DNA of 64,000 nucleotides, from positions 1 through 64,000 of the forward strand of contig DZAY01000009.1 in NCBI GenBank assembly GCA_022729735.1. The letters are read 5' to 3'. The translations under genes and the position numbers were made by a program. This document shows positions 1 through 64,000 of the stretch, one piece after another. The notes beneath the pieces are model-generated. The model was not told where the DNA came from. It did no database searches and worked only from the letters and a program-made list of their open reading frames with translations. This stretch comes from Helicobacter cetorum. Its GTDB lineage: Bacteria; Campylobacterota; Campylobacteria; Campylobacterales; DZAY01. Within the stretch, counting starts at the first letter, position 1; every line of letters starts with the position of its first letter.

Positions 1-794
1 GATAAACTTGAATTATTTGAAGAACTACTATTTTCACTTGAACTATTAGAACTTAAAGAAGATGACGAATTACTACTTTCACTTGAACTGTTTGAAGATA
101 AAGAACTTGAACTATTAATAATCTCTGATGATGAGCTTGACGAACTTGAAGAAGAGCTACTTAATTCACTTGAAGAGCTTGAGCTACTCGAACTCAATGA
201 TGACGAACTTGAACTACTTGAAGAGCTACTTGATGATTGTGTCGTGAAATTTCCTTCGCTAATAGTGCTGTTATTTTCACTTCCATCTTTTGCGACAAAA
301 TAGTAATAATATGTAGTCCCTGCACTAAGTCCAGATATAGAAAACTCTTTTGGAGTATTTGCTGTAACTGCACTACTATTATAATCAACTAAACTTGTAG
401 CAGTGTGATTTATGATTTCTGCTACTGTTGGAGGAGTTGAACTTGTAGTAATTACATAATACAAAGTGCCGTTTTCATTGCTTGTTGCATTTATATCTGC
501 TGTTGAGATTGTGATGTTATTTGATGAGACAGTTCCCAAAGTTGGTGGAGTTGTATCTAATGAACTTCTAACATAAAAAAAACCTAATGTAGTTTTATAA
601 TTTATGCTATTACTATTCCCAACTACTGTCGATTGTCCTATTGCTGTATAACTTTTGTAGTTTGTAGAAGTTGTAAGAGTGCCTCCATTATCAAAGCTAC
701 TATTAATTAGTTTATAATTTGCACTTTGAGTTCCTGCCATTAGACATGAGGAGAGTATAATTGATATACTCCCAAATTTTATTATATTTTTCAT
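1..794 (-). CDS. secreted Ser-rich protein with FN3-like domain, partial (3' end off the window)
   Basis: An open frame starts at ATG 794-792 and stays open to base 1, so the C-terminus is missing (264 codons visible). A start-proximal AAGG ribosome site precedes it and it lies 11 bases after the broken gene upstream, suggesting one transcript. The N-terminus (MKNIIKFGSISIILSSCLMA) looks like a signal peptide; a Cys at 17 could also fit a weak lipobox. Residues about 85-185 resemble a fibronectin-type-III-like unit (DTTPPTLG at its start, ISGLSAGTTYYYYFVAKDGS near its end). From about residue 190 to the window edge the chain is almost only Ser with scattered Leu, Asn and Glu, a low-complexity linker typical of large surface or secreted proteins. 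Function is unknown. Confidence 0.8.
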   Translation of the reverse strand, partial: MKNIIKFGSISIILSSCLMAGTQSANYKLINSSFDNGGTLTTSTNYKSYTAIGQSTVVGNSNSINYKTTLGFFYVRSSLDTTPPTLGTVSSNNITISTADINATSNENGTLYYVITTSSTPPTVAEIINHTATSLVDYNSSAVTANTPKEFSISGLSAGTTYYYYFVAKDGSENNSTISEGNFTTQSSSSSSSSSSSSSLSSSSSSSSSELSSSSSSSSSSSSEIINSSSSLSSNSSSESSNSSSSLSSNSSSENSSSSNNSSL

Positions 795-805
795 TTTTTA
801 CCTTA

Positions 806-1876
806 TTAGTCTTTCATACATCTGACGGTCACTGCAGCCATATGGCTATTTGATTGTATAGAAAATGATGTAAAATTATTAAAAATTTGATATTTATTAT
901 CTGCTGTCAAATCTGAACACCAATATGCCATATAGTCTTGAGTTACAGAACCATCCCACTTTCTCCATCCACTTTGTGCAAATTTTAGTTTTGTAATATT
1001 TCCTGTTGATAACAAGGCTGACCACTCTTTTTTTGTAGGAACATGGTAACCAGTAGGACATACATTAGCTGTCCAATTTATAGGTGTAGCTGTTGTCCAT
1101 AATACACCCATAGCTGAAGTAGTAATAAATTTACCACCATTATCTGCTGTCCAAGTTGTAGCTTGTGTTGCTGTTGTAGTTTATGTTCTACTTTCATGCC
1201 CATCTGCTTCTCTATTAAACTGAAATAAATCGCCTTTACATGAACTATTCGCATCTGCATGATACTCACAAGGGGCAGAAGCTCCTATATCTCTATCAAG
1301 CCATATTGTTTTTGTACCTTGATGATAAACCTCATTATATGTTTTGCCATTAAATGAAATACCTGTTATTAAAGTAGGTGTTGCTTCCATGCCATTTAGT
1401 GTCCAATTTTCGATAAGCTTTTTTACATTTGCCAATGTCAGTGGGGATTCATCAGAATTTGATGTAGCAGAAAGAGTTGTTACATTTAAGTCAGCTTGTG
1501 CAACTGGCTTGAAAATATTTGCATAAGCAACATTTGTAATCGCAATTCGTGGAGACATTTCGCCATCACCATCAACATTTATACCCAAATAGTATTGTTT
1601 GTCAAATTTCATAGTAGTTAAATCAAAAGGTGTAGTATCACCAAAAATATTACTATAAACACCATTTGTAATAGTTATATTTTTTGTTTCTGTCCAAAGA
1701 GCCGTACCACCAGTTGCAACATCATAAATTTTAAAAGTAATACTTTTTGTAGCACTGATTGGAGTATCACTCGCATTTGTTAAATAACCTTGAAAGTTAA
1801 TTGTAGCAGGTTCTGCACCATATAAAGCCGAAGCAACTAAAACTGAAAGCCCCAATTTTTTAACTAAATTTACCAT
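806..1876 (-). pseudogene. secreted FISUMP-domain protein interrupted by an in-frame TAA
   Basis: The same frame is open from ATG 1876 to TAA at 1183-1181, then continues without another stop to TAA 808-806 (357 codons). Residues 1-20 form a signal peptide. Residues about 21-125 resemble the tail-fibre-like module of bacterial secreted proteins (INFQGYLTNASDTPIS, GGTALWTETKN, YLGINVDGDGEMSPR). Residues from about 165 onward match the FISUMP family (WLDRDIGAS, CPTGYHVPTKKEWSALLS, MAYWCSD, AAVTVRCMKD). The stop at codon 232 lies inside FISUMP and homology resumes immediately after it, so this is a nonsense mutation, a sequencing error, or readthrough; decay is the simplest reading. An AAAGGA ribosome site precedes the ATG. 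It lies 11 bases upstream of the Ser-rich gene. Confidence 0.8.
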
Positions 1877-1964
1877 TTTTTTTCCTTTATAAAATATCTA
1901 ATCTAATTATATATTATTACTATGATTTTAGTAAATATAATATTTGTAATTTGTTACTTTTCAC

Positions 1965-1998
1965 TTAGAAAATAGATAAAAAAATTAGAAAATAGATA
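1965..1998. promoter_or_regulatory. 14-bp direct repeat with 20-bp period upstream of the FISUMP gene
   Basis: TTAGAAAATAGATA occurs exactly at 1965-1978 and again at 1985-1998, so the copies sit on the same helix face two turns apart, about 90-120 bp upstream of the 1876 start. This is the geometry of a tandem operator, but the region is very AT-rich and no regulator can be assigned. The rest of 1877-2115 shows no gene or other structure that I can support. Confidence 0.3.
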
Positions 1999-2115
1999 AT
2001 TATTGTATTTATTAATAGTATTAATCAAAAGTCATATAAGTATTTATATATCATCAAATATAGTAGTAAATTTAATTTATTTCCAAATATGGCATATTCT
2101 GAAGATATTAATAGT

Positions 2116-2259
2116 TTATAAAAGTGTAAAAATTATGAAAAATTTTACTAAACTATTTTTCAATTCTTCAATTTCTTTGATAGTTAAATCAGTAATAAAA
2201 CTTATATTTTCACCTTTAGAAATTAATTTTTTTGCTATTTCAAATTTTGCTATTTTCAT
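2116..2259 (-). pseudogene. C-terminal remnant of an Rpn/PD-(D/E)XK transposase-like nuclease
   Basis: The minus-strand frame reads KMKIAKFEIAKKLISKGE followed by SFITDLTIKEIEELK. This matches the characteristic C-terminal tail of Rpn-family recombination-promoting nucleases (IA..L...G.....I...TGL...EI..L). Nothing of the catalytic N-terminal domain is present upstream; that DNA now codes for the end of the neighbouring kinase gene, which overlaps by about 20 bases. It is therefore a scrap left by an older mobile element or deletion. Identification rests on one short motif. Confidence 0.45.
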
Positions 2260-3922
2260 TTTTGAGCATAATAATAAATTCTGTTTTGTTTTTACTGCTT
2301 TCAATTAAAAGCTCACCATTTAAATAATGTTCTATCAAAATTTTACATATATAAAGACTAAGTCCGATACCTTTTTTTGAAAATTTAGTAGTAAAATATG
2401 GTTCATAAACTTTATCTTGTATATATTTATCAATTCCACTACCATTATCACAAATTTTAATTAAAATATTATTTTTATATTTTATTAATATAATTTTAAT
2501 CTCTTTATCTATCTTATCTATTTTTAAAAGAGCTTCTTTTGCATTTACCAATATATAGTATATTACTTGTTGTAGCTCATTTAAATAGTTATAGATTTTA
2601 AAATCTTCATCTATTTCTATTGATAAATTAATATTATTCTGAACTAAACTATTACGAAGTAAATCTAATGTATCAAATACTATTTTAGATATATAAAACT
2701 CCTGTTTTTCTCTATCAGCTTTAAAAAAATTACTAAATTTATTTATTATTTCAGATAAATATTTAGTTTCTGTTTCTATTAATGATACAGTTTGATTAAT
2801 ATTTTCATCACTTATACCAATAGCTTTTAATCTTAATTTAATTCCCATACTGCCCATTGAAATAATTGTAAGTGGTTGTTTCCATTGATTAGCTATATTA
2901 ATTAATAACTCATTTATAATATCTGTTTTTGCATTTTTTATAAAAAGTGTTTGAAGCTCTTTTATTTCACATATTTTATTTTGTAATTCTAAATTAATTT
3001 TGGTCAATTGCTGATTTTTATTTGATAACTCTTTTAAAATATCGCTATTTATATTTTGATAACTATCTCGTGATAATTTTGTTTGTTCATAAAGTAGTAA
3101 AATTGTCAAAGCATCACTTAATCTTAAACCAATTTCTTTAAATAGCTCAATTTCATCTTCATTCCAAACTCTTTCATATGAGCATTGGTGCATTCCAAAA
3201 CCCCAATAATTATCAATTTGAGGTTTAATTTTATATACCAATCCACTTTGTGGAGGAATAAAGTCACTGTTTGCTAAATTTTCACTATATGATTTTACAT
3301 CACTTAAGAATGATTTATTAAAGTAATACGGCTTTTGAGCTTCTAATACTGATTTAAAAAATAGATACTGTTTATTAGTCATTTCAATATCTATATTTAA
3401 TGCACAAGCACCAGCATACCTATTTTTTGTTACTTCATAAGGAATTCTAAAACTTTTAACTTCAATGTCTAAAGGATATAGTAAAAAAACTCTATCACAA
3501 TCAAATATTTTTAAAGTTTTTTCAAGCACTTTTTTGATTAATTCTTTAGAATTTTGAGTCTGTTGCATAATTTGTGATATATCTTTAATATTTTCCAAAA
3601 AATCTATCTTTTTTTTGACTAAATTTTTAAACGATATTAATTTATATCCCAATCCATAACTGTTTTCTATAATATCATATGATAATTTTTTTCTTAAGTT
3701 TTTAACTAAATTTCTAATTACATATGTAGAAGTAACATTTGTTTCAGACCATACATAACTAATGATTTCAGTATCTGAAAATAGTTTATTTGGAGAAGAA
3801 ATCAATAATTCTAAAAAACTTGTTTCATTACGAGTTAGTTTTATTTCTCTATTATTATAAGAGACTCTTTTACTTTCAAAAGACCAAAACATATTTGGTG
3901 CTATTTCATATTTTTTATTCAT
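2240..3922 (-). CDS. winged-helix / GAF / histidine-kinase-like protein lacking the phospho-acceptor His
   Basis: This 560-residue soluble protein begins with an OmpR-type winged helix (about 15-95, including SDTEIISYVWSE and IENSYGLGYKLI). A GAF-like sensor follows (about 110-280, ending VWNEDEIELFKEIGLRLSDAL), then a coiled coil (about 285-335), a HisKA-like helix pair, and an HATPase domain (about 435-555) with N-box (YILVNAKEAL), G1 (CDNGSGI) and G2 (KGIGLSLYI) motifs. The H-box reads ANQWKQPL where the adjacent kinase has AHQWRQPL: Asn345, codon AAT at 2890-2888, replaces His. It therefore probably cannot autophosphorylate in the usual way and may be a sensor-controlled DNA-binding protein. 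No membrane segment is seen. It has its own promoter-like motif (3956-3989). Confidence 0.85.
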   Translation of the reverse strand: MNKKYEIAPNMFWSFESKRVSYNNREIKLTRNETSFLELLISSPNKLFSDTEIISYVWSETNVTSTYVIRNLVKNLRKKLSYDIIENSYGLGYKLISFKNLVKKKIDFLENIKDISQIMQQTQNSKELIKKVLEKTLKIFDCDRVFLLYPLDIEVKSFRIPYEVTKNRYAGACALNIDIEMTNKQYLFFKSVLEAQKPYYFNKSFLSDVKSYSENLANSDFIPPQSGLVYKIKPQIDNYWGFGMHQCSYERVWNEDEIELFKEIGLRLSDALTILLLYEQTKLSRDSYQNINSDILKELSNKNQQLTKINLELQNKICEIKELQTLFIKNAKTDIINELLINIANQWKQPLTIISMGSMGIKLRLKAIGISDENINQTVSLIETETKYLSEIINKFSNFFKADREKQEFYISKIVFDTLDLLRNSLVQNNINLSIEIDEDFKIYNYLNELQQVIYYILVNAKEALLKIDKIDKEIKIILIKYKNNILIKICDNGSGIDKYIQDKVYEPYFTTKFSKKGIGLSLYICKILIEHYLNGELLIESSKNKTEFIIMLKNENSKI

Positions 3923-3955
3923 TTTTTTCCATATTTGTTAGAAATAGTTAGCCAT

Positions 3956-3989
3956 ATTATAAATAATAAAAGTATTAAAAAAGTGTAAA
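3956..3989 (-). promoter_or_regulatory. promoter with tandem ACTTTT operator, copy 1 (kinase-like gene)
   Basis: Read on the minus strand, TTTACACTTTTTT is followed by ATACTTTTAT and then TATAAT at 3961-3956. The plus-strand block at 3968-3989 differs at one base of 22 from 7701-7722 and lies at the same 12-base offset from the -10-like hexamer. The two ACTTTT halves are about 10-11 bases apart, the usual spacing of OmpR-type winged-helix sites. It precedes the 3922 start by about 35 bases. Confidence 0.5.
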
Positions 3990-3996
3990 AAAAGTG

Positions 3997-5718
3997 TTAA
4001 ATTGGGATTTCTAATTTAAAAGTAGCTCCAAAATTATTATTAAAAGCACTTAATTTACCATTCATATTTTTTTCTATTAATATTTTTGCCATATAAAGAC
4101 TATTTCCAACACCTTGAGATGGAAATTTAGTGGTGAAATATGGTTCAAAAAGTTTATCAAAAGCTTTTGCTTCAATGCCACCACCATTATCTGATATATT
4201 AATTAATATACTTTTTTCTAAAGTTTCTATCTCTATTGTGATTTTACCTTCTACTATTTTGTGTAGTTCTACACTATTTAAAATAGCATCTTTTGAGTTT
4301 AATACTATATTTAAAATTATGTGTTCAAACTCTCTTTTATAGCCTAAAATCATGATTTTATTTTTATCAATAAAATCCTTATTATCTCTAAATAGCTCAA
4401 TTTCAACACTATTTATTATCACTTCATATTTGATTGAACTTTTATTAAACTCATCAAAAGTTAATATAATAATATTAAATATAGATTCTATTAAATTAAA
4501 CATCTCTTTATCTCTTGATGGCTTAAAAAAGTTACTAAAGTTTGTGATTGTTTGAGATAAAAATTTTACCTCTTGCATAACTATATCTTCCATTTGTATA
4601 ATATCACTCTCTATCAATTCACCATCTTGAAATTTAACACTAATATTTTGGACTTCCAGTCCTATAATATTTAATGGTTGTCTCCATTGATGTGCTAATG
4701 CACTCATCATTTCTGCCATAGATAAAATTTTTGACTGTTGAATTAATATTCTTTCCTGTTCTAACCTTTTTGAAACTTCATTTTTTACTCTATTTTCTAA
4801 CTCTAATTTATATTCGTTCTCTTTTTTTATCTCATTTTTAAGTCTATTTAATATTGGTTTTGAAAGAAGATATATTGCAATAGTCCCAAATATTAAGATT
4901 AAAATAACCAAAATAAGTAATCTAACTATTTGATTATTAATAATGGAGTATAAGGACTCTTTTGAAACTAAAGTTAGAATTGTTAAATTTGTATCTTGTA
5001 TTTGATTTAACTCTATTATAGAGTTTGAAAACTCTTTTATATTTCTATTATCTATTAATATTTCACTTTTTTTTAAATCAATCATGTAGCTATTAATAAC
5101 AGATTTAAAAATAGTATCTTGAAAATATCCTATATATGTTTTTAAATTATCACTATTATAACTATTTATCATATGAATTAATTCAGAACCATCAAAAAAT
5201 ACAACATCATAACCAACCATAGCACCATCTCGTCCAATAATTGGCATATTTACTATCACAGTTATTAGCTCATTTACATTTTCTAATGTTATAAAAACTT
5301 TTTTACTTTTTATAATATTAGGTGATGATATTCCAACATTTGAAACTAATATATCATTAATATTAAATCTCATAATACCTAATATTTTAGGTGATAAATT
5401 AAGAGCATCTGTCAAAATATAATCAATTTCACTTTTAGCTTTTTCTAAAGATATAATCTTATTATTAAACTCAATTAATAGTTCTCTGGCTTTTGTTCTG
5501 CTTGTAATTTGTAAAGCTGTTGATTTTAACTCTTCAAAATATATTTCAATATTTGTAGTTTTTAACTGATTTGTAAAATTGAACTCAACATTTTTATCAT
5601 TTTTTAACTCTAAATATAGAGGTAAAAATATTGTAGTAGCAATTATGATGCTAATTGATAGCATCATATAAATTGCTTTATAATATAAATTTTTTTGTAA
5701 TTTTTCTACTTCTGACAC
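3997..5718 (-). CDS. membrane sensor histidine kinase
   Basis: This is a 573-residue orthodox sensor kinase. A transmembrane helix lies near residues 14-34, a roughly 230-residue periplasmic sensor region follows, and a second helix lies at about 266-290 (LLILVILILIFGTIAIYLL). Then come a coiled coil, a HisKA domain with H-box LAHQWRQPLN (His343, codon at 4692-4690), and an HATPase domain with SDNGGGI and QGVGNSLYMAKIL. The start is GTG, three bases after the chemoreceptor stop, so the two are co-transcribed and probably sense related signals. No cognate response regulator lies directly in this operon; the next gene carries a winged helix but no receiver domain. Confidence 0.9.
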   Translation of the reverse strand: MSEVEKLQKNLYYKAIYMMLSISIIIATTIFLPLYLELKNDKNVEFNFTNQLKTTNIEIYFEELKSTALQITSRTKARELLIEFNNKIISLEKAKSEIDYILTDALNLSPKILGIMRFNINDILVSNVGISSPNIIKSKKVFITLENVNELITVIVNMPIIGRDGAMVGYDVVFFDGSELIHMINSYNSDNLKTYIGYFQDTIFKSVINSYMIDLKKSEILIDNRNIKEFSNSIIELNQIQDTNLTILTLVSKESLYSIINNQIVRLLILVILILIFGTIAIYLLSKPILNRLKNEIKKENEYKLELENRVKNEVSKRLEQERILIQQSKILSMAEMMSALAHQWRQPLNIIGLEVQNISVKFQDGELIESDIIQMEDIVMQEVKFLSQTITNFSNFFKPSRDKEMFNLIESIFNIIILTFDEFNKSSIKYEVIINSVEIELFRDNKDFIDKNKIMILGYKREFEHIILNIVLNSKDAILNSVELHKIVEGKITIEIETLEKSILINISDNGGGIEAKAFDKLFEPYFTTKFPSQGVGNSLYMAKILIEKNMNGKLSAFNNNFGATFKLEIPI

Positions 5719-5721
5719 TTT

Positions 5722-7659
5722 TTAGACTTTAAATTTATTTAAATCATTATCCAAGTCTTTTACACTATGCTCCAACTCTTTTGCAGAGTTATTAATTGAA
5801 CTGATGTTTTCACTATTTTTTGTTGATAATTGATTTAAATTCTCAATTCCTTTTACAATATCAACATTTTTAATTGTAATAATTTTCATACTTGAATTTA
5901 TCCTTTGAGTATTTTCTACTGCAATATTCATAACTTCAACACTTGAATTTAAAACTTTTTGAATATCATCAATTTCACTTGTCAATTCATTAATATTTTT
6001 GGAATTTTCTTGCATATTCTGACTTGCATCACCAATAGATTGAACTACTACATTTATTGTCGAATCTATTTCAATCAAACTTTTTTGAGTTCTCTCTGCC
6101 AACTTCCTAACTTCATCAGCAACAACAGCAAAACCTCTTCCATGCTCTCCAGCTCTTGCTGCCTCAATTGCTGCATTTAGTGCTAATAAATTTGTTTGGT
6201 CTGCTATATCTCTAATGATATTTAATATCTCTTTGATTTGATTAGCTTCATCATTTAATTGCATTAATCTAAGTGCTAAATCTTGCTCTTTTTGTGCATC
6301 ATTATTGATTATTCTTGAAATATTATTGATTTTACTCTCAAGCTCACTTAAACTATAACTTGCCTTTTTAGCATTAGATGCTGTATTTTCAACCTCTTTT
6401 TCACTATTATTTAAAATAGAAGAGTTTTCTTGTAAAGTTGTTGTAAAAACTTTTAAAGTCTCAATCTGTTTATCTATTCTACTATTAACATCTTTTGTAG
6501 TATCTGTTAAACTTATACTAATTCCCATAGCATGAGAAAATGACTCTTTTGCATTTAAAATCAAACTTCTAATTTCTGATAAAAACTTATTTATACCATG
6601 TGCAATTTGTGCTATTTCATCATTTGTTGTTATATTAAGTTTTGTTGTTAAATCAAGATTATTAATTATCTCTTTAATTTTATTAAGAGGTGTAATTATT
6701 ACATAATTTACCAAAACACCTGTAGATAAAGCTTGTAAAAAAATCAAAGCTACAATCAATCCAAAAATAAAATATAACATTTTTTCAGACTTTTTGATAG
6801 ATAAATATGTATAATCCAAACTTTCACCTATCAAATAGATACCTAAAGTTTGACCACTAAAATCTTTAATATTTTCATAAGTATAAATATAGTTTTCGCT
6901 AATTAAATAACCATCTTTTTTTAACTTTTCTAAATCTATAATTTTTGCATCTTCTAAAAACTCTTTTGTATATGTTGGTTGATCAACAATAAAATCTGCT
7001 ACTTTTTGACTCTCTTCAACCCATTTTGCAAGTTGAGCATACTTTTTATCCATCAAAAACAGAATTTCTTTATTAGCAGTTTTAAAATTTTGATAAATTG
7101 AGTCAAGTTTATCTATAAATTCAATTGAACCAATATATTCACCATCTCTTATAATTGGTGCAACACCTCTTAATGTAATTCCAATTTGTCCAAGCTCTAT
7201 TGCAGAAAGTGGCTTAAGAGAACTTTTTACCTCTTTTATTGTCATTCTAAAAGCACTAATATCATCACCAAACTTATCAGGTTTCCAATCTCTCAAAAAA
7301 GATTTAATATCTTTTGTATGAATTTGAATTTTTGGGTCTTTATAACTTGTATAACTTTGAAAACCACTCTTAATATCTTTTAAAATCTTCAAAGACTCTA
7401 GCCTATTTTCACTATAAAGAGTATCAACAATAGCTCTGTTTTTACTCATACTCATAGCATTTATAAGTGCCAACTCATTTTTGATAGCAAGTCGCTCTTT
7501 TAAAAGAGTTTTCAAATCAGCTACACTCTGATTAATCTGCTCACTTTTTAAATTGTTTAATGTAAAATTTACATAAACCAAAGGAATAATTATCAATATT
7601 AATCCCAAAATAACCATTGGAAAAAGCAACTTCTTTTTGATAGAGTTAAATTTACTCAT
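5722..7659 (-). CDS. methyl-accepting chemotaxis protein with periplasmic Cache-like sensor
   Basis: The chemoreceptor signals ligand state to CheA/CheW at the inner membrane. TM1 lies near residues 10-30, followed by a long periplasmic sensor of double-Cache type (about 35-285), TM2 ([18 protein letters not shown] and following), a HAMP-like segment ([15 protein letters not shown]), and the cytoplasmic coiled coil. The highly conserved hairpin tip reads [20 protein letters not shown] followed by [20 protein letters not shown]. The ATG at 7659 is chosen over an in-frame GTG at 7668 because AAAGG sits eight bases before the ATG and overlaps the GTG. It heads an operon with the kinase downstream. 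Confidence 0.95.
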
Positions 7660-7688
7660 TTTATACACCTTTAAATATAAGTTGCACT

Positions 7689-7722
7689 ATTATAGTTTAT
7701 AAAAGTATCAAAAAAGTGTAAA
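7689..7722 (-). promoter_or_regulatory. promoter with tandem ACTTTT operator, copy 2 (chemoreceptor operon)
   Basis: On the minus strand TTTACACTTTTTT, GATACTTTTATAAAC and TATAAT (7694-7689) follow one another about 30 bases upstream of the 7659 start. The 22-bp block at 7701-7722 matches 3968-3989 with one difference and at the same offset from TATAAT. A shortened relative lies at 2111-2130, sharing the 15-mer ATAGTTTATAAAAGT with 7692-7706. A shared regulator of both transcripts is inferred. Confidence 0.5.
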
Positions 7723-7832
7723 TTTTATAATTTAGTTAATTTAAGTTATTTAAATAAATTGTAAAATATTCTATTTTTAGATAAAATATTCTCTAATTTT
7801 TAAAATTTAAATAATAAAAGTAAGGTGAAATT

Positions 7833-8288
7833 ATGTTTAATATTGTGTTAGTTGAGCCACAAATACCACCAAATACAGGCACTATTGGAAGATTGTGTGT
7901 AGCTACAAACTCAGCTCTACATTTAGTAAAGCCTTTGGGATTTTCTATTGATGACAAAAGTCTTAAAAGAGCAGGTCTTGATTATTGGGAATTTTTAGAT
8001 TTAAGAATTTATGAAAATTTAGATGAGTTTTTAGAAAAAAATAGAGTTAATGAACGACACTTTTTTGCAACAACAAAAAGTGATAAATATTACTTTAAAG
8101 TCAAATTACAAAAAGGTGATTTTATCTATTTTGGAAGAGAAGATGGTGGATTGCCAGAGAAGCTAATGGAAAAAATGCCAGAAAATAAGATTACAATTCC
8201 AATGTTTAGTGAAAAGATTAGAAGTATAAATTTAGCAACAGCAGTATCAATTATTCTTTATGATGGAATTAGAGTTAATTTAGAGTAG
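7833..8288 (+). CDS. trmL: tRNA (cytidine/uridine-34 2'-O)-methyltransferase
   Basis: TrmL is a small SPOUT-fold methyltransferase that methylates the ribose of the wobble nucleotide in certain tRNA-Leu species, using S-adenosylmethionine. The 151-residue length is typical. Family motifs are visible: VEPQIPPNTGTIGRLC at the N-terminus, FGREDGGLPE in the middle, and IPM...IRSINLATAVSIILYDG forming the knotted cofactor site. An AAGGTG ribosome site precedes ATG 7833. Its 3' end overlaps the convergent HDOD gene by 14 bases. Confidence 0.95.
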   Translation: MFNIVLVEPQIPPNTGTIGRLCVATNSALHLVKPLGFSIDDKSLKRAGLDYWEFLDLRIYENLDEFLEKNRVNERHFFATTKSDKYYFKVKLQKGDFIYFGREDGGLPEKLMEKMPENKITIPMFSEKIRSINLATAVSIILYDGIRVNLE

Positions 8289-9081
8289 TTTTTTTGAGAA
8301 ACTCTTTTAACACACTCTTAAATAGTTCAACATCAAATCCATATAGTTTGCATAGTTCCAAAGCACTTTCAATTCCATTTTCATCTATTTTTGAGTTAAG
8401 ACTAATTAATTTTAATATTAATTTCACTGCTGAAAGCTCTTTTGTGATAAAACAGCTACAAACTTCATCTTTATAATCAATTTGATTTATAATATTAATT
8501 AGTGATTTATCAAACTTCCACTGCTTAAATATAGAACCACTTAACTCATAGCTACTATATCCCAAAAGCTCTCGTTCAACATCACAAAATGCAATAGTTT
8601 CTGACAAATCCATAAATCTGTTTGTAATCCCTTTTTTTTCAATCTCTTGAGCAATTACGATTTTACCAATCTCACATAAAAATAGTGCTTGTGATATTAA
8701 ATCTGTCATATTTTTATCTATTTTACTATACCATCTATTTGCAAATAGACTTCTTGAAATAGCTCCATTTATAAATTGTTCTTCTGTAATTTTGTAAATA
8801 TTTAGCTTTATTTTAAAACTACTTTTAATAACAGACGAGACAACAAATCCAAATATTGTTGAAAGTCCAAACAGAGCAACTGCTGTATTTATATTTGTAA
8901 TTTCTTGACTATGTCCATAAATTGGAGAGTTTGCATATCTTAATATATTTGCCATAAGTAGTGGGTCTCGCTCTATGATTTTAGATACATCAAAGAGAGA
9001 ACTATTTGGATTTGCACAAACTTGCTGAATCTCTACAACCGTGCCACTTAATGGTGGTAAAACAATATTTTGTATATTCAT
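8275..9081 (-). CDS. HDOD-domain signalling protein
   Basis: This 268-residue protein is a single HDOD domain, an HD-like fold that generally lacks phosphodiesterase residues and is found in signalling proteins. Recognisable segments are LPPLSGTVVEIQQVCANPNS, IIERDPLLMANILRYANSP and INTAVALFGLSTIFGFVVS. Its ATG overlaps the stop of the response regulator (TAATG), so translation is coupled and it probably acts in or downstream of that two-component pathway. No output activity can be read from the sequence. Confidence 0.88.
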   Translation of the reverse strand: MNIQNIVLPPLSGTVVEIQQVCANPNSSLFDVSKIIERDPLLMANILRYANSPIYGHSQEITNINTAVALFGLSTIFGFVVSSVIKSSFKIKLNIYKITEEQFINGAISRSLFANRWYSKIDKNMTDLISQALFLCEIGKIVIAQEIEKKGITNRFMDLSETIAFCDVERELLGYSSYELSGSIFKQWKFDKSLINIINQIDYKDEVCSCFITKELSAVKLILKLISLNSKIDENGIESALELCKLYGFDVELFKSVLKEFLKKTTLN

Positions 9082-9752
9082 TATCCTGCTCTATAACTTT
9101 TTAGTGTATAGCCAAATCCTCTAACAGTTTCAATTACATCATCTTTTAATTTACATCTAAGTCGATTAATAAGAGAACGAACAGTGGAGTTTGACCTATC
9201 ATCAAAATTGTAAATATACTCTAAAATCATATCTTCAGTAATTATACTTCCAAAGTTTTTTATAAAGAGAGATATTAACATATATTCTCTTTTTGAAAGC
9301 TTCTCTTCACTATCTCTGTATAAAAGCTTTCGACTTTTTGAGTCAAAATTGTAATTCTCTGAAATTTTTATAATGTTTCTATTTACATCTACCTTTCTAT
9401 TTTCAAGTAGCTTATCCATTCTAATTTTCAGCTCTCTCAAATTAAAAGGTTTTTTAAGATACTCATTGCAACCTAAATTATAAGCTTTTTCAACACTATT
9501 TATATCTACAAAAGCAGTTATCATAATAACAATTGCAACTGGGTCATTTTTTTTGATATTTTTTAATACATTAAATCCATCAATAATTGGAGTATTAATA
9601 TCCAATATATATAAATCAAACCTTTTATTTTTTATGGCAAAAGTTGCACTTTCTCCATCTTCAAATCCAAAAACTGTATGTCCTAAACTCTCTAAATATG
9701 TTTTGATAGATTTTAGTAGCATATACTCATCTTCTAAAAGTAATATATTCAT
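9081..9752 (-). CDS. OmpR-family response regulator
   Basis: Residues 1-120 are a receiver domain with the acidic pocket LLLEDE, phospho-acceptor Asp51 in YILDINTPIIDG, a Thr-type switch residue in VIMITAF, and Lys in YLKKPFN. Residues about 130-220 form a winged-helix DNA-binding domain (SKREYMLISLFIKN, STVRSLINRLRCKL, VRGFGYTL). The ATG at 9752 has GAGGTTGG just upstream, so it is preferred over the start 19 codons earlier. It lies between a receiver-kinase and an HDOD gene; the kinase is the likely partner. Confidence 0.93.
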   Translation of the reverse strand: MNILLLEDEYMLLKSIKTYLESLGHTVFGFEDGESATFAIKNKRFDLYILDINTPIIDGFNVLKNIKKNDPVAIVIMITAFVDINSVEKAYNLGCNEYLKKPFNLRELKIRMDKLLENRKVDVNRNIIKISENYNFDSKSRKLLYRDSEEKLSKREYMLISLFIKNFGSIITEDMILEYIYNFDDRSNSTVRSLINRLRCKLKDDVIETVRGFGYTLKSYRAG

Positions 9753-9809
9753 AATCCAACCTCTATAATAATTTAGAATATTCCGAATTTTATAGTTTAT
9801 ATGTTGCAT

Positions 9810-10922
9810 TTATGTTCGATTTTTGAATAAATAACTAAAAATATTTTCACCCTTTGGAGTTGATTTAAAATCTATATCTATTCCATACTCATAGCATATC
9901 TCTTTTACGATATTAAGTCCTATACCATAACCTCCACGACTGCTATCTTCTCTATAAAATCTTTCAAAAATAGCATCTTTGTCTTTGATTGGTTGTCCAA
10001 AATTTTTAAAACTAAGCTTATAACCATCTTCAACTAAATTAAGTTTAATAGTTATTACACTATTTCGATTTGAGTATTTAATTGCATTTGATATGTTATT
10101 ATGGATTAATCTTTGGAGTTTTATATCTGAAAATTCAATATATACACCCTTTTTCAAATTTGTTTTAAAGTTTAATTTTAGACTATTTGCAATTGCTATT
10201 GAGTTGAAATAGTCAATACTATTTATAACAAACTCTAATAAATCAATTTTAGAATTTTTATATTCTATTTTATCTTTTTTGATTAAATAGTGCATATCTT
10301 CATAAGTATTTTTCAAAATCATACAAGCAGCTTCTATTTGTGTAAGAAATTCATTACTGCCTTGTTCTATTTTGATTAAATCTATATTTGTAACAATTAT
10401 ACTAAGAGGTGTATTTATTTCATGAATAGAATCTTTTATAAATTTGTCTTGTTGAGCTAACAGTAAATTTGCATAATCTTTTGCTTTTTTTAACTCTAAA
10501 CCTTCTTGACATCTTTGTAATACTTTATATAATATTTTATATAAAGTATCAAGTTTAATTGGCTTTAACAATAAATTTTCAACTCCAAGCTCTAAAGCAT
10601 CCAAAAAACACTCTTTTGTATTTTTGTCTGTAATTAATACCATTTTTTGATTTAAATCTATCGCTTTTATAGATTTTGCAACTTCCAAACCATGCATGCA
10701 ATCAATATCAATAATTACAATATCAATCCGTTTTTTATTTCTAAAATAGTAATTTGTGTAACATTTTAGAGCTTCATCTAAACTATTAGCCACATAAAAC
10801 TCTCTAAAAAGCTCATTTAAGAGCAACTCAATTTGATTTAGCTCACAACTATTATATATAAAAAGAGAGCTAAAATCTCTACCAAATAGTTTCAAATCCT
10901 CAAATATTTCAATTGTATTCAT
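9810..10922 (-). CDS. soluble hybrid receiver-histidine kinase
   Basis: This 370-residue protein has no membrane helix. The N-terminal half is a receiver-like domain (IDIVIIDIDCMHGLEVA with Asp72; Lys in LLLKPIKLD). A HisKA domain follows (FIKDSIHEINTPLSIIV, His167), then an HATPase domain (HNNISNAIKYSN, FERFYREDSSRGGYGIGL). Placing a receiver in front of the kinase core suggests it receives phosphoryl or protein signals from another system and passes them to the OmpR regulator 57 bases downstream. The start has GGTGG upstream. Confidence 0.9.
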   Translation of the reverse strand: MNTIEIFEDLKLFGRDFSSLFIYNSCELNQIELLLNELFREFYVANSLDEALKCYTNYYFRNKKRIDIVIIDIDCMHGLEVAKSIKAIDLNQKMVLITDKNTKECFLDALELGVENLLLKPIKLDTLYKILYKVLQRCQEGLELKKAKDYANLLLAQQDKFIKDSIHEINTPLSIIVTNIDLIKIEQGSNEFLTQIEAACMILKNTYEDMHYLIKKDKIEYKNSKIDLLEFVINSIDYFNSIAIANSLKLNFKTNLKKGVYIEFSDIKLQRLIHNNISNAIKYSNRNSVITIKLNLVEDGYKLSFKNFGQPIKDKDAIFERFYREDSSRGGYGIGLNIVKEICYEYGIDIDFKSTPKGENIFSYLFKNRT

Positions 10923-10999
10923 ACAAAAACCACCGTTTATTATTCTCTATTTTATCTATTCTATATTATAATGATATATCATAAAAAAAGAGGTGGTGC

Positions 11000-11995
11000 A
11001 TGAGTATTATTTTTGAAAAGTTGCACTCAATTGATGTGATATGTAAAAATGGAAACAGATTAGAGAGAATGGAATTTGATGAGTATAAAAAAAGATTAAA
11101 TACAGATTTTGATACTGTATGGATAGATTTAGTTTCACCAACTGAAGATGATATTAGCTATTTTAAAAGTGTATTCAATATAGATTTTTCTACTCTTGAA
11201 GAGCGAGAAGAGATAGAGCATAGCTCCAGATATTGGGAAGAAGATGATGAACACATTACAATTAATGCTAATTTTTTTACAGCTTTTTTCTTTGCAAAAG
11301 ATAGACATGAGCCATATTCTGAAACTGTAACTTTCATTATTCACGATAATATATTACTTACAATTAGATACAAAAATTTAAAATCTTTTGATGAAGCCAA
11401 AAGAAGAGTTATGCTTAGAAGTAGCCATTATGATAAATTTGGAATACTAAATCTAATTTTTGAAATTAGAACAGACTCTGATGCTGATAATTTGGAGTAT
11501 ATTTCAAAAGAGATAAATTCATTGAGACAAGATATTTTGAATTCCAAAAGATTATCTGATGATTACTTAAATAAAATTTCTACATTTCAGCAATTTATTC
11601 TTCAAGAGCGACAAACAATATTTGATAGACGAAAAATTTTGGTTTCACTTTTAAAAAATAGAAAAATATCACTTGATATAAGAGAAGATATTGAGATTAT
11701 GATAAAAGATTTAAACTCTATTATAGATTTTAGTAGCACAAATTTAAATACTCTTGATAATATTCAAAGTTTATTTTTAGCTAAAGTTGATTTAGAACAA
11801 AGTGCAGTTATCAAGATTTTTACAATTGCAAATGTTATATTTCTTCCACCAACACTTGTGGCAAGTATTTATGGAATGAATTTTCACTTTATGCCAGAGC
11901 TTGATTGGCATTTTGGTTATCCACTTTCAATAATTTTAATGATTATGTCAGCAGTTTTACCTCTGTATATATTTAAGAAAAAAGGGTGGATGTGA
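11000..11995 (+). CDS. corA: CorA-family divalent metal ion transporter
   Basis: CorA forms a pentameric inner-membrane channel for Mg2+ (sometimes Co2+, Ni2+ or Zn2+). The 331-residue protein has the acidic cytoplasmic funnel, the long stalk helix (about 160-270), and two C-terminal helices. The signature YGMNF lies at the end of the first (VIFLPPTLVASIYGMNF), followed by the periplasmic loop and a basic tail (FKKKGWM). A GAGGTGG ribosome site precedes ATG 11000. The next gene overlaps its stop, so it is co-expressed with two RMD1-like proteins. Confidence 0.95.
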   Translation: MSIIFEKLHSIDVICKNGNRLERMEFDEYKKRLNTDFDTVWIDLVSPTEDDISYFKSVFNIDFSTLEEREEIEHSSRYWEEDDEHITINANFFTAFFFAKDRHEPYSETVTFIIHDNILLTIRYKNLKSFDEAKRRVMLRSSHYDKFGILNLIFEIRTDSDADNLEYISKEINSLRQDILNSKRLSDDYLNKISTFQQFILQERQTIFDRRKILVSLLKNRKISLDIREDIEIMIKDLNSIIDFSSTNLNTLDNIQSLFLAKVDLEQSAVIKIFTIANVIFLPPTLVASIYGMNFHFMPELDWHFGYPLSIILMIMSAVLPLYIFKKKGWM

Positions 11996-12780
11996 GAATA
12001 TATATACATGGTATTTATATAAAAGGTTATATAGATTTACTAAAAATTTCATCAGAGTTTAAAATATATTTTACAAAAATTGAGCGAAAAGTATATTTAG
12101 CAAATAGTTCTGATAAAAAATTTATACTATTTTTTGAATTTGGTGTATTGATGTTTGTAGGATTTGAAAAGAGTGAAATAGAAAATTTTATAAATATACT
12201 ATCTACAAAATATGAGATAAACAGTGATATTTATGAAAATTATAACTTTTTTATAGAGCAAAATTTGACAACGGATTTCAAAATAGAAGATAAAGAGATA
12301 AAGTTTAAGACTTATAACCAAAATTTAGTTTTATCAGCCTTGCTTGTGATTGCACAAAGTATTGCATTAGAACAAAGAGAGCTTGAGATGAGCAGATATT
12401 TTGAATATAACAAAGATATTTTTAATAGTTTTAATAAACTTTCAGTCTCATATAGAAAAAAACTTGTGGAGTTTCTAATCAAAGCAACACTTCTAAGATA
12501 TGAGATAATATCTAAAATAAATCTGCTTGATAAAAGTGATGCTTTATGGGAAGATGATTTAGCAAATAAAGTTTATGAAGATTTATCAAAATTTTTTGAT
12601 TTAAAAGATAGATATAAAATTTTGGAGTATAAATTGGAACATTTGCGAGAAAGTATAGAGTTGGCAAGTGAAATTGTAAATCAAAAAGAGATGGATATTA
12701 CAGCAATTCTTATTATAATATTAATCGCAGTTGCAATTGGTATAGAAATAGTTAGTTTAATAGTAGGTCATATATCATGA
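11992..12780 (+). CDS. RMD1/DUF155-family membrane protein, copy 1
   Basis: The chain of about 262 residues matches the RMD1/YagE (DUF155) family, whose eukaryotic members are mitochondrial proteins of unclear mechanism. Visible features are FILFFEFGVLMFVGF near residue 50, a helical core (LSALLVIAQSIALEQRELEM), the segment LLDKSDALWEDDLANKVYEDL, and one C-terminal transmembrane helix (ITAILIIILIAVAIGIEIVS). GTG 11992 is preferred over GTG 11986: it overlaps the corA stop as GTGA and begins MRIYIHG, aligning with MKIYTYT of the neighbour. It overlaps its paralogue by four bases. Confidence 0.8.
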   Translation: MRIYIHGIYIKGYIDLLKISSEFKIYFTKIERKVYLANSSDKKFILFFEFGVLMFVGFEKSEIENFINILSTKYEINSDIYENYNFFIEQNLTTDFKIEDKEIKFKTYNQNLVLSALLVIAQSIALEQRELEMSRYFEYNKDIFNSFNKLSVSYRKKLVEFLIKATLLRYEIISKINLLDKSDALWEDDLANKVYEDLSKFFDLKDRYKILEYKLEHLRESIELASEIVNQKEMDITAILIIILIAVAIGIEIVSLIVGHIS

Positions 12781-13544
12781 AAATTTATACATATACAGTT
12801 TTTATTGGTAACAGTTTTAGCGAAAAAGATTTAACAAACATATTTGGTTATGAGTTTAAAAAAAGTTCTTTATTTGCACAATATGCAAAAATTAGTCAAG
12901 ATAAATTTTTATATATATTTAAATTTGGTATTTTAAGCTTTATTGGATTTAATATAAATGAGATAAAACACTCTTTGGATACCATCAAAGAGCGATTGAA
13001 TATATCTATAAATGAGTCTTTGTATCAAGATTATGATATTGAAATTGGTGGAGAGTTTAAAATATCTACTAAAATCCAACTTCCAAAATTTGAACCACAA
13101 AGAGTTGCAATATTGCTATTTTGTATAGCACAAAGTGTTGCATTGGAAAGTTTAGAATTAGAAATAGAAAAACAGTTTGATAACTCAAAACAGATTTTAT
13201 CAAACTATAATAATCTAACATCAAAAGATAAAAGCAAAATTATAGATTTTATTACAAAAGCTTCAAAACTTAGATACACAATAACTTCTGATATGCACCT
13301 GCTTGATAAGCCTGATATTTTGTGGGATGATGAGAGTGGCGATAAAATTTATGATGAGATGGCTATATATTTAGAATTAAAAGATAGATTTAATATTGTT
13401 GAGTATAAACTTAGAATATTGAGCGAAGATGTGAAAATGCTAACAACTCTAACACATCAGCGAAAAAGCGAGTTTTTGGAATGGACAATTGTTTGGTTGA
13501 TAGTTGTAGAGATTATAATTATGGTGCTGGATATATTTAAATAG
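12777..13544 (+). CDS. RMD1/DUF155-family membrane protein, copy 2
   Basis: At 255 residues this is clearly a paralogue of the preceding gene, with the same order of elements: YIFKFGILSFIGF, LLFCIAQSVALESLELEIEK, LLDKPDILWDDESGDKIYDEM, the helical stretch LKDRFNIVEYKLRILSED, and a single C-terminal membrane helix (WTIVWLIVVEIIIMVLDIF). The first gene overlaps it as ATGA, so the pair is translationally coupled. Divergence between the copies is large, so the duplication is old and the proteins may form a hetero-oligomer. Function is unknown; co-transcription with corA hints at metal or membrane homeostasis. Confidence 0.8.
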   Translation: MKIYTYTVFIGNSFSEKDLTNIFGYEFKKSSLFAQYAKISQDKFLYIFKFGILSFIGFNINEIKHSLDTIKERLNISINESLYQDYDIEIGGEFKISTKIQLPKFEPQRVAILLFCIAQSVALESLELEIEKQFDNSKQILSNYNNLTSKDKSKIIDFITKASKLRYTITSDMHLLDKPDILWDDESGDKIYDEMAIYLELKDRFNIVEYKLRILSEDVKMLTTLTHQRKSEFLEWTIVWLIVVEIIIMVLDIFK

Positions 13545-13625
13545 CTTTTTAGCCAACTATTTTATCAATTTCTAATTGCTTTTTAAATAAAATTCGTCAA
13601 AAGAAAAATTTAGAAGGAAAATTTA

Positions 13626-15089
13626 ATGATAAGCTGGATGCAAAAGCATAGAAAATATTTAGTAGTTACTATTTGGGTAAGTACAATCGCTTTTGTTGGA
13701 GCTGGTTTTGTTGGTTGGGGAAGTTTAGATTTTAGTGGGAACTCATCAAATGCAGCAAAAGTTGGAGATAGAGAAATTAGTTTAAAAGAGCTAAATCATG
13801 AATACTCAAGACTATTTAATTTTTATAATCAAATGATGGGTGGAAGTTTAGATAATCAAAAAGCAAAAGAGTTAAAAATAGAAGACCAAGCTATGAATAA
13901 TTTAATTGTAAAAGCTGTATTACTAAATTATGCTAAAGAGCTTGGATTTTATGTAGCTGATAGTGAAGTTAGCAAAAAGATAGCTTCTATGGAGTATTTT
14001 TTGAAAGATGGTAAATTTGATAAAGAGTTATATATCCAAAAACTTTCTCAAAGTGGTTTTAAACCAGCAGATTTTGAAGAAGAGATGAAAAAAGAGATTT
14101 TAATTCAAAAAGTAGCAGATATAATAAATCTAAAACTTACACCTTTTGAGCTTGATTCAATAGCATCATTTTTTTATATGCAAAATAGTATTTCAGTAGA
14201 TGTGATAGATGGTGAGAAGCTAAATATCATAACAGATGAGAAGAGTATAAAAGATTTTTGGGAACAAAATAGACTAAAATATACAAATCCTCCACAATAC
14301 ACGATTTCTGTAATTAAAACATCGATTAACTCAATTGATATAAATGAGAGTGAAATAGAAAATTTTTATCAAGAAAATAGAGTTAGTTACACAAAAGATG
14401 GTAAAATTTTGGAATTAGAGTTAGCAAAAGAGAGAGTAATTAAAGATTTAAAACTAAAAAAGGCTAAAAGTGAAGCACTTCAAACTTATCTAAACTTCAA
14501 AAAAGGTAATATAAATGGAGATGAGGTTAAAGTTAGTAGCTTAGATAGTAATAGTAGTTATGAAATGCCATTTATGTTAGCTTTAGAAGATACAAAAGTT
14601 GGAGATTATATAAAACCAATAGAAATTAGCGACGGATATTTAGTTGCAAAACTCTTAAAAAAAGATGAAGCCACAACTAAAAGTTTTGAAGAAGCTAAAA
14701 AAGATGCAGAGAGTGATTTAAAAGAGAGTAAAATAGCAATTGAACTTCAAAATGAAGCAAAAAAGGGATTAGAAAACTTTAATGGACGAGCGATAGGATA
14801 TGTATCTCGAGACGATATTGATAAGATAAAAGAGCTTAATGAGAGTGAAAATGTAGAGTTTTTGGCTAAACTTTTTGAAACAAAAGATAAAAAAGGTTAC
14901 ATTATAGTAAATAAAAAGGCTGTCTTATATGATATAATTGAGCAAAAGCTCTTTAAGCAAGATAGCTCAAAAGATATGAAATTTTTAGAAGAGAGTTCGC
15001 AAAAGTTAAAGAGTGGAATTATCGAACAAGCTCTATTAAATGAGTTAAAAAATAGATATGAAACAAAATTATATTATAGAGGGAACTAA
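13626..15089 (+). CDS. ppiD: PpiD/SurA-like periplasmic folding factor
   Basis: This 487-residue protein is anchored by one N-terminal transmembrane helix (about 12-32, YLVVTIWVSTIAFVGAGFVG) with the rest in the periplasm. The SurA_N-type chaperone region includes VGDREISLKELNHEYSRLF and KFDKELYIQKLSQSGFKPAD. A parvulin-like region follows (about 300-380: MPFMLALEDTKVGDYIKPIE, DGYLVAKLLKK). It likely assists folding of envelope proteins emerging from the Sec translocon. Immediately upstream of ftsA, with a two-base gap, it belongs to the cell-division operon. Confidence 0.9.
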   Translation: MISWMQKHRKYLVVTIWVSTIAFVGAGFVGWGSLDFSGNSSNAAKVGDREISLKELNHEYSRLFNFYNQMMGGSLDNQKAKELKIEDQAMNNLIVKAVLLNYAKELGFYVADSEVSKKIASMEYFLKDGKFDKELYIQKLSQSGFKPADFEEEMKKEILIQKVADIINLKLTPFELDSIASFFYMQNSISVDVIDGEKLNIITDEKSIKDFWEQNRLKYTNPPQYTISVIKTSINSIDINESEIENFYQENRVSYTKDGKILELELAKERVIKDLKLKKAKSEALQTYLNFKKGNINGDEVKVSSLDSNSSYEMPFMLALEDTKVGDYIKPIEISDGYLVAKLLKKDEATTKSFEEAKKDAESDLKESKIAIELQNEAKKGLENFNGRAIGYVSRDDIDKIKELNESENVEFLAKLFETKDKKGYIIVNKKAVLYDIIEQKLFKQDSSKDMKFLEESSQKLKSGIIEQALLNELKNRYETKLYYRGN

Positions 15090-15091
15090 AA

Positions 15092-16522
15092 TTGAATAGT
15101 ATAGTTGCAGCAATTGATATTGGTTCTACAAAAATTTGTGCAATCATTGCTGAAAGAAGAGATGGTAATTTACATATTATTGGCTCTGGTGCTTCAAAAG
15201 CTCAAGGGCTAAAAAAGGGTGTTGTTACAAATATTGAGTTAGCATCAAAAGCAATAAAGAGTGCAATTAATGATGCTAAAAGAGTTGCAGGAACAGAATT
15301 TAAAAGTGCCATTGTTTCTATATCTGGAGCATATACAAAAAGTGTAAATAGCTCTGGAATAGTAAATATTCCAAATAATGAAATAGGTTTAAAAGAGATT
15401 AATAGAGTAATGCAAACTGCAATTTATAATGCAAACATTTTAAATGAGTACCAAATATTGCATGTATTGCCTTACAACTTTAAAGTTGATGAACAAGATT
15501 TTATTGATGACCCACATGGAATGAATGGCTCAAGATTAGAAGTTGCTACACATATCATAACAGTTCAAAAATATAGTTTGAATAATTTACAAAAAGCTAT
15601 TAAAACTGCTGGAATTGAAATAGATAGCATTGTATTAGCTGGGTATGCTTCAGCAATATCAGTTATGAAAGATGATGAACGAAGTGCTGGAGTTGCTGTT
15701 GTTGATATGGGTGGTTCAACTTGTAATTTAGTAGTTCATTATGGTAATTCAATCAGATATAATGACTTTATTGGAGTTGGTTCAAACCATATTACAAGTG
15801 ATTTATCGATTGTGCTTCATACACCACTTGGAGCAGCTGAAAAACTGAAATTAAGATATGCTTCTTTAATTGAAACTAAAGATAGTGAAGATGAAATAAT
15901 AGAGTTACCTATTAGTGGCGAAGATAATAAGTATCAAGAAGTATCGTCTAAAATAGTTTATAATGTGTTGTATGAAAGAGTTAGTGAAATAGTAGCTCTT
16001 TTAGCAAAATCAATAGATGATAGTAGATTGAAAGGTCAGCTTGGTGGTGGTATTATACTAACTGGTGGTATGAGTAATCTTAGTGGATTGAGGGAATTTG
16101 TAAGTGAAAGTTTGGGTGGAATGCCAGTTAGAGCAGCTAAACCAAAAGAGATAGATGGACTATTTGATTATTTAAGAGACCCATCATTTTCAACAGCAAT
16201 AGGATTAATTCTATATGCAAATGGTGGTTTTACAAATTATGAGATAGATTCAAATAGAAAGTTGAGACATAAAAATGAGTTTGGAGAAGATTTGAAAATT
16301 GTTCCATCTACTAATAGTGTAGAAAACATTACAATCGCATCTCCAACAGATAATAATGGTGCAAACAGTAGTGTTCCAAATAGTATTACTAATTCTACAA
16401 TTAAGTTGGAAACTATTAAAGATGAAAAAAGAGAACCTCAATCAATAAAAATTGATACCAAAAAGAATAAAGACAACTCTCCAGTATCTAAATTTGTTAG
16501 ATGGATAACACAATTGTTTTAA
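15092..16522 (+). CDS. ftsA: cell division protein FtsA
   Basis: FtsA is the actin-like ATPase that tethers FtsZ filaments to the membrane and recruits later divisome proteins. The nucleotide-binding motifs are clear: VAAIDIGSTKICAIIAE (phosphate 1), VAVVDMGGSTCNLVV (phosphate 2) and GGIILTGGMSNLSGL (adenosine). The SHS2 insertion lies between residues about 80 and 165. The C-terminal SKFVRWITQLF is an amphipathic membrane-targeting helix after a low-complexity linker. At 476 residues it is slightly longer than the common 420. Start is TTG 15092 after a GAGGGA ribosome site. Confidence 0.97.
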   Translation: MNSIVAAIDIGSTKICAIIAERRDGNLHIIGSGASKAQGLKKGVVTNIELASKAIKSAINDAKRVAGTEFKSAIVSISGAYTKSVNSSGIVNIPNNEIGLKEINRVMQTAIYNANILNEYQILHVLPYNFKVDEQDFIDDPHGMNGSRLEVATHIITVQKYSLNNLQKAIKTAGIEIDSIVLAGYASAISVMKDDERSAGVAVVDMGGSTCNLVVHYGNSIRYNDFIGVGSNHITSDLSIVLHTPLGAAEKLKLRYASLIETKDSEDEIIELPISGEDNKYQEVSSKIVYNVLYERVSEIVALLAKSIDDSRLKGQLGGGIILTGGMSNLSGLREFVSESLGGMPVRAAKPKEIDGLFDYLRDPSFSTAIGLILYANGGFTNYEIDSNRKLRHKNEFGEDLKIVPSTNSVENITIASPTDNNGANSSVPNSITNSTIKLETIKDEKREPQSIKIDTKKNKDNSPVSKFVRWITQLF

Positions 16523-16537
16523 TAAAAAGGATTTTAG

Positions 16538-17686
16538 ATGACAGTTTATGTAGAAGAAAATCAACCTTCACTAAATGCAAAAATTAGAGTTATAGGTGTT
16601 GGTGGCGGTGGTGGAAACATGATTAACCATATGGTTAATGAAGGCTTAATTGAAGAGATTGATTTAATTGTAGCAAATACAGATGCACAAGCTCTCAAAA
16701 GTTCAAAAGCTCCTATAAAAATTCAGTTAGGTTCAAAAAAAACAAAAGGGCTTGGTGCTGGTATGAAACCAGAAGTTGGCAAAGAAGCTGCCGTTGAGAG
16801 TCAAGATGATATTAAAAAAGTCTTAGAAGGCTCTGATATGGTTTTTGTTGCAACAGGTCTTGGTGGTGGAACAGGAACAGGTGCATCACCAGTTATAGCT
16901 AAATGTGCAAGAGATATAGGTTCATTAACAATAGGAATAGCAACTCTTCCATTTGCCATAGAGATGAATAAACGAATGAAATTAGCAAAAGAGGGATTAG
17001 AAGAGTTAAAAGAGGCTTGTGATACTATAATTGTTATTCAAAATGATAAATTACTATCAATAGTTGATAAAAATTTAGGAATAAAAGAGAGTTTCAAAAT
17101 CGTAGATGATGTTTTAACAAGAGCTGTAAAGGGTATGAGTTATATTATCTTAAGCCATGGTGAAAGTGATATAAATTTGGACTTTGCAGATGTTAAAACA
17201 GTTATGAGTCATAGAGGTTTGGCATTGATGAGTATTGGCGAGAGTATTGGTAGTAATAGTGGGGCAAATATCGCTTCTGATGCCCTAAAAAATGCTATCG
17301 CTTCGCCTTTGTATGAAGATGTATCAATCAATGGTGCTATGGGAATATTGGTTCATTTTTATATTCATCCGACATATCCATTGGCAGAAATTATGGTTGC
17401 TATGAAGATTATTCAAGAGAGTGTAGATGAAGATGCTGATGTATTTTTTGGAACAACCACAGACCAAAATGTAGATCCAAATAGTGTAAGAGTAACTATT
17501 ATAGCTACTGGATTTGAAGAAAAAAAGGTATTAAAAGAGGATTTAAAACCACTTGAAAATTTATCATCACAAAATTCAAATAGAGTTGAAGAAAAGGCAA
17601 GTCCAACCAAAAGAGTTCATCAAATTAAGTTAGATGAAAGTGAAGACTTTTTAGATGTTCCTACATATTTGAGAAATAAGACATAA
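16538..17686 (+). CDS. ftsZ: cell division GTPase FtsZ
   Basis: FtsZ is the tubulin-like GTPase that builds the cytokinetic ring. The 382-residue protein has the G-box region with VIGVGGGGGNMINHM and the tubulin signature GLGGGTGTGASPV. Synergy-loop residues (NLDFADVKTVM) follow, then a variable linker and the conserved C-terminal peptide LDVPTYLRNKT that binds FtsA and other partners. It lies 15 bases after ftsA in the usual division order. Confidence 0.98.
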   Translation: MTVYVEENQPSLNAKIRVIGVGGGGGNMINHMVNEGLIEEIDLIVANTDAQALKSSKAPIKIQLGSKKTKGLGAGMKPEVGKEAAVESQDDIKKVLEGSDMVFVATGLGGGTGTGASPVIAKCARDIGSLTIGIATLPFAIEMNKRMKLAKEGLEELKEACDTIIVIQNDKLLSIVDKNLGIKESFKIVDDVLTRAVKGMSYIILSHGESDINLDFADVKTVMSHRGLALMSIGESIGSNSGANIASDALKNAIASPLYEDVSINGAMGILVHFYIHPTYPLAEIMVAMKIIQESVDEDADVFFGTTTDQNVDPNSVRVTIIATGFEEKKVLKEDLKPLENLSSQNSNRVEEKASPTKRVHQIKLDESEDFLDVPTYLRNKT

Positions 17687-17697
17687 TAGATACAAAA

Positions 17698-18480
17698 ATG
17701 TTAAGAGAAATGGGATTTGCTGGTAGCTTTTATCCAGATAGTGCGGAAGATATTTTAAATATGTATGACTATTTTAACTCTATTTTACAAAAACACAATG
17801 TAGTGGTTGATATAAAAGCAAAAGCGATAATATCACCTCATGCTGGTTATATCTATTCTGGATTTAGTGCTAATATGGCATATCTTGCTTTGAAAAATTT
17901 TAATCCCAAAAGAGTTATTGTAATTGGAGTAAGTCATAGAGTAGCATTTAATGGCATTAATGGAAGTAAATTTAGTGGATATGTTACCCCTTTTGGGATA
18001 ATTGATTGTGATGTAGAGTATTTAGAAGAGTTAAAAAAGATTTTTGAAATTCAAGATTTGCAGTCAGTGAATTTAGAACATTCAAGTGAAACTCAATTTC
18101 CATTTATTAAATACTATTTACCAAATGCAAAAATAGTAGAGCTTGTATATTCAAATGAAAACCCAAAAGAATTAGCAAAAATCATATCTTATATTTTAAA
18201 AGATAGTGATAACTCTATTGTAATTAGCACAGACTTAAGTCATTTTTATTCACAAAAAGTTGCAAATAGAGTTGATGCTATTTGTATTGATGCTATATCA
18301 AAAAATAGTGTTGATAGTTTAAAAGAGTGTGAAGCTTGTGGAAAAATCGGAGTTAGTGCTATGATGGAGGTAGCCAAAAAGCTAAATTTAAAACCAACTG
18401 TGCTTGATTATCGAACAAGTGCAGATGCAAGTGGTGATTATGATAGGGTTGTGGGATATGTAAGTGTTGCATATTGTTAA
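17698..18480 (+). CDS. MEMO-family protein (AmmeMemoRadiSam type)
   Basis: The 260-residue protein matches the MEMO family, related in fold to class III extradiol dioxygenases. Diagnostic segments are GFAGSFYPDSAEDI, IISPHAGYIYSGF, VIVIGVSHR, LEHSSETQFPFIKY, and VISTDLSHFYSQKVAN. Prokaryotic members often accompany AMMECR1 and radical-SAM proteins and are thought to act in a modification system, but neither partner is in this window. The start ATG 17698 lies 11 bases after ftsZ. Confidence 0.88.
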   Translation: MLREMGFAGSFYPDSAEDILNMYDYFNSILQKHNVVVDIKAKAIISPHAGYIYSGFSANMAYLALKNFNPKRVIVIGVSHRVAFNGINGSKFSGYVTPFGIIDCDVEYLEELKKIFEIQDLQSVNLEHSSETQFPFIKYYLPNAKIVELVYSNENPKELAKIISYILKDSDNSIVISTDLSHFYSQKVANRVDAICIDAISKNSVDSLKECEACGKIGVSAMMEVAKKLNLKPTVLDYRTSADASGDYDRVVGYVSVAYC

Positions 18481-18501
18481 AAAATTTAAAAGGAGTTATT
18501 T

Positions 18502-18708
18502 ATGTGTGTTGAAAAAGTCCATAGAGTCATGATGGCTATTTTTGTTACAATTATTTTAATTAGTGTTAATGTTGGTGCTATGTTATTGGCTAATATTTTA
18601 ATGATTTTTATGATTATTATGCTTTTATCATGGGCATTTTTTAATTTTTGTCCAGCCGTAACAATTTTAAGTAAATTTTTACCATCTTGTGAATGTGGTA
18701 AAAAATAA
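18502..18708 (+). CDS. small DUF2892-like inner membrane protein
   Basis: This 68-residue protein is hydrophobic through residues about 10-48 (two closely spaced membrane helices) and ends NFCPAVTILSKFLPSCECGKK. The arrangement of helices followed by a CP motif and a Cys-containing tail fits the YgaP/DUF2892 group of small membrane proteins. An AAAGGAG ribosome site precedes ATG 18502. Its stop overlaps the purM start (TAATG). The specific role is unknown. Confidence 0.7.
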   Translation: MCVEKVHRVMMAIFVTIILISVNVGAMLLANILMIFMIIMLLSWAFFNFCPAVTILSKFLPSCECGKK

Positions 18709-19703
18709 TGGAAAAAGTTAGCTACAAAGATGCAGGTGTAAATATTGATGAAGGTAATAGTTTTGTTGAAAGCATTAAACCTTTTGTAAAATCCACATTT
18801 AATAAAAATGTAATTGGTGGAATTGGCTCATTTGCGGGTGCTTATGCACTTCCAACAGGATACAAGGAGCCTATAATTTTAGGTGCAACTGATGGTGTTG
18901 GCACAAAACTTAAATTAGCAATTGATTCAAATAGATATAGTAGTATTGGAATTGATTTAGTTGCTATGTGTGTAAATGATTTAATTTGTAATTTTGCAGA
19001 ACCTCTATTTTTCTTAGATTATTATGCCACAGGAAAACTTGATAGCCAAAAAGCAGTAGAAGTTGTAAAGGGTATTGCTGATGGTTGTATATTAGGAGAG
19101 TGTGCTTTAATTGGTGGAGAAACGGCAGAAATGCCAGGACTTTATAATCAAGATGATTTTGATTTAGCTGGATTTGCAGTTGGAATGGCTGAAAAAAGCG
19201 AACTTGATAGAGAAAAATTTGTAAATGCTGGAGATGTTTTAGTTGCACTTCCAAGTAGTGGAGTTCATTCAAATGGTTATTCACTTGTTAGAAAACTGTT
19301 TTTTGATAAATTAAACAAAAGTTTTGATTTTGAAATTGATGGCAAAAAGTTAATTGATATTTTATTAGAGCCAACAAGAATTTATGTCAAAGATTTCAAA
19401 AAGTTAAAATCAAATATAAATGCCTTAGCACATATTACAGGTGGTGGAATTGTAGAGAATTTACCAAGAGTGTTGCCAAATAATATACAAGCTGTTGTAA
19501 ATAAAGAGTCTATTAGAGTTTTACCAATCTTTAAATTTATGAGCGAATATGTTGAAGAAGCAGAAATGTTTAGAACATTTAATATGGGTGTTGGTATGAT
19601 TTTGGTGGTCAAAAAAGAGTCTCTCGATTATGTTTTATCAAACTCCGATGGATATGTTATTGGTGAGTTGATAAATGGAGAAAAAAAAGTAGTTTTAAAA
19701 TAA
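18708..19703 (+). CDS. purM: phosphoribosylformylglycinamidine cyclo-ligase
   Basis: PurM (AIR synthetase) closes the imidazole ring in purine biosynthesis, converting FGAM and ATP to AIR. At 331 residues it has normal length. Motifs include YKDAGVNIDEGNSFVE at the N-terminus, GATDGVGTKLKLA and SIGIDLVAMCVNDL around the active site, GGETAEMPG, LPSSGVHSNGYSLVR, and AHITGGGIVENLPRVLP. The start is coupled to the preceding small gene through TAATG. A hairpin terminator overlaps its stop. Confidence 0.97.
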   Translation: MEKVSYKDAGVNIDEGNSFVESIKPFVKSTFNKNVIGGIGSFAGAYALPTGYKEPIILGATDGVGTKLKLAIDSNRYSSIGIDLVAMCVNDLICNFAEPLFFLDYYATGKLDSQKAVEVVKGIADGCILGECALIGGETAEMPGLYNQDDFDLAGFAVGMAEKSELDREKFVNAGDVLVALPSSGVHSNGYSLVRKLFFDKLNKSFDFEIDGKKLIDILLEPTRIYVKDFKKLKSNINALAHITGGGIVENLPRVLPNNIQAVVNKESIRVLPIFKFMSEYVEEAEMFRTFNMGVGMILVVKKESLDYVLSNSDGYVIGELINGEKKVVLK

Positions 19704-19715
19704 CTACCTTTTTTT
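19682..19715. terminator. bidirectional intrinsic terminator after purM
   Basis: GTAGTT (19689-19694) pairs with AACTAC (19702-19707) around a seven-base loop that contains the purM stop. An A-run precedes the stem and a T-run follows it, so it can end transcripts from both purM and the convergent gene at 19715. Confidence 0.75.
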
Positions 19716-20110
19716 CAATCATTTAATTGGTCTTTTTCAGCTTTTTTTAATAGTTCATTTACCATTCTATGCTCTGGACTCATATTATTTAGCTTTTCAG
19801 CTCTCTTTTTCTCTTTTTCTTTCATCTCTTCAGCCTCTTTTTTATCATCTAAATGCTGTTTTCTAATGTCTGCAAAACTTTTAGATATTTTTCCCATCTC
19901 TTCAAGATTTTGTTCCATTTTTTCTTTGATAGCTTTTTCTTCTTCTAATTTTTTTTCGTCTATCTTTTTATTTCCATTTTTGAGCATTAATAACACAAAA
20001 AATACAGCACCAAGCATAAAACTTTCAGCAGTAGAACCCGTAACATAAAACATCATAAGATATAGAGCAACTGATATTAGTAGCTTAAAAAAAATAGATA
20101 TAAAACCCAT
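19715..20110 (-). CDS. hypothetical membrane-anchored coiled-coil protein
   Basis: I do not recognise this 131-residue protein. The N-terminal 45 residues form two hydrophobic segments (ISIFFKLLISVALYLMMFYV and FMLGAVFFVLLML). The rest is highly charged and predicted helical or coiled-coil (repeated Lys/Glu, e.g. KKAEKDQL at the end). It is likely an inner-membrane protein with a cytoplasmic helical tail. It is convergent with purM and shares its terminator. Confidence 0.65.
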   Translation of the reverse strand: MGFISIFFKLLISVALYLMMFYVTGSTAESFMLGAVFFVLLMLKNGNKKIDEKKLEEEKAIKEKMEQNLEEMGKISKSFADIRKQHLDDKKEAEEMKEKEKKRAEKLNNMSPEHRMVNELLKKAEKDQLND

Positions 20111-20184
20111 ATTAGACCCTTTAATATTGGAGTATTAGAAAGCTTTTTCATTTATAATATCATAATTAAACTAAGAAAAAAGTT

Positions 20185-20874
20185 TTAAAGCATTGCTTTA
20201 ATAATATTATCAACCATTTCAACTCTATTTTCTGATTTGTATATTGGTCGTCCAACAACAATATAATTACTCAAAGCTTCTTTAGCATTTTCTATTGTAG
20301 CCACTCGTTTTTGGTCATCATTACTACTTTCAAATGGTCTAATTGCTGGAGTTAGTGTAATATAACTACTATTTGTGATATTTTTTATCTCCTTACTCTC
20401 ATAAACAGAACACACAACACCATCTAAACCATTTTTATATCCCATTTTTGCAAACTCAAAAGCTTTTTCTTTTAGATTTGAGTTATATACTGCTTTAAAA
20501 CTAACCTCATCAAAACTTGTAAGAGCTGTAACACCTAAAATAATCATATTAGGATTTATTGATTTTACTCTATCAACAACACTTTTTATAGCTTCTTCAC
20601 CACTTGAGCAGTGAATATTAAACATATCAACCCCAATTTTTGCAATCTCACTTGAAGCATCAGCCATTGTGTTTGGAATATCATATAGTTTTAAATCCAA
20701 AAAAATTTTAAAGTTTGAATTTATATTTTTTATATCTTCTATAAAACTTTTTCCATCTCTAATAAAACTTCTAAGTCCAACTTTTAACCAAATATCATCA
20801 AAATGTTTTAACTCTTTTACAAGAGCTAAATTATCATCTCTATATTCCAAATCAAGGGCAACTACAAGTTTCAT
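20185..20874 (-). CDS. pyrF: orotidine-5'-phosphate decarboxylase
   Basis: PyrF converts OMP to UMP, the last step of de novo UMP synthesis. The 229-residue protein contains the catalytic DLKLYDIPNTM (family pattern DxKxxDIPNT), the N-terminal VALDLEYRD strand, and the phosphate-binding C-terminal segments TPAIRP and VVGRPIYKS. Its start overlaps the nusB stop by four bases. It is the last gene of the operon. Confidence 0.96.
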   Translation of the reverse strand: MKLVVALDLEYRDDNLALVKELKHFDDIWLKVGLRSFIRDGKSFIEDIKNINSNFKIFLDLKLYDIPNTMADASSEIAKIGVDMFNIHCSSGEEAIKSVVDRVKSINPNMIILGVTALTSFDEVSFKAVYNSNLKEKAFEFAKMGYKNGLDGVVCSVYESKEIKNITNSSYITLTPAIRPFESSNDDQKRVATIENAKEALSNYIVVGRPIYKSENRVEMVDNIIKAML

Positions 20875-21275
20875 CGTGATAAACCTTTTTTGATAGTTTC
20901 TAATAATCCATTTATAAATTTTGGTGAATTGTCAGATGCGAAATTTTTTCCAATTTCAATAGCTTCATTAATAATAACTGCACTATCCAATTTTGTAAAT
21001 AAAAGTTCATAAACTGCTAATCTAATAATCGCCTTTTCAATCATTCCAATTCTATCAAAATCCCAATCTTTTAAGTTAGTTTTAAAAATATCATCAATCT
21101 TTTCTAAATTTTGAACAACTCCATTATAGAGTTCTAACACAAACTCTCTTTGTTTGTTTCTGATTTTTCGCTCTTCTAAAATCTCTTCTATAAAACTCTC
21201 TTTATGTGCATTTCCTATATCTTTTGCATACAAAAGTGATACCACACACTCTCTTGCTTGATGTCTTGTAGCCAA
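20871..21275 (-). CDS. nusB: transcription antitermination factor NusB
   Basis: NusB binds boxA RNA with NusE (S10) to promote antitermination, chiefly in rRNA operons. The 134-residue all-helical protein starts MATRHQAREC and has the conserved VVSLLYAKDI, WDFDRIGMIEKAIIRLAVYEL and VIINEAIEIGKNFASDNSPKF segments ending with FINGLL. It sits between ribH (three-base gap) and pyrF. Confidence 0.96.
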   Translation of the reverse strand: MATRHQARECVVSLLYAKDIGNAHKESFIEEILEERKIRNKQREFVLELYNGVVQNLEKIDDIFKTNLKDWDFDRIGMIEKAIIRLAVYELLFTKLDSAVIINEAIEIGKNFASDNSPKFINGLLETIKKGLSR

Positions 21276-21278
21276 TAT

Positions 21279-21749
21279 TTATCCTTTTAAATTTTTATAT
21301 AAATCAAGCATTTCAACCACACCAACCATCGCTTCAAAACCTTTATTACCAGCTTTACTTCCAGCTCTCTCAATAGCTTGTTCAATTGTATCAGTTGTTA
21401 AAACTCCAAAAGTTACAGGTTTTTGATATTTGAGAGTAACTGAAGCTATGCCTTTTGTAGTTTCTGCTGAAACATAATCAAAATGTGGAGTTGAGCCACG
21501 AATTACAGCACCAACACAACATATTGCATCATACTTTCCAGCACTTAGTGCTAAATCAAGTGCAAAAGGTATTTCAAAAGCACCTGGAACTAAAATAAGT
21601 GATAAATTTTCTTCATCTCCACCATGTCTAATAAAAGCATCTTTTGCACCTTCTACTAATCTATCTGTAATAATATGATTAAATCTACTTGCAATAATTG
21701 CAATTTTTTCATTTCCATTTAATCTTAATTTACCTTCTATAACTTTCAT
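21279..21749 (-). CDS. ribH: 6,7-dimethyl-8-ribityllumazine synthase
   Basis: RibH condenses the ribityl-aminouracil and dihydroxybutanone phosphate intermediates to lumazine, the penultimate step of riboflavin synthesis. The 156-residue protein has [50 protein letters not shown] with the catalytic His, and [11 protein letters not shown] 21749 is chosen because AAAGGG lies six bases upstream; two earlier in-frame candidates have no such site. The 40-base gap to hepT is long for this operon. Confidence 0.96.
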
Positions 21750-21789
21750 GTTCATCCCTTTAATCAATTTTTTAGTATTGTATCAATAG

Positions 21790-22161
21790 TTATTTTAAAT
21801 CTTTTATAATTTGTTCTATTGTTATTTGCAATAAATCTATTTTAGTATTGCAAACAAAATATATCTCTTCAGCATCTATATCAAAATAGTGATAAGTTAT
21901 AATATCTCTCATACCTTTTGCACCTTTCCAATCAACTTCAGAATAGTTAATTAATAGTTCTCTGTTTGTGATTTTATCAATATTTTTTAAACCTTCACCT
22001 ATGGCAATTAATTGCATACATATACTATCAAGTTTTTCCATTCCATTTGGTGTATCTGTAAAATCATTGACATTTTTAATTGGTTCAAATCTCATCTTAA
22101 TCGTTTTAATAGAATTTAAAATTTGAGTTAAAATCTCTATTACCAAAATTTTGTCAAACAT
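21790..22161 (-). CDS. hepT: HepT-like (DUF86) toxin-family protein
   Basis: The 123-residue protein matches the HepT/DUF86 family, HEPN-fold RNases that are toxins kept inactive by MntA-mediated AMPylation. The family motif near residue 85 reads MRDIITYHYFDID, while the usual form is RDxxxHxYFDID. Here the expected His is Tyr (codon TAT) and only the following His remains, so RNase activity is doubtful. It overlaps the upstream mntA gene by eight bases, the standard arrangement of this pair. The pair interrupts the kdsA-ribH run. Confidence 0.85.
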   Translation of the reverse strand: MFDKILVIEILTQILNSIKTIKMRFEPIKNVNDFTDTPNGMEKLDSICMQLIAIGEGLKNIDKITNRELLINYSEVDWKGAKGMRDIITYHYFDIDAEEIYFVCNTKIDLLQITIEQIIKDLK

Positions 22162-22444
22162 ATATAACCTCTTTTTCTATTCTATTTTTTAAAAAAGGGT
22201 TCATCTTTTCTCGCAATCTCACAATATCAATTTTTGTTGATAAAATATTTTGCAACTCATCTTTGATATGCACTAACATAAACATATCTGCATTTTTTGT
22301 TTCTATACAAACATCAATATCACTCAAATTTGTCGCTTCATCTCTTGCAAAAGAGCCAAATAAGCCCATTTTTTCTATACCATATTTATGAAAGTTGCTA
22401 TTTTTATACTCTTTTAATTTGTTTAATATTAACTCTTTTTCCAT
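22154..22444 (-). CDS. mntA: MntA-like nucleotidyltransferase antitoxin
   Basis: This 96-residue minimal nucleotidyltransferase has the motif GLFGSFARDEATNLSDIDV (GS...DxD) and a further Asp in TKIDIVRL, giving all three metal-binding acids. MntA antitoxins transfer AMP from ATP to a Tyr of the HepT partner. It lies directly before hepT and seven bases after kdsA. The catalytic set looks intact, unlike that of its partner. Confidence 0.87.
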   Translation of the reverse strand: MEKELILNKLKEYKNSNFHKYGIEKMGLFGSFARDEATNLSDIDVCIETKNADMFMLVHIKDELQNILSTKIDIVRLREKMNPFLKNRIEKEVIYV

Positions 22445-22451
22445 TTTTTCA

Positions 22452-23249
22452 CTATTTTAATGAATTTTCTATTTTAAAGAGAGTTTCAATAGTATCTTTT
22501 AACTCTTCTAAAGTTAGCATATTAGGCCCATCACTAAGTGCTTCTTTTGGATTGAAATGTGTTTCAAAGAAAAAGCCATCAACTCCAACAGCACTTGCAC
22601 CTCTTGCTAATATAGGAGCAAATCTACTATCACCTCCACTTTTACCATTTAATCCCCCTGGAGCTTGAACAGAGTGAGTTGCATCAAAAATCACAGGTGC
22701 AAACTCTCTCATAATATCTAATGCTCTAAAATCTACAACTAAATTTCCATAACCAAAAGTTGTGCCTCGTTCAGTTAGCCAAACTCCATTAGCTTTTGCA
22801 CTTTGATAATTAATCTCTTTAACTCCTCTTGTATTTAAAACCTTTGCAACAGAGTAAATCATATCTTTTGGGTTCATAAATTGCCCTTTTTTGATATTTA
22901 TAATTTTTTCACTCTTTCCAGCTTCAATTAATAAATCTGTTTGTCGGCATAAAAATGCAGGTATTTGAATAACATCTACAACTTCGCTAACAGGTTTTAC
23001 TTGATAACTCTCATGAACATCACTTAATAGTTTAAATCCAAACTCTTTTTTTACATCATCAAGTATTTTTAGCCCTTCTTCAATTCCAAATCCTCTAAAA
23101 CTATCAATTGAAGTTCTATTTGCTTTATCAAAACTTGCTTTGAAATAAAAATCTATTTCACTATTTTCATGATAGCTAACTAAACTTTTTGCAATTTTAA
23201 ATGTAATTTCTTTACTTTCAATTACACATGGACCACTTATTAAAATCAT
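22452..23249 (-). CDS. kdsA: 3-deoxy-D-manno-octulosonate 8-phosphate synthase
   Basis: KdsA condenses phosphoenolpyruvate with arabinose 5-phosphate to make KDO-8-P for lipopolysaccharide inner core. The 265-residue protein begins [11 protein letters not shown] and carries [45 protein letters not shown], and [12 protein letters not shown]. Its start overlaps the exonuclease stop by four bases. Confidence 0.97.
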
Positions 23250-24013
23250 ATTTTTTCCTTCATCTTTTTAAAATTTGATTTTGAAAAATCGATTAACTGC
23301 TCTGTTGTTTCAACCTCTTTTGGTAACTCTTTTATTGATTTCTCAAAAACTCGTAAAGCAGTTAAAGCATCAAAATATGCTCTATGTGAAATATTATTGA
23401 TATTTAAAAGCTCATTTAAAAATGGAAGAGAATATTTTTCACTCTTAATTGTCTTTTTTGATAAATCTATTGTGCATAATTTTCTATTTGTTAGCTCTCC
23501 TAAATTTGCTTTAATTAATGATTTTGATATAAAATTAAAATCAAAATCTACATTATGAGCTACAAAAACAGAACTACCTAAAAACTCTCTAAATCTTCTT
23601 AAAACTGTATTAAGTCTTGGAGCATTTATTAAATCAAATTGAGTAATATTTGTAACTTTACTAACATACTCTGGCACATAATCAGCATATACAAATGTTT
23701 CAAAATTATCCAAAATAAGCCCATTTTTATATTTTATAGCACCAATTTCAATAATTTGACTATTTTCTGGTTTATTTCCATTTGTTTCAATATCTACAAA
23801 ACAAAAAATTTCATCTTTGTAATTTCTATACAATGTTTCTAAAAATACTCTATCTTCATCTTCACTAAGAGGCATTCCACTTGCTTTTAAAATCTGAAAT
23901 TCTAATTCACAATCTTTTGAGTGGTTATGACTATTTGTTAATAGTTTGCAAAAATAGCTTTTTAATATTGAGCCTTTTTTAAGTTTTGAAATTAGGAGTT
24001 CATATCGTTTCAT
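23246..24013 (-). CDS. DnaQ-family 3'-5' exonuclease
   Basis: This 255-residue protein has a DEDDh exonuclease domain (about 75-235): FVDIETNG supplies the first Asp/Glu, [13 protein letters not shown] the second Asp, and [14 protein letters not shown] the His and final Asp. The N-terminal about 70 residues are helical and of unknown role. It resembles the proofreading epsilon subunit but may be a separate DNA repair nuclease. It overlaps trpF upstream and kdsA downstream by four bases each. Confidence 0.87.
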
Positions 24014-24594
24014 AAAGATTTGGCAGTTTGAATAAACTCTCTTAATTTATCTCTATCTTTAACTCCTTTACTTTTTTCAACCCCACTACTCACATCAACT
24101 CCATAAAAATCAAATCCTTTTAACTCTTTTAAATTAGATGAGTTTAATCCACCTGCTAAAATAATTTTTGAGCAGTCTATATCTCTAAACCAATCTAAAT
24201 TAACCCTTTTTCCAACTCCACCAAACTCATCTACAAAAGCATCAACTATCACATACTCATCTTTATATTTCAAAATATCATCTTTGCAAGTTGCTCTAAT
24301 CACTTTTAAATGTTTAATATTTAGCTCTTCATAATTATTAAAATCAAAATGAATTTGTGCCAAAGAGATATTTGCTAAGCTTGAAATTTGATTAATTTGT
24401 GTGGAGTTACAATCTACAAATAGTCCAACTCGCTCAATAAATGGAGGAGTGTTTGCTATTATATCTTTTGCTCTTTGAGGTGAGAGAAATCGAGGAGAAT
24501 TTTTGTAAAATACAAATCCCAAAGCATCAGCACCAGCCATTGAGGCAACTATCGCATCTTCTATATTTGTGATGCCACAAATTTTTACTCTCAA
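24010..24594 (-). CDS. trpF: phosphoribosylanthranilate isomerase
   Basis: TrpF performs the Amadori rearrangement of PRA to CdRP in tryptophan synthesis. The 194-residue TIM barrel starts MRVKICGITNIEDA (catalytic Cys in KICGIT) and has GADALGFVFYKNSPR, VGLFVD, VIVDAFVDE (catalytic Asp), KIILAGGLNSSNL and YGVDVSSGVEKSKGVKD. It stands apart from other trp genes here and is coupled to rpe by a four-base overlap. Confidence 0.96.
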   Translation of the reverse strand: MRVKICGITNIEDAIVASMAGADALGFVFYKNSPRFLSPQRAKDIIANTPPFIERVGLFVDCNSTQINQISSLANISLAQIHFDFNNYEELNIKHLKVIRATCKDDILKYKDEYVIVDAFVDEFGGVGKRVNLDWFRDIDCSKIILAGGLNSSNLKELKGFDFYGVDVSSGVEKSKGVKDRDKLREFIQTAKSL

Positions 24595-25232
24595 ATTTTT
24601 AAACTCTCTATTGCTTCTTTTCGATTTGCTGATTTAAATATATAATTTCCAGCCACAACAACATCAACCCCACTATTTTTAAGCTCTAAAATATTTTGAT
24701 TGCTAACTCCACCATCAACTTCTATTAAACAGTTTGGATTTCTTTTATTGATTAACTCTTTTAAATGTTTTGATTTCTCAATCACATTTCCTATGAATTT
24801 TTGTCCTCCAAATCCAGGATTTACACTCATTAACAGAACCATATCAAGATACTCTAAAATATACTCAATTAAGTTTGGATTTGTATGTGGATTTAAAACT
24901 ATTGCGGGAGATATTCCATAATCTCTTATTTTTTGAATTAATCTATGTGGATGTTTCTCTTCCTCTATATGAAAAGAGATATATTTTGGCTTAAGTGGAG
25001 CAAACATATCTACAAAAAAGCTATTGTTTTCAACCATTAAATGTATATCAAGTGGTTTTGTAGCAACTTTTGCAACAGCTTCAACTACAACAGTTCCAAT
25101 TGTTAGATTTGGAACAAAATGTCCATCCATAACATCAACATGAACTAAATCAGCTCCAAAATCACAAATTTCTTTTACATCTTTTGCTAAATTTCCAAAA
25201 TTAGCAGATAAAATACTTGGTGCAACTAACAT
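24591..25232 (-). CDS. rpe: ribulose-phosphate 3-epimerase
   Basis: Rpe interconverts ribulose 5-phosphate and xylulose 5-phosphate. The 213-residue TIM barrel has VAPSILSANFGNLAKDV, LVHVDVMDGHFVPNLTIG with metal-binding His/Asp, VNPGFGGQKFI, CLIEVDGGVSNQNI and VVAGNYIFKS. It is followed by trpF with a four-base overlap and lies eight bases after the STAS/CheX-like gene. Confidence 0.97.
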   Translation of the reverse strand: MLVAPSILSANFGNLAKDVKEICDFGADLVHVDVMDGHFVPNLTIGTVVVEAVAKVATKPLDIHLMVENNSFFVDMFAPLKPKYISFHIEEEKHPHRLIQKIRDYGISPAIVLNPHTNPNLIEYILEYLDMVLLMSVNPGFGGQKFIGNVIEKSKHLKELINKRNPNCLIEVDGGVSNQNILELKNSGVDVVVAGNYIFKSANRKEAIESLKI

Positions 25233-25240
25233 TAAACTCC

Positions 25241-26647
25241 CTATTTTGTGAAGAAAAAATAAAATTTATCTTTGTTGTCAAATGAAAAATTAACTTGAGC
25301 CCCTTTTTTATCAGAAATAATTGAAATTCCTTCATTAATATTTCTAAATGCAATTGGGGCAGTTGTAATAACTCTTACATTTTTATCATAAAAGTGTGCC
25401 TTTAACTTATTGCCAATAATATTCAAAAGTTCAGCGGTTGCAATTAAAATCTCTTCATCGCTTGGAGAGTTTGTGCTACCAAGTAGTATATTACAAGCTT
25501 TTAGTGCAATAGTTTTTGGAAAAGCTACAAATATAACACCTTCAATATCTCCAAAAAGCCCAAGTGCGGCAGAAGTTAAGCGAATTTTACTATCTATTTG
25601 AAAATTTCTAATTTCAACTAACTCTTTTTTTATCTCAACATTTGTCAGCATATTTATAGATGATATTACTATATCTACAACAACTGATAGTTGTAAAATC
25701 AACTCTTTATCTATCTTTTTTGCATTTTTTTTAGAGTTTGCTCCAGAGCTTTCTAACTCTTTTATAATATTTTTATTTTCAAAAAACTCATTTACAGATG
25801 CAAAAAATAGTATTCCAGCTTCTTCTAAATCTTTTTTAAGCTTTAAACTAATTGTAGCAATATCAAATCCAGCAATAAAAATATTAGCTCCAGATTCCAT
25901 AGCAGTGTGTGATAGTTTCATAAAAAAACTAATCGCATGAGCATTCATTGATAATACATCACTTGCATCAAATAAAAATAGTTTAAATCCAATATTAATA
26001 CAGCTATTGTGATATTCTAAATCAAATTGTTCTAAAATTGTGGTATCTAAAAAGCCATTTAGTTTATAAACTATCACATTTTCTCGCTTAATTGCTGCAA
26101 CTTTTTTAGAAAATGAGCCAAGGTGAGTTAAATTTACACTATTTAAAAATTTGGATTTATCGCTTTTTCTTAATTGAAAATCTTCTAAACTCTTTGCTAT
26201 TATAGGAGTATAACCTCGCTCATGAAGTATTAATGCCATACTACTTTGTTGAGATTGCTCATCAGTATAGAGCAAGATTGAGTTATTCTCTTTAAAATCT
26301 ATATTTCCAATAAATAGTTTTGCAACTTCTATATCTCTAAAAAGTGAAAATGTCATCTCATTTTCTACCATTTTTAAAATAGTTCTATATTTTCGCTCAT
26401 TATAATCACAAAATCCAACAACTACACCAGAGAGAGTTTTTCTAATTCTCTCCAAAATATCAATAATAGCTTCTATCCCTTTTTTATTAAAAAAGACAAC
26501 TTTTTCTAAAGATATTAATACTGCATCAACACCCATTTTTATAATGTGGGCAATCTCATCTTCTTGAATTAAATTTACCACATTATTAGCATCTATAAAA
26601 CCTTGAGGATAAAAGGTTGCTATCTTATTTTTTATTACTGCTCTCAC
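25241..26647 (-). CDS. STAS-like / CheX-like fusion protein
   Basis: The 468-residue protein seems to hold two STAS-type domains (about 1-110, FYPQGFIDANNVVNLI; about 185-290, VIVYKLNGFLDTTILEQFDL). A C-terminal CheC/CheX-like domain follows (about 325-465), with the phosphatase-type motif ELLNIIGNKLKAHF (ExxN) and GDIEGVIFVAFPK. CheX proteins dephosphorylate CheY-P, so it may tune chemotaxis or couple it to another signal. Its start shares one base with the upstream HDOD gene stop, so the two are coupled. Confidence 0.75.
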   Translation of the reverse strand: MRAVIKNKIATFYPQGFIDANNVVNLIQEDEIAHIIKMGVDAVLISLEKVVFFNKKGIEAIIDILERIRKTLSGVVVGFCDYNERKYRTILKMVENEMTFSLFRDIEVAKLFIGNIDFKENNSILLYTDEQSQQSSMALILHERGYTPIIAKSLEDFQLRKSDKSKFLNSVNLTHLGSFSKKVAAIKRENVIVYKLNGFLDTTILEQFDLEYHNSCINIGFKLFLFDASDVLSMNAHAISFFMKLSHTAMESGANIFIAGFDIATISLKLKKDLEEAGILFFASVNEFFENKNIIKELESSGANSKKNAKKIDKELILQLSVVVDIVISSINMLTNVEIKKELVEIRNFQIDSKIRLTSAALGLFGDIEGVIFVAFPKTIALKACNILLGSTNSPSDEEILIATAELLNIIGNKLKAHFYDKNVRVITTAPIAFRNINEGISIISDKKGAQVNFSFDNKDKFYFFFTK

Positions 26648-27444
26648 TAATTAATTCCCATTATCTGATTAAAATCTTCTACAACATCTTCTACAAATTC
26701 AAAATCAAGCTCTATAAGCTCACTCATACCAGTTGCAATAAATTCTGCTCTACTTATCTCATAGAAAAATAGTAGATGTAAATATTTTGCAAGTGGTGAA
26801 ACAGTTGTTGCTCTTGTATCTTTTTGAAATGCTGACTCCAAAATATCTATACAATCTTGTTGAAAATCCCACTCTTTAGCAATAAAAAGGACAATATCCA
26901 CAATTGAGTAATCTGTAAGTTTTTTTAAAATATCAGAATATTTAACATTACTACTCTCTTTTATAACTTCTAAATCTTCTCTATGAGCTGCTCTAAACAT
27001 TGTTTCACAAACTGCCACAATTGCTGGTAAAATCATAGCAATAAATGAAATATTTTCATCTCTCATATTTTTTTCAGATAAAATCTTATTCCAATCATTA
27101 ATACAATCTGCTTGAAATGTTCCAAAAAGCACATTATCTAAATTGAAAAGTTCCCATTTTTTTGGTGTTAAAAGCGAAACTAAATAGCTCTTAATCAGCT
27201 GTCTTGCTTTTAGAATACCTAAAATAGAAAATATCTGTTTTATGTCTGTAATCTCTTTCCTAAAACCAAAAATAGGTTTATTTACAATATTTTTTAAATA
27301 AACTGTAAGAGGAATATCAGATTTTGCAATTTCAGAAGCCTTGTTTAAATCCTCTAATTCCAAAGCACCTAAACATTCTTTTAAAGTCTTTGGCATAGGT
27401 GGAATATTTTTGATATAGTTTTGTATATCCTCTTTATTAACCAA
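26647..27444 (-). CDS. HDOD-domain signalling protein
   Basis: This 265-residue protein has an HDOD domain: IPPMPKTLKECLGALELE, IAKSDIPLTVYLKNIVNKPIF (usually DPALTAKLLRLANSP), and IKQIFSILGILKARQLIKSYLV. It is more diverged than the other HDOD protein of this window (8275-9081). It directly precedes the STAS/CheX-like protein, with a one-base overlap, and probably acts with it. It is divergent from rpmB. Confidence 0.82.
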   Translation of the reverse strand: MVNKEDIQNYIKNIPPMPKTLKECLGALELEDLNKASEIAKSDIPLTVYLKNIVNKPIFGFRKEITDIKQIFSILGILKARQLIKSYLVSLLTPKKWELFNLDNVLFGTFQADCINDWNKILSEKNMRDENISFIAMILPAIVAVCETMFRAAHREDLEVIKESSNVKYSDILKKLTDYSIVDIVLFIAKEWDFQQDCIDILESAFQKDTRATTVSPLAKYLHLLFFYEISRAEFIATGMSELIELDFEFVEDVVEDFNQIMGIN

Positions 27445-27572
27445 GTTGTGGTTCCTTTTTCAGTTTTTTTGCAACATTTTATCCTTAATTTAATAAAATA
27501 GAAATTAAGTTACTTTTAGGTTAATTTTATATATTATTCCACACAAAAATCTTAGAAAATTAGGGGAATATG

Positions 27573-27761
27573 ATGTCAAGAAAATGTATGCTTAGTGGCA
27601 AAGGTCCAATGAGTGGCAATAATGTGAGCCATGCGAATAATAAAACAAAAAGAAGATTTCTTCCAAATTTAAGAACAATTAGAATTAAATTGGATGATGG
27701 AACTACTCAAAAAATTAAAGTAGCCGCTTCTACTCTTAGAACTTTAAAAAAGTCTAAGTAA
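27573..27761 (+). CDS. rpmB: 50S ribosomal protein L28
   Basis: The 62-residue L28 protein has [39 protein letters not shown] and a basic tail ([10 protein letters not shown]). It carries two Cys but no complete zinc-ribbon pair. Two adjacent ATG codons (27570 and 27573) are available; the second is preferred from its spacing to AGGGGAA. It is transcribed alone from an AT-rich 125-base gap shared with the divergent HDOD gene. Confidence 0.96.
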
Positions 27762-27788
27762 AAATCTATTCCCAATGTGGATTAGGAG

Positions 27789-28922
27789 ATGAACTTTATT
27801 CAAAGAATAAGAAAACTACTACATTGGGAAAGCACTCCAAAACCTAAAATTTCTCTATCAACAGAACTTTATACTCAGCTAAAGCCGTTTAGACTTCCAA
27901 TTATTTTAATACAACTTTGTATGATGATTGGTGTAATAGGATATATAACATTAGAAGATTACACTCTAATGGAAGCAATATTTCAATCAGGCTACACATT
28001 TACAACAACGGGATTTGGAGCATTACGAGAAAGCGAATTCAAAGCACCAACAATCGTATTTACAGTCTTTTTGATGATAATGGGACTCTTAGTTATGACA
28101 TTTGCAATAGGTATTATTATTGATGTTATAAATAAGGGTGTTTTAAGTGCTATATTAAAGGAGAGAGCAATGCTTTATAAAATTGCAAGACTTAAAAACC
28201 ACTTTGTTATTTGCTATCACAATGAATACACTATGCAGTTAGCAGAACAGTTTCGAGAACATCACACCCCATTTGTAGTGGTTGACCCAAATGAGCAGTT
28301 AGAAGATTTTGCTAAAAAAAATAGATACCCTTACTACATCAAAGATGAACCACACACAAACACAGCAATCCTAAAAACTCAACTCTCATCAGCAAAAGGA
28401 ATTATAGCACTCTCAAAAAATATTGCAGATAATATTGCTGTAATAGTTTCTGCAAGATTATATGAAAAAGAGTTAGGTAGGTCACCATATTTTATCATTA
28501 CAAGTGCAGATAATGAGAGTGATATAGAAAAGCTTAAAAAACTTGGTGCAAACATTGTAATATCAGCTACAAAATTGATGGCTCAAAGAGTTAGTGCAAT
28601 GGCTTTTCGACCAGATATGGAAAATATTTTGGAGCAGTTTTTATACAAAAAAGATACTCCACTTGATATGGAAGAGATAAGTGTGCCAAGACATTCGTGG
28701 ATGGTAATGAGACGACTAAAAGAAGCACATTTAAGAGATATTACAAATGTTAGTATTGTTGGAATTAGAGAAAAAGATGGTAAATTTTTACCAATGCCAA
28801 AAGGTGATGTGATAATTACAAGTGAGTGCAAACTATTAGTAATAGGAACATCAAATAGTATCACAGATACAAAACGGTTAATTAGAAAAAAAGAGAAACC
28901 AGAGGAGTTAAAATATGTTTGA
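27789..28922 (+). CDS. two-helix potassium channel with RCK (TrkA-N/TrkA-C) domains
   Basis: The 377-residue protein has TM1 at about 34-53, a pore helix and selectivity filter TTTGFG at 72-77, and TM2 at about 89-112. A cytoplasmic RCK module follows: TrkA_N-like (HFVICYHNEYTMQLAEQF) and TrkA_C-like (WMVMRRLKEAHLRDITNVSI ... LLVIGTS). The nucleotide-binding turn lacks the usual GxGxxG glycines, so the ligand is uncertain. The ribosome site AGGAG abuts the ATG. The argJ start overlaps its 3' end by eight bases. Confidence 0.9.
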   Translation: MNFIQRIRKLLHWESTPKPKISLSTELYTQLKPFRLPIILIQLCMMIGVIGYITLEDYTLMEAIFQSGYTFTTTGFGALRESEFKAPTIVFTVFLMIMGLLVMTFAIGIIIDVINKGVLSAILKERAMLYKIARLKNHFVICYHNEYTMQLAEQFREHHTPFVVVDPNEQLEDFAKKNRYPYYIKDEPHTNTAILKTQLSSAKGIIALSKNIADNIAVIVSARLYEKELGRSPYFIITSADNESDIEKLKKLGANIVISATKLMAQRVSAMAFRPDMENILEQFLYKKDTPLDMEEISVPRHSWMVMRRLKEAHLRDITNVSIVGIREKDGKFLPMPKGDVIITSECKLLVIGTSNSITDTKRLIRKKEKPEELKYV

Positions 28923-30093
28923 TATATTAGCAATTGAGGGTGGAGTAAGTGTGGTTGATGGATTTTATTGTGATGGAGTAAATGCTGGACTTAGAAGTAG
29001 CGAAGATGTAGCATTTATCTATTCTGATACTCTTTGTAGTGTAGATGCTGTATTTACTGCAAATAAATTTCAAGCATCACCAATTAAGCATTTCAAAAAA
29101 TATGGTGAGTTTGAAACAAATTTTGTATTAATTAATGCAAAAAATGCAAATGCTATGACAGGAGATGCAGGAATTGCTGATATTGATGAAATTTTAAATG
29201 CTTTAAAAAAAGAGTTTCCACAAATTATTAATCCAATTATGAGTAGCACAGGTGTAATTGGAGTTAGAATTCCAAAAGATAAAATTATTGCAAGTTTTGC
29301 TAAATTTGATTTATCACAAAAAAATAATATTAAAGCAAGACAAGCAATTATGACAACAGATGCTTATCCAAAAGAGATAGCAGTTGAAGTTAGCACAAGT
29401 AGTGGGAGTTTTAAAATTGGTGCTATGGCAAAAGGTGCTGGAATGATTAGCCCTTCACTTGCTACAATGTTATGTTTTATTACAACTGATGCCAATGTCC
29501 CAAAAGCTGATATAAAAGAGCTTTTGAGTGAAATTTCAGAAACAACTTTTAATGCAATTAGTGTAGATGGTGATATGTCAACTAATGATACTATTATGCT
29601 TTTAGCAAATGGTAAAAGTGGAATATATGATAAAGAAGCTTTTAGAGAAGCATTAAGAGTTGTTCTGTCGCATTTATCACATTTGGTAGTAAAAGATGGA
29701 GAAGGTGCAAAAAAAGTTGCAGGTTTTGCTATAAAAGGTGCAAAAAATTATGAACAAGCAAAAATTGTTGCAAAAGCTCTATCAAATTCGCTATTAGTAA
29801 AAACTGCACTATTTGGTGAAGACCCAAATTGGGGAAGAATTGCATCTACAATTGGTGCAAGTGGAGTAGAGTGTTGTGAAAAAAGTTTAACTATTGCATT
29901 TGAAGATATTGTAGTTTATGACAAAGGTGAAGTAATATTTGATAAAGAGCAAGAGTTAAAAGTTGCAAAAATTTTAAAAGAAGATGAGTTTAGAATTAGT
30001 TGTAATTTGGGAGTTGGAAATGGTGAATTTTTAGCTTTTGGTTGTGATTTAGGTTATGAATATGTCAAAATTAATGCCGATTATAGAACTTAA
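28915..30093 (+). CDS. argJ: bifunctional ornithine acetyltransferase / N-acetylglutamate synthase
   Basis: ArgJ transfers acetyl groups from N-acetylornithine to glutamate in the cyclic arginine pathway and may also use acetyl-CoA. The 392-residue precursor has the self-cleavage motif KGAGMISPSLATMLCFITTD, cut between Ala and Thr into alpha and beta chains. Also seen are NAKNANAMTGDAG, SSTGVIG, SVDGDMSTNDT, and the C-terminal EDPNWGRIASTIGASG. It overlaps the K+ channel gene by eight bases. Confidence 0.96.
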   Translation: MFDILAIEGGVSVVDGFYCDGVNAGLRSSEDVAFIYSDTLCSVDAVFTANKFQASPIKHFKKYGEFETNFVLINAKNANAMTGDAGIADIDEILNALKKEFPQIINPIMSSTGVIGVRIPKDKIIASFAKFDLSQKNNIKARQAIMTTDAYPKEIAVEVSTSSGSFKIGAMAKGAGMISPSLATMLCFITTDANVPKADIKELLSEISETTFNAISVDGDMSTNDTIMLLANGKSGIYDKEAFREALRVVLSHLSHLVVKDGEGAKKVAGFAIKGAKNYEQAKIVAKALSNSLLVKTALFGEDPNWGRIASTIGASGVECCEKSLTIAFEDIVVYDKGEVIFDKEQELKVAKILKEDEFRISCNLGVGNGEFLAFGCDLGYEYVKINADYRT

Positions 30094-30107
30094 AAAAAGG
30101 AGTTTGT

Positions 30108-30257
30108 ATGAGTTATTATGATGATGATGATTATATGAGTGAAGAGCATGAGTATGAAGAAGAGGAGTATGATGATGAGGATGAAGATGAAACACCTCCA
30201 AAAGTAGCAAATAATGAAGAGAGTGATTTTGATTATGCAGAAGATGAGGAGGAGTAA
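30108..30257 (+). CDS. 49-residue highly acidic protein of unknown function
   Basis: ATG 30108 follows an AAAAAAAGGAG ribosome site by a normal spacing and the frame runs to TAA 30257. The product is more than half Asp and Glu, with several Tyr (MSYYDDDDYMSEEHEYEEEE at the start, FDYAEDEEE at the end). Such small acidic proteins can be DNA mimics, chaperone clients or metal binders, but nothing specific can be claimed. It follows argJ by 14 bases. Its last 41 bases recur at 31830-31870 as part of the 81-bp repeat, confirming that this DNA moved or was copied as a unit. Confidence 0.65.
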   Translation: MSYYDDDDYMSEEHEYEEEEYDDEDEDETPPKVANNEESDFDYAEDEEE

Positions 30258-30297
30258 TTCTCCAACTCTTCAAAACTTATAACTCTATTTTTGCCAC
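30217..30297. repeat. 81-bp direct repeat, left copy
   Basis: Bases 30217-30297 match 31830-31910 with three differences (30266, 30287, 30293), at an offset of 1,613 bases. The copy spans the 3' end of the acidic-protein gene and, on the other strand, the 3' end of a diguanylate cyclase gene. The two copies bracket the flavoprotein reductase gene. Confidence 0.95.
30233..30295 (-). pseudogene. orphan C-terminal tail of a GGDEF protein
   Basis: The minus strand encodes GKNRVISFEELENYSSSSSA then a stop, identical in protein to the end of the diguanylate cyclase at 31846. All three base differences between the copies are synonymous. Upstream of the Gly codon the frame degenerates and meets a stop, so only the tail survives. 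It overlaps the end of the acidic gene by 25 bases. Confidence 0.85.
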
Positions 30298-30399
30298 AAA
30301 GGCTTTATCATCTCCATTTTAATAAATAAACTTACAGTCCTAATTTTTTATCTAACATATATAAATGAGTTTTTACAAAATATAAATTAAGGTGTAAAT

Positions 30400-31749
30400 A
30401 TGCAAAATTTAACAACAGACATACTTGTAATAGGTGGTGGTCCTGCTGCTTTAGTGCTTGTGGCTACTGCTTTGGAAAACTATCCTGATAAAAAAATTAC
30501 AGTTGTGAAAAAAGAGAAAGAAGCATTAGTTCCTTGTGGAATTCCATATATTTTTGGAAAAACATTGGGTGATAGTCAAAAAGATGCTATGAGTTGTGGT
30601 GGGCCTATGGCTGAAAAGATAGATTTGATTATTGATGAGATTATTGATGTTGATATTTCTCAAAAGATTGCAACTGCAAAAGAGTATCAATTTAAATTCG
30701 ATAAATTGGTATTTGCAACTGGTTCAATTCCATTTGTTCATAAAAGTTTTCAAGAAGCTTTAAAACTTGAAAATGTATTTACAATTGATAAAGACAAACA
30801 AAAAATTGATAATATTAAACAGTATTTAGAAGATAAAAAAAGAGTTATCGTTGTTGGAACTGGATTTATAGGTGTTGAAATTGCACTTGAATTAAATAGT
30901 GATGACAAAGAGGTAACAATTATTGGTGGTGGTCATATTTTAAAAGGTTCATTTGATGAAGAGTTAGCAGTTGTAGCAGAAAACATTATGATACAATTTG
31001 GAATAAAATTAGCTTTGGGACAACATGCCACAAATGTTAAAGAGAGTGGAAATAAAGCTATTGGTGTAGAGCTTTGCGATGGTAGTTTAATTGAAGGTGA
31101 TGTTATTATTTTAGCAACTGGTTATCAACCTAATACAAAGTTAGCTGACAAAGCAGGATTAAAACTTGCAAGATATGGTGGTATTTGGGTTGATGAATAT
31201 ATGAGAACAAAAAATAAAGATATTTTTGCTATTGGTGATTGTTGTGGAAGAAGAGATTTTGTAACAAGAGACCCATCAAAAGTTATGTTGGCTTCAACAT
31301 CAGCAGCAGAAGCTCGAGTTGCTGGAAATTCACTTTATAAAATAAAATATTTAAAAGGGTTTAATGGAACAATAGCAATTTTTTCTACAATGGTAGGAAA
31401 TAGAGCATTTGCAAGTGCTGGAGTTACAGAAGATAGAGCAAATGATGAAGGTATAGATTTTGTTGTGGGTAAATTTGAAGGAGTTAATAGACATCCAGCA
31501 ACAATTCCAGATGCTTCAAAACAGTATGTAAAACTTATCGCACTTAGAAAAAGTGGGCAAATAATAGGTGGTCAAGTTATTGGAGATAAAGAGGTTGGTG
31601 AGATAATAAATATTATAGGACTTGCAATAGAAGCTGGATTAACAGCATATCATTTGGAGTTTTTGCAAGTTGCAACTCAACCACTATTAACACCAGCACC
31701 AACAACATATCCTATAATAAAAGCAGCCCAACAAATTTTAAAATATTAA
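30400..31749 (+). CDS. FAD/NAD(P)-dependent disulfide reductase (CoA-disulfide reductase / NADH oxidase type)
   Basis: This 449-residue flavoprotein has the FAD dinucleotide fold at the N-terminus (ILVIGGGPAALVLV). An active-site Cys46 lies in VPCGIPYIFG, as in single-Cys CoA-disulfide reductases and NADH oxidases. An NAD(P)-binding fold follows (VIVVGTGFIGVEIALEL), then the second FAD motif (IFAIGDCCG) and a C-terminal dimerisation domain (HPATIPDASKQYVKLIALRK). It probably reduces CoA disulfide, polysulfide or O2 with NAD(P)H; these cannot be told apart here. An AAGGTG site precedes ATG 30400. The gene lies alone between two copies of an 81-bp direct repeat, so it looks inserted. Confidence 0.85.
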   Translation: MQNLTTDILVIGGGPAALVLVATALENYPDKKITVVKKEKEALVPCGIPYIFGKTLGDSQKDAMSCGGPMAEKIDLIIDEIIDVDISQKIATAKEYQFKFDKLVFATGSIPFVHKSFQEALKLENVFTIDKDKQKIDNIKQYLEDKKRVIVVGTGFIGVEIALELNSDDKEVTIIGGGHILKGSFDEELAVVAENIMIQFGIKLALGQHATNVKESGNKAIGVELCDGSLIEGDVIILATGYQPNTKLADKAGLKLARYGGIWVDEYMRTKNKDIFAIGDCCGRRDFVTRDPSKVMLASTSAAEARVAGNSLYKIKYLKGFNGTIAIFSTMVGNRAFASAGVTEDRANDEGIDFVVGKFEGVNRHPATIPDASKQYVKLIALRKSGQIIGGQVIGDKEVGEIINIIGLAIEAGLTAYHLEFLQVATQPLLTPAPTTYPIIKAAQQILKY

Positions 31750-31770
31750 AGTTTAGAGAATTTTTATAAA

Positions 31771-31803
31771 TTGAAAAGTGGCTTTAAAAATTCCACTTTT
31801 CAA
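31771..31803. terminator. hairpin after the flavoprotein gene
   Basis: TTGAAAAGTGG (31771-31781) pairs perfectly with CCACTTTTCAA (31793-31803) around an 11-base loop, 21 bases after the stop. No clear T-run follows on either strand, so termination strength is uncertain. Confidence 0.45.
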
Positions 31804-31829
31804 AAAATAGATAATTTCTAAAATCTTAA

Positions 31830-31910
31830 AAGAGAGTGATTTTGATTATGCAGAAGATGAGGAGGAGTAATTCTCCAATTCTTCAAAACTTATAACTCTG
31901 TTTTTACCAC
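31830..31910. repeat. 81-bp direct repeat, right copy
   Basis: This is the partner of 30217-30297. Bases 31832-31870 repeat the last codons of the acidic protein (ESDFDYAEDEEE and stop) without the rest of that gene. Bases 31846-31910 are the true 3' end of the diguanylate cyclase. Confidence 0.95.
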
Positions 31911-32901
31911 TATTTTTTGCTTTATATAGTGCCATGTCAGCATTTTTTATACTATCTTCAATTGAGTTATGAAAACCAGAAATGCCAAAACTACAAGTAA
32001 CTTTTAATCCATTTACCTCACTTAATTCAACGATTTCTCTCAATTTTTCAACTATTGGTTTTGATAAATTAATGGGAGCATCTATAAATGCTATAAACTC
32101 TTCACCTCCAAATCTACAAATAATATCATTTTTTCTTACATGTTCTTTAATATTAATTGCTATATTTTGTAAAACTAAATCTCCAATTTTATGTCCATGA
32201 GAATCATTTATTTTTTTAAAATTATCAATATCTATAAATACAAATGAACCTCTATGAAGTGAATTTTCTGAAATTTTAGATAACTGTTTGAAAAATCCAT
32301 TTCTATTAAATAGTGTTGTTAAGTTGTCTCTATTTGCTAAAGTTTCTAAACCCTCTTTCTCATATCTAATCTGTTCTAAAATCTTGAAATACTCTTTTGC
32401 ACTTTTTTTCATTTCTACATAACATATCACATTATCAAATTCATCTGTAATCTTAAAAGCAGATATAAATAGACTTATTCGCCCCGTTTTTGTTTCTTGT
32501 TCAAATATTCCAGAAAAATCTCCAATCTTTTCTAATTCATTTTTTAAAACTATTTTATTATTTGCAATATAAAATGTAGCACTATGATTTTTTAACTCTC
32601 TATCATCTATTTCAAGCATATTTTTATTTGTACTATTTTGCCAAAAATAGTTTCCAAACTCATCTATTAATGCAATTGCATCATTAGAATTTTCAAAAAC
32701 CATTTGAAAAATTTTTAATTTATAATTCTCTATTTTAGAATATAAATAACCAAAACTTATAGATAATATTATAATAAGTCCCAATATAACTACAAAAGCC
32801 AACCTATTTTCTACTAAGTTTAGTGTTTGATTAATAAAAAGAGTTAAAGCACCAAATATTAAAAAAATATATAGTTTGTAGATATTTAGAGTCTGTTTCA
32901 T
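31846..32901 (-). CDS. membrane diguanylate cyclase (GGDEF)
   Basis: The enzyme makes the second messenger cyclic di-GMP from two GTP. Its 351 residues comprise two N-terminal membrane helices (about 10-52), a PAS-like sensor region (about 65-165, ENSNDAIALIDEFGNYFW), and a GGDEF domain (about 190-335). The GGDEF domain has FIDIDNFKKINDSHGHKIGD, an inhibitory-site pattern RKND (RxxD), and the catalytic RFGGEEF. All catalytic residues are present. Its start overlaps the upstream gene by four bases. Its 3' end lies in the right copy of the 81-bp repeat. Confidence 0.93.
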   Translation of the reverse strand: MKQTLNIYKLYIFLIFGALTLFINQTLNLVENRLAFVVILGLIIILSISFGYLYSKIENYKLKIFQMVFENSNDAIALIDEFGNYFWQNSTNKNMLEIDDRELKNHSATFYIANNKIVLKNELEKIGDFSGIFEQETKTGRISLFISAFKITDEFDNVICYVEMKKSAKEYFKILEQIRYEKEGLETLANRDNLTTLFNRNGFFKQLSKISENSLHRGSFVFIDIDNFKKINDSHGHKIGDLVLQNIAINIKEHVRKNDIICRFGGEEFIAFIDAPINLSKPIVEKLREIVELSEVNGLKVTCSFGISGFHNSIEDSIKNADMALYKAKNSGKNRVISFEELENYSSSSSA

Positions 32902-33626
32902 CTTAATATTGACCTTAGTGAATATGGAATAATCTTGATTTTATAATCTTGATTAAACTCGGCAACTTTTACATCTATATGTTTATCAAAATCTTTATTT
33001 TTCGGATATACAAGATATATAGTTTTAAATGTAGTATCTTTTATAACATTTATTGCATTTTTAATATGCTCTTCAATAATTGGTCTATTTTTTTCTATAA
33101 ATTGCCAATATGGAAAAATTTTAACTTTTTCTTCAACTACTGGAATAATCTCAATTGACTCTTTCTCTTTTTCAATAAATCTATCTTTTTTATCATTTAA
33201 TAGATTGTTAAATATAAATTTATAAAAAGCTTCTTGTCCATTTAAAGTTAAAGATTGTTTTTCAACACCAATTAAAAGTATCATTTCCAATGCCAACTCA
33301 TACTTTTCACTTTTTAATCCACTATATGTTTTTGGTAAATTTGAAATAGATAAAAATTTATGTAATCTTAAATCAAAATCAAAACTAAAAAATTGACTAT
33401 TAAACCTATTTAGTGGTTTAAAATTTAACATATTGCAAATTTTTACTTTAAAAGCATTTGCCAAATTTAGTTTTGATAGTTTGCATATTTCGCTTTTACT
33501 GAAATGCAAAGCTTTTTCAACTTCTGTATTAAAAAAAGATAAAAATAGTTTTCTTTTTGATACCAAATTTTCAAATTTATCAAACTCTGGTAAAAACTCT
33601 ATCTCTTTTGCAAAACCTAATTTCAT
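32898..33626 (-). CDS. hypothetical protein upstream of the diguanylate cyclase
   Basis: I do not recognise this protein of about 242 residues. It has no signal peptide or membrane helix. The N-terminal half is Phe/Lys/Leu-rich and helical; the C-terminal 80 residues (KVKIFPYWQFIEKNRPIIEE, TIYLVYPKNKDFDKHIDVKV) look like an alpha/beta domain. ATG 33626 is chosen because AGGAG lies six bases upstream; an earlier TTG lacks this. The four-base overlap with the cyclase suggests a joint role in signalling. A Fur-like site lies just upstream. Confidence 0.7.
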   Translation of the reverse strand: MKLGFAKEIEFLPEFDKFENLVSKRKLFLSFFNTEVEKALHFSKSEICKLSKLNLANAFKVKICNMLNFKPLNRFNSQFFSFDFDLRLHKFLSISNLPKTYSGLKSEKYELALEMILLIGVEKQSLTLNGQEAFYKFIFNNLLNDKKDRFIEKEKESIEIIPVVEEKVKIFPYWQFIEKNRPIIEEHIKNAINVIKDTTFKTIYLVYPKNKDFDKHIDVKVAEFNQDYKIKIIPYSLRSILR

Positions 33627-33640
33627 TTTCAACTCCTATA

Positions 33641-33660
33641 ATTGTAATAATCATTATCAA
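33641..33660 (-). promoter_or_regulatory. possible Fur box upstream of the hypothetical/GGDEF pair
   Basis: On the minus strand TTGATAATGATTATTACAAT resembles three GATAAT-type hexamers (GATAAT, GATTAT, TACAAT), the repeated unit of Fur sites, 15 bases before the 33626 start. The match weakens at one end, so iron control is only suggested. Confidence 0.35.
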
Positions 33661-33671
33661 TAAACTGCTGT

Positions 33672-33702
33672 AAAAAAATAGAACCTCAAACAAGAGGTTC
33701 TA
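33672..33702 (-). terminator. intrinsic terminator of the feoB operon
   Basis: TAGAACCTC (33679-33687) and GAGGTTCTA (33694-33702) form a perfect nine-base stem with a six-base loop. On the minus strand a run of seven T follows, six bases after the feoB stop. Confidence 0.85.
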
Positions 33703-33707
33703 CTCTA

Positions 33708-35798
33708 TCAAAATCCAAAAACGGCTAAAATATTGTAAGCTAAAAATGCTAAAACCCAAGCTAAAATATTTGGATAAAGAATATAAAAAACTCTCCACTT
33801 TGTCTCCAATACTTCTGATAAAAATGTACTCATAGCAGCTAAACAAGGTGAGTAAATCATAATTAAAACCACAAATGCCACAGCAGTTTTGAAATCCATA
33901 CTATTTCTAATACTCTCAATCAAACTTTCCGTTGGCTCATCTGTTGCTTCAACTTTATTTAAAGTTGCTAATGTTGCAACTGCAACCTCTTTTGCAGCTA
34001 ATGCTGTAACTGTTGCAACTGATAATTTCCAATCAAATCCAAGTGGTGCAAATATAGGCTCAATCACTTTGCCAATCACACCAATATAACTTTGCTCCAT
34101 TAATGCTGACGATAACTCTATTTCTAAATTTGCTTTCTCTTCTTCATTTACTGTTTGTTCAATTTTTGTCGCATACTCAATTTCTAAAGCTTCATTTTTT
34201 GGATATTCACTAAGCAACCAAATAACAATTGATGTAAGTCCAATAAATATACCAGCTTTTTTAATAAAAATCATCGCTTTGATTTGTAAATCTCTAAACA
34301 GACCTTTAAAAGATGGAAATCTATATTTTGGCATCTCCATAACAAATGGTTCTGCTTCTCCTTGAAATAGTGAAACTCTCAAAATTTTTGCCATAATAAG
34401 ACCTAAAATAGCACCACCAATATAGATTAAAAATAGAATATTTCCTGCATTTGCTGGATTGAAAAAAGCACTAATAAACAGTACATAAACTGGCAATCTT
34501 GCAGAACAAGAAAAAAATGAGATAATTAACATAGTAATTAATTTATCTTTTGGATTTTTTAGAGTTCGAGCAGCCATATAAGCTGGAACAGAACAACCAA
34601 AACCCGTAACCATTGGAATAAAAGCTTTTCCGTGAAGCCCAAATTTTTTCAAAGTTCCATCAAGCAAATAAGCAGCTCTCGCCATATAACCTGTTTGCTC
34701 CAATAGATTTATTCCCATAAATAGAATTAAAATATTTGGTAAAAATGATAAAATTGCTCCAACGGCTGGAATGAAACCTTCTGAAATTGCACTATTAAAT
34801 ACACCTTCTGGAAAAATTTCACTACTTTTTTCTGATAAAAATCCAAAAGCTTCTTCAATCAATCCCATCGGATATTCACCAAGCAAAAATGTTGCTTGAA
34901 ACAGTCCCCACATTAAAAATAGAAATATTGGCAATCCTAAAACTCTATGAATTAATAGATTATCAACTTTTTCATCAGTTGTATCTTTGTGAGGAACATG
35001 AAGAGCTTTTTGGCAAATAAATTTTGTAAGAGCAACTCTTGCACTTGCTAATGCTGTTTGTGAATCGCTCTCATTATTTAAAGTTGCAATATTTAGTTTT
35101 TCATTTTTATATTTATCATGAAGCTCTATAAAAAGTGGTTTATCATGAACACTTTTATAAACATCTTCATCATTTTCAAATAGTCTAATCGCTGTAAATC
35201 TCGCATCATCCTTTGAATAGTTTGATTTTTCTAAAACTTCAGAAATTTCTCTGATACTATTTTCAATATTTAAATCATATTGAAGTTTATTTGATGGTTT
35301 TCCAAACTCAAACATCTCCAAAATCTTTTTAGTTAAATCTTCAACTCCTCTCTTCTCTTTTGCTGATACAAGCATAACAGGAATTCCAAGTAGTGTAGAA
35401 ATTTCTAAATTATCTATCTTTCCACCAACTTTTTCAATCTCATCAATCATATTTATTGCTAAGATAACCTTTTTCCCCATATCAAGTAGTTGCAAAGTTA
35501 AATTTAAATTTCGCTGAAGTGCATTTGCATCTACAACATTAATTATTAAATCATACTCTTCTTTTAATATATAATTTTTTGTAACTTGCTCATCTGGAGA
35601 GTAAGCATTTAAACTATAAAGCCCTGGCAAGTCAATTATTGTTATTTCATAGTCACCTCTCTTAAAAACTATCTCTTTTTTTTCAACTGTAACACCTGAA
35701 AAATTGCCAACATGTAGCATTGCACCTGTGATAGAGTTTATAAGATGTGATTTTCCAACATTTGGTTGTCCAACAAGAGCTACTTTTATTTTTTTCAT
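33708..35798 (-). CDS. feoB: ferrous iron transporter FeoB
   Basis: FeoB imports Fe2+ across the inner membrane. The 696-residue protein begins with a GTP-binding G domain (GQPNVGKSHLINSITG as G1, IDLPGLYSLNAYSPDE as G3, AINMIDE as G4, SAKEKRG as G5), then a helical spacer. The membrane domain carries paired gate motifs (including GFGCSVPAYMAARTLKNPKD and EVAVATLATLNKV). Its start overlaps the feoA stop as TAATG. A strong terminator follows. No FeoC was found. Confidence 0.96.
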   Translation of the reverse strand: MKKIKVALVGQPNVGKSHLINSITGAMLHVGNFSGVTVEKKEIVFKRGDYEITIIDLPGLYSLNAYSPDEQVTKNYILKEEYDLIINVVDANALQRNLNLTLQLLDMGKKVILAINMIDEIEKVGGKIDNLEISTLLGIPVMLVSAKEKRGVEDLTKKILEMFEFGKPSNKLQYDLNIENSIREISEVLEKSNYSKDDARFTAIRLFENDEDVYKSVHDKPLFIELHDKYKNEKLNIATLNNESDSQTALASARVALTKFICQKALHVPHKDTTDEKVDNLLIHRVLGLPIFLFLMWGLFQATFLLGEYPMGLIEEAFGFLSEKSSEIFPEGVFNSAISEGFIPAVGAILSFLPNILILFMGINLLEQTGYMARAAYLLDGTLKKFGLHGKAFIPMVTGFGCSVPAYMAARTLKNPKDKLITMLIISFFSCSARLPVYVLFISAFFNPANAGNILFLIYIGGAILGLIMAKILRVSLFQGEAEPFVMEMPKYRFPSFKGLFRDLQIKAMIFIKKAGIFIGLTSIVIWLLSEYPKNEALEIEYATKIEQTVNEEEKANLEIELSSALMEQSYIGVIGKVIEPIFAPLGFDWKLSVATVTALAAKEVAVATLATLNKVEATDEPTESLIESIRNSMDFKTAVAFVVLIMIYSPCLAAMSTFLSEVLETKWRVFYILYPNILAWVLAFLAYNILAVFGF

Positions 35799-36022
35799 TA
35801 AGCCTCCTCAACCATAATACCAAGAGCTTCTTCTTTTCTAATTGCTACTTTTGTATCTTCTACTAGCACATCATAAGTCTGTTTTGAAAGTGTAAAATCC
35901 AAAATTGATACCCCATTTCCTTTTGCAAATCCCATTGCCAAAAGTCTGCTCCTAATTGGCTCATTTGCATTTATCTTTGCAATTTTGTAATTTTTATTCA
36001 TAATTCCTTCATTTAGTGTCAT
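35798..36022 (-). CDS. feoA: FeoA SH3-like iron transport protein
   Basis: FeoA is a small cytosolic SH3-like protein needed for FeoB activity. The 74-residue chain has YKIAKINANEPIRSRLLAMGFAKG in two adjoining segments, the conserved LxxMGF...G pattern, and VAIRKEEALGIMVEE at the end. AAGGAG precedes ATG 36022. It is coupled to feoB by overlap and follows the porin gene by nine bases. Confidence 0.93.
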   Translation of the reverse strand: MTLNEGIMNKNYKIAKINANEPIRSRLLAMGFAKGNGVSILDFTLSKQTYDVLVEDTKVAIRKEEALGIMVEEA

Positions 36023-36031
36023 ATTATCTCC

Positions 36032-37192
36032 TTAAAAACTATAATTTATAAATGCTCTATATCCATCAAATCCACTATTTGAGAGTTTATCATTCACAAA
36101 CAGTGCAACTCCACCAATGCTAAAATTATCAAATTCATAATTTAAAGCAATATCAAACTCTTCACTCTTAAACTCATCTGCCTTAAACTCTCCATAATAA
36201 AGACCAATTGATAAATCTTCTAATAACTCTTGTTCTACTCCTCCAGCAATCGCTTTTGAATTAGCTCCATTGTTTGGTGTAAGTTCATCAAAATATGAAC
36301 TAAACATTGGAGCTCCACCAAAAGCCTCAATTAACTCTTCTCCATTTCCCTTATTATAAGCTACTAATAAAGTTGTATCTGTCGCATTTATAAGCACTCC
36401 TGCACTTAACCCAAACATACTTGCATTTTGTTTTCCTAAAAGCTCATCTCCTACACTTTTTTGCAATTGATATTGAATAGCTGTATTAAAAGTTATAGTT
36501 TCTAACTCTTTTTCATAACTTAAATCTGAATACAAGGCATTTGTAACATTTTCTAAATAGTAATCCCAAAGTGAAAAAGTCAAACCTTCAAAAACAGTAT
36601 AATCAAAAGAAGCTCCATAAATAGAGTTTTTATCATTTACTCCAATTACACTCATAATATCTACAAACTTTTTAGAATTAGCTTCATTTTCCCAACCAGA
36701 CATTTTTGAAATATAAAATGCTCTAAGAGTTAAATTTTCTAATGCGACACTCTCAAAATATACACCTTCAAATGTATTTGGAACCATTCTAATATCATCA
36801 GAATTTAGCAAAGGTGTATCAAGCTCAAATCTTCCAAGCTTTAATTCACTATCCATAAATTTAGCACTTATGAAACTCTCACCTAAAATTGTATAACCTT
36901 TACTATTTTCATCAAAAAAATCACCATTTTTATTGTCATTCATAAATGAATTTATTGGATTTGATGTATAAAATGTAGCACCAACTCCAAACTCTTTTTT
37001 TGTATCACTTAAAAATCCTAACTTACCACCAATACTATAACCATCATCATCGCTATTATCTTCATAACTATTAGATATAGCTCCAAATCTTAAGTTTCCA
37101 CTAAGCTCACTATTTGAAAACATCTCTTCTAAATAGTTTGCTTGTGCAATTTGTGCAATTGCAATTAATGATAAGGTAAAAACTCTTTTCAT
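36032..37192 (-). CDS. OprD-like outer membrane porin of the iron operon
   Basis: The 386-residue protein has a signal peptide (MKRVFTLSLIAIAQIAQA) and alternating beta-strand sequence ending in Phe (YRAFINYSF), the mark of an outer-membrane barrel. Segments such as LSGNLRFGAISNSYED, LGRFELDTPLLNSDDIRMVP and FEGVYFESVALENLTLRAFY resemble the OprD/campylobacterial major-porin group. Being first in an operon with feoAB and behind a Fur-like box, it probably admits an iron form or chelate. Confidence 0.82.
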   Translation of the reverse strand: MKRVFTLSLIAIAQIAQANYLEEMFSNSELSGNLRFGAISNSYEDNSDDDGYSIGGKLGFLSDTKKEFGVGATFYTSNPINSFMNDNKNGDFFDENSKGYTILGESFISAKFMDSELKLGRFELDTPLLNSDDIRMVPNTFEGVYFESVALENLTLRAFYISKMSGWENEANSKKFVDIMSVIGVNDKNSIYGASFDYTVFEGLTFSLWDYYLENVTNALYSDLSYEKELETITFNTAIQYQLQKSVGDELLGKQNASMFGLSAGVLINATDTTLLVAYNKGNGEELIEAFGGAPMFSSYFDELTPNNGANSKAIAGGVEQELLEDLSIGLYYGEFKADEFKSEEFDIALNYEFDNFSIGGVALFVNDKLSNSGFDGYRAFINYSF

Positions 37193-37516
37193 ATTTAAAC
37201 TCCAAAATATAATTTATGCAATGATATATTAAAAAAGCTTAAAATATATTGATAACTATTATCAAATTTAAAAGTAAGTGATTAAAAAATAGGCTATTAT
37301 TTGCATTCTAAGTTTAGTAATAGATTTTTTTAGTGTCTAGTTTTTATTGTTTTAACTCTCAAATTTTATAATTCATAATTAATATTGAAAAAAAATATTT
37401 TTATTTATCAATACCTTAGGCATTTAAAAAAGTTATGATAAAATTCAAACAAATTTTAAAAAATAGTCTAAGGAATTAAAGAAAATGCAAATATATTTTA
37501 ACGATATTTTTAAGTT
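37193..37516. other. 324-base intergenic region between divergent operons
   Basis: Besides the Fur-like palindrome, this AT-rich gap holds a very short frame at 37485-37520 (ATG to TGA, 11 residues, MQIYFNDIFKL). It is preceded by AAGGA, and its stop overlaps the next ATG as ATGA. It could be a leader that couples translation of the transporter-like gene. No other structure is evident. Confidence 0.4.
37249..37265 (-). promoter_or_regulatory. probable Fur box of the porin-feoAB operon
   Basis: TTGATAACTATTATCAA is a perfect inverted repeat (TTGATAA, CTA, TTATCAA) 57 bases before the porin ATG. It resembles the GATAAT-based Fur consensus. Iron-repressed expression is inferred from the site plus the genes it precedes. 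Confidence 0.65.
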
Positions 37517-37975
37517 ATGAATTTTGCATATAGAATATTAAATACATTTTCTTCTGTTGAGAGAGATGAAGCTTTACCACTTTTGCTACTATTTTTTCAC
37601 TCATTTTTGAATGGAATATCTCTAATACTATTTGAAACAACTGCGAATACACTTTTTTTACTAAAATATAATACAGAAAGTTTGCCATATGTTTATATCT
37701 TTAGTGCAATATTTTCTGTTATTATAGGGTTTATATACTCAAAACTTGAACAAAAAAGCTCCGTTAGCTCATTTTTAAAATTTATGATTTTATTTATTTT
37801 ATCTATTTATATCCTATTTTATTTAATTATAAAATTTACAGACTCAAAACTCTCTTTTATGTTTATTATGATTTTTAAAGATATTGTTTGGATGTTTGCT
37901 GGTATGGAGTTTGGATTGCTCATAGGATATATTTTTGATATTAGACAAAAGGCAAAAGATTGTTTGGACTTTTGA
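37517..37975 (+). pseudogene. N-terminal part of a nucleotide-transporter-like MFS/HEAT protein, ended by a frameshift
   Basis: These 152 residues hold about four membrane helices (LPLLLLFFHSFLNGISLILF, LPYVYIFSAIFSVIIGFIY, FMILFILSIYILFYLIIKF, and MFAGMEFGLLIGYIF). The frame then reads DIRQKAKDCLDF and stops. Adding one A to the A-run at 37954-37957 gives RQKAKRLFGLLMSGEVIAG, which joins smoothly with the next frame and resembles the RxAKRLFxL motif of Npt1-like ATP/ADP-translocase relatives. It is therefore the front end of a roughly 916-residue protein. Confidence 0.75.
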
Positions 37976-40266
37976 TGTCTGGAGAGGTAATAGCTGGAAT
38001 TTTAGGTGGTTTATTGGCAGTTTTTTTAATAGATAAAGCCATCTTAAGTGCTATTGATTTATTGCTTGTTTCGATTTTTTTCTGTTTTGCCTCATACTTA
38101 TTGCTAACAAAAATATTAGATAAATTTAAAACAAATTTTATAAATATCAACACATTTGACGAAAGTGAAACAAATCAATCTACAAACTATTTTTCACTTT
38201 TAAAAAACAGCTACTATTTGCTATTTTTTGCACTCTCATTTATAGCTTTTTTTGTATTTTATTTAATCGATTTTATCTTTTATTTCAAAGTAGAAGAGAA
38301 ATTTCAATCAGAAAAAGAGTTGGCGACATTTTTTGCACTATTTTTTGCTGCACTAAATATAGTAAATCTCTTTTCAACACTTTTTTTATCTTCAAGGCTA
38401 TTTCAAAAATTTGGCTTAACTGTAGGACTTATAGCAATTCCAATATTAGCAATCATCGGAACAAGCTCCATGCTTTTACTCTTTTCGTTTTCATTACTAT
38501 TTGGATTTTTAATACTTGTAGTAGTCAAGCTTTTACATGAAGCATTTGACTCATCTTTATTAACTCCTGCTTATAGAATAATCTATCAATCTATTTCAAA
38601 ATCTCAAAGAGCTGTTGTTGTAAATTTTAGAGAAACTTTCGTTGAACCTATTGCTATGGGTTGTGTTGGGGTGTTATTAATATTTTTAAGCTCATTTAAT
38701 AATATCTCTATTGTTATGGTTTTTGTAGTTTTGCTATCTATTTTATGGCTATTTTTAGCTAAAAAATTAAAACAACAGTATGTAATTTCGCTAAATGGCT
38801 TTTTAAAAAACAGGCATATTTTGTCAGATAATTTAATACCTTTAAATGATATAGATTTGAATTTCTTTTTAAATCTGCTTAAAAGCCCAAAAGAGATAGA
38901 GGTGATTTATGCAATAGAGACAATTTCAAAAATGAATTATGAAAAAATAGATGCTATTTTAAAAGAACAAATTAATCATGAAAGCAAAAAAGTTAGAGTT
39001 GTTGTGTTAGATTGTATCGATAAAATGGAGTTATATTCATTTTTGCCATTAATTGAAAAAGCTTTGAAAGATGAAAAAGATATTGATGTTTTGACAAAAT
39101 TAATAGAAATTTATTGCAAATTTTTAAAAACTCAAAGTGTTGAGATGATTAAAAACTATCTATTTTCTGAAAATATAACTATTCAAGATAGCACAATTAT
39201 CTCTATGATTAAATATGCTGGTATTGATGGAATATTGATTGCTGGAAAAATTTTAAATGATATTTTAAATGACCAAACAAAAGAGAGTCAAATTAGAGGT
39301 TTAAATATTGTAAATAAAATAAATATGCATGGATTTTATAGTGCTATTTTAAATGCTTTAAAAAGTGACAATTTTGAAATTAGAAAAATATCTTTAGAGA
39401 TTGTAGGAAATTTGAAAATCATCAACATGATAGACTATTTAATAGAAAATTTAACAAACTATCAGTATCGAAAAACATGTATAAATGCTCTTATTAAATT
39501 TGATATTTCAATTTATGATACATTAGTAGCACATTTTAAAAATTGCTCAATGGAGAAAAAAACAGCTATTATAAAGGTTTTTGCAAATATAAAAAGTGAA
39601 AAAACAGCAACATTTATATTAAATCAAATTGATAACAAACTACTATTTGACAAGATACTAAAATCTCTATTTTCTGCAAATTTTCATACAGATAACAAAG
39701 AGTTGATTTTAAAATTATTAATTCAAAATGCTAAAGATATAGTTGTTTTGATACAGTTAGAAGATGTTATTGATAGCACTTTTTCAAATTCAAAAATTGT
39801 TTTACATGAACTCTTACATGAAAAAATGGAAAATATTTTTTATATTTTAAGCTTTATCTATCCAAAAGATGTTATTAATAAACTGTTGTTTAGTTACAGA
39901 AATTTTTTAAATGATAAAAAAGCATATATTGTAGAGATTATTGACAATTTAGCAGATAATCATTTTAAACCATTTGTTATAAATTTTATTGAAAATAATT
40001 TAGATAATAAAAGAGTTTTTGAATTAGCACATAAGTTTGATGTTGTTATAGATGATTATAAATTTTATATCAAAGATATGTTACAAAAAAGAGAGTTTTT
40101 GGATATTTTGGCAATATCATTTTTATATGAAATTGGTAAAAGTGAAGATATATACTTTTTAGATATTGCAAAAGAGTTGAGTTGTGATGAAAATTTGCTT
40201 TTAAAGGAGACAGCTTCATGGGCATATCTAAAACTAAAAGAGAAAAACAATGCTTTTAACAGTTGA
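37960..40266 (+). CDS. C-terminal part of the frameshifted nucleotide-transporter-like / HEAT-repeat protein
   Basis: The frame from 37960 adds about six more membrane helices (to about residue 270: GEVIAGILGGLLAVFLID, YLLFFALSFIAFFVFYLIDF, LLLFSFSLLFGFLILVVVKL, IVMVFVVLLSILWLFLAK). From about 300 to the end it is an array of HEAT-like helical pairs (EVIYAIETISKMNYEKIDAI, VRVVVLDCIDKMELYSFLPL, IRKISLEIVGNLKIINMIDY). The MFS-type half resembles Npt/ATP:ADP-antiporter-like proteins. Whether the protein is made depends on the upstream frameshift; internal ATG 37960 has no obvious ribosome site. It overlaps the next gene by 17 bases. Confidence 0.75.
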   Translation: MFGLLMSGEVIAGILGGLLAVFLIDKAILSAIDLLLVSIFFCFASYLLLTKILDKFKTNFININTFDESETNQSTNYFSLLKNSYYLLFFALSFIAFFVFYLIDFIFYFKVEEKFQSEKELATFFALFFAALNIVNLFSTLFLSSRLFQKFGLTVGLIAIPILAIIGTSSMLLLFSFSLLFGFLILVVVKLLHEAFDSSLLTPAYRIIYQSISKSQRAVVVNFRETFVEPIAMGCVGVLLIFLSSFNNISIVMVFVVLLSILWLFLAKKLKQQYVISLNGFLKNRHILSDNLIPLNDIDLNFFLNLLKSPKEIEVIYAIETISKMNYEKIDAILKEQINHESKKVRVVVLDCIDKMELYSFLPLIEKALKDEKDIDVLTKLIEIYCKFLKTQSVEMIKNYLFSENITIQDSTIISMIKYAGIDGILIAGKILNDILNDQTKESQIRGLNIVNKINMHGFYSAILNALKSDNFEIRKISLEIVGNLKIINMIDYLIENLTNYQYRKTCINALIKFDISIYDTLVAHFKNCSMEKKTAIIKVFANIKSEKTATFILNQIDNKLLFDKILKSLFSANFHTDNKELILKLLIQNAKDIVVLIQLEDVIDSTFSNSKIVLHELLHEKMENIFYILSFIYPKDVINKLLFSYRNFLNDKKAYIVEIIDNLADNHFKPFVINFIENNLDNKRVFELAHKFDVVIDDYKFYIKDMLQKREFLDILAISFLYEIGKSEDIYFLDIAKELSCDENLLLKETASWAYLKLKEKNNAFNS

Positions 40267-40675
40267 AAAGGTGATTATTTTAAGGGCAATAAATCTATTT
40301 TCTGAAATTTCTGAACATGATTTATTGAGTGTTGCTATGAATTTAGAGGAGGTTTCATTTGCAAATGGAGCTACGATTATAAATCAAGGAGATATTGGAA
40401 CATCTATGTATATTATTGTAAATGGTTGTGTTGATGTTGAAGTAAATGGTGTTGTTGTAGCCACTCTTAACGAAAATGATGTTTTTGGTGAATTAGCAGC
40501 ACTCGACCCAGAACCTAGAAGTGCTACTGTTAGAGCAAAAATCGAAACAATGCTTTTTAAAATAGACAACTCTATGCTTTATAATTTAATATTAGAGTAT
40601 CCTAATGTAGCTCGTGGAATTATTCATATACTATGTCAGCGAATTCGAAATCACAATGAAAAGAGTAAAAAATGA
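40250..40675 (+). CDS. stand-alone cyclic-nucleotide-binding domain protein
   Basis: This 141-residue protein is a single CRP-like cNMP-binding domain without a DNA-binding part. It has the beta-barrel (GATIINQGDIGTSMYIIVNG) and an intact phosphate-binding cassette (FGELAALDPEPRSATVRA, with Glu and Arg that contact cyclic nucleotide). It starts within the end of the HEAT protein and overlaps the channel gene by ATGA, so all three are translated together. In related transporters this domain can be fused at the C-terminus; here it is separate. The ligand may be cAMP, cGMP or another nucleotide. Confidence 0.85.
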   Translation: MLLTVEKVIILRAINLFSEISEHDLLSVAMNLEEVSFANGATIINQGDIGTSMYIIVNGCVDVEVNGVVVATLNENDVFGELAALDPEPRSATVRAKIETMLFKIDNSMLYNLILEYPNVARGIIHILCQRIRNHNEKSKK

Positions 40676-41631
40676 GACTAAATAGAGTTTTGTTAATAGT
40701 TTTATCACTATTTCTGTTTTTAACAGTCGCAACTGCTAACAATGAACCCAATATAAAAGATAATGAGGTGAAAATTGGAATTTATATAAATGAAATTTCA
40801 AATTTTGTAATAAAAGATAATAGTTTAAAAATGGATTTTTATATATGGTTTTTATGGATTGATGATAATTTGAAACCATATAAAACATTTGAAATAATGA
40901 ATGGAACTATCGAAAGCCAAGGTGAAACAGAGGTAAAAAAAATAGGCAAATTCAACTATGCTTGTAAAAGAATAAAAGCTAGAATGAGACATCTATTTGA
41001 TGTCTCAAAATTTCCTTTAGATAAACATATACTAAAAATATCAATTGAAGATGCAATTAATACATTAGAAGGATTTAAATATATAAGCGATAAAGACAAT
41101 TCAAAATTAAATGATAATGTTTATATTCCAAGCTATAGTATAAGAGAGTACCAATTTTACGAAACAACCAAAACATATAGTACAAATTATGGTGAATTTA
41201 ATTTGCCAAAAAATAATGAATCTAGTTATTCAAGAGCTGTCTTTGAGGTTGAAATATATAGAGATGACTATTCATCATTTTTTAAAACATTTTGGGGATT
41301 TTTCGTAGCTATTTTGATTGCACTTGTATCATTTACAATCAGACCAGATATTGGAGCTAGATTTTCTTTAAGTGTTGGAGCAATATTTGCAACAGCTGCA
41401 ATTGGAGCTATGATTAAAAACTATCTACCAGAAAGTGATGTTTGGACATTAGCAGATAAAATAAATATGCTAACACTTTTTACAGTTTTTTTAATAATCT
41501 GTTTTTCTAGTTACTCGTTGAAGCTATTTAATGATGGAAAATTAGAACAGAGCAAACTTGTAGATAAAATATCTATTCCAATTTTTACAATTTTCTACTC
41601 ATTGATTGTCTATTATTTAGCAACTAATTGA
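40672..41631 (+). CDS. pentameric ligand-gated ion channel (Cys-loop-like) homologue
   Basis: The 319-residue protein has a signal peptide (LLIVLSLFLFLTVATA), a beta-rich extracellular domain of about 180 residues, and four membrane helices (about 204-224, 232-250, 265-285, 298-317). The pattern fits bacterial ligand-gated channels: VKIGIYINEISNFVIKDNSL, MDFYIWFLWID, and SKFPLDKHILKISIED matching the conserved FPxDxQxL turn. The disulfide of eukaryotic Cys-loop receptors is absent, as in other prokaryotic members. The M2-M3 region differs from classical channels, so it may be a non-conducting sensor. It is last in a coupled three-gene unit. Confidence 0.75.
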   Translation: MRLNRVLLIVLSLFLFLTVATANNEPNIKDNEVKIGIYINEISNFVIKDNSLKMDFYIWFLWIDDNLKPYKTFEIMNGTIESQGETEVKKIGKFNYACKRIKARMRHLFDVSKFPLDKHILKISIEDAINTLEGFKYISDKDNSKLNDNVYIPSYSIREYQFYETTKTYSTNYGEFNLPKNNESSYSRAVFEVEIYRDDYSSFFKTFWGFFVAILIALVSFTIRPDIGARFSLSVGAIFATAAIGAMIKNYLPESDVWTLADKINMLTLFTVFLIICFSSYSLKLFNDGKLEQSKLVDKISIPIFTIFYSLIVYYLATN

Positions 41632-41772
41632 TTTAATCATTGGCATATATAATAGCTAACTTAGGTTTATAAAAAAATATAAAATAGGAGCTAAAGAACT
41701 ATTTGAAAAGTTTTGATAAACAAATATAATTTTTGAGTTTCTAATTTTTTTAGAATAGTTAAAATGTAAGTT

Positions 41773-41967
41773 TTATAATCTTTTATTTATAAGTTCTATA
41801 TATTTATCTTCTTTTTCAATTCCAATATAGTTTCTATTATACTCTTTTGCTACCACAACAGTTGTTCCACTTCCACAAAATGGGTCTAATACAGTATCTC
41901 CCTCATTTGAAAAACCTAAAATTATTCTCTTTAACATCTCTTTTGGCTTTTGTGTTCTTTTAATAAT
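41773..41967 (-). pseudogene. C-terminal remnant of a DNA methyltransferase
   Basis: A 64-codon minus-strand frame, closed upstream by TGA 41970-41968, reads KRTQKPKEMLKRIILGFSNE then GDTVLDPFCGSGTTVVVAKE and YNRNYIGIEKEDKYIELINKRL. DPFCGSGTT is the S-adenosylmethionine motif of N6-adenine/N4-cytosine DNA methyltransferases of the group in which this motif lies C-terminal. The catalytic (D/N)PPY half and any start codon are missing, so it is inactive. It lies just beyond the last gene of the ABC-type conflict operon. Confidence 0.85.
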
Positions 41968-41990
41968 TCATAATTAAAAATTGAAGTTAT

Positions 41991-43712
41991 TTAATTAAAA
42001 CTTTCTCCAAACAGCCAATTTTTTTCATCTTTATCCGATAGAGTTAGTCTTATACTATTCTTTATAATTTCTTTTTCATCTTCTGATAAAATATTTATTT
42101 CATTATTTTCATCAAGTATTTCATTTAGTGTATTGTCTCCAATATTTAGAAAGTATTGAAAATTATCGCCTTTTGTAAGTTCTAAAATAATTTTGAAAAT
42201 AGTTGATTTTTGTCTTCTATCCATTTCTGAAAATATACAACCATCATGTGCTAAAAATCCTAATAAATCTTTATTTAAAAGATACAATAATACATCATAG
42301 CAAAATACTTTTACCTCACCAACACCTTGAGAACCCTCTTTTGGTATATGGATATTTATATTAAAAAGATATTTAGCAGTTGGTGCTTCATCAATTTTAA
42401 ACGACCCTCCTTGATTATCATAAAATTGTTTTACTAAATTTCTAAATGTTTTTTGTATATATTCAATATGTTCATGATTTTTGTCAAGATATGAAATACT
42501 TGCTTGTTTTATTGTTGCATTTTTAACCTCTAAGTTACTTTTATCTTTTTTAAACTCATTTAAAATATGTGCATATTTTTCTAAATCCTGCTTCTCTTTT
42601 TCCAAAGTTTTTATTCTATCTTTTAGTGTATCCCTTTCTTCTAATGCACCTTTATTATTCAAATCTTTTAAAATATTGTCTCTTCTATTTGCAAGTGATT
42701 TCATCTCAATTTGTAGTTTTTCTATTTCAATTTTTAAATCTCTTATTTCTGCAGATAACCTTTTTTTTCTATTATTGATTAAATTATTATGAAATTCTTG
42801 TGTTTGTTCTATTCTTTTTATAATTTTTTCTTCAAAAAAGAAATTTGCTTCATTAAAAAGTTCTTCAATTTTGTTAATATCAATATTTGTATTTTGTGAA
42901 GTTTCATAATTTAGTTCTTTTGTTTTTAACTTTTTAGAACTAAAGAATATTTTATTTCTAAAATCATTAATTTCAGTAGTTAAACTATCTGCTTCTTGCT
43001 TTAATTTATCATAATTTTCAGCTATTATAAATTTCTCAATTTGTATATTTAACCTTTCTATCTCATCTTTAATATCATCTATATTTGTTTTATCTAATAC
43101 TTTTTCATAATCTTCAACAGTTTTTTCTGCTTTTTTCAATTTAGCTATTTTATCTTTGATTTCATAACTTTGTTGAACTAGTGACATATCTATTCCAAGC
43201 AATGCTAAATTAGTATATTGTTGTTCATAATCTTCTATTGGTCGCCCTTGTTGTGATAGAACATGACTATAGTAAATCATTCCATTATCACTACTATATC
43301 TTCTTGCAAAACAATTAAGCAATTGTTTAAAAGTTGGTTTTATTTCTTCTTTTCCTAAAAATATCTCATTTAATTTTTTAGGATAATTAGTTTTAACAAT
43401 TTTTTCTTCATTTATATAATATTCACTCTGTGAAAAATCTTTTTTGATAGTATATTCTTTATCGTTATGTAAGAATGTCAATTCAAAAGTTCCATAAGTT
43501 GATAAGTAATCTTCTAACTTTTTGTCACTTGCTGTTTTAAAGTTAGAACCAAACATATAATGAATTAGAGATAAAGAGATACTTTTACCAATACCATTAA
43601 TTGATTTTTTTTGTTCGGCTGTTAATTGAGAACCAACAACTATGTTCAAACCATTTTTAAAGTTAATAGTATGAAACTTTGGATTGTTAGATGTTAATTG
43701 TAATAATCTCAT
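41991..43712 (-). CDS. DUF2326-like SMC-type ATPase of an ABC-three-component system
   Basis: The 573-residue protein has an ABC/SMC-type head split by a long coiled coil. The N-terminal part carries the Walker A region INGIGKSISLSLIHYMFG. The middle (about 180-400) is coiled coil (EIEKLQIEMKSLANRRDNIL). The C-terminal head ends with FLAHDGCIFSEMDRRQKSTIF, the Walker-B/D-loop area of DUF2326 proteins. Such ATPases are the motor of ABC-three-component conflict systems. The start follows AAAGGAAG and lies inside the end of the middle-component gene (26-base overlap). Confidence 0.8.
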   Translation of the reverse strand: MRLLQLTSNNPKFHTINFKNGLNIVVGSQLTAEQKKSINGIGKSISLSLIHYMFGSNFKTASDKKLEDYLSTYGTFELTFLHNDKEYTIKKDFSQSEYYINEEKIVKTNYPKKLNEIFLGKEEIKPTFKQLLNCFARRYSSDNGMIYYSHVLSQQGRPIEDYEQQYTNLALLGIDMSLVQQSYEIKDKIAKLKKAEKTVEDYEKVLDKTNIDDIKDEIERLNIQIEKFIIAENYDKLKQEADSLTTEINDFRNKIFFSSKKLKTKELNYETSQNTNIDINKIEELFNEANFFFEEKIIKRIEQTQEFHNNLINNRKKRLSAEIRDLKIEIEKLQIEMKSLANRRDNILKDLNNKGALEERDTLKDRIKTLEKEKQDLEKYAHILNEFKKDKSNLEVKNATIKQASISYLDKNHEHIEYIQKTFRNLVKQFYDNQGGSFKIDEAPTAKYLFNINIHIPKEGSQGVGEVKVFCYDVLLYLLNKDLLGFLAHDGCIFSEMDRRQKSTIFKIILELTKGDNFQYFLNIGDNTLNEILDENNEINILSEDEKEIIKNSIRLTLSDKDEKNWLFGESFN

Positions 43713-43917
43713 TATCTTCCTTTACCTTGTCAATCATAAATAAAAAATCTAAACACAAAATTAGTTTTTCTATGCTTATCTTTTTGTAATATCTACTATT
43801 AAATTCTTCTAATAAATCATCTAAATTTTTACTATCTTCTTTTAATATTCCTATAACTATTGCAGATATTGATATTAAACTATCAACAGGCTGAATAACT
43901 TTTGTAGGCATAATCAT
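43687..43917 (-). CDS. ABC-three-component middle component (MC6-like)
   Basis: A 76-residue protein (MPTKVIQPVDSLISISAIVI, then LDDLLEEFNSRYYKKISIEK and a final beta strand) of the size and pattern of the small winged-helix-like middle components that join effector and ATPase in ABC-3C systems. It overlaps the SMEK gene by four bases (ATGA) and the ATPase by 26. Assignment relies mainly on context. Confidence 0.65.
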   Translation of the reverse strand: MIMPTKVIQPVDSLISISAIVIGILKEDSKNLDDLLEEFNSRYYKKISIEKLILCLDFLFMIDKVKEDNEIITINI

Positions 43918-44903
43918 TGTTTTATTCCTACATCACATATTTCAAAAAAGAAAGATATTATTATCCAACTAATAGAAGTAGAATTAAAATCTTTAATATC
44001 AATCTTATTTTCAAGTTCAATATATAAATTATTTATAATTTTATTAAAGTTTAAATTATGATATTTTGATAGTTCATGTAGTTCTAACAAAGTTTTATCT
44101 TTTAATTCAGTTTTTGAAACTTTTGAAATTAGCGAATTATGTAAAATATTCTTATACATATCTTCAATAACCAAACTTCTTAATTCACTAAGTATATTAT
44201 CTTCCTTATCAATATCGTTTATAAGAACAATATAATCTAACCCATCATAAATTTTATTTTTTATTCTTGAATTTATATTATTTAATTCAAGTTTTACATT
44301 AGTATCAATACTTCCCAAATCATCATCATAAGTTGGTTTAATATTTGATTTATTTTGAATTAAATGCTTAAAGACTAAATTTAAAATTATTTCATCTGTA
44401 TATTTTTCTTCAATACCAACAAAATATTTTCTATTTAATTCAACGAGTTTTTCCAAATCAAGATTGTTAATATCTCTAATCAAGTCTGTATAATCTAATA
44501 AAATATCTTTTAAAATAACACCATACTGTGTTTCTAATTCTATATCTTTTTGAGGGTTTGCTTTCTCAAGCAAATAAAAGATTTTGATTGTATATTCTTT
44601 ATATTCTGGCTTATTCAATGCTTTTAATGTTTTTTCAATTTTTTCTTTTGTTCTTGTAGTTGTAATTTGATAAATTAGTTTATTTTTATTATCAATTAAA
44701 TCAATACACGCAATATTTTTACTTTCAAAATTTGCATTTACCAAACTATATCCATATATAAAATTAAATATTTCCATAAAATAATTTTCTGCATGAATAT
44801 TTAAACCATAATCATTAATTAATTGTCTTTGTTCAATGTCATATCGTGTAATTGCTAATGCCTTACTTATGCTATTAAATGCTTGTTGTCTTAATTCAAT
44901 CAC
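43914..44903 (-). CDS. SMEK-domain protein of the ABC-three-component system
   Basis: This 329-residue protein has an N-terminal SMEK-type domain (about 20-110: DYGLNIHAENYFMEIFNFIY, ESKNIACIDLIDNK, IYQITTTRTKEKIEKTLKAL). It resembles a nuclease-like fold in which Asp-Lys-Gln type residues may act. The rest is helical and unassigned. In known ABC-3C loci such proteins are the presumed effector. GTG 44903 is used, with GGAAAGG seven bases upstream. It lies 15 bases after the zinc-ribbon gene and overlaps the middle component, so the operon is tight. Confidence 0.72.
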   Translation of the reverse strand: MIELRQQAFNSISKALAITRYDIEQRQLINDYGLNIHAENYFMEIFNFIYGYSLVNANFESKNIACIDLIDNKNKLIYQITTTRTKEKIEKTLKALNKPEYKEYTIKIFYLLEKANPQKDIELETQYGVILKDILLDYTDLIRDINNLDLEKLVELNRKYFVGIEEKYTDEIILNLVFKHLIQNKSNIKPTYDDDLGSIDTNVKLELNNINSRIKNKIYDGLDYIVLINDIDKEDNILSELRSLVIEDMYKNILHNSLISKVSKTELKDKTLLELHELSKYHNLNFNKIINNLYIELENKIDIKDFNSTSISWIIISFFFEICDVGIKQ

Positions 44904-44918
44904 AAAAATACCTTTCCA

Positions 44919-45152
44919 TTAATTTATTCCATAACAATTTTCACATTGATAATATTTTTTGCCATATTGACTGCTATAAAATCTATAAGTTTTACTTTTG
45001 CAATAGATACACTCTTCTTGATAAGTTAAACATTGTTTTCTATTTACTAACTTTGGAAAATAGTATTCAAACACATTAAATATTCTTTTTATTAATTTGC
45101 CATTTTCTAAATCATTTAAAGTTTTATTACTAAATAATCTATCTTTTTTCAT
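44919..45152 (-). CDS. small zinc-ribbon protein
   Basis: I do not recognise this 77-residue protein as a named family. Its last 30 residues form a zinc ribbon, CIYCKSKTYRFYSSQYGKKY followed by QCENC (CxxC...CxxC). The N-terminal half is basic and helical (LENGKLIKRIFNVFEYYF). It overlaps the preceding gene by 14 bases and precedes the SMEK gene. It may be a nucleic-acid-binding accessory of the system or a remnant of a larger protein. Confidence 0.55.
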   Translation of the reverse strand: MKKDRLFSNKTLNDLENGKLIKRIFNVFEYYFPKLVNRKQCLTYQEECIYCKSKTYRFYSSQYGKKYYQCENCYGIN

Positions 45153-45618
45153 ATCTCAATCCAATATCGCTTAATTTATAAACACCTTGATTAATTCTTT
45201 CAAAAAGTTTCATATTATCAGAATGAGTCGAATTAACTTCATGTTTATTTAATTCTCCCCTTATTGTTGCATTAAAATCTTTAGATTTAAATTTATTTTG
45301 TAGTTCATGACTAACTATATAACTGTTGCAATATTCATATATTGATGATAATTCAATCGGTTGATTATTTTTTGATTTTAAATTTTCAAGCTCCATTAAA
45401 GCTTCATAATCAGTAGTTTTAAAATCTAATCCAACAATAAATTCTATTTGTGAATTATTTTGAGTAAGTGAAAAATCTAAAGCTTTTTGAACTTTAGTAA
45501 TTCCACTTTTTTGTAAAAATGCAACTGCAATTCTAATTTGTTCAGCTTCCATCAATTCACTTTTAATTACATTTTCAAGTTGATAGTTTGTATTTGACAA
45601 AATTTGTATTTTAGTCAT
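45139..45618 (-). CDS. short PLD-like / winged-helix fusion protein
   Basis: Residues about 1-90 resemble the first half of a phospholipase-D-type nuclease domain of restriction or helicase proteins (EQIRIAVAFLQKSGITKVQK, QIEFIVGLDFKTTDYEALME). Residues about 95-155 resemble a HARE-HTH/restriction winged helix (NATIRGELNKHEVNSTHSDN, MKLFERINQGVYKLSDIGLR). The HKD catalytic motif of PLD nucleases is absent, so an internal deletion may have joined the two ends of a once larger protein. It is the first gene of the five-gene operon and could now be a regulator. Confidence 0.5.
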   Translation of the reverse strand: MTKIQILSNTNYQLENVIKSELMEAEQIRIAVAFLQKSGITKVQKALDFSLTQNNSQIEFIVGLDFKTTDYEALMELENLKSKNNQPIELSSIYEYCNSYIVSHELQNKFKSKDFNATIRGELNKHEVNSTHSDNMKLFERINQGVYKLSDIGLRYEKR

Positions 45619-45798
45619 TTTGTTTACCTAAATATCTTCTTTGATGAATTTTAATCAAAAATAACCTTTGTTTGAGTTACTTAAAAGAGTATGAAAAAAC
45701 TGTTAGTAATTTTATCAAGTTTATTCATGATTTTAAAGAGTTTTGTTATTAATTTTATAATATTGAAGTTTTAAAGAGTAGTATAAAGACAAGAACGA
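45619..45798. other. intergenic region between the conflict operon and pyk
   Basis: This gap holds the promoter region of the minus-strand five-gene operon. A 27-residue plus-strand frame at 45691-45774 begins like a signal peptide (MKKLLVILSSLFMI) with only a weak ribosome site; I do not call it a gene. No other structure was seen. Confidence 0.3.
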
Positions 45799-45818
45799 GA
45801 AAAAACTTCTAACGAAGT
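45799..45818 (-). terminator. intrinsic terminator after pyk
   Basis: On the minus strand ACTTC and GAAGT (45818-45805) pair around a four-base loop, followed by six T. The stem can be lengthened by pairing GAGAAA in the pyk 3' end with TTTCTC. It ends the long hydrogenase-glgP-pyk run. Confidence 0.65.
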
Positions 45819-47255
45819 CTATTTCTCATAATTTTTTTTGATGTATTCTAAACTATTTCCATCAATTGTTCTAATCATATTTGTGCTTCCACCTTTTCCA
45901 CTTGGATAGCCAACAGTTAAAACATATCGCTCATTAGCATTTATAATATTTGAATTTTCAGCTTTTACCAAAAACTCATAAGTCATCTCATCACTATTTT
46001 CATAATGTTTCAATACATAAAGAGGGATAATTCCAAAGACTATTTGAAGTTTTCGAAGTGTGCTTAAGTTATCAGAATTTACATAAATTTTAGATTTTGG
46101 TCTAAATTTTGCAACATGTTTTGCACTACTTCCACTCTCACTAAAAACTATCATAGCAGCAGCTTCTATATCTTGAGCAAGTTGTGTTGCACTTGCAGCA
46201 ATAGCATGGTCTCTGATGTGAGCTGTTGCCAAATCTTTATAATATGGATAAATTGTTTCAACTTCTAAAGCAGTTTTTACAAGCATTGAAACAGCTTCGA
46301 TTGGATATTTACCAACTGTGGTTTCATCAGACAACATTACAGCATCACTTCCATCTAAAATTGCATTTGCAATATCGCTAACTTCTGCTCTTGTTGGGAA
46401 TGGTGAGTGTATCATTGATGTTAGCATTTGAGTTGCAGTAATTACAGGTAACCCTTTTTCATTTGCTTTTTTTATAATCATCTTTTGAATTACAGGCACT
46501 TTTTCAACCCCAACTTCAACTCCTAAATCACCTCTTGCTACCATAATACCATCTACAACTTCCAATATTTCATCGTAGTTATTTATCGCTTCGTTTTTCT
46601 CAATTTTTGCAAAAACTGGAATATTTCCACCAGCTTCTTTGATGATTCTTTTAGCTTCTAAAATATCGTTTTTATCTCTAACAAACGAAATTGCCATCAA
46701 ATCAACACCAATTTTTACACCAAACTCAATATCTCTTCTATCTTTTTCAGTAATTGAGCTTAGTGGAATTTTAGTCATTGGAAAATTTACACCTTTTTTT
46801 GATGAAATTTCTCCACCAACTAAAACTTTTGTTACAACTCTGTCTTCCAAAGTTTCTAATACTTGCACTCTAACTGTTCCATCAGCTAAATATATCATAT
46901 CACCCACTTTTACACTTTCTAAAATGTGTGGGTGATTTATACAAACCTTTTTATCTTTTCCAATTAATTGGCAAGTTTTCATAAACTCTAAATTGTCATC
47001 GTTACTAAGCTCCATAACTCCATCAACTTCACCGAGCCTAATTTTAGGGCCAGATATATCTTGTAAAATTGCGGTATATGTGCCAAGTTTGTTAGAAATT
47101 TCTCTAACTTTATCTAAATTTGCTTTGTGATATTCGTGTGTTGAATGCGAGAAGTTAAATCTAAACACATCAACACCAGCATTTATTAAACTCTCTAACT
47201 TTTCTAAAGAGTCACTTGAGGGTCCAACCGTTGCTACAATTTTTGTTTTTTTCAT
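45819..47255 (-). CDS. pyk: pyruvate kinase
   Basis: Pyk converts phosphoenolpyruvate and ADP to pyruvate and ATP. The 478-residue enzyme shows TKIVATVGPSSDSLEKL, VFRFNFSHSTHEYH, DISGPKIRLGEVDG, ISFVRDKND, VFAKIEKNEAINN with the catalytic Lys, GIMVARGDLGVEVG, ATQMLTSMIHSPFPTRAEV, and the C-terminal domain. It follows the phosphorylase gene by three bases, placing an ATP-forming glycolytic step in the same transcript as the hydrogenases. Confidence 0.97.
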   Translation of the reverse strand: MKKTKIVATVGPSSDSLEKLESLINAGVDVFRFNFSHSTHEYHKANLDKVREISNKLGTYTAILQDISGPKIRLGEVDGVMELSNDDNLEFMKTCQLIGKDKKVCINHPHILESVKVGDMIYLADGTVRVQVLETLEDRVVTKVLVGGEISSKKGVNFPMTKIPLSSITEKDRRDIEFGVKIGVDLMAISFVRDKNDILEAKRIIKEAGGNIPVFAKIEKNEAINNYDEILEVVDGIMVARGDLGVEVGVEKVPVIQKMIIKKANEKGLPVITATQMLTSMIHSPFPTRAEVSDIANAILDGSDAVMLSDETTVGKYPIEAVSMLVKTALEVETIYPYYKDLATAHIRDHAIAASATQLAQDIEAAAMIVFSESGSSAKHVAKFRPKSKIYVNSDNLSTLRKLQIVFGIIPLYVLKHYENSDEMTYEFLVKAENSNIINANERYVLTVGYPSGKGGSTNMIRTIDGNSLEYIKKNYEK

Positions 47256-47258
47256 AAA

Positions 47259-48923
47259 TTACCTCTCATAATTATAGAGTTTTTCATAATACTCATTTGC
47301 CATTCTACCACTATCAAATTGTGGAATAACATCATTCATTGAGTTTTTCATAATCTCAAGCCATTTTTTTGGTTGGTCATAATAGAGAGGAATGATTTTA
47401 TCTTCAAGCATATTTACTAAATTTCTATTGTCTTCTTCATCTTGAACCATTATATCTTTTTTAGAATCTTGATAGAATGTGAAACAGTTTTTACCATTTT
47501 GCTCAAACTCAACATGCCATCCATCATTAATTGATACATTAATAGCTCCATTCATCGCAGCACTCATACCACTTGTGCCACTTGCTTCTCTTGTAACTCG
47601 TGGATTATTTAGCCAAATATCTGCACCTTTTTTTAAATCTCCAGATAAACCAAGCTCATATCCAACTAAAATCGCACATCTTTTTAATCCTCGACTAACA
47701 TGCACTATCTCATTAAATAGATTTACTCCATTGTTATCTGCTGGATGTGGTTTTCCTGCCCAAATAATTTGAATAGGTTTTTCTTCTCTATTTACAAGTT
47801 CTAAGAACTTTTGGAAATCTCGCTTAATTAAGTTTGCTCTCTTATATTCTGCAAATCTTCTTGCCCAAACAATTGTCAAAACTTCTGGGTCAAATAGTTT
47901 GCCTGTTTGGTCTGCAACTATATCAAATAGTTTTCGCTTTAAATGTCTTTTTCTTGCTAAAAGTGCATAATCATCATGCTCATCTAAAGCATTTACTAAA
48001 GGTTTATCAGCCCAATATCTTCTATTTTGTGCATTTGTGATATGGATAATTGGTGCAATATCATCTAAATGTTGCCACATTTTTCGCGATACATTTCCAT
48101 GAATTTCTGAAACTGCATTTGCAATTTTTGAAGCTCGTAAAGCTGCAACTGTTAAAGAAAATCGTTCTCCCTCTCTAATTCCTGTTAAATCTTCAACATG
48201 TTTTGGTTGAAGTCCATTAAAAAATCCCATATTTGATAAAGTAGAATAGTCGTGTTCTTCATTTCCTGCTGCTTCTGGAGTGTGAGTTGTGAAAACTAAA
48301 CTATCTCTTACATCATTTCTATTAAACCCAAACTTTTCATACAGATAAAATGCTAATGGGATTGAATGCCCTTCATTCATATGATAAATATCTGTATCAA
48401 TTCCCAATTTATCCAAAATTTTAGCTCCACCAATTCCCAAAACTATTTCTTGAGCAATTCTTGTTTGCTCTTCTGCTTCATACAATTTGTGTGTGATTGT
48501 TCTTGATAAATACTCATTTTCTGGAATATCAGTAGTTAGTAAATACATTGGAGCTGTGCCAAAAATTTCTGGGTCAAGATAAAATACTTTTACAAATACA
48601 TCATGACCATTTATTTTAACACTTACAGTTACATCTAAATCTTTAAGAAATGAGTAGTTTTTTCTTCGATAGCTAACTCTCATTGTGCCATCTTCATTTC
48701 TACTTTGGTCATAATAACCATAAGTCCAAAGGATACCAACTCCAACAACATTTTGCTTTAATTCATATACACTTCTCATATGAGAACCACTTAAAAAGCC
48801 CAAACCACCTGAATAGATTTTCAATGCCTGATGTATTGCAAACTCCATAGAAAAGTATGCCACTTTTTTAGAATATTTCCCACCTACTGGGTCATATAAA
48901 CTCATATTAACTCGCTGTTTCAT
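47259..48923 (-). CDS. glgP: short alpha-glucan (glycogen) phosphorylase-like GT35 protein, PLP Lys replaced
   Basis: This 554-residue protein belongs to the glycogen/starch phosphorylase superfamily: VAYFSMEFAIHQALKIYSGG, HMNEGHSIPLAFYLYEKF, FTTHTPEAAGNEEHDY, VWARRFAEYKRANLI, IIWAGKPHPADN, and EASGTSGMSAAMNG. In characterised phosphorylases the last motif ends MK and that Lys holds pyridoxal phosphate; here it is Ser454 (codon at 47564-47562). Phosphorolysis is therefore uncertain and another glucosyl-transfer role is possible. AAGGAG precedes ATG 48923; the start overlaps echF by 17 bases. Confidence 0.82.
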   Translation of the reverse strand: MKQRVNMSLYDPVGGKYSKKVAYFSMEFAIHQALKIYSGGLGFLSGSHMRSVYELKQNVVGVGILWTYGYYDQSRNEDGTMRVSYRRKNYSFLKDLDVTVSVKINGHDVFVKVFYLDPEIFGTAPMYLLTTDIPENEYLSRTITHKLYEAEEQTRIAQEIVLGIGGAKILDKLGIDTDIYHMNEGHSIPLAFYLYEKFGFNRNDVRDSLVFTTHTPEAAGNEEHDYSTLSNMGFFNGLQPKHVEDLTGIREGERFSLTVAALRASKIANAVSEIHGNVSRKMWQHLDDIAPIIHITNAQNRRYWADKPLVNALDEHDDYALLARKRHLKRKLFDIVADQTGKLFDPEVLTIVWARRFAEYKRANLIKRDFQKFLELVNREEKPIQIIWAGKPHPADNNGVNLFNEIVHVSRGLKRCAILVGYELGLSGDLKKGADIWLNNPRVTREASGTSGMSAAMNGAINVSINDGWHVEFEQNGKNCFTFYQDSKKDIMVQDEEDNRNLVNMLEDKIIPLYYDQPKKWLEIMKNSMNDVIPQFDSGRMANEYYEKLYNYER

Positions 48924-49338
48924 TGCTCTCCTTTTTTTGTTGTTTTTTAGCTTCTAAATATTCCTCTTTGGATTTTTTTGCAAACTCTTGCAACTCAAAC
49001 CATGCCTCATTTACTCTATCCATCTTTGTTGCTGGTTTTACAACTTCACCTATTTGAGATAAAGCTGTTGCACTATCTGGACATGCTCTTACACACTCTC
49101 CACAATAGATACAAAGATAAGGATTGTAATTATACACTTTTGAGCCATCAATATTGTAAGTAAATATAATTGCACACGGAGGACATACATCTTCACATTT
49201 AAGACAATATATACATTTACTCTCTTCATATACTATAAGCCCTCTTGTATGCGAAATATCTTCTTTTTCAAAAGGATATTGTAGTGTATTTGGTTTTTTT
49301 AGTAAATTATTAAAAGGTTCTAATAAAGATTTAAACAT
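48907..49338 (-). CDS. echF: Ech-type hydrogenase ferredoxin-like subunit
   Basis: A 143-residue protein with two 4Fe-4S clusters (CIYCLKCEDVCPPC and CIYCGECVRACPDS) of the NuoI/EchF type, which passes electrons between ferredoxin and the small subunit. The C-terminus is charged and helical. ATG 49338 is chosen, with AAGGAG upstream; an earlier in-frame ATG lies inside the large-subunit gene. It is the sixth gene of an A-to-F ordered set and overlaps the phosphorylase gene. Confidence 0.87.
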   Translation of the reverse strand: MFKSLLEPFNNLLKKPNTLQYPFEKEDISHTRGLIVYEESKCIYCLKCEDVCPPCAIIFTYNIDGSKVYNYNPYLCIYCGECVRACPDSATALSQIGEVVKPATKMDRVNEAWFELQEFAKKSKEEYLEAKKQQKKESNETAS

Positions 49339-49348
49339 TTTGCTCTCC

Positions 49349-50425
49349 TTACTTCGCTGTGCAAGACATACAAGGGTCAAATGATGCCAAAATTGCTGGA
49401 GAATCTGCATAGTTTGAACCTTTGAAAATCTCAACCATTGATGGAATTAATGCAAAAGTTGGAGTTCTAATTTTTACTCTATCAAGATATTGCCCACCTA
49501 ATGCTCTTACATAATAAAATAGTTCTCCCCTTGGTGCTTCTACTCGAATGTATGCTTCACCTTTTGGACTACCTTTGACTTTTACCTGAATTTCACCCTC
49601 CGGCAAACCATCTAAAATATTTAATATCATTTTAAGAGAGTTTTTTATCTCTTTTAATCTTACAACATTTCTTGCAAATATATCTCCACCACTACTTGTA
49701 ATTAGCTCAAATCCAACTTCACTATATGGTAAATGGTTAGAAGTTCTAACATCAACTTTAAGTCCCGCAGCTCTTGCCATTGGTCCAACACAGTTATATT
49801 TTTTTGCTTGGGAAAGAGTTAAAACACCAACATTTTTATATTTCACACTCAAAGTGTAGTTTGTCAAAAACTCTTCTTCTATCGCTTCTACTTTGCCAAT
49901 AAACTCTTTTAGTTTATAACTAAGCTCTTTTGCAACTTCGCTATCTAAATCTCTATTAACTCCACCAATGCTAACATAATCAAACTGCACACGATTACCT
50001 GTAAGCTTGTCTTGAAATCGCATTATAAGCTCTCGCTCTTTCATAATTCTCATAAATAGAGCTTCATAACCTGCATTTTCTGCTGTATGAGCAAGACATA
50101 GTAGATGAGAGTGAATTCTATCAAGCTCAAAAATCATAATTCGTAAATATTTAATTCTGGTATTAAGCTCTAAATTCATAATCTGCTCAACTGCAAATGT
50201 ATAAGCTGAAGCATGAGTTATAGCACACAATCCACAAACTCTTGCAACTACATATCCAACTTGTTTAAATTTAAATTTATCTTCACAAGCTTTCTCAACT
50301 CCTCTATGCACATATCCTACATCAGCCCTAACATCTATGATTTTTTCATTTTCTGTTTCAAACACAAATCTAACTGGCTCTAAAAGGGCGATATGTTGTG
50401 AGCCTATTGGTATATCTAATCTCAT
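49349..50425 (-). CDS. echE: Ech-type [NiFe] hydrogenase large subunit
   Basis: The 358-residue protein is NuoD-like but keeps both nickel-binding pairs: RVCGLC (about 62-67) and DPCMSC near the end, so it is a real hydrogenase and not a complex I subunit. It ends three residues after the last Cys (TAK), so no C-terminal peptide needs removal, as known for CooH/EchE-type enzymes. The family couples H2 formation or uptake with ferredoxin to ion transport. It overlaps echD by four bases. Confidence 0.92.
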   Translation of the reverse strand: MRLDIPIGSQHIALLEPVRFVFETENEKIIDVRADVGYVHRGVEKACEDKFKFKQVGYVVARVCGLCAITHASAYTFAVEQIMNLELNTRIKYLRIMIFELDRIHSHLLCLAHTAENAGYEALFMRIMKERELIMRFQDKLTGNRVQFDYVSIGGVNRDLDSEVAKELSYKLKEFIGKVEAIEEEFLTNYTLSVKYKNVGVLTLSQAKKYNCVGPMARAAGLKVDVRTSNHLPYSEVGFELITSSGGDIFARNVVRLKEIKNSLKMILNILDGLPEGEIQVKVKGSPKGEAYIRVEAPRGELFYYVRALGGQYLDRVKIRTPTFALIPSMVEIFKGSNYADSPAILASFDPCMSCTAK

Positions 50426-50760
50426 TTGGCTTTCCTTAATGGAGTTTTTGGACTCTCCTCATCTAAAAACAATCCACCTTTTGCATTCTCAAATTTCACT
50501 CCCAAAAGGTCAAAATTTTCTTCTTCTGCAATGAAGCTTGATGGAATTAACTTTGTAATTGTTGGAACTTCTACATCATAATCTATTTTTAGAGTAAAAA
50601 TTGTAACCTCTTCATCACTATAATTGCTAAAAATATAGTCTAAAACTATTCCACTTTTGTCATCATATCCACTAATTGTTACAAAGTGATTTACATCTTC
50701 TTTGTAAAATTGTGAAATTTTATCGATTAACTCATCTAAATTTATCTTTATTTTAATCAT
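50422..50760 (-). CDS. echD: Ech-type hydrogenase NuoC-like subunit
   Basis: A 112-residue hydrophilic subunit of the NuoC/EchD kind (INLDELIDKISQFYKEDVNH, VPTITKLIPSSFIAEEENFD, LLGVKFENAKG). The segment with FIAEEENFDLLGV corresponds to the W..ERE..D..G region of NuoC. It is shorter than NuoC, as EchD proteins are. It overlaps its neighbours by four bases on both sides. Confidence 0.85.
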   Translation of the reverse strand: MIKIKINLDELIDKISQFYKEDVNHFVTISGYDDKSGIVLDYIFSNYSDEEVTIFTLKIDYDVEVPTITKLIPSSFIAEEENFDLLGVKFENAKGGLFLDEESPKTPLRKAK

Positions 50761-51272
50761 TCTTTTGCCTTTAAAAACTCTCTTCTATTCACAACACCAT
50801 CTTTTTCTTCAAGCTCATTAAATAGCTTAAATGGTTTTTCAATCTCTTTGCTCTTTTGCTCCAAAATTGCTAAAGCTTGCACAACTCCATCTATAATTTG
50901 CTCTGGTCTTGCAGCACATCCTCCCACATAAACATCAACAGGAATATATCTATCAACTCCAGCATAAGTGTTATACATTTCTCTAAATACTCCACCAGTG
51001 CAAGTGCAACTTCCAACTGCAATTACAACTTTTGGCTCTGGCATCATAGAATAGACATCTACAAGCTTTTGAGATGCCCTCTTAGTTACGGGACCTGTAA
51101 CTAAAAGAATATCAGACTGCTTTGGATTACCTTTATTAATTGCTCCAAATCGCTCAATATCAAATTTTGGAGCTAAACAAGCAAGAATTTCTATATCACA
51201 TCCATTGCAACTACCACAATTATAGTGCAAAATCCACGGTGATTTTTTTCTAAATTTTTTTAAAAACTCCAT
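50757..51272 (-). CDS. echC: Ech-type hydrogenase small subunit
   Basis: The 171-residue NuoB-like protein carries the proximal 4Fe-4S cluster ligands: CGSCNGCDIEILACLAP, VAVGSCTCTGGVF (here VIAVGSCTCTGG) and YVGGCAARPEQI. It docks to the large subunit and passes electrons from the active site. It lies four bases after echB and overlaps echD. Confidence 0.92.
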   Translation of the reverse strand: MEFLKKFRKKSPWILHYNCGSCNGCDIEILACLAPKFDIERFGAINKGNPKQSDILLVTGPVTKRASQKLVDVYSMMPEPKVVIAVGSCTCTGGVFREMYNTYAGVDRYIPVDVYVGGCAARPEQIIDGVVQALAILEQKSKEIEKPFKLFNELEEKDGVVNRREFLKAKE

Positions 51273-51275
51273 TTT

Positions 51276-52097
51276 TTATCCTACTAAAAAGATTAAATTT
51301 ATAACTGCTAAAGGGAGTGATACAAAATATACAAACTTTAACATTGATTGAAAATTCACCCTACTTGTAGCATTATCTATTAAATTTAAAAGCATAAATG
51401 TAAATACAGCTAAAATCGCTCCTAAAATGTAGTTATCTCCAGCAAATAGGAATATAAAGCTATAAACAAATAGATATTCAAGCCATTTAGCAGTATAAAG
51501 TGCTTCAAAAAATGCTCCAGAATACTCAATTTCAGCACCTCCAACAATCTCTTGATGAGCTTCTGCAACATCAAAAGGACTTTTTTTAAGCTTAATTGGT
51601 AAAACAGTTAGAAGTGAAATAAATATTAAAATCATTGAAAATAGTGGCACACCATCATAATTTATTACATTTCCTGCTTCAAAACTGCCCGTTACATAAT
51701 AAAATCCAATTGCAGATAAAACAAATATTGGTTCATAAGCTAAAAGTGATATTAACTCTCTATTTGCACCAATATATGAGAATGTAGATTTTACACTAAA
51801 ACCAGCGACAACTAAAATTACGGTTGAAAGCAAGTGAAAAAATATAACAATTAGTAAATCAGCTCCTAAAAATAGAAGTGCTAAGGCTACCCAACTTGCA
51901 ACAAAGTGCATAACTCCTAAAATAGCATGATATGAGTGAATTATAAAAATTCGCTTATCCATAAGTTTCAAAAAATCATAAAATGGTTGAAGTAAAGGGG
52001 GTCCAATTCTATTTTGCATCCTTGCTTTAATCACTCGTTCAACTCCATAAATCAATCCACCAAAAATAGGGGCAAGTAGTATCATTAAATATGTCAT
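51276..52097 (-). CDS. echB: Ech-type hydrogenase membrane subunit (NuoH-like)
   Basis: This 273-residue integral membrane protein has about eight helices and the NuoH hallmarks MQNRIGPPLLQPFYDFLKLM and FDVAEAHQEIVGGAEIEYSG. It connects the soluble hydrogenase module to the ion-translocating subunit. It shares one base with echA (TAATG-type coupling). Confidence 0.92.
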   Translation of the reverse strand: MTYLMILLAPIFGGLIYGVERVIKARMQNRIGPPLLQPFYDFLKLMDKRIFIIHSYHAILGVMHFVASWVALALLFLGADLLIVIFFHLLSTVILVVAGFSVKSTFSYIGANRELISLLAYEPIFVLSAIGFYYVTGSFEAGNVINYDGVPLFSMILIFISLLTVLPIKLKKSPFDVAEAHQEIVGGAEIEYSGAFFEALYTAKWLEYLFVYSFIFLFAGDNYILGAILAVFTFMLLNLIDNATSRVNFQSMLKFVYFVSLPLAVINLIFLVG

Positions 52098-53950
52098 TAG
52101 ATTGCTCCTAAAATTAAGATTACAAATAAGAAAAATGCTACTGCATTCAGTCTCTTATGATTTTTATTTGATAACTCAAAATAGTATAAACCAAAACTTA
52201 AATTTAGTCGCTCACCACAACTATACTCTCGCACTCTATCTACATTTTTAAACTTTACAAAATAGCTTAAAAGTGGAGCTAAAAATAGTAATAAAAATGC
52301 TAAAACGATTTGATAAAACTCTAAAGAGCTAAAATGAAAATATAAACTCCAATTTTTGGAGTAAATTTCTGCTTGAATATTAGTTAGCGAAGTTGCAATT
52401 GGAGCAATTAAATTTGCAATAATTGGAGCGATAAAAAATCCACCTAAAGCAATTAGTGCTACAAGAGTTCCTGTTGTCAATAGATAGTTTAACGGTAGCT
52501 TTTCTAATTTGAAACTATCTTCTAAATCTCCTTGTTTTTGCACGATTTTTGCACTAAATTTAAAATATAAAAGTGCTAAAACTACACTTCCTAAAATGAT
52601 TGTAATAATTGCAAATAGATTAAAAATATTATCTCGCAACACATTTGAATTAACCTCAATTGCCATCCATTTAGCAATAAATGCACCAAATGGTGGAAGA
52701 GTTATACTAATTAGACCAAAAAGCATAAAAAATGTTGTGAGTGGAGCTTTTGTAATTAGATTATCCATTTTTTCAATCTCTTTGAGATGAAATACTCGCT
52801 CCAAAACACCAGCTTCAAGAAATAGTAAAGCTTTTGAAACTCCGTGGAAAAATATCAAAGCCATAGATGCAATCAGTGCTAAATTTGTTCCAATTGAAGC
52901 TAAAAGTATCATAAGTCCCAAAAGTGCAATAGTTGAATAAGCAAACAACTCTTTTAACATTTTAGAGTTAAGTGCCAAAATTGAAGCAATTAAAAAGCTA
53001 AAACCACCAATTAAAAGCAGTGCTTTTGCTATAAAAGTGTTGCTAATTGCAGGTGAGAGTTTTAATATTAGAAATGGAGCAATTTTTACCATTGTTGCAC
53101 TATGAAGTATCGCACTAACTGGAGTTGGAGCAACCATTGCACCAAGTAACCAACTTTGAGCAGGAAATTGAGCTCCTTTTATTAGTGCTGAAAGACTAAG
53201 CAGTGCAAAAGGTAGAAGTGTTACATAATCTTTTATTTCCAAAACTTTATCAAAATATATAGAACTATAATAGAGTGAGAAAAAGATTAGTGCAAATAGA
53301 ATTGCAACTCCACCAATTTGATTTATCCATAAAGCTCTTAGGGCATTATTAGTTGATATTTCATCTTTTCTAAACCCAATTAAGATGTATGAAGCCAAAG
53401 TTGTTAGCTCAAATAGAAGAAAAAACCACTCAATATTATTAGCTGAAACTATTAAATTCATAACTGCTAAAAATATAAATAGAGTTGCAATAAAAAAGCT
53501 TTTTCGCTCTTCTGTTGTATCTTCATCTTCGATATATTTAAGCCCATAAATTACTATAACTCCACCAACAATATTTATCAAAACAAACATAAAGCTTGAC
53601 AATCTATCAATAATTAGATTTGAAACATTTTCTTCATGTGGTGCATTAAATAGTAAAAAAGTTAAGAGAATTAACTGAAAAATTGCTAAAGAGCCAACCA
53701 AAATATTTTCATGTTTTTTTGCCTCTTTTAAGAAAAATAGTAGCAAAACATAATCTAATGCTACAACTAAAAAGTTTAATCCACCTAAATCAAAGCTTAT
53801 ATTTGACTCAAAATTTATAAAAAGTTTTAGAGATGTGATTGAGAGAATAACAACTGTTGTAATTGTTAAAATTTTTTTCATCTCACCTTTTAAAAAGTAG
53901 CTACAAATACCAGCGATGATAGGTAGTATAAATAGAATTAAAGCTTCCAT
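52097..53950 (-). CDS. echA: Ech-type hydrogenase antiporter-like subunit (NuoL-like)
   Basis: The 617-residue, multi-helix protein is the ion-pumping subunit, of the NuoL/MrpA antiporter family. Conserved parts include WFFLLFELTTLASYILIGF with the key Glu in a helix, LIKGAQFPAQSWLLGAMVAP with the key Lys, TPVSAILHSATMVK, and FFHGVSKALLFLEAG. The C-terminal 100 residues are an extension ending near FYQIVLAFLLLFLAPLLS. It starts the ech gene set, two bases after hoxW. Confidence 0.92.
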   Translation of the reverse strand: MEALILFILPIIAGICSYFLKGEMKKILTITTVVILSITSLKLFINFESNISFDLGGLNFLVVALDYVLLLFFLKEAKKHENILVGSLAIFQLILLTFLLFNAPHEENVSNLIIDRLSSFMFVLINIVGGVIVIYGLKYIEDEDTTEERKSFFIATLFIFLAVMNLIVSANNIEWFFLLFELTTLASYILIGFRKDEISTNNALRALWINQIGGVAILFALIFFSLYYSSIYFDKVLEIKDYVTLLPFALLSLSALIKGAQFPAQSWLLGAMVAPTPVSAILHSATMVKIAPFLILKLSPAISNTFIAKALLLIGGFSFLIASILALNSKMLKELFAYSTIALLGLMILLASIGTNLALIASMALIFFHGVSKALLFLEAGVLERVFHLKEIEKMDNLITKAPLTTFFMLFGLISITLPPFGAFIAKWMAIEVNSNVLRDNIFNLFAIITIILGSVVLALLYFKFSAKIVQKQGDLEDSFKLEKLPLNYLLTTGTLVALIALGGFFIAPIIANLIAPIATSLTNIQAEIYSKNWSLYFHFSSLEFYQIVLAFLLLFLAPLLSYFVKFKNVDRVREYSCGERLNLSFGLYYFELSNKNHKRLNAVAFFLFVILILGAI

Positions 53951-53951
53951 T

Positions 53952-54380
53952 TCACACCTTTTGTATAATTTCTGAAATTAGATAATCTATCAAAAAATCT
54001 GCTCTCTCTTTTGCTTTTAAGCTTAAACTATCAGAGTAGCTAAACTCTTTGCAAAGAATTGAAAATATTAGAAATTTAAAATCATGATTTAAAATATCTC
54101 GTGATAGTTTTTGTAGAGTAAAAGGGGTTAAATTATGATTTAAAACTCCAATAGTATTGGAATTTTGTTCCATCAAAGGAACGGCAAATGCAAACTCTTC
54201 AAAGCCAAAACCAGCATCTATAAATATAACAAAATCTGAATTTTCTAATTTATAAATTAGCTCTGGTGTTAATTGATGAGTTAGAATTACATTGGTAAAA
54301 CTCAAAAGAGCTTCACCAACATAAATTCCAAATCCATCATCACCTCTTAAAGAGTTACCATATCCAACAACGGTTATCAA
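53952..54380 (-). CDS. hoxW: hydrogenase maturation protease
   Basis: The 142-residue endopeptidase removes the C-terminal peptide of the [NiFe] large subunit after metal insertion. It has VVGYGNSLRGDDGFGIYVGE, DFVIFIDAGFG with the nickel-sensing Asp, and VLNHNLTPFTLQKL with a His. Its place directly after hoxH, which has a cleavable tail, and the absence of such a tail on EchE, indicate that HoxH is its substrate. Confidence 0.9.
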   Translation of the reverse strand: MITVVGYGNSLRGDDGFGIYVGEALLSFTNVILTHQLTPELIYKLENSDFVIFIDAGFGFEEFAFAVPLMEQNSNTIGVLNHNLTPFTLQKLSRDILNHDFKFLIFSILCKEFSYSDSLSLKAKERADFLIDYLISEIIQKV

Positions 54381-54382
54381 AC

Positions 54383-55804
54383 TTAAAAACCTCTTGTTTT
54401 TAAATCAATAATCTCATTTTTTCGTTTCAACTCTACAACCATAGGCATTGCACCTATTGCATGAGTTGAACAAGAAAGACATGGGTCAAATGCTCTAATA
54501 ACAGCTTCAACTCTATTTAAAGCACCTTCTGTAATGTTATTTCCATCTACGAATGCTTTTGCAACTTGATATACACCATGATTCATAGCCAAATTATTAT
54601 TTCCAGATGCAATTATTAAATTTACATAAGTAATAAGTCCATTATCATCAATTTTATAGTGATGGAATAGTGTTCCTCGTGGAGCTTCACTCATTCCCAT
54701 ACCTTCTCTTCTATTTGGTTGTGCAAATGACCTAATTTGTGAATCCAAAATATCATCTGTATTTAGAATTTGATTGATTTTTTCAATACAATAGACTATT
54801 TCTATTAATCTTGCATAGTGATAATAAAATGAGCTAAGCACAGGTCCCCTGCTAAGTGATTTAAACTCTGCCAACTCTTCATCTGCTATTTTAGTGCCAC
54901 AAGAATCAGCAACATTTAGTCTTGCCAAAGGTCCAACTCTATAAACACCTTTTTCATATCCTAATGGTTTATAAAATGGAGATTTCAAAAAGCTATCATC
55001 TTCAACTGCTTCACCAATATATTTTTGATAATCTCTTGCTTCAATTTGGTCTGCTAAAATATTTCCATTTGCATCAATAAACCTCATCTTCCCATCATAA
55101 TGGTCAAGCTCACCTTTTTCATTTACAAGCCCCAAAAATAGTGTTGGATAGTTTGAAAATGCTCTAATCTCTTCAGTAAATCTGCCAAACTGTTTTTTAA
55201 ACCAATTTAGAGTATCAACCGCAATTTTTAACATTTCAGGAGATTCGCTTATAATCCAATCTTTAATTTCAGGCTCTAATTTATGGCTAACTCCACCAGG
55301 GACAATCCAACCAGGATGAATTCTTTTGCCACCAAGTGCTTCAATAATTTTTTGTCCAAAAGCTCTAAGTCTAATTCCATTTCTTGCTGCTTCTGGATGA
55401 GAATTCATAAGTCCAAATATGTTTCGTTCTTCCATTTTTGCATCAAATCCAAGCATTAAATCTGGTGAGCTTAAATGAAAAAAGTTTAAAGCATGGCTTT
55501 GTAAAATTTGAGCTAAATTTATAACTCTTCTAAGCTGTCTTGCTGTGTGAGGAGGTTTAACTGCTAAAATCATATCACATGCTTTAGATGAAGATATAAG
55601 ATGACTTACAGGACATATTCCACAAGTTCGAGCAGTCAATGAAGGCATTTCTGTAAAAGGTCTTCCTTCACAAAATTTTTCAAATCCTCTAAGCTGTGTA
55701 ACATGCATTCTTGCACTCTCAACAACTCCATTATCATCTAAATTTATAGTTATCTTTGCATGCCCTTCTATTCTTGTGATTGGGTCAATTACTATTTTTT
55801 TCAT
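54383..55804 (-). CDS. hoxH: bidirectional NAD(P)-linked [NiFe] hydrogenase large subunit
   Basis: The 473-residue catalytic subunit has both metal motifs: RTCGICPVSH near residue 60 and DPCLSCSTH near residue 449. A 25-residue C-terminal extension follows that the maturation protease should remove after His. Other marks are DPITRIEGHAKITINL at the start and HPGWIVPGGV. Sequence order and partners (HoxEFUY) point to a group 3d-type enzyme interconverting H2 and NAD(P)H in the cytoplasm. Confidence 0.95.
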   Translation of the reverse strand: MKKIVIDPITRIEGHAKITINLDDNGVVESARMHVTQLRGFEKFCEGRPFTEMPSLTARTCGICPVSHLISSSKACDMILAVKPPHTARQLRRVINLAQILQSHALNFFHLSSPDLMLGFDAKMEERNIFGLMNSHPEAARNGIRLRAFGQKIIEALGGKRIHPGWIVPGGVSHKLEPEIKDWIISESPEMLKIAVDTLNWFKKQFGRFTEEIRAFSNYPTLFLGLVNEKGELDHYDGKMRFIDANGNILADQIEARDYQKYIGEAVEDDSFLKSPFYKPLGYEKGVYRVGPLARLNVADSCGTKIADEELAEFKSLSRGPVLSSFYYHYARLIEIVYCIEKINQILNTDDILDSQIRSFAQPNRREGMGMSEAPRGTLFHHYKIDDNGLITYVNLIIASGNNNLAMNHGVYQVAKAFVDGNNITEGALNRVEAVIRAFDPCLSCSTHAIGAMPMVVELKRKNEIIDLKTRGF

Positions 55805-55812
55805 ATATTCTC

Positions 55813-56355
55813 CTACTTACCAAATCTTGAATGTTCGCAAATGTTAGGAACTCTTCCTTCTAATAGCTCTGTGAGTGCAAAATAGATTGCATCAGCTGGT
55901 GGAGGACATCCTGGAATAAAAAAATCAACTTTAACAGCTTGATGTAGTGGAATTACTTTTTTTGTAAAAGCTGGAACAACTTTTGATGGTATCATACCCT
56001 TATTTACATCAGCATTTTCAACATAAACTCTCTCATAAATATCAGGAATTTCAACTAAATTTCTCATAGAGCTTACATTCCCAGTAACTGCACAATCACC
56101 CAAAGAGATTAAAAATTTACTCTTAGCTCTAAGTAGTTTTATTTTGTGTAAATCTTCTTCAGTAGATACACTTCCCTCAACGATTGCTACATCAATATCA
56201 TCTGGAAAGTAGTCAGGATATTTAAAATCAACATAAGGACTACTTACAACTTCAACTTTTTGGGCTAACTCGATTAATCGCTCATCCATATCCAAAAACG
56301 ACATATGGCATCCAGAGCAACCATCAAGCCAAAGTGTTGCTAATCTTTTTTTCAT
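55813..56355 (-). CDS. hoxY: bidirectional hydrogenase small subunit
   Basis: The 180-residue subunit holds the proximal 4Fe-4S cluster with Cys in LDGCSGCHMSFLDMDE, SLGDCAVTGNVSSMRN and FIPGCPPPADAIYFAL. It lacks the Tat signal and medial/distal cluster region of uptake hydrogenases, as expected for a soluble type. It overlaps hoxU by four bases and precedes hoxH by eight. Confidence 0.94.
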   Translation of the reverse strand: MKKRLATLWLDGCSGCHMSFLDMDERLIELAQKVEVVSSPYVDFKYPDYFPDDIDVAIVEGSVSTEEDLHKIKLLRAKSKFLISLGDCAVTGNVSSMRNLVEIPDIYERVYVENADVNKGMIPSKVVPAFTKKVIPLHQAVKVDFFIPGCPPPADAIYFALTELLEGRVPNICEHSRFGK

Positions 56356-57083
56356 CCTCTGCTCCTATTTGATTTTAGATATGGTAAGAAACCTCTTTTT
56401 TTAGCCATTTCAGCAACACTTACACCTTTTTCACTCAATGCTCCAGTTGGACAAACTTGCACACATTTACCACAACTTGTGCAACTAAAGCTATCTCCCC
56501 AAGCTTCTTGTAAATCTGTAATTACTAAAGTTTTAACACCTCTTCCAAACAAATCCCAAGTATGAGCCCCTTCGATTTCATCACAAACTCTAACACATCT
56601 ACTGCATAAAATACATCTATTTGGGTCAGAAATAAATCTTCGGTGAGATGCATCAAGGCAAAGTTTTGGAGATAAATATTCAAACTCAACATGTTCCATT
56701 CCACACATAACAGCCATATCTTGAAGTTCGCAATGTCCATTTGAAACACATACAGCACAAATATGATTTCGCTCACTAAATAGTAGTTGCATAATCTGTT
56801 TTCTATATTTTTGGAGTTTTTCAGTGTTTGTTAAAACTTCCATTCCTTCGCTAATTCTTGCAGTGCAAGATGAAATTAACTTTTCACTTCCTCCAGCAAC
56901 TTCAACTAAACACAATCTACAAGCTCCAATATTACTAACTCCTTCTAAAAAGCATAATCTTGGAATTTCTATTCCATTTTCTAATGCCACTTCTAAAACG
57001 GTTTGGTCAGCTCTTCCTGTAACATCTTTTCCATTAATTTTGAAGGTTTTAACCCTTACTCTATTTTGTTGCACTTCAGCCAT
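56352..57083 (-). CDS. hoxU: hydrogenase diaphorase subunit with Fe-S clusters
   Basis: The 243-residue protein resembles the N-terminal part of NuoG. An N-terminal 2Fe-2S domain (PRLCFLEGVSNIGACRLCLV) is followed by the His-containing 4Fe-4S segment (HICAVCVSNGHCELQDMA) and two ferredoxin clusters (CILCSRCVRVCDE and CTSCGKCVQVCPTG). It conducts electrons between HoxF and HoxY. It shares one base with hoxF. Confidence 0.94.
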   Translation of the reverse strand: MAEVQQNRVRVKTFKINGKDVTGRADQTVLEVALENGIEIPRLCFLEGVSNIGACRLCLVEVAGGSEKLISSCTARISEGMEVLTNTEKLQKYRKQIMQLLFSERNHICAVCVSNGHCELQDMAVMCGMEHVEFEYLSPKLCLDASHRRFISDPNRCILCSRCVRVCDEIEGAHTWDLFGRGVKTLVITDLQEAWGDSFSCTSCGKCVQVCPTGALSEKGVSVAEMAKKRGFLPYLKSNRSRG

Positions 57084-58714
57084 TATTTATCCCCCCTCAT
57101 ACCTGCTAAATACTCATCTCTAAAATATCTAAGTGTGCTAAGCACTGGATTTGGTGCAGTTTGTCCTAAGCCACACAAACTTGTCTCTTTTACTAATTCG
57201 CATAGCTCTACCATTATTTCTAAATCTTTTTCAGTTGCTTCTTGGTTTGCAAATTTTTCCAATAAAATATGAAGTTGAGAAGTTCCAACTCTACAAGGTG
57301 TGCATTTTCCACAAGATTCACTAACACAAAAATCCATAAAATATTTAGCAACTTCAACCATAGAAGAGGTATCATCCATAACAATCATTCCACCACTTCC
57401 CATAATTGAGCCAATCTTTTTTAAACTTTCATAATCAACCCCAATATCTAAATGCTCTTTTGGAATACATCCTCCACTAGGGCCTCCAGTTTGCACAGCT
57501 TTAAACTCTCGTCCTTCAGCCATTCCACCACCAATTTCAAATATTATTTCTCGTAAGCTTGTTCCCATTGGAATTTCTACAAGTCCTGTATATTTTACTT
57601 GACCAGATAGAGCAAAAACTTTTGTTCCTTTACTTTTTTCAGTTCCAATAGAAGAATACCAAGCTCCACCATTTCTAATAATTGGAGGAACATTTGCAAA
57701 TGTTTCAACATTATTTAAAATTGTAGGTCTTCCCCAAAGTCCTTTGTCTGATAAATGAGGTGGTTTTTGTCTTGGATTTCCTCTATTTCCTTCAATCGAA
57801 GTTACAAGAGCTGTTGCTTCACCACATACAAAAGCACCACCACCAAGTCTAATTTCTACATCAAATCTAAAGTTAGTTCCAGCAATTTTACTTCCCAAAA
57901 TTCCCAACTTTTGTGCTTGTTTAATAGCCTTTTTTAGTCGCTCTGCTGCGAGTGGATATTCTGCTCTTACATAAATATATCCCATTTCAGCTCCACAAGC
58001 ATATCCAGCTATTGCCATTCCTTCTAATACTCTATGTGGGTCGGATTCCATAACTGACCTATCCATAAATGCACCAGGGTCGCCCTCATCACCATTACAA
58101 ACAATATATTTCATTTGGCTATCGGTTTTTGCAACTGTTTCCCATTTAAGTCCAGTTGGATAACCTCCACCACCTCTTCCTCTAAGCCCACTAATTTTCA
58201 TCTCTTCAATTACATTTTCGCGACTCATCTCATTTAAAGCCATAAAAAGAGCTTTATAACCATCTCTCATAATGTATTCTTCAATGCTTTCAGGGTCAAT
58301 TAATCCAGAGTTTTCCAATACAATTTTATGCTGTTTTGCAAAAAATGGCGAGTTTGTATCACAAATTTTATCTTCTAATTTTGTATTGTTAATTACAGAT
58401 GCTACAAACTCTTTTGCATTCTCTTTTGTGGTTTTCTCATATAAAACCTCATCTTTATCAGCTCCTTTACAACCAATTCCAACAAATGGTCCATTTGAGC
58501 AAAAGCCATTACAACCAACACCTCTAACTCTACATTTTTTTGTTGTATCTTGCTCTTTTAACTCTTTTTCTATCTCATCTTTTAGCTCTTGAGCTCCAAT
58601 TGCTAAACAGCTTGAACCCATACATATTGAAATAACTTTGCTCTCATCACCACATACTTTATCAAACTGCTCATTTTTAAACTCTTCTAACTCTTCAATT
58701 GTTGATATTGTCAT
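57083..58714 (-). CDS. hoxF: hydrogenase diaphorase flavoprotein subunit
   Basis: The 543-residue NuoF-like protein binds FMN and NAD(P)H. An N-terminal thioredoxin-like 2Fe-2S domain (ICMGSSCLAIGAQELKDEIE ... VGCNGFC) is followed by the GRGGGGYPTGLKW nucleotide loop, the FMN region YIVCNGDEGDPGAFMDR, and the C-terminal 4Fe-4S motif ESCGKCTPCRVGT. It overlaps hoxE by 20 bases, indicating coupling. Confidence 0.95.
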   Translation of the reverse strand: MTISTIEELEEFKNEQFDKVCGDESKVISICMGSSCLAIGAQELKDEIEKELKEQDTTKKCRVRGVGCNGFCSNGPFVGIGCKGADKDEVLYEKTTKENAKEFVASVINNTKLEDKICDTNSPFFAKQHKIVLENSGLIDPESIEEYIMRDGYKALFMALNEMSRENVIEEMKISGLRGRGGGGYPTGLKWETVAKTDSQMKYIVCNGDEGDPGAFMDRSVMESDPHRVLEGMAIAGYACGAEMGYIYVRAEYPLAAERLKKAIKQAQKLGILGSKIAGTNFRFDVEIRLGGGAFVCGEATALVTSIEGNRGNPRQKPPHLSDKGLWGRPTILNNVETFANVPPIIRNGGAWYSSIGTEKSKGTKVFALSGQVKYTGLVEIPMGTSLREIIFEIGGGMAEGREFKAVQTGGPSGGCIPKEHLDIGVDYESLKKIGSIMGSGGMIVMDDTSSMVEVAKYFMDFCVSESCGKCTPCRVGTSQLHILLEKFANQEATEKDLEIMVELCELVKETSLCGLGQTAPNPVLSTLRYFRDEYLAGMRGDK

Positions 58715-59183
58715 CTTTTATCCTTTCAATTTCAGAAACGATTTTTGCTCCATCTAAATATCCAACAGTCTTGCCATCAACCACAACAGCAGGTGCCATA
58801 GCACAAGCTCCAAAACATCTTGATGTTAGCAAACTTATCTCATTATCTTTTGTTGTTTCACCAACTTTTATATTAAATCTATTTGAAATTGCACTAATTA
58901 ACTTATCAGCCCCTTTAATATAACAAGCTGTTCCAGTGCATACTACACAAGTATGTTTTCCTTTTGGTTTCATTCTAAAGTAGTGATAAAATGTTGCAAC
59001 TCCTAAAACTTTACTTGGTGGAAGTTTTAGTGATTTTGCTATGTATTTTAGAGTGTCATTTTCTAAATATCCATAAATTTCTTGAGCAGAGTGAAGTGCT
59101 TCAATTAAAGCACTCTTCTCAAACCCAGATTTTCTTAGAGCTTTCTCTAACATTTTTAATCTTTGGTCTGCTGAACTTTGCAT
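58695..59183 (-). CDS. hoxE: hydrogenase diaphorase NuoE-like subunit
   Basis: This 162-residue thioredoxin-fold protein carries one 2Fe-2S cluster; the Cys ligands lie in CVVCTGTACYIKG and TSRCFGACAMAP. ATG 59183 is chosen because GGAGG lies just upstream, rather than an ATG 18 codons earlier. It is the first gene of the long hox-ech run, read from the intergenic region shared with queH. Confidence 0.93.
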   Translation of the reverse strand: MQSSADQRLKMLEKALRKSGFEKSALIEALHSAQEIYGYLENDTLKYIAKSLKLPPSKVLGVATFYHYFRMKPKGKHTCVVCTGTACYIKGADKLISAISNRFNIKVGETTKDNEISLLTSRCFGACAMAPAVVVDGKTVGYLDGAKIVSEIERIKDDNINN

Positions 59184-59253
59184 ATATCCTCCATAAAAGC
59201 TTATAATAAAGCCAATTTTACTATCAAATAGTTTCACTTTCGATACAATTGCA

Positions 59254-59286
59254 TTTTATTCTTAATTTGATAAATTGAGAATAAAA
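59254..59286. promoter_or_regulatory. 33-bp dyad between divergent hoxE and queH
   Basis: TTTTATTCTTAATT (59254-59267) and AATTGAGAATAAAA (59273-59286) are complementary at 13 of 14 positions around TGATA. The dyad lies about 70 bases before the hoxE ATG and 23 before the queH ATG, a position suited to a shared operator. No regulator can be assigned. Confidence 0.4.
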
Positions 59287-59309
59287 TTGATATATATTTG
59301 GAGTTTATG

Positions 59310-60368
59310 ATGTTGGTTCAGATATGTTGTTCAGTAGATAGCCACTATTTTTTGCAAAAGCTAAAAGAAGATTTTAATGAAAAAATTATAGGATATTTTT
59401 ATAATCCAAATATTCATCCATATTCTGAATATAAACTTAGATTTATTGATGTAGAGCGAAGTTGTAATAAAATTGGAATTACTCTAATTGATGGAGAGTA
59501 TAATTTAAATGGTTGGTTTGAAGATGTAGTAGGTTTAGAAGATGAGCCAGAAAAAGCTGAGCGATGTTTAATATGTTTTATTCATAGATTAAGAGAAACT
59601 GCAAAAATAGCTTATAAATTGGGTGAAAAAAAAATCACAACAACTCTACTGATGAGTCCAAAAAAATCATTACAACAGTTAAAAGAAGCAGGTGAAAGAG
59701 TTTCAAAAGAGTATGATTTAGAGTTTGTATTTGTGGATTATAAAAAAAATGGTGGCACAAATTTACAATTTAGTGTAGCAAAAGCAGAAAAACTGTATCA
59801 CCAAGACTATTGTGGCTGTATGTTTGCACTTTCAAAACAGAGAGAGTATCAAAAACGATTTGAAGTTGAACTAATATCACCAATTAATAGAGCAGTTTTA
59901 CCAAATTCAATAGAAGAAAAGATTAATTTATATGAAAAAGTCAGTGAGTTAAGAAATTTTGAAATAGTAAAAAATAGATTTTTAAATTATAGATTATTAA
60001 GTGGAAAGGTGCTACTAAATTCAAAAGTTATTAATAGTTACATTGTTTCATACTCAAATTTAAAAAATGGTTACACAAAATCTAAAGTAGAATTTATAAA
60101 AGATGGAGTTGGATATTTAAACAAAGATGGAATTAAATTTATAGATTTAGCAAAAATTAACTCTATTTTAAGTTTAAATTTGATGAGTGTTAGAGATTTG
60201 TATTTTAAAAAGTTTGATTTTGATAAAGAAATTAGAGAATTTTTTGGAAATGGTTATGATTTATCACCTATTTTAATAGTTGATAACATAGTAAAAGATG
60301 GACTTTATGAGATTTTTATAAACTCTTTTGTATATGAAGATGTTAGAGAAAATTTATTAACTTTCTGA
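59310..60368 (+). CDS. queH: epoxyqueuosine reductase QueH
   Basis: QueH reduces epoxyqueuosine in tRNA to queuosine; it is the non-cobalamin alternative to QueG. The 352-residue protein has the expected Cys/Asp ligands: CCSVDS at the N-terminus, FYNPNIHPYSEYKLR, CLICFIHRLRETA and YCGCMFALSKQR, which bind a 4Fe-4S cluster and a second iron site. About 150 C-terminal residues form an extra domain beyond the catalytic core. ATG 59310 is best spaced from GGAG (59300-59303). Confidence 0.9.
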   Translation: MLVQICCSVDSHYFLQKLKEDFNEKIIGYFYNPNIHPYSEYKLRFIDVERSCNKIGITLIDGEYNLNGWFEDVVGLEDEPEKAERCLICFIHRLRETAKIAYKLGEKKITTTLLMSPKKSLQQLKEAGERVSKEYDLEFVFVDYKKNGGTNLQFSVAKAEKLYHQDYCGCMFALSKQREYQKRFEVELISPINRAVLPNSIEEKINLYEKVSELRNFEIVKNRFLNYRLLSGKVLLNSKVINSYIVSYSNLKNGYTKSKVEFIKDGVGYLNKDGIKFIDLAKINSILSLNLMSVRDLYFKKFDFDKEIREFFGNGYDLSPILIVDNIVKDGLYEIFINSFVYEDVRENLLTF

Positions 60369-60405
60369 TACAATTTTGCTCAAAAAATCTTAAATAGGGT
60401 TAATA

Positions 60406-60852
60406 ATGCTTGATATAGTTGAAATTCAGAAAATTTTACCTCATAGATTTCCATTTTTACTCATTGATAGAGTAGTTTCAGTTAAAGTTGGAGAATTTAT
60501 AGAGGCTTATAAAAATGTAACAATTAATGAACATATATTTGAAGGACATTTTCCAGACCATCCAATTTATCCAGGGGTTATGATAATTGAAGGAATGGCA
60601 CAAGCTGGTGGAGTTTTGGCATTTATGAGTATGAGCGAAGATGCAAAAGATGCCGTTACAAATAAAGTTGTATATTTTATGAGTATTGATAGAGCTAAAT
60701 TTAGACAGCCTGTAAAACCAGGGGATAAATTGGTTTATAAACTATCTGTATTAAAGCACAAAGGTGCTATTTGGGTATTAGATGGTAAGGCTTATGTAGA
60801 TGAAAAACTTGTATGCGAAGCAGAATTAAAGGCAATGGTGGTAGATAAATGA
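60406..60852 (+). CDS. fabZ: 3-hydroxyacyl-[ACP] dehydratase FabZ
   Basis: FabZ dehydrates beta-hydroxyacyl-ACP in fatty acid elongation. The 148-residue hot-dog protein has [14 protein letters not shown], the catalytic His in [20 protein letters not shown] with the Glu two turns on (EGMAQAGG), and a [10 protein letters not shown] turn. It overlaps lpxA by four bases, the usual pairing for lipid A and fatty-acid synthesis. Confidence 0.97.
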
Positions 60853-61655
60853 GTAAAATCGCAAAAAGTGCCATCATAGAAGATGGTGCTATTATTGGTG
60901 AAGATGTTGAAATTGCTGATTTTTGCTTTGTATCTAAAGATGCAAAAATTGGAAATAGAACAAAAATAGCACAAGGTGCTTGTATTTATGGAAATACCAC
61001 AATTGGTGAAGGAAATAGAATTTTCTCTTATGCTGTTGTTGGCTCAATTCCACAAGATTTGAAATATAATGGTGAGCGAGTTAAACTTATAATTGGAAAT
61101 AATAATACTATTAGAGAATTTACATTAATAAATCCAGGAACACTTTCAAAAAATGGAATTGGAAAAACTGTTATAGGTGATAATAATCTATTAATGGGAT
61201 ATGTTCATGTTGCACATGATTGTATAATTGGAAATGGAACTATTTTAGCAAATGGTGCAACTTTAGCAGGACATGTTGAAGTTGGTGATTTTGCTGTAAT
61301 TGGTGGTTTAACTCCAGTTCATCAATTTGTAACAATTGGTGAATATGCAATGCTTGCTGGAGCATCTGCTATATCTCAAGATATTCCTCCATACTGTTTG
61401 GCTGAAGGAAATAGAGCAATTGTTAAGAGTTTAAATATGGTTGGTATTAGAAGACATTTTAGTCGTGCTGATGTTGATGAGTTAAGAGGTGCTTTTAAAG
61501 CTATATTTAGAAGCAATCGCATTCCAAAAGAGGTTGCAAAAGAGTATTTAGAAAGTTCTAATGAAAAAATTAGAAAATTATCAGAGTTTATTATAAGTAG
61601 TAAAAGAGGAATACCAACTAAAAAGAGTAGAGAGAGTGAAGATGAAGAGATGTAA
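60849..61655 (+). CDS. lpxA: UDP-N-acetylglucosamine acyltransferase LpxA
   Basis: LpxA catalyses the first step of lipid A synthesis. The 268-residue left-handed beta-helix shows hexapeptide repeats ([20 protein letters not shown]), the catalytic His in [12 protein letters not shown], and the C-terminal helical part [20 protein letters not shown]. It overlaps both fabZ and clpX. Its presence implies a lipopolysaccharide-bearing outer membrane. Confidence 0.97.
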
Positions 61656-62865
61656 TTTTTGTGGAACAAGTGAAACTAAAGAAAATCCATTATTAGCAGG
61701 AAAAAATGTATATATTTGTAAAAATTGTGTAACATCTGCATATAAAATAGTTTATAAAGATTTACCAAAACAAGATAATAAAAGTGAAAGTGAAAATCCA
61801 AATTTTGAAATGCTTTCTCCAAAAGATTTAAAAAGTGCTTTAGATGAGTATGTAATTGGTCAAGATAGAGCGAAAAAAGTGTTTTCTGTGGCTGTGTATA
61901 ACCATTATAAAAGAATTTTTAAACAAACATCGATAAAAGATGATGATACAGAAATTGCAAAATCAAATATTTTGGTAATTGGACCAACAGGAAGTGGAAA
62001 AACTTTGATGGCTCAAACTTTGGCAAGATTTCTTGATGTTCCGTTTGCAATTGCAGATGCTACAAGTCTAACAGAAGCTGGATATGTAGGAGAAGATGTA
62101 GAAAATATAATCACAAAACTATATCAAAATGCAAATGGAGATGATGTAAAAACTCAAAGAGGAATAATATTTATTGATGAGATAGATAAAATTTCAAGAC
62201 TCTCTGAAAATCGTTCAATTACAAGAGATGTATCAGGAGAAGGAGTGCAACAAGCACTTTTAAAAATTATTGAAGGAAGTGTAGTAAATATATCTCCAAA
62301 AGGTGGAAGAAGACATCCAAATACAGATTTTGTAAAGATTGATACAACAAATATTTTATTTATTTGTGGTGGAGCTTTTGATGGATTGGCTGATATTATC
62401 AAACGAAAAAGAAGTGGAAATGCACTTGGATTTACTCAAGAAAAAAAGGGTAAAAAAGAGGTAGCAGATTTAATAGAGCTTGTAGAACCAGATGATTTAG
62501 TAAGTTATGGACTTATTCCAGAATTAATAGGAAGACTTCATGTTTTGGCAACTTTAAAAGAGTTAAATAAAGATGAACTTTTAAAAGTTTTAGTTGAACC
62601 AAAAAATTCATTAATTAAGCAGTATCAAAAACTATTTGCAATAGATGATGTTGAACTTGTATTTGAAAATGAAGCATTGGAAGCAATTGTAGAGTTATCT
62701 ATCAAACGAAAAACAGGAGCAAGAGGTCTTAGAGCAATTTTAGAAGATATTATGCTTGATATAATGTATGATTTAGTTGAGCATAAAGGTAGTCAAATCA
62801 CTATTACAAAAGGTGTTGTAACATCAAAAGATAAACCAATTTTTGTAAATAAAATAGTAGGTTAA
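61642..62865 (+). CDS. clpX: ATP-dependent Clp protease ATP-binding subunit ClpX
   Basis: ClpX unfolds tagged proteins and feeds them to ClpP. The 407-residue protein has an N-terminal zinc-binding domain (CNFCGTSE ... CKNC), Walker A ([16 protein letters not shown]), Walker B ([12 protein letters not shown]), the pore loop in [11 protein letters not shown], and the ClpP-binding region IGRLHVL-type tail. ATG 61642, inside the lpxA 3' end, is preferred over GTG 61636 because MKRCNFCG is the common family start. Confidence 0.97.
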
Positions 62866-62869
62866 ATGA

Positions 62870-63907
62870 ATGATTTTAGATAAACTTATGGGACTTTTTT
62901 CGCATGATATTGCGATTGATTTAGGGACAGCAAATACAGTTGTAGCAATTAAAGGTAAAGGTATTATTATAAATGAGCCATCAGTTGTAGCAGTGCAAAG
63001 TGATAAGATGGGGATTTCTAAAATTTTAGCAGTTGGTAAAGAAGCAAAAGATATGATTGGCAAAACTCCTGGGAATATCAAGGCTGTTAGACCTATGAAA
63101 GAAGGGGTTATTGCTGATTTTGATATGGCTGAAAAGATGATTAGATATTTTATAGAAAAAGCCCACAAAAGAAGAGCTTTTATTAGACCAAGAATTATAA
63201 TTTCTGTGCCTTATGGTTTAACTCAAGTCGAGCGAAAAGCCGTTAGAGAATCTGCTCTTAGTGCAGGAGCTAGAGATGTATTTTTGATAGAAGAGCCTAT
63301 GGCTGCTGGAATTGGTGCTGGACTTCCAATAAAAGAAGCAAAGGGGAGTTTAGTTGTTGATATTGGTGGTGGAACTACTGAAATTGGAGTTATCTCACTT
63401 GGAGGTTTAGTGATTTGCAAATCTGTAAGAGTTGCTGGTGATAAGATAGATTCTGCTATTGTAGAGTATGTAAAGCGAAAATATAATCTATTAATTGGTG
63501 AGAGAATAGCTGAAGATATAAAAATAGAGATAGGAAATGCTACACCTTTAGATGAGAATTTGAAAATGGTAGTAAAAGGAAGAGACCAAATTACACATTT
63601 ATTAAATACTATTGAGCTTACAAGTGATGATGCACGAGAAGCTATGGCTGAACCTTTGAAGCAAATTGCTGGAACTCTTAAAAATGTATTGGAAGTAACA
63701 CCTCCAGATTTAGCAGCTGATATTATTGAGAGTGGAATTGCATTAACTGGTGGTGGAGCTTTGATTAGAAATTTAGATAGGTATCTCTCAACCATTGTAA
63801 AACTTCCTGTATATGTAGCAGAAGAGCCACTATTAGCAGTTGCAAGAGGCACAGAGAGAGCTTTAGAAGAGATAGAGTTACTACACTACACAAATAACCA
63901 TGATTAA
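62870..63907 (+). CDS. mreB: rod shape-determining protein MreB
   Basis: MreB is the actin homologue that organises lateral wall synthesis. The 345-residue protein has IAIDLGTANTVVAIKGKGI (phosphate 1), LVVDIGGGTTEIGVISLGG (phosphate 2), EPMAAGIGAGLP and IALTGGGALIRNLDRYL (adenosine). It follows clpX by four bases, and its stop overlaps the next gene start by eight bases. Confidence 0.98.
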   Translation: MILDKLMGLFSHDIAIDLGTANTVVAIKGKGIIINEPSVVAVQSDKMGISKILAVGKEAKDMIGKTPGNIKAVRPMKEGVIADFDMAEKMIRYFIEKAHKRRAFIRPRIIISVPYGLTQVERKAVRESALSAGARDVFLIEEPMAAGIGAGLPIKEAKGSLVVDIGGGTTEIGVISLGGLVICKSVRVAGDKIDSAIVEYVKRKYNLLIGERIAEDIKIEIGNATPLDENLKMVVKGRDQITHLLNTIELTSDDAREAMAEPLKQIAGTLKNVLEVTPPDLAADIIESGIALTGGGALIRNLDRYLSTIVKLPVYVAEEPLLAVARGTERALEEIELLHYTNNHD

Positions 63908-64000
63908 ACAGTTATTAACTGTTACTATAATAGTTATTACAATTTTTACAATCTCATTTAGAGTGAATGAGGAGTTACAATATGTAGCACTCAAAACTTT
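63900..64000 (+). CDS. mreC: probable MreC, partial (runs off the right edge)
   Basis: A frame opens at ATG 63900, overlapping the mreB stop by eight bases, and stays open to the window end (33 codons). It encodes a single N-terminal membrane helix (QLLTVTIIVITIFTISF) followed by a helical start (VNEELQYVALKT), which fits MreC topology. The name rests mainly on its place directly after mreB. Confidence 0.6.
   Translation, partial: MIKQLLTVTIIVITIFTISFRVNEELQYVALKT

Follow-up and report, generated by a model that had tools for sequence, protein, structure and literature searches.

A winged-helix protein fused to a histidine kinase-like core without the phospho-acceptor histidine, and tandem 11-bp repeats at its promoter, in Helicobacter cetorum

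The locus and its genes

The window analysed here is a stretch of 64,000 nt from a Helicobacter cetorum assembly (GCA_022729735.1, contig DZAY01000009.1, positions 1 to 64,000 of the forward strand). The source is a draft genome of 2.5 Mb in 66 contigs, with a contamination estimate of 7.4%. Three genes on the reverse strand are of interest. The first encodes a methyl-accepting chemotaxis protein (MCP; 5722-7668) in which Pfam finds dCache_3, HAMP and MCPsignal domains; its listed start codon is a GTG, and an ATG at 7659 behind AGG is the more likely start. The second (3997-5718) encodes a membrane histidine kinase (HK), recognized from its open reading frame, Pfam and hydropathy, with an intact H-box, AHQWRQPL. 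Because these two genes are 3 nt apart on the same strand, they probably form an operon. The third begins 74 nt past the HK on the same strand (2240-3922) and encodes a protein of 560 residues in which a winged helix is followed by a GAF-like region, a coiled coil and an HK-like core. We refer to it below as the fusion protein.

No response regulator gene lies beside the intact HK in this cluster of three genes. No close relative of the HK's sensor region was found in 248 genomes, and the only match elsewhere is to the last 90 residues of this region. A second signalling cluster of near-contiguous genes is found at 8275-10922 (reverse strand), with an HK carrying an N-terminal receiver-like domain, an OmpR-type response regulator and an HDOD protein. 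On the other side, a 48-residue frame at 2116-2262 (reverse strand; MKIAKFEIAKKLISKGENISFITDLTIKEIEELKNSL) overlaps the end of the fusion gene. It has no Pfam match; we take it to resemble the C-terminal end of transposase-like proteins of the Rpn/PD-(D/E)XK kind, and it is possibly a mobile-element relic. Further along the reverse strand, the frames at 1181-1876 and 806-1111 look like one surface protein gene split by a frameshift (806-1111 matches Fib_succ_major at 7.7e-7, below the cut-off), and 3-794 encodes a serine-rich, low-complexity and probably secreted protein that runs off the contig end.

Domain architecture and the missing phospho-acceptor

An initial annotation of this DNA described the fusion protein as an N-terminal DNA-binding domain, a GAF sensor and a kinase core with ATP-binding boxes, and the first and last of these hold up well. 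Residues 25-95 (3638-3850, reverse strand) match Trans_reg_C with an E-value of 1.2e-14 and 54.6 bits, compared to a Pfam cut-off of 26.2 and to 55.8 bits for the true response regulator at 9081-9809. The PDB matches of this domain are ArlR, CovR and CssR, and by these comparisons it appears to be an intact winged helix of the OmpR/PhoB type. It begins at residue 25, and Pfam gives no Response_reg match in the protein, so that no receiver domain is seen. The CA (HATPase_c) domain is also well above its Pfam cut-off (residues 449-555; 2258-2578, reverse strand; 6.8e-13, 49.5 bits). Between the two, DHp-like helices (residues 339-404; 2711-2908, reverse strand) match HisKA at an E-value of 0.022, below the cut-off, and are preceded by a putative coiled-coil linker suggested by the sequence NSDILKELSNKNQQLTKINLELQNKICEIKELQ (residues 286-331; 2930-3067, reverse strand). 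The maximum hydropathy in a 19-residue window is 1.14, compared to 3.2 in the membrane HK, which predicts a chain with no transmembrane segment.

The GAF sensor fared less well. The region in question (residues 97-285; 3068-3634, reverse strand) is divergent, and its best Pfam GAF score is 12.1 bits with an E-value of 0.29, so that the domain is not called. It does match, weakly and in colinear order at its N- and C-terminal parts, four GAF structures of the phytochrome/cyanobacteriochrome type, the best being 6uv8 at 1.4e-4, and it has no relatives at an E-value of 1e-6 in 299 genomes. AlphaFold2 models from the single sequence were too poor for a fold search, both for the full-length protein (pLDDT 33) and for this region (pLDDT 36); in these low-confidence models, the order of secondary-structure elements agrees with a GAF domain, and the linker residues form a helix. 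We regard the GAF identity of the region as weakly suggested. Bilin-binding GAF domains carry a Cys in the segment equivalent to residues 174-246, and because there is no Cys between these residues here, a bilin sensor is unlikely.

In the DHp-like helices, the position of the phospho-acceptor His is occupied by Asn345, encoded by AAT at 2888-2890 (reverse strand) within NIANQWKQPL. The neighbouring HK keeps its His in the corresponding segment, MSALAHQWRQPLN (ALAHQWRQPL). Frame, codon and the comparison with the neighbour are all as first annotated. The fusion protein contains His at residues 245 and 532 only, and none in the DHp helices. Alignment to the H-box was possible for thirty HK cores of the same genome (the fusion protein, the neighbouring HK and 28 further relatives). 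His occupies the position in 28 of the thirty and Arg in one, and the fusion protein alone has Asn. In other genomes, each of the five best matches likewise carries His. Because these distant homologues keep His, Asn345 is a derived state. When 399 genomes of the order were searched for the NQWxQP codon pattern, seven matches were obtained, and only the one in the fusion gene was in an HK frame. The other six were rejected as chance matches in short out-of-frame stretches, one of them across an rpoD-like gene. In H-boxes of this type, Asn is not a common substitute. The H-box phospho-acceptor His that marks an active autokinase is absent, and with an HK fold in which this residue is replaced, the fusion protein would be classed by its sequence as a histidine pseudokinase.

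The same genome contains a second HK without the acceptor His (L021, C58:27690-28475). This 408-residue kinase adjoins an amtB-like ammonium transporter gene and has IARQWKQPL, with a CGT codon one base from CAT; apart from the H-box, its core almost always has the consensus residue at the conserved positions that we tabulated. With 87 HATPase_c matches, the genome has very many histidine kinases for its 2.5 Mb, and several of the matches contain in-frame stops or are split (C24 and C41, for example).

The ATP site of the fusion protein was compared with 33 related cores. N460, D492, G496, G518 and G520 are retained, F506 is changed to Tyr and G522 to Ser, and the N, G1, F and G2 boxes can all be recognized in the CA domain; ATP binding is plausible on this basis, although not certain. 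Elsewhere the core is strongly diverged: it deviates at 15 of the 42 positions on which 80% or more of the relatives agree, more than any other core, and its branch in a tree of the 34 cores is among the longest, at 1.97 versus a median of 0.99. This divergence bears on the earlier description of the missing His as the result of a one-base change. The description holds for the codon but gives the wrong impression of the protein, as the core differs from each of its relatives at more than 60% of residues. The divergence also makes it very improbable that the His codon was misread or misassembled and that the true product is a winged-helix–GAF–HK protein with His. AAT and CAT are indeed one base apart and the genome is a draft, but the whole core is unusually diverged, and a DNA-binding HK of this kind would be out of the ordinary even if it had His.

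No full-length homologue of the fusion protein was found in 399 genomes of the order, considering the best few candidates per genome; in this sample, genus and family are represented by the source genome alone. The best matches cover the HK half only, at 31-34% identity, and the best matches of the winged helix are ordinary open frames of ~230-280 residues, the size of a response regulator. None of 72,556 plasmid records has a match covering 80% of the protein. Matches on plasmids include Arcobacter, Sulfurimonas and Sulfurovum; those from Arcobacter were considered as possible fusions and rejected, because there the aligner had bridged HK genes and distinct response regulator genes. A search of genome contigs for related loci returned a distant HATPase match only. 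The combination of winged helix, GAF-like region and HK core is apparently a singleton in a divergent lineage, and the plasmid matches suggest that this lineage belongs to the Campylobacterota.

A singleton with a long branch and the most deviations at conserved positions could be a functionless chimera, decaying or recently formed, in which a winged helix became joined to an HK that drifts after loss of its acceptor. We think this rather improbable, if less so than a base error. The frame of 560 codons is intact, with a GC content by codon position (0.31/0.23/0.12) like that of the neighbouring genes; the key ATP-site residues and the winged helix are preserved while other positions vary; and the gene is preceded by its own elaborate promoter.

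Tandem 11-bp repeats as putative operators

Upstream of the fusion gene, in the 74-nt gap and overlapping the stop codon of the neighbouring HK, are three tandem 11-bp direct repeats, TTAACACTTTT TTTACACTTTT TTAATACTTTT (3968-4000, reverse strand; read from 4000 to 3968), which can be written TTaACACTTTT TTTACACTTTT TTaATACTTTT. After the array and a 6-nt spacer, ATTATT, comes a -10-like TATAAT (3956-3961, reverse strand). Two tandem repeats of the same kind, TTTACACTTTT TTGATACTTTT, are found upstream of the MCP-HK operon (7701-7722, reverse strand), where the spacing is again 6 nt (ATAAAC) and is followed by TATAAT (7689-7694, reverse strand). A degenerate third array, TTTTCATAATT TTTACACTTTT ATAAAC TATTAA (2108-2141, reverse strand), lies between the 3' end of the fusion gene and the gene start at 1876. 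The repeats at the fusion-gene and MCP-HK promoters are a new observation of this analysis.

Within the window, TTWACACTTTT occurs five times, compared to 0.65 expected. The genome-wide statistics come from pattern searches. The exact tandem pattern is present only at the fusion-gene and MCP-HK promoters; allowing one mismatch adds only an overlapping repeat of the same array, and the other 19 matches all have two mismatches, a background level given the 12 matches of a reversed control. A looser tandem pattern has three matches at this locus, of which two overlap, and one further match within a coding sequence (C5). The tandem form is intergenic nowhere else in the 2.5-Mb genome. Three candidates for further sites were rejected: the copy of TTTACACTTTT at 15338 and the C5 match are inside coding regions, and a match with a -10-like element on C57 is missing the first repeat.

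A PHO box consists of two 11-nt direct repeats, each with seven conserved and four less conserved nucleotides (PMC4415409), and DNA-binding domains of the OmpR/PhoB family can bind head-to-tail on such repeats (PMC4117788). The 7+4 layout seen here has the same anatomy, and by this analogy we interpret the arrays as putative operators. An ordinary sigma-70 -35 box was considered and rejected, as TTTACA and TTGATA at the MCP promoter are ~22 nt and ~11 nt, respectively, from TATAAT. The repeat array presumably occupies the position of the -35 box instead, as in PhoB-dependent promoters.

Because the motif is restricted to this locus, it points to a locus-specific protein of the OmpR type. The obvious candidate is the fusion protein, and the repeats at its own and the neighbouring promoter strengthen the case that it acts locally on DNA. 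Another OmpR-type regulator might bind them, leaving the fusion gene as one of its targets. The nearest such protein is the response regulator at 9081-9809, which has a full receiver and a winged helix of equal Pfam score, recognizably similar to that of the fusion protein, and is encoded 1.4 kb from the MCP promoter. However, its own operon promoter, upstream of 10922, has no such repeat. Repeats are present to either side of the fusion gene, and the tandem form is found between genes nowhere else. We consider this assignment unlikely and retain the fusion protein as the preferred binder.

A possible one-component regulator

HK cores are understood as phosphate donors, and without its acceptor the core of the fusion protein would no longer be coupled to phosphotransfer. 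The architecture, with a DNA-binding domain and HK-like core in a soluble chain, no receiver and no acceptor His, fits a one-component regulator. The interpretation that we favour, and give about an even chance, is a local, cytoplasmic, autoregulating one-component regulator built from two-component parts, in which the pseudokinase core acts as a dimeriser and as a switch responding to nucleotide or ligand. The DHp helices and coiled coil most likely dimerise the protein. The retained GHKL ATP site, together with the GAF-like region, would then set the geometry of the dimer and, through it, whether the pair of winged helices could dock head-to-tail on tandem 11-bp repeats. Likely targets would be its own promoter (3968-4000), the MCP-HK promoter (7701-7722) and perhaps the array at 2108-2141. 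The outcome would be to couple expression of the chemoreceptor and sensor kinase to a cytoplasmic signal or to the nucleotide state. A more specific proposal, which we hold more tentatively, is that a two-component pathway has collapsed into one chain, with a phospho-dead HK core that controls the OmpR-type DNA-binding domain allosterically via ATP/ADP binding and uses PHO-box-like operators to act on no genes other than its own chemoreceptor/kinase cluster. Repeat binding by the fusion protein, dimerisation, control by ATP/ADP or a ligand, and activation rather than repression are what we infer from the features above. The initial annotation had likewise suggested a one-component transcription factor controlled by ATP and ligand; the anatomy and the operator-like repeats agree with the first part of that suggestion, but the GAF match is weak, and for ATP control the pointer is the retained motifs.

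The layout of the putative operators, tandem 11-bp 7+4 repeats just upstream of the -10 element, and the winged helix are both as in OmpR/PhoB-family response regulators; unlike these, the fusion protein lacks a receiver, and its winged helix is N-terminal and attached to an HK core. One-component regulators of the CadC/ToxR type likewise place an OmpR-type winged helix at the N-terminus, in direct fusion with a sensor, but they are membrane-anchored and have no GHKL core. For an HK-like core that signals through its nucleotide state, the best precedent is NifL, an ADP sensor in nitrogen fixation whose GHKL nucleotide site carries the signal (reviewed in PMC12540587) and whose sensor domain lies in front, as here. 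NifL differs in having PAS domains and in controlling a separate activator, NifA, whereas the fusion protein has its DNA-binding domain in the same chain; its score against the NifL family model TIGR02938 is 36.4 bits, far from the cut-off of 242.

HK cores that lack the acceptor His have precedents in DivL and RdmS. DivL, like other histidine pseudokinases, has an HK fold with the His replaced (by Tyr550); it binds ATP poorly and reads a response regulator (PMC4211667) and, unlike the fusion protein, has no DNA-binding domain. RdmS and MsmS of Methanosarcina (MA_type 2 kinases) have an HK-like core that binds and hydrolyses ATP without an H-box, and the tested member, RdmS, has no autokinase activity (PMC11784639); they are archaeal, the entire H-box is missing, and they are not reported to carry a fused DNA-binding domain.

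DivL also illustrates another role for the core, which might act mainly as a modulator that pairs with an active HK, such as the intact one next to it, or with a response regulator, the winged helix tethering the complex to DNA or being secondary. DivL senses DivK~P through its HK fold (PMC4211667), and the native HKs ChrS and HrrS heterodimerise, a pseudokinase variant of ChrS altering signalling (PMC9491836). In favour of such a role, the neighbouring HK is intact, and no response regulator is encoded next to it in the cluster. This HK does not group with the fusion protein in the tree of 34 cores, however, so that compatibility of their DHp domains is not evident, and a modulating role would not account for an intact winged helix or for operator repeats at the locus. 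To us this role seems as unlikely as binding of the repeats by a different regulator.

The fusion protein would offer a compact test of whether ATP-driven conformational changes in an HK core can by themselves switch a transcription factor, given a naturally phospho-dead core in cis with a winged helix and a very small, defined set of candidate operators. It would further illustrate the collapse of a two-component system into a one-component regulator.
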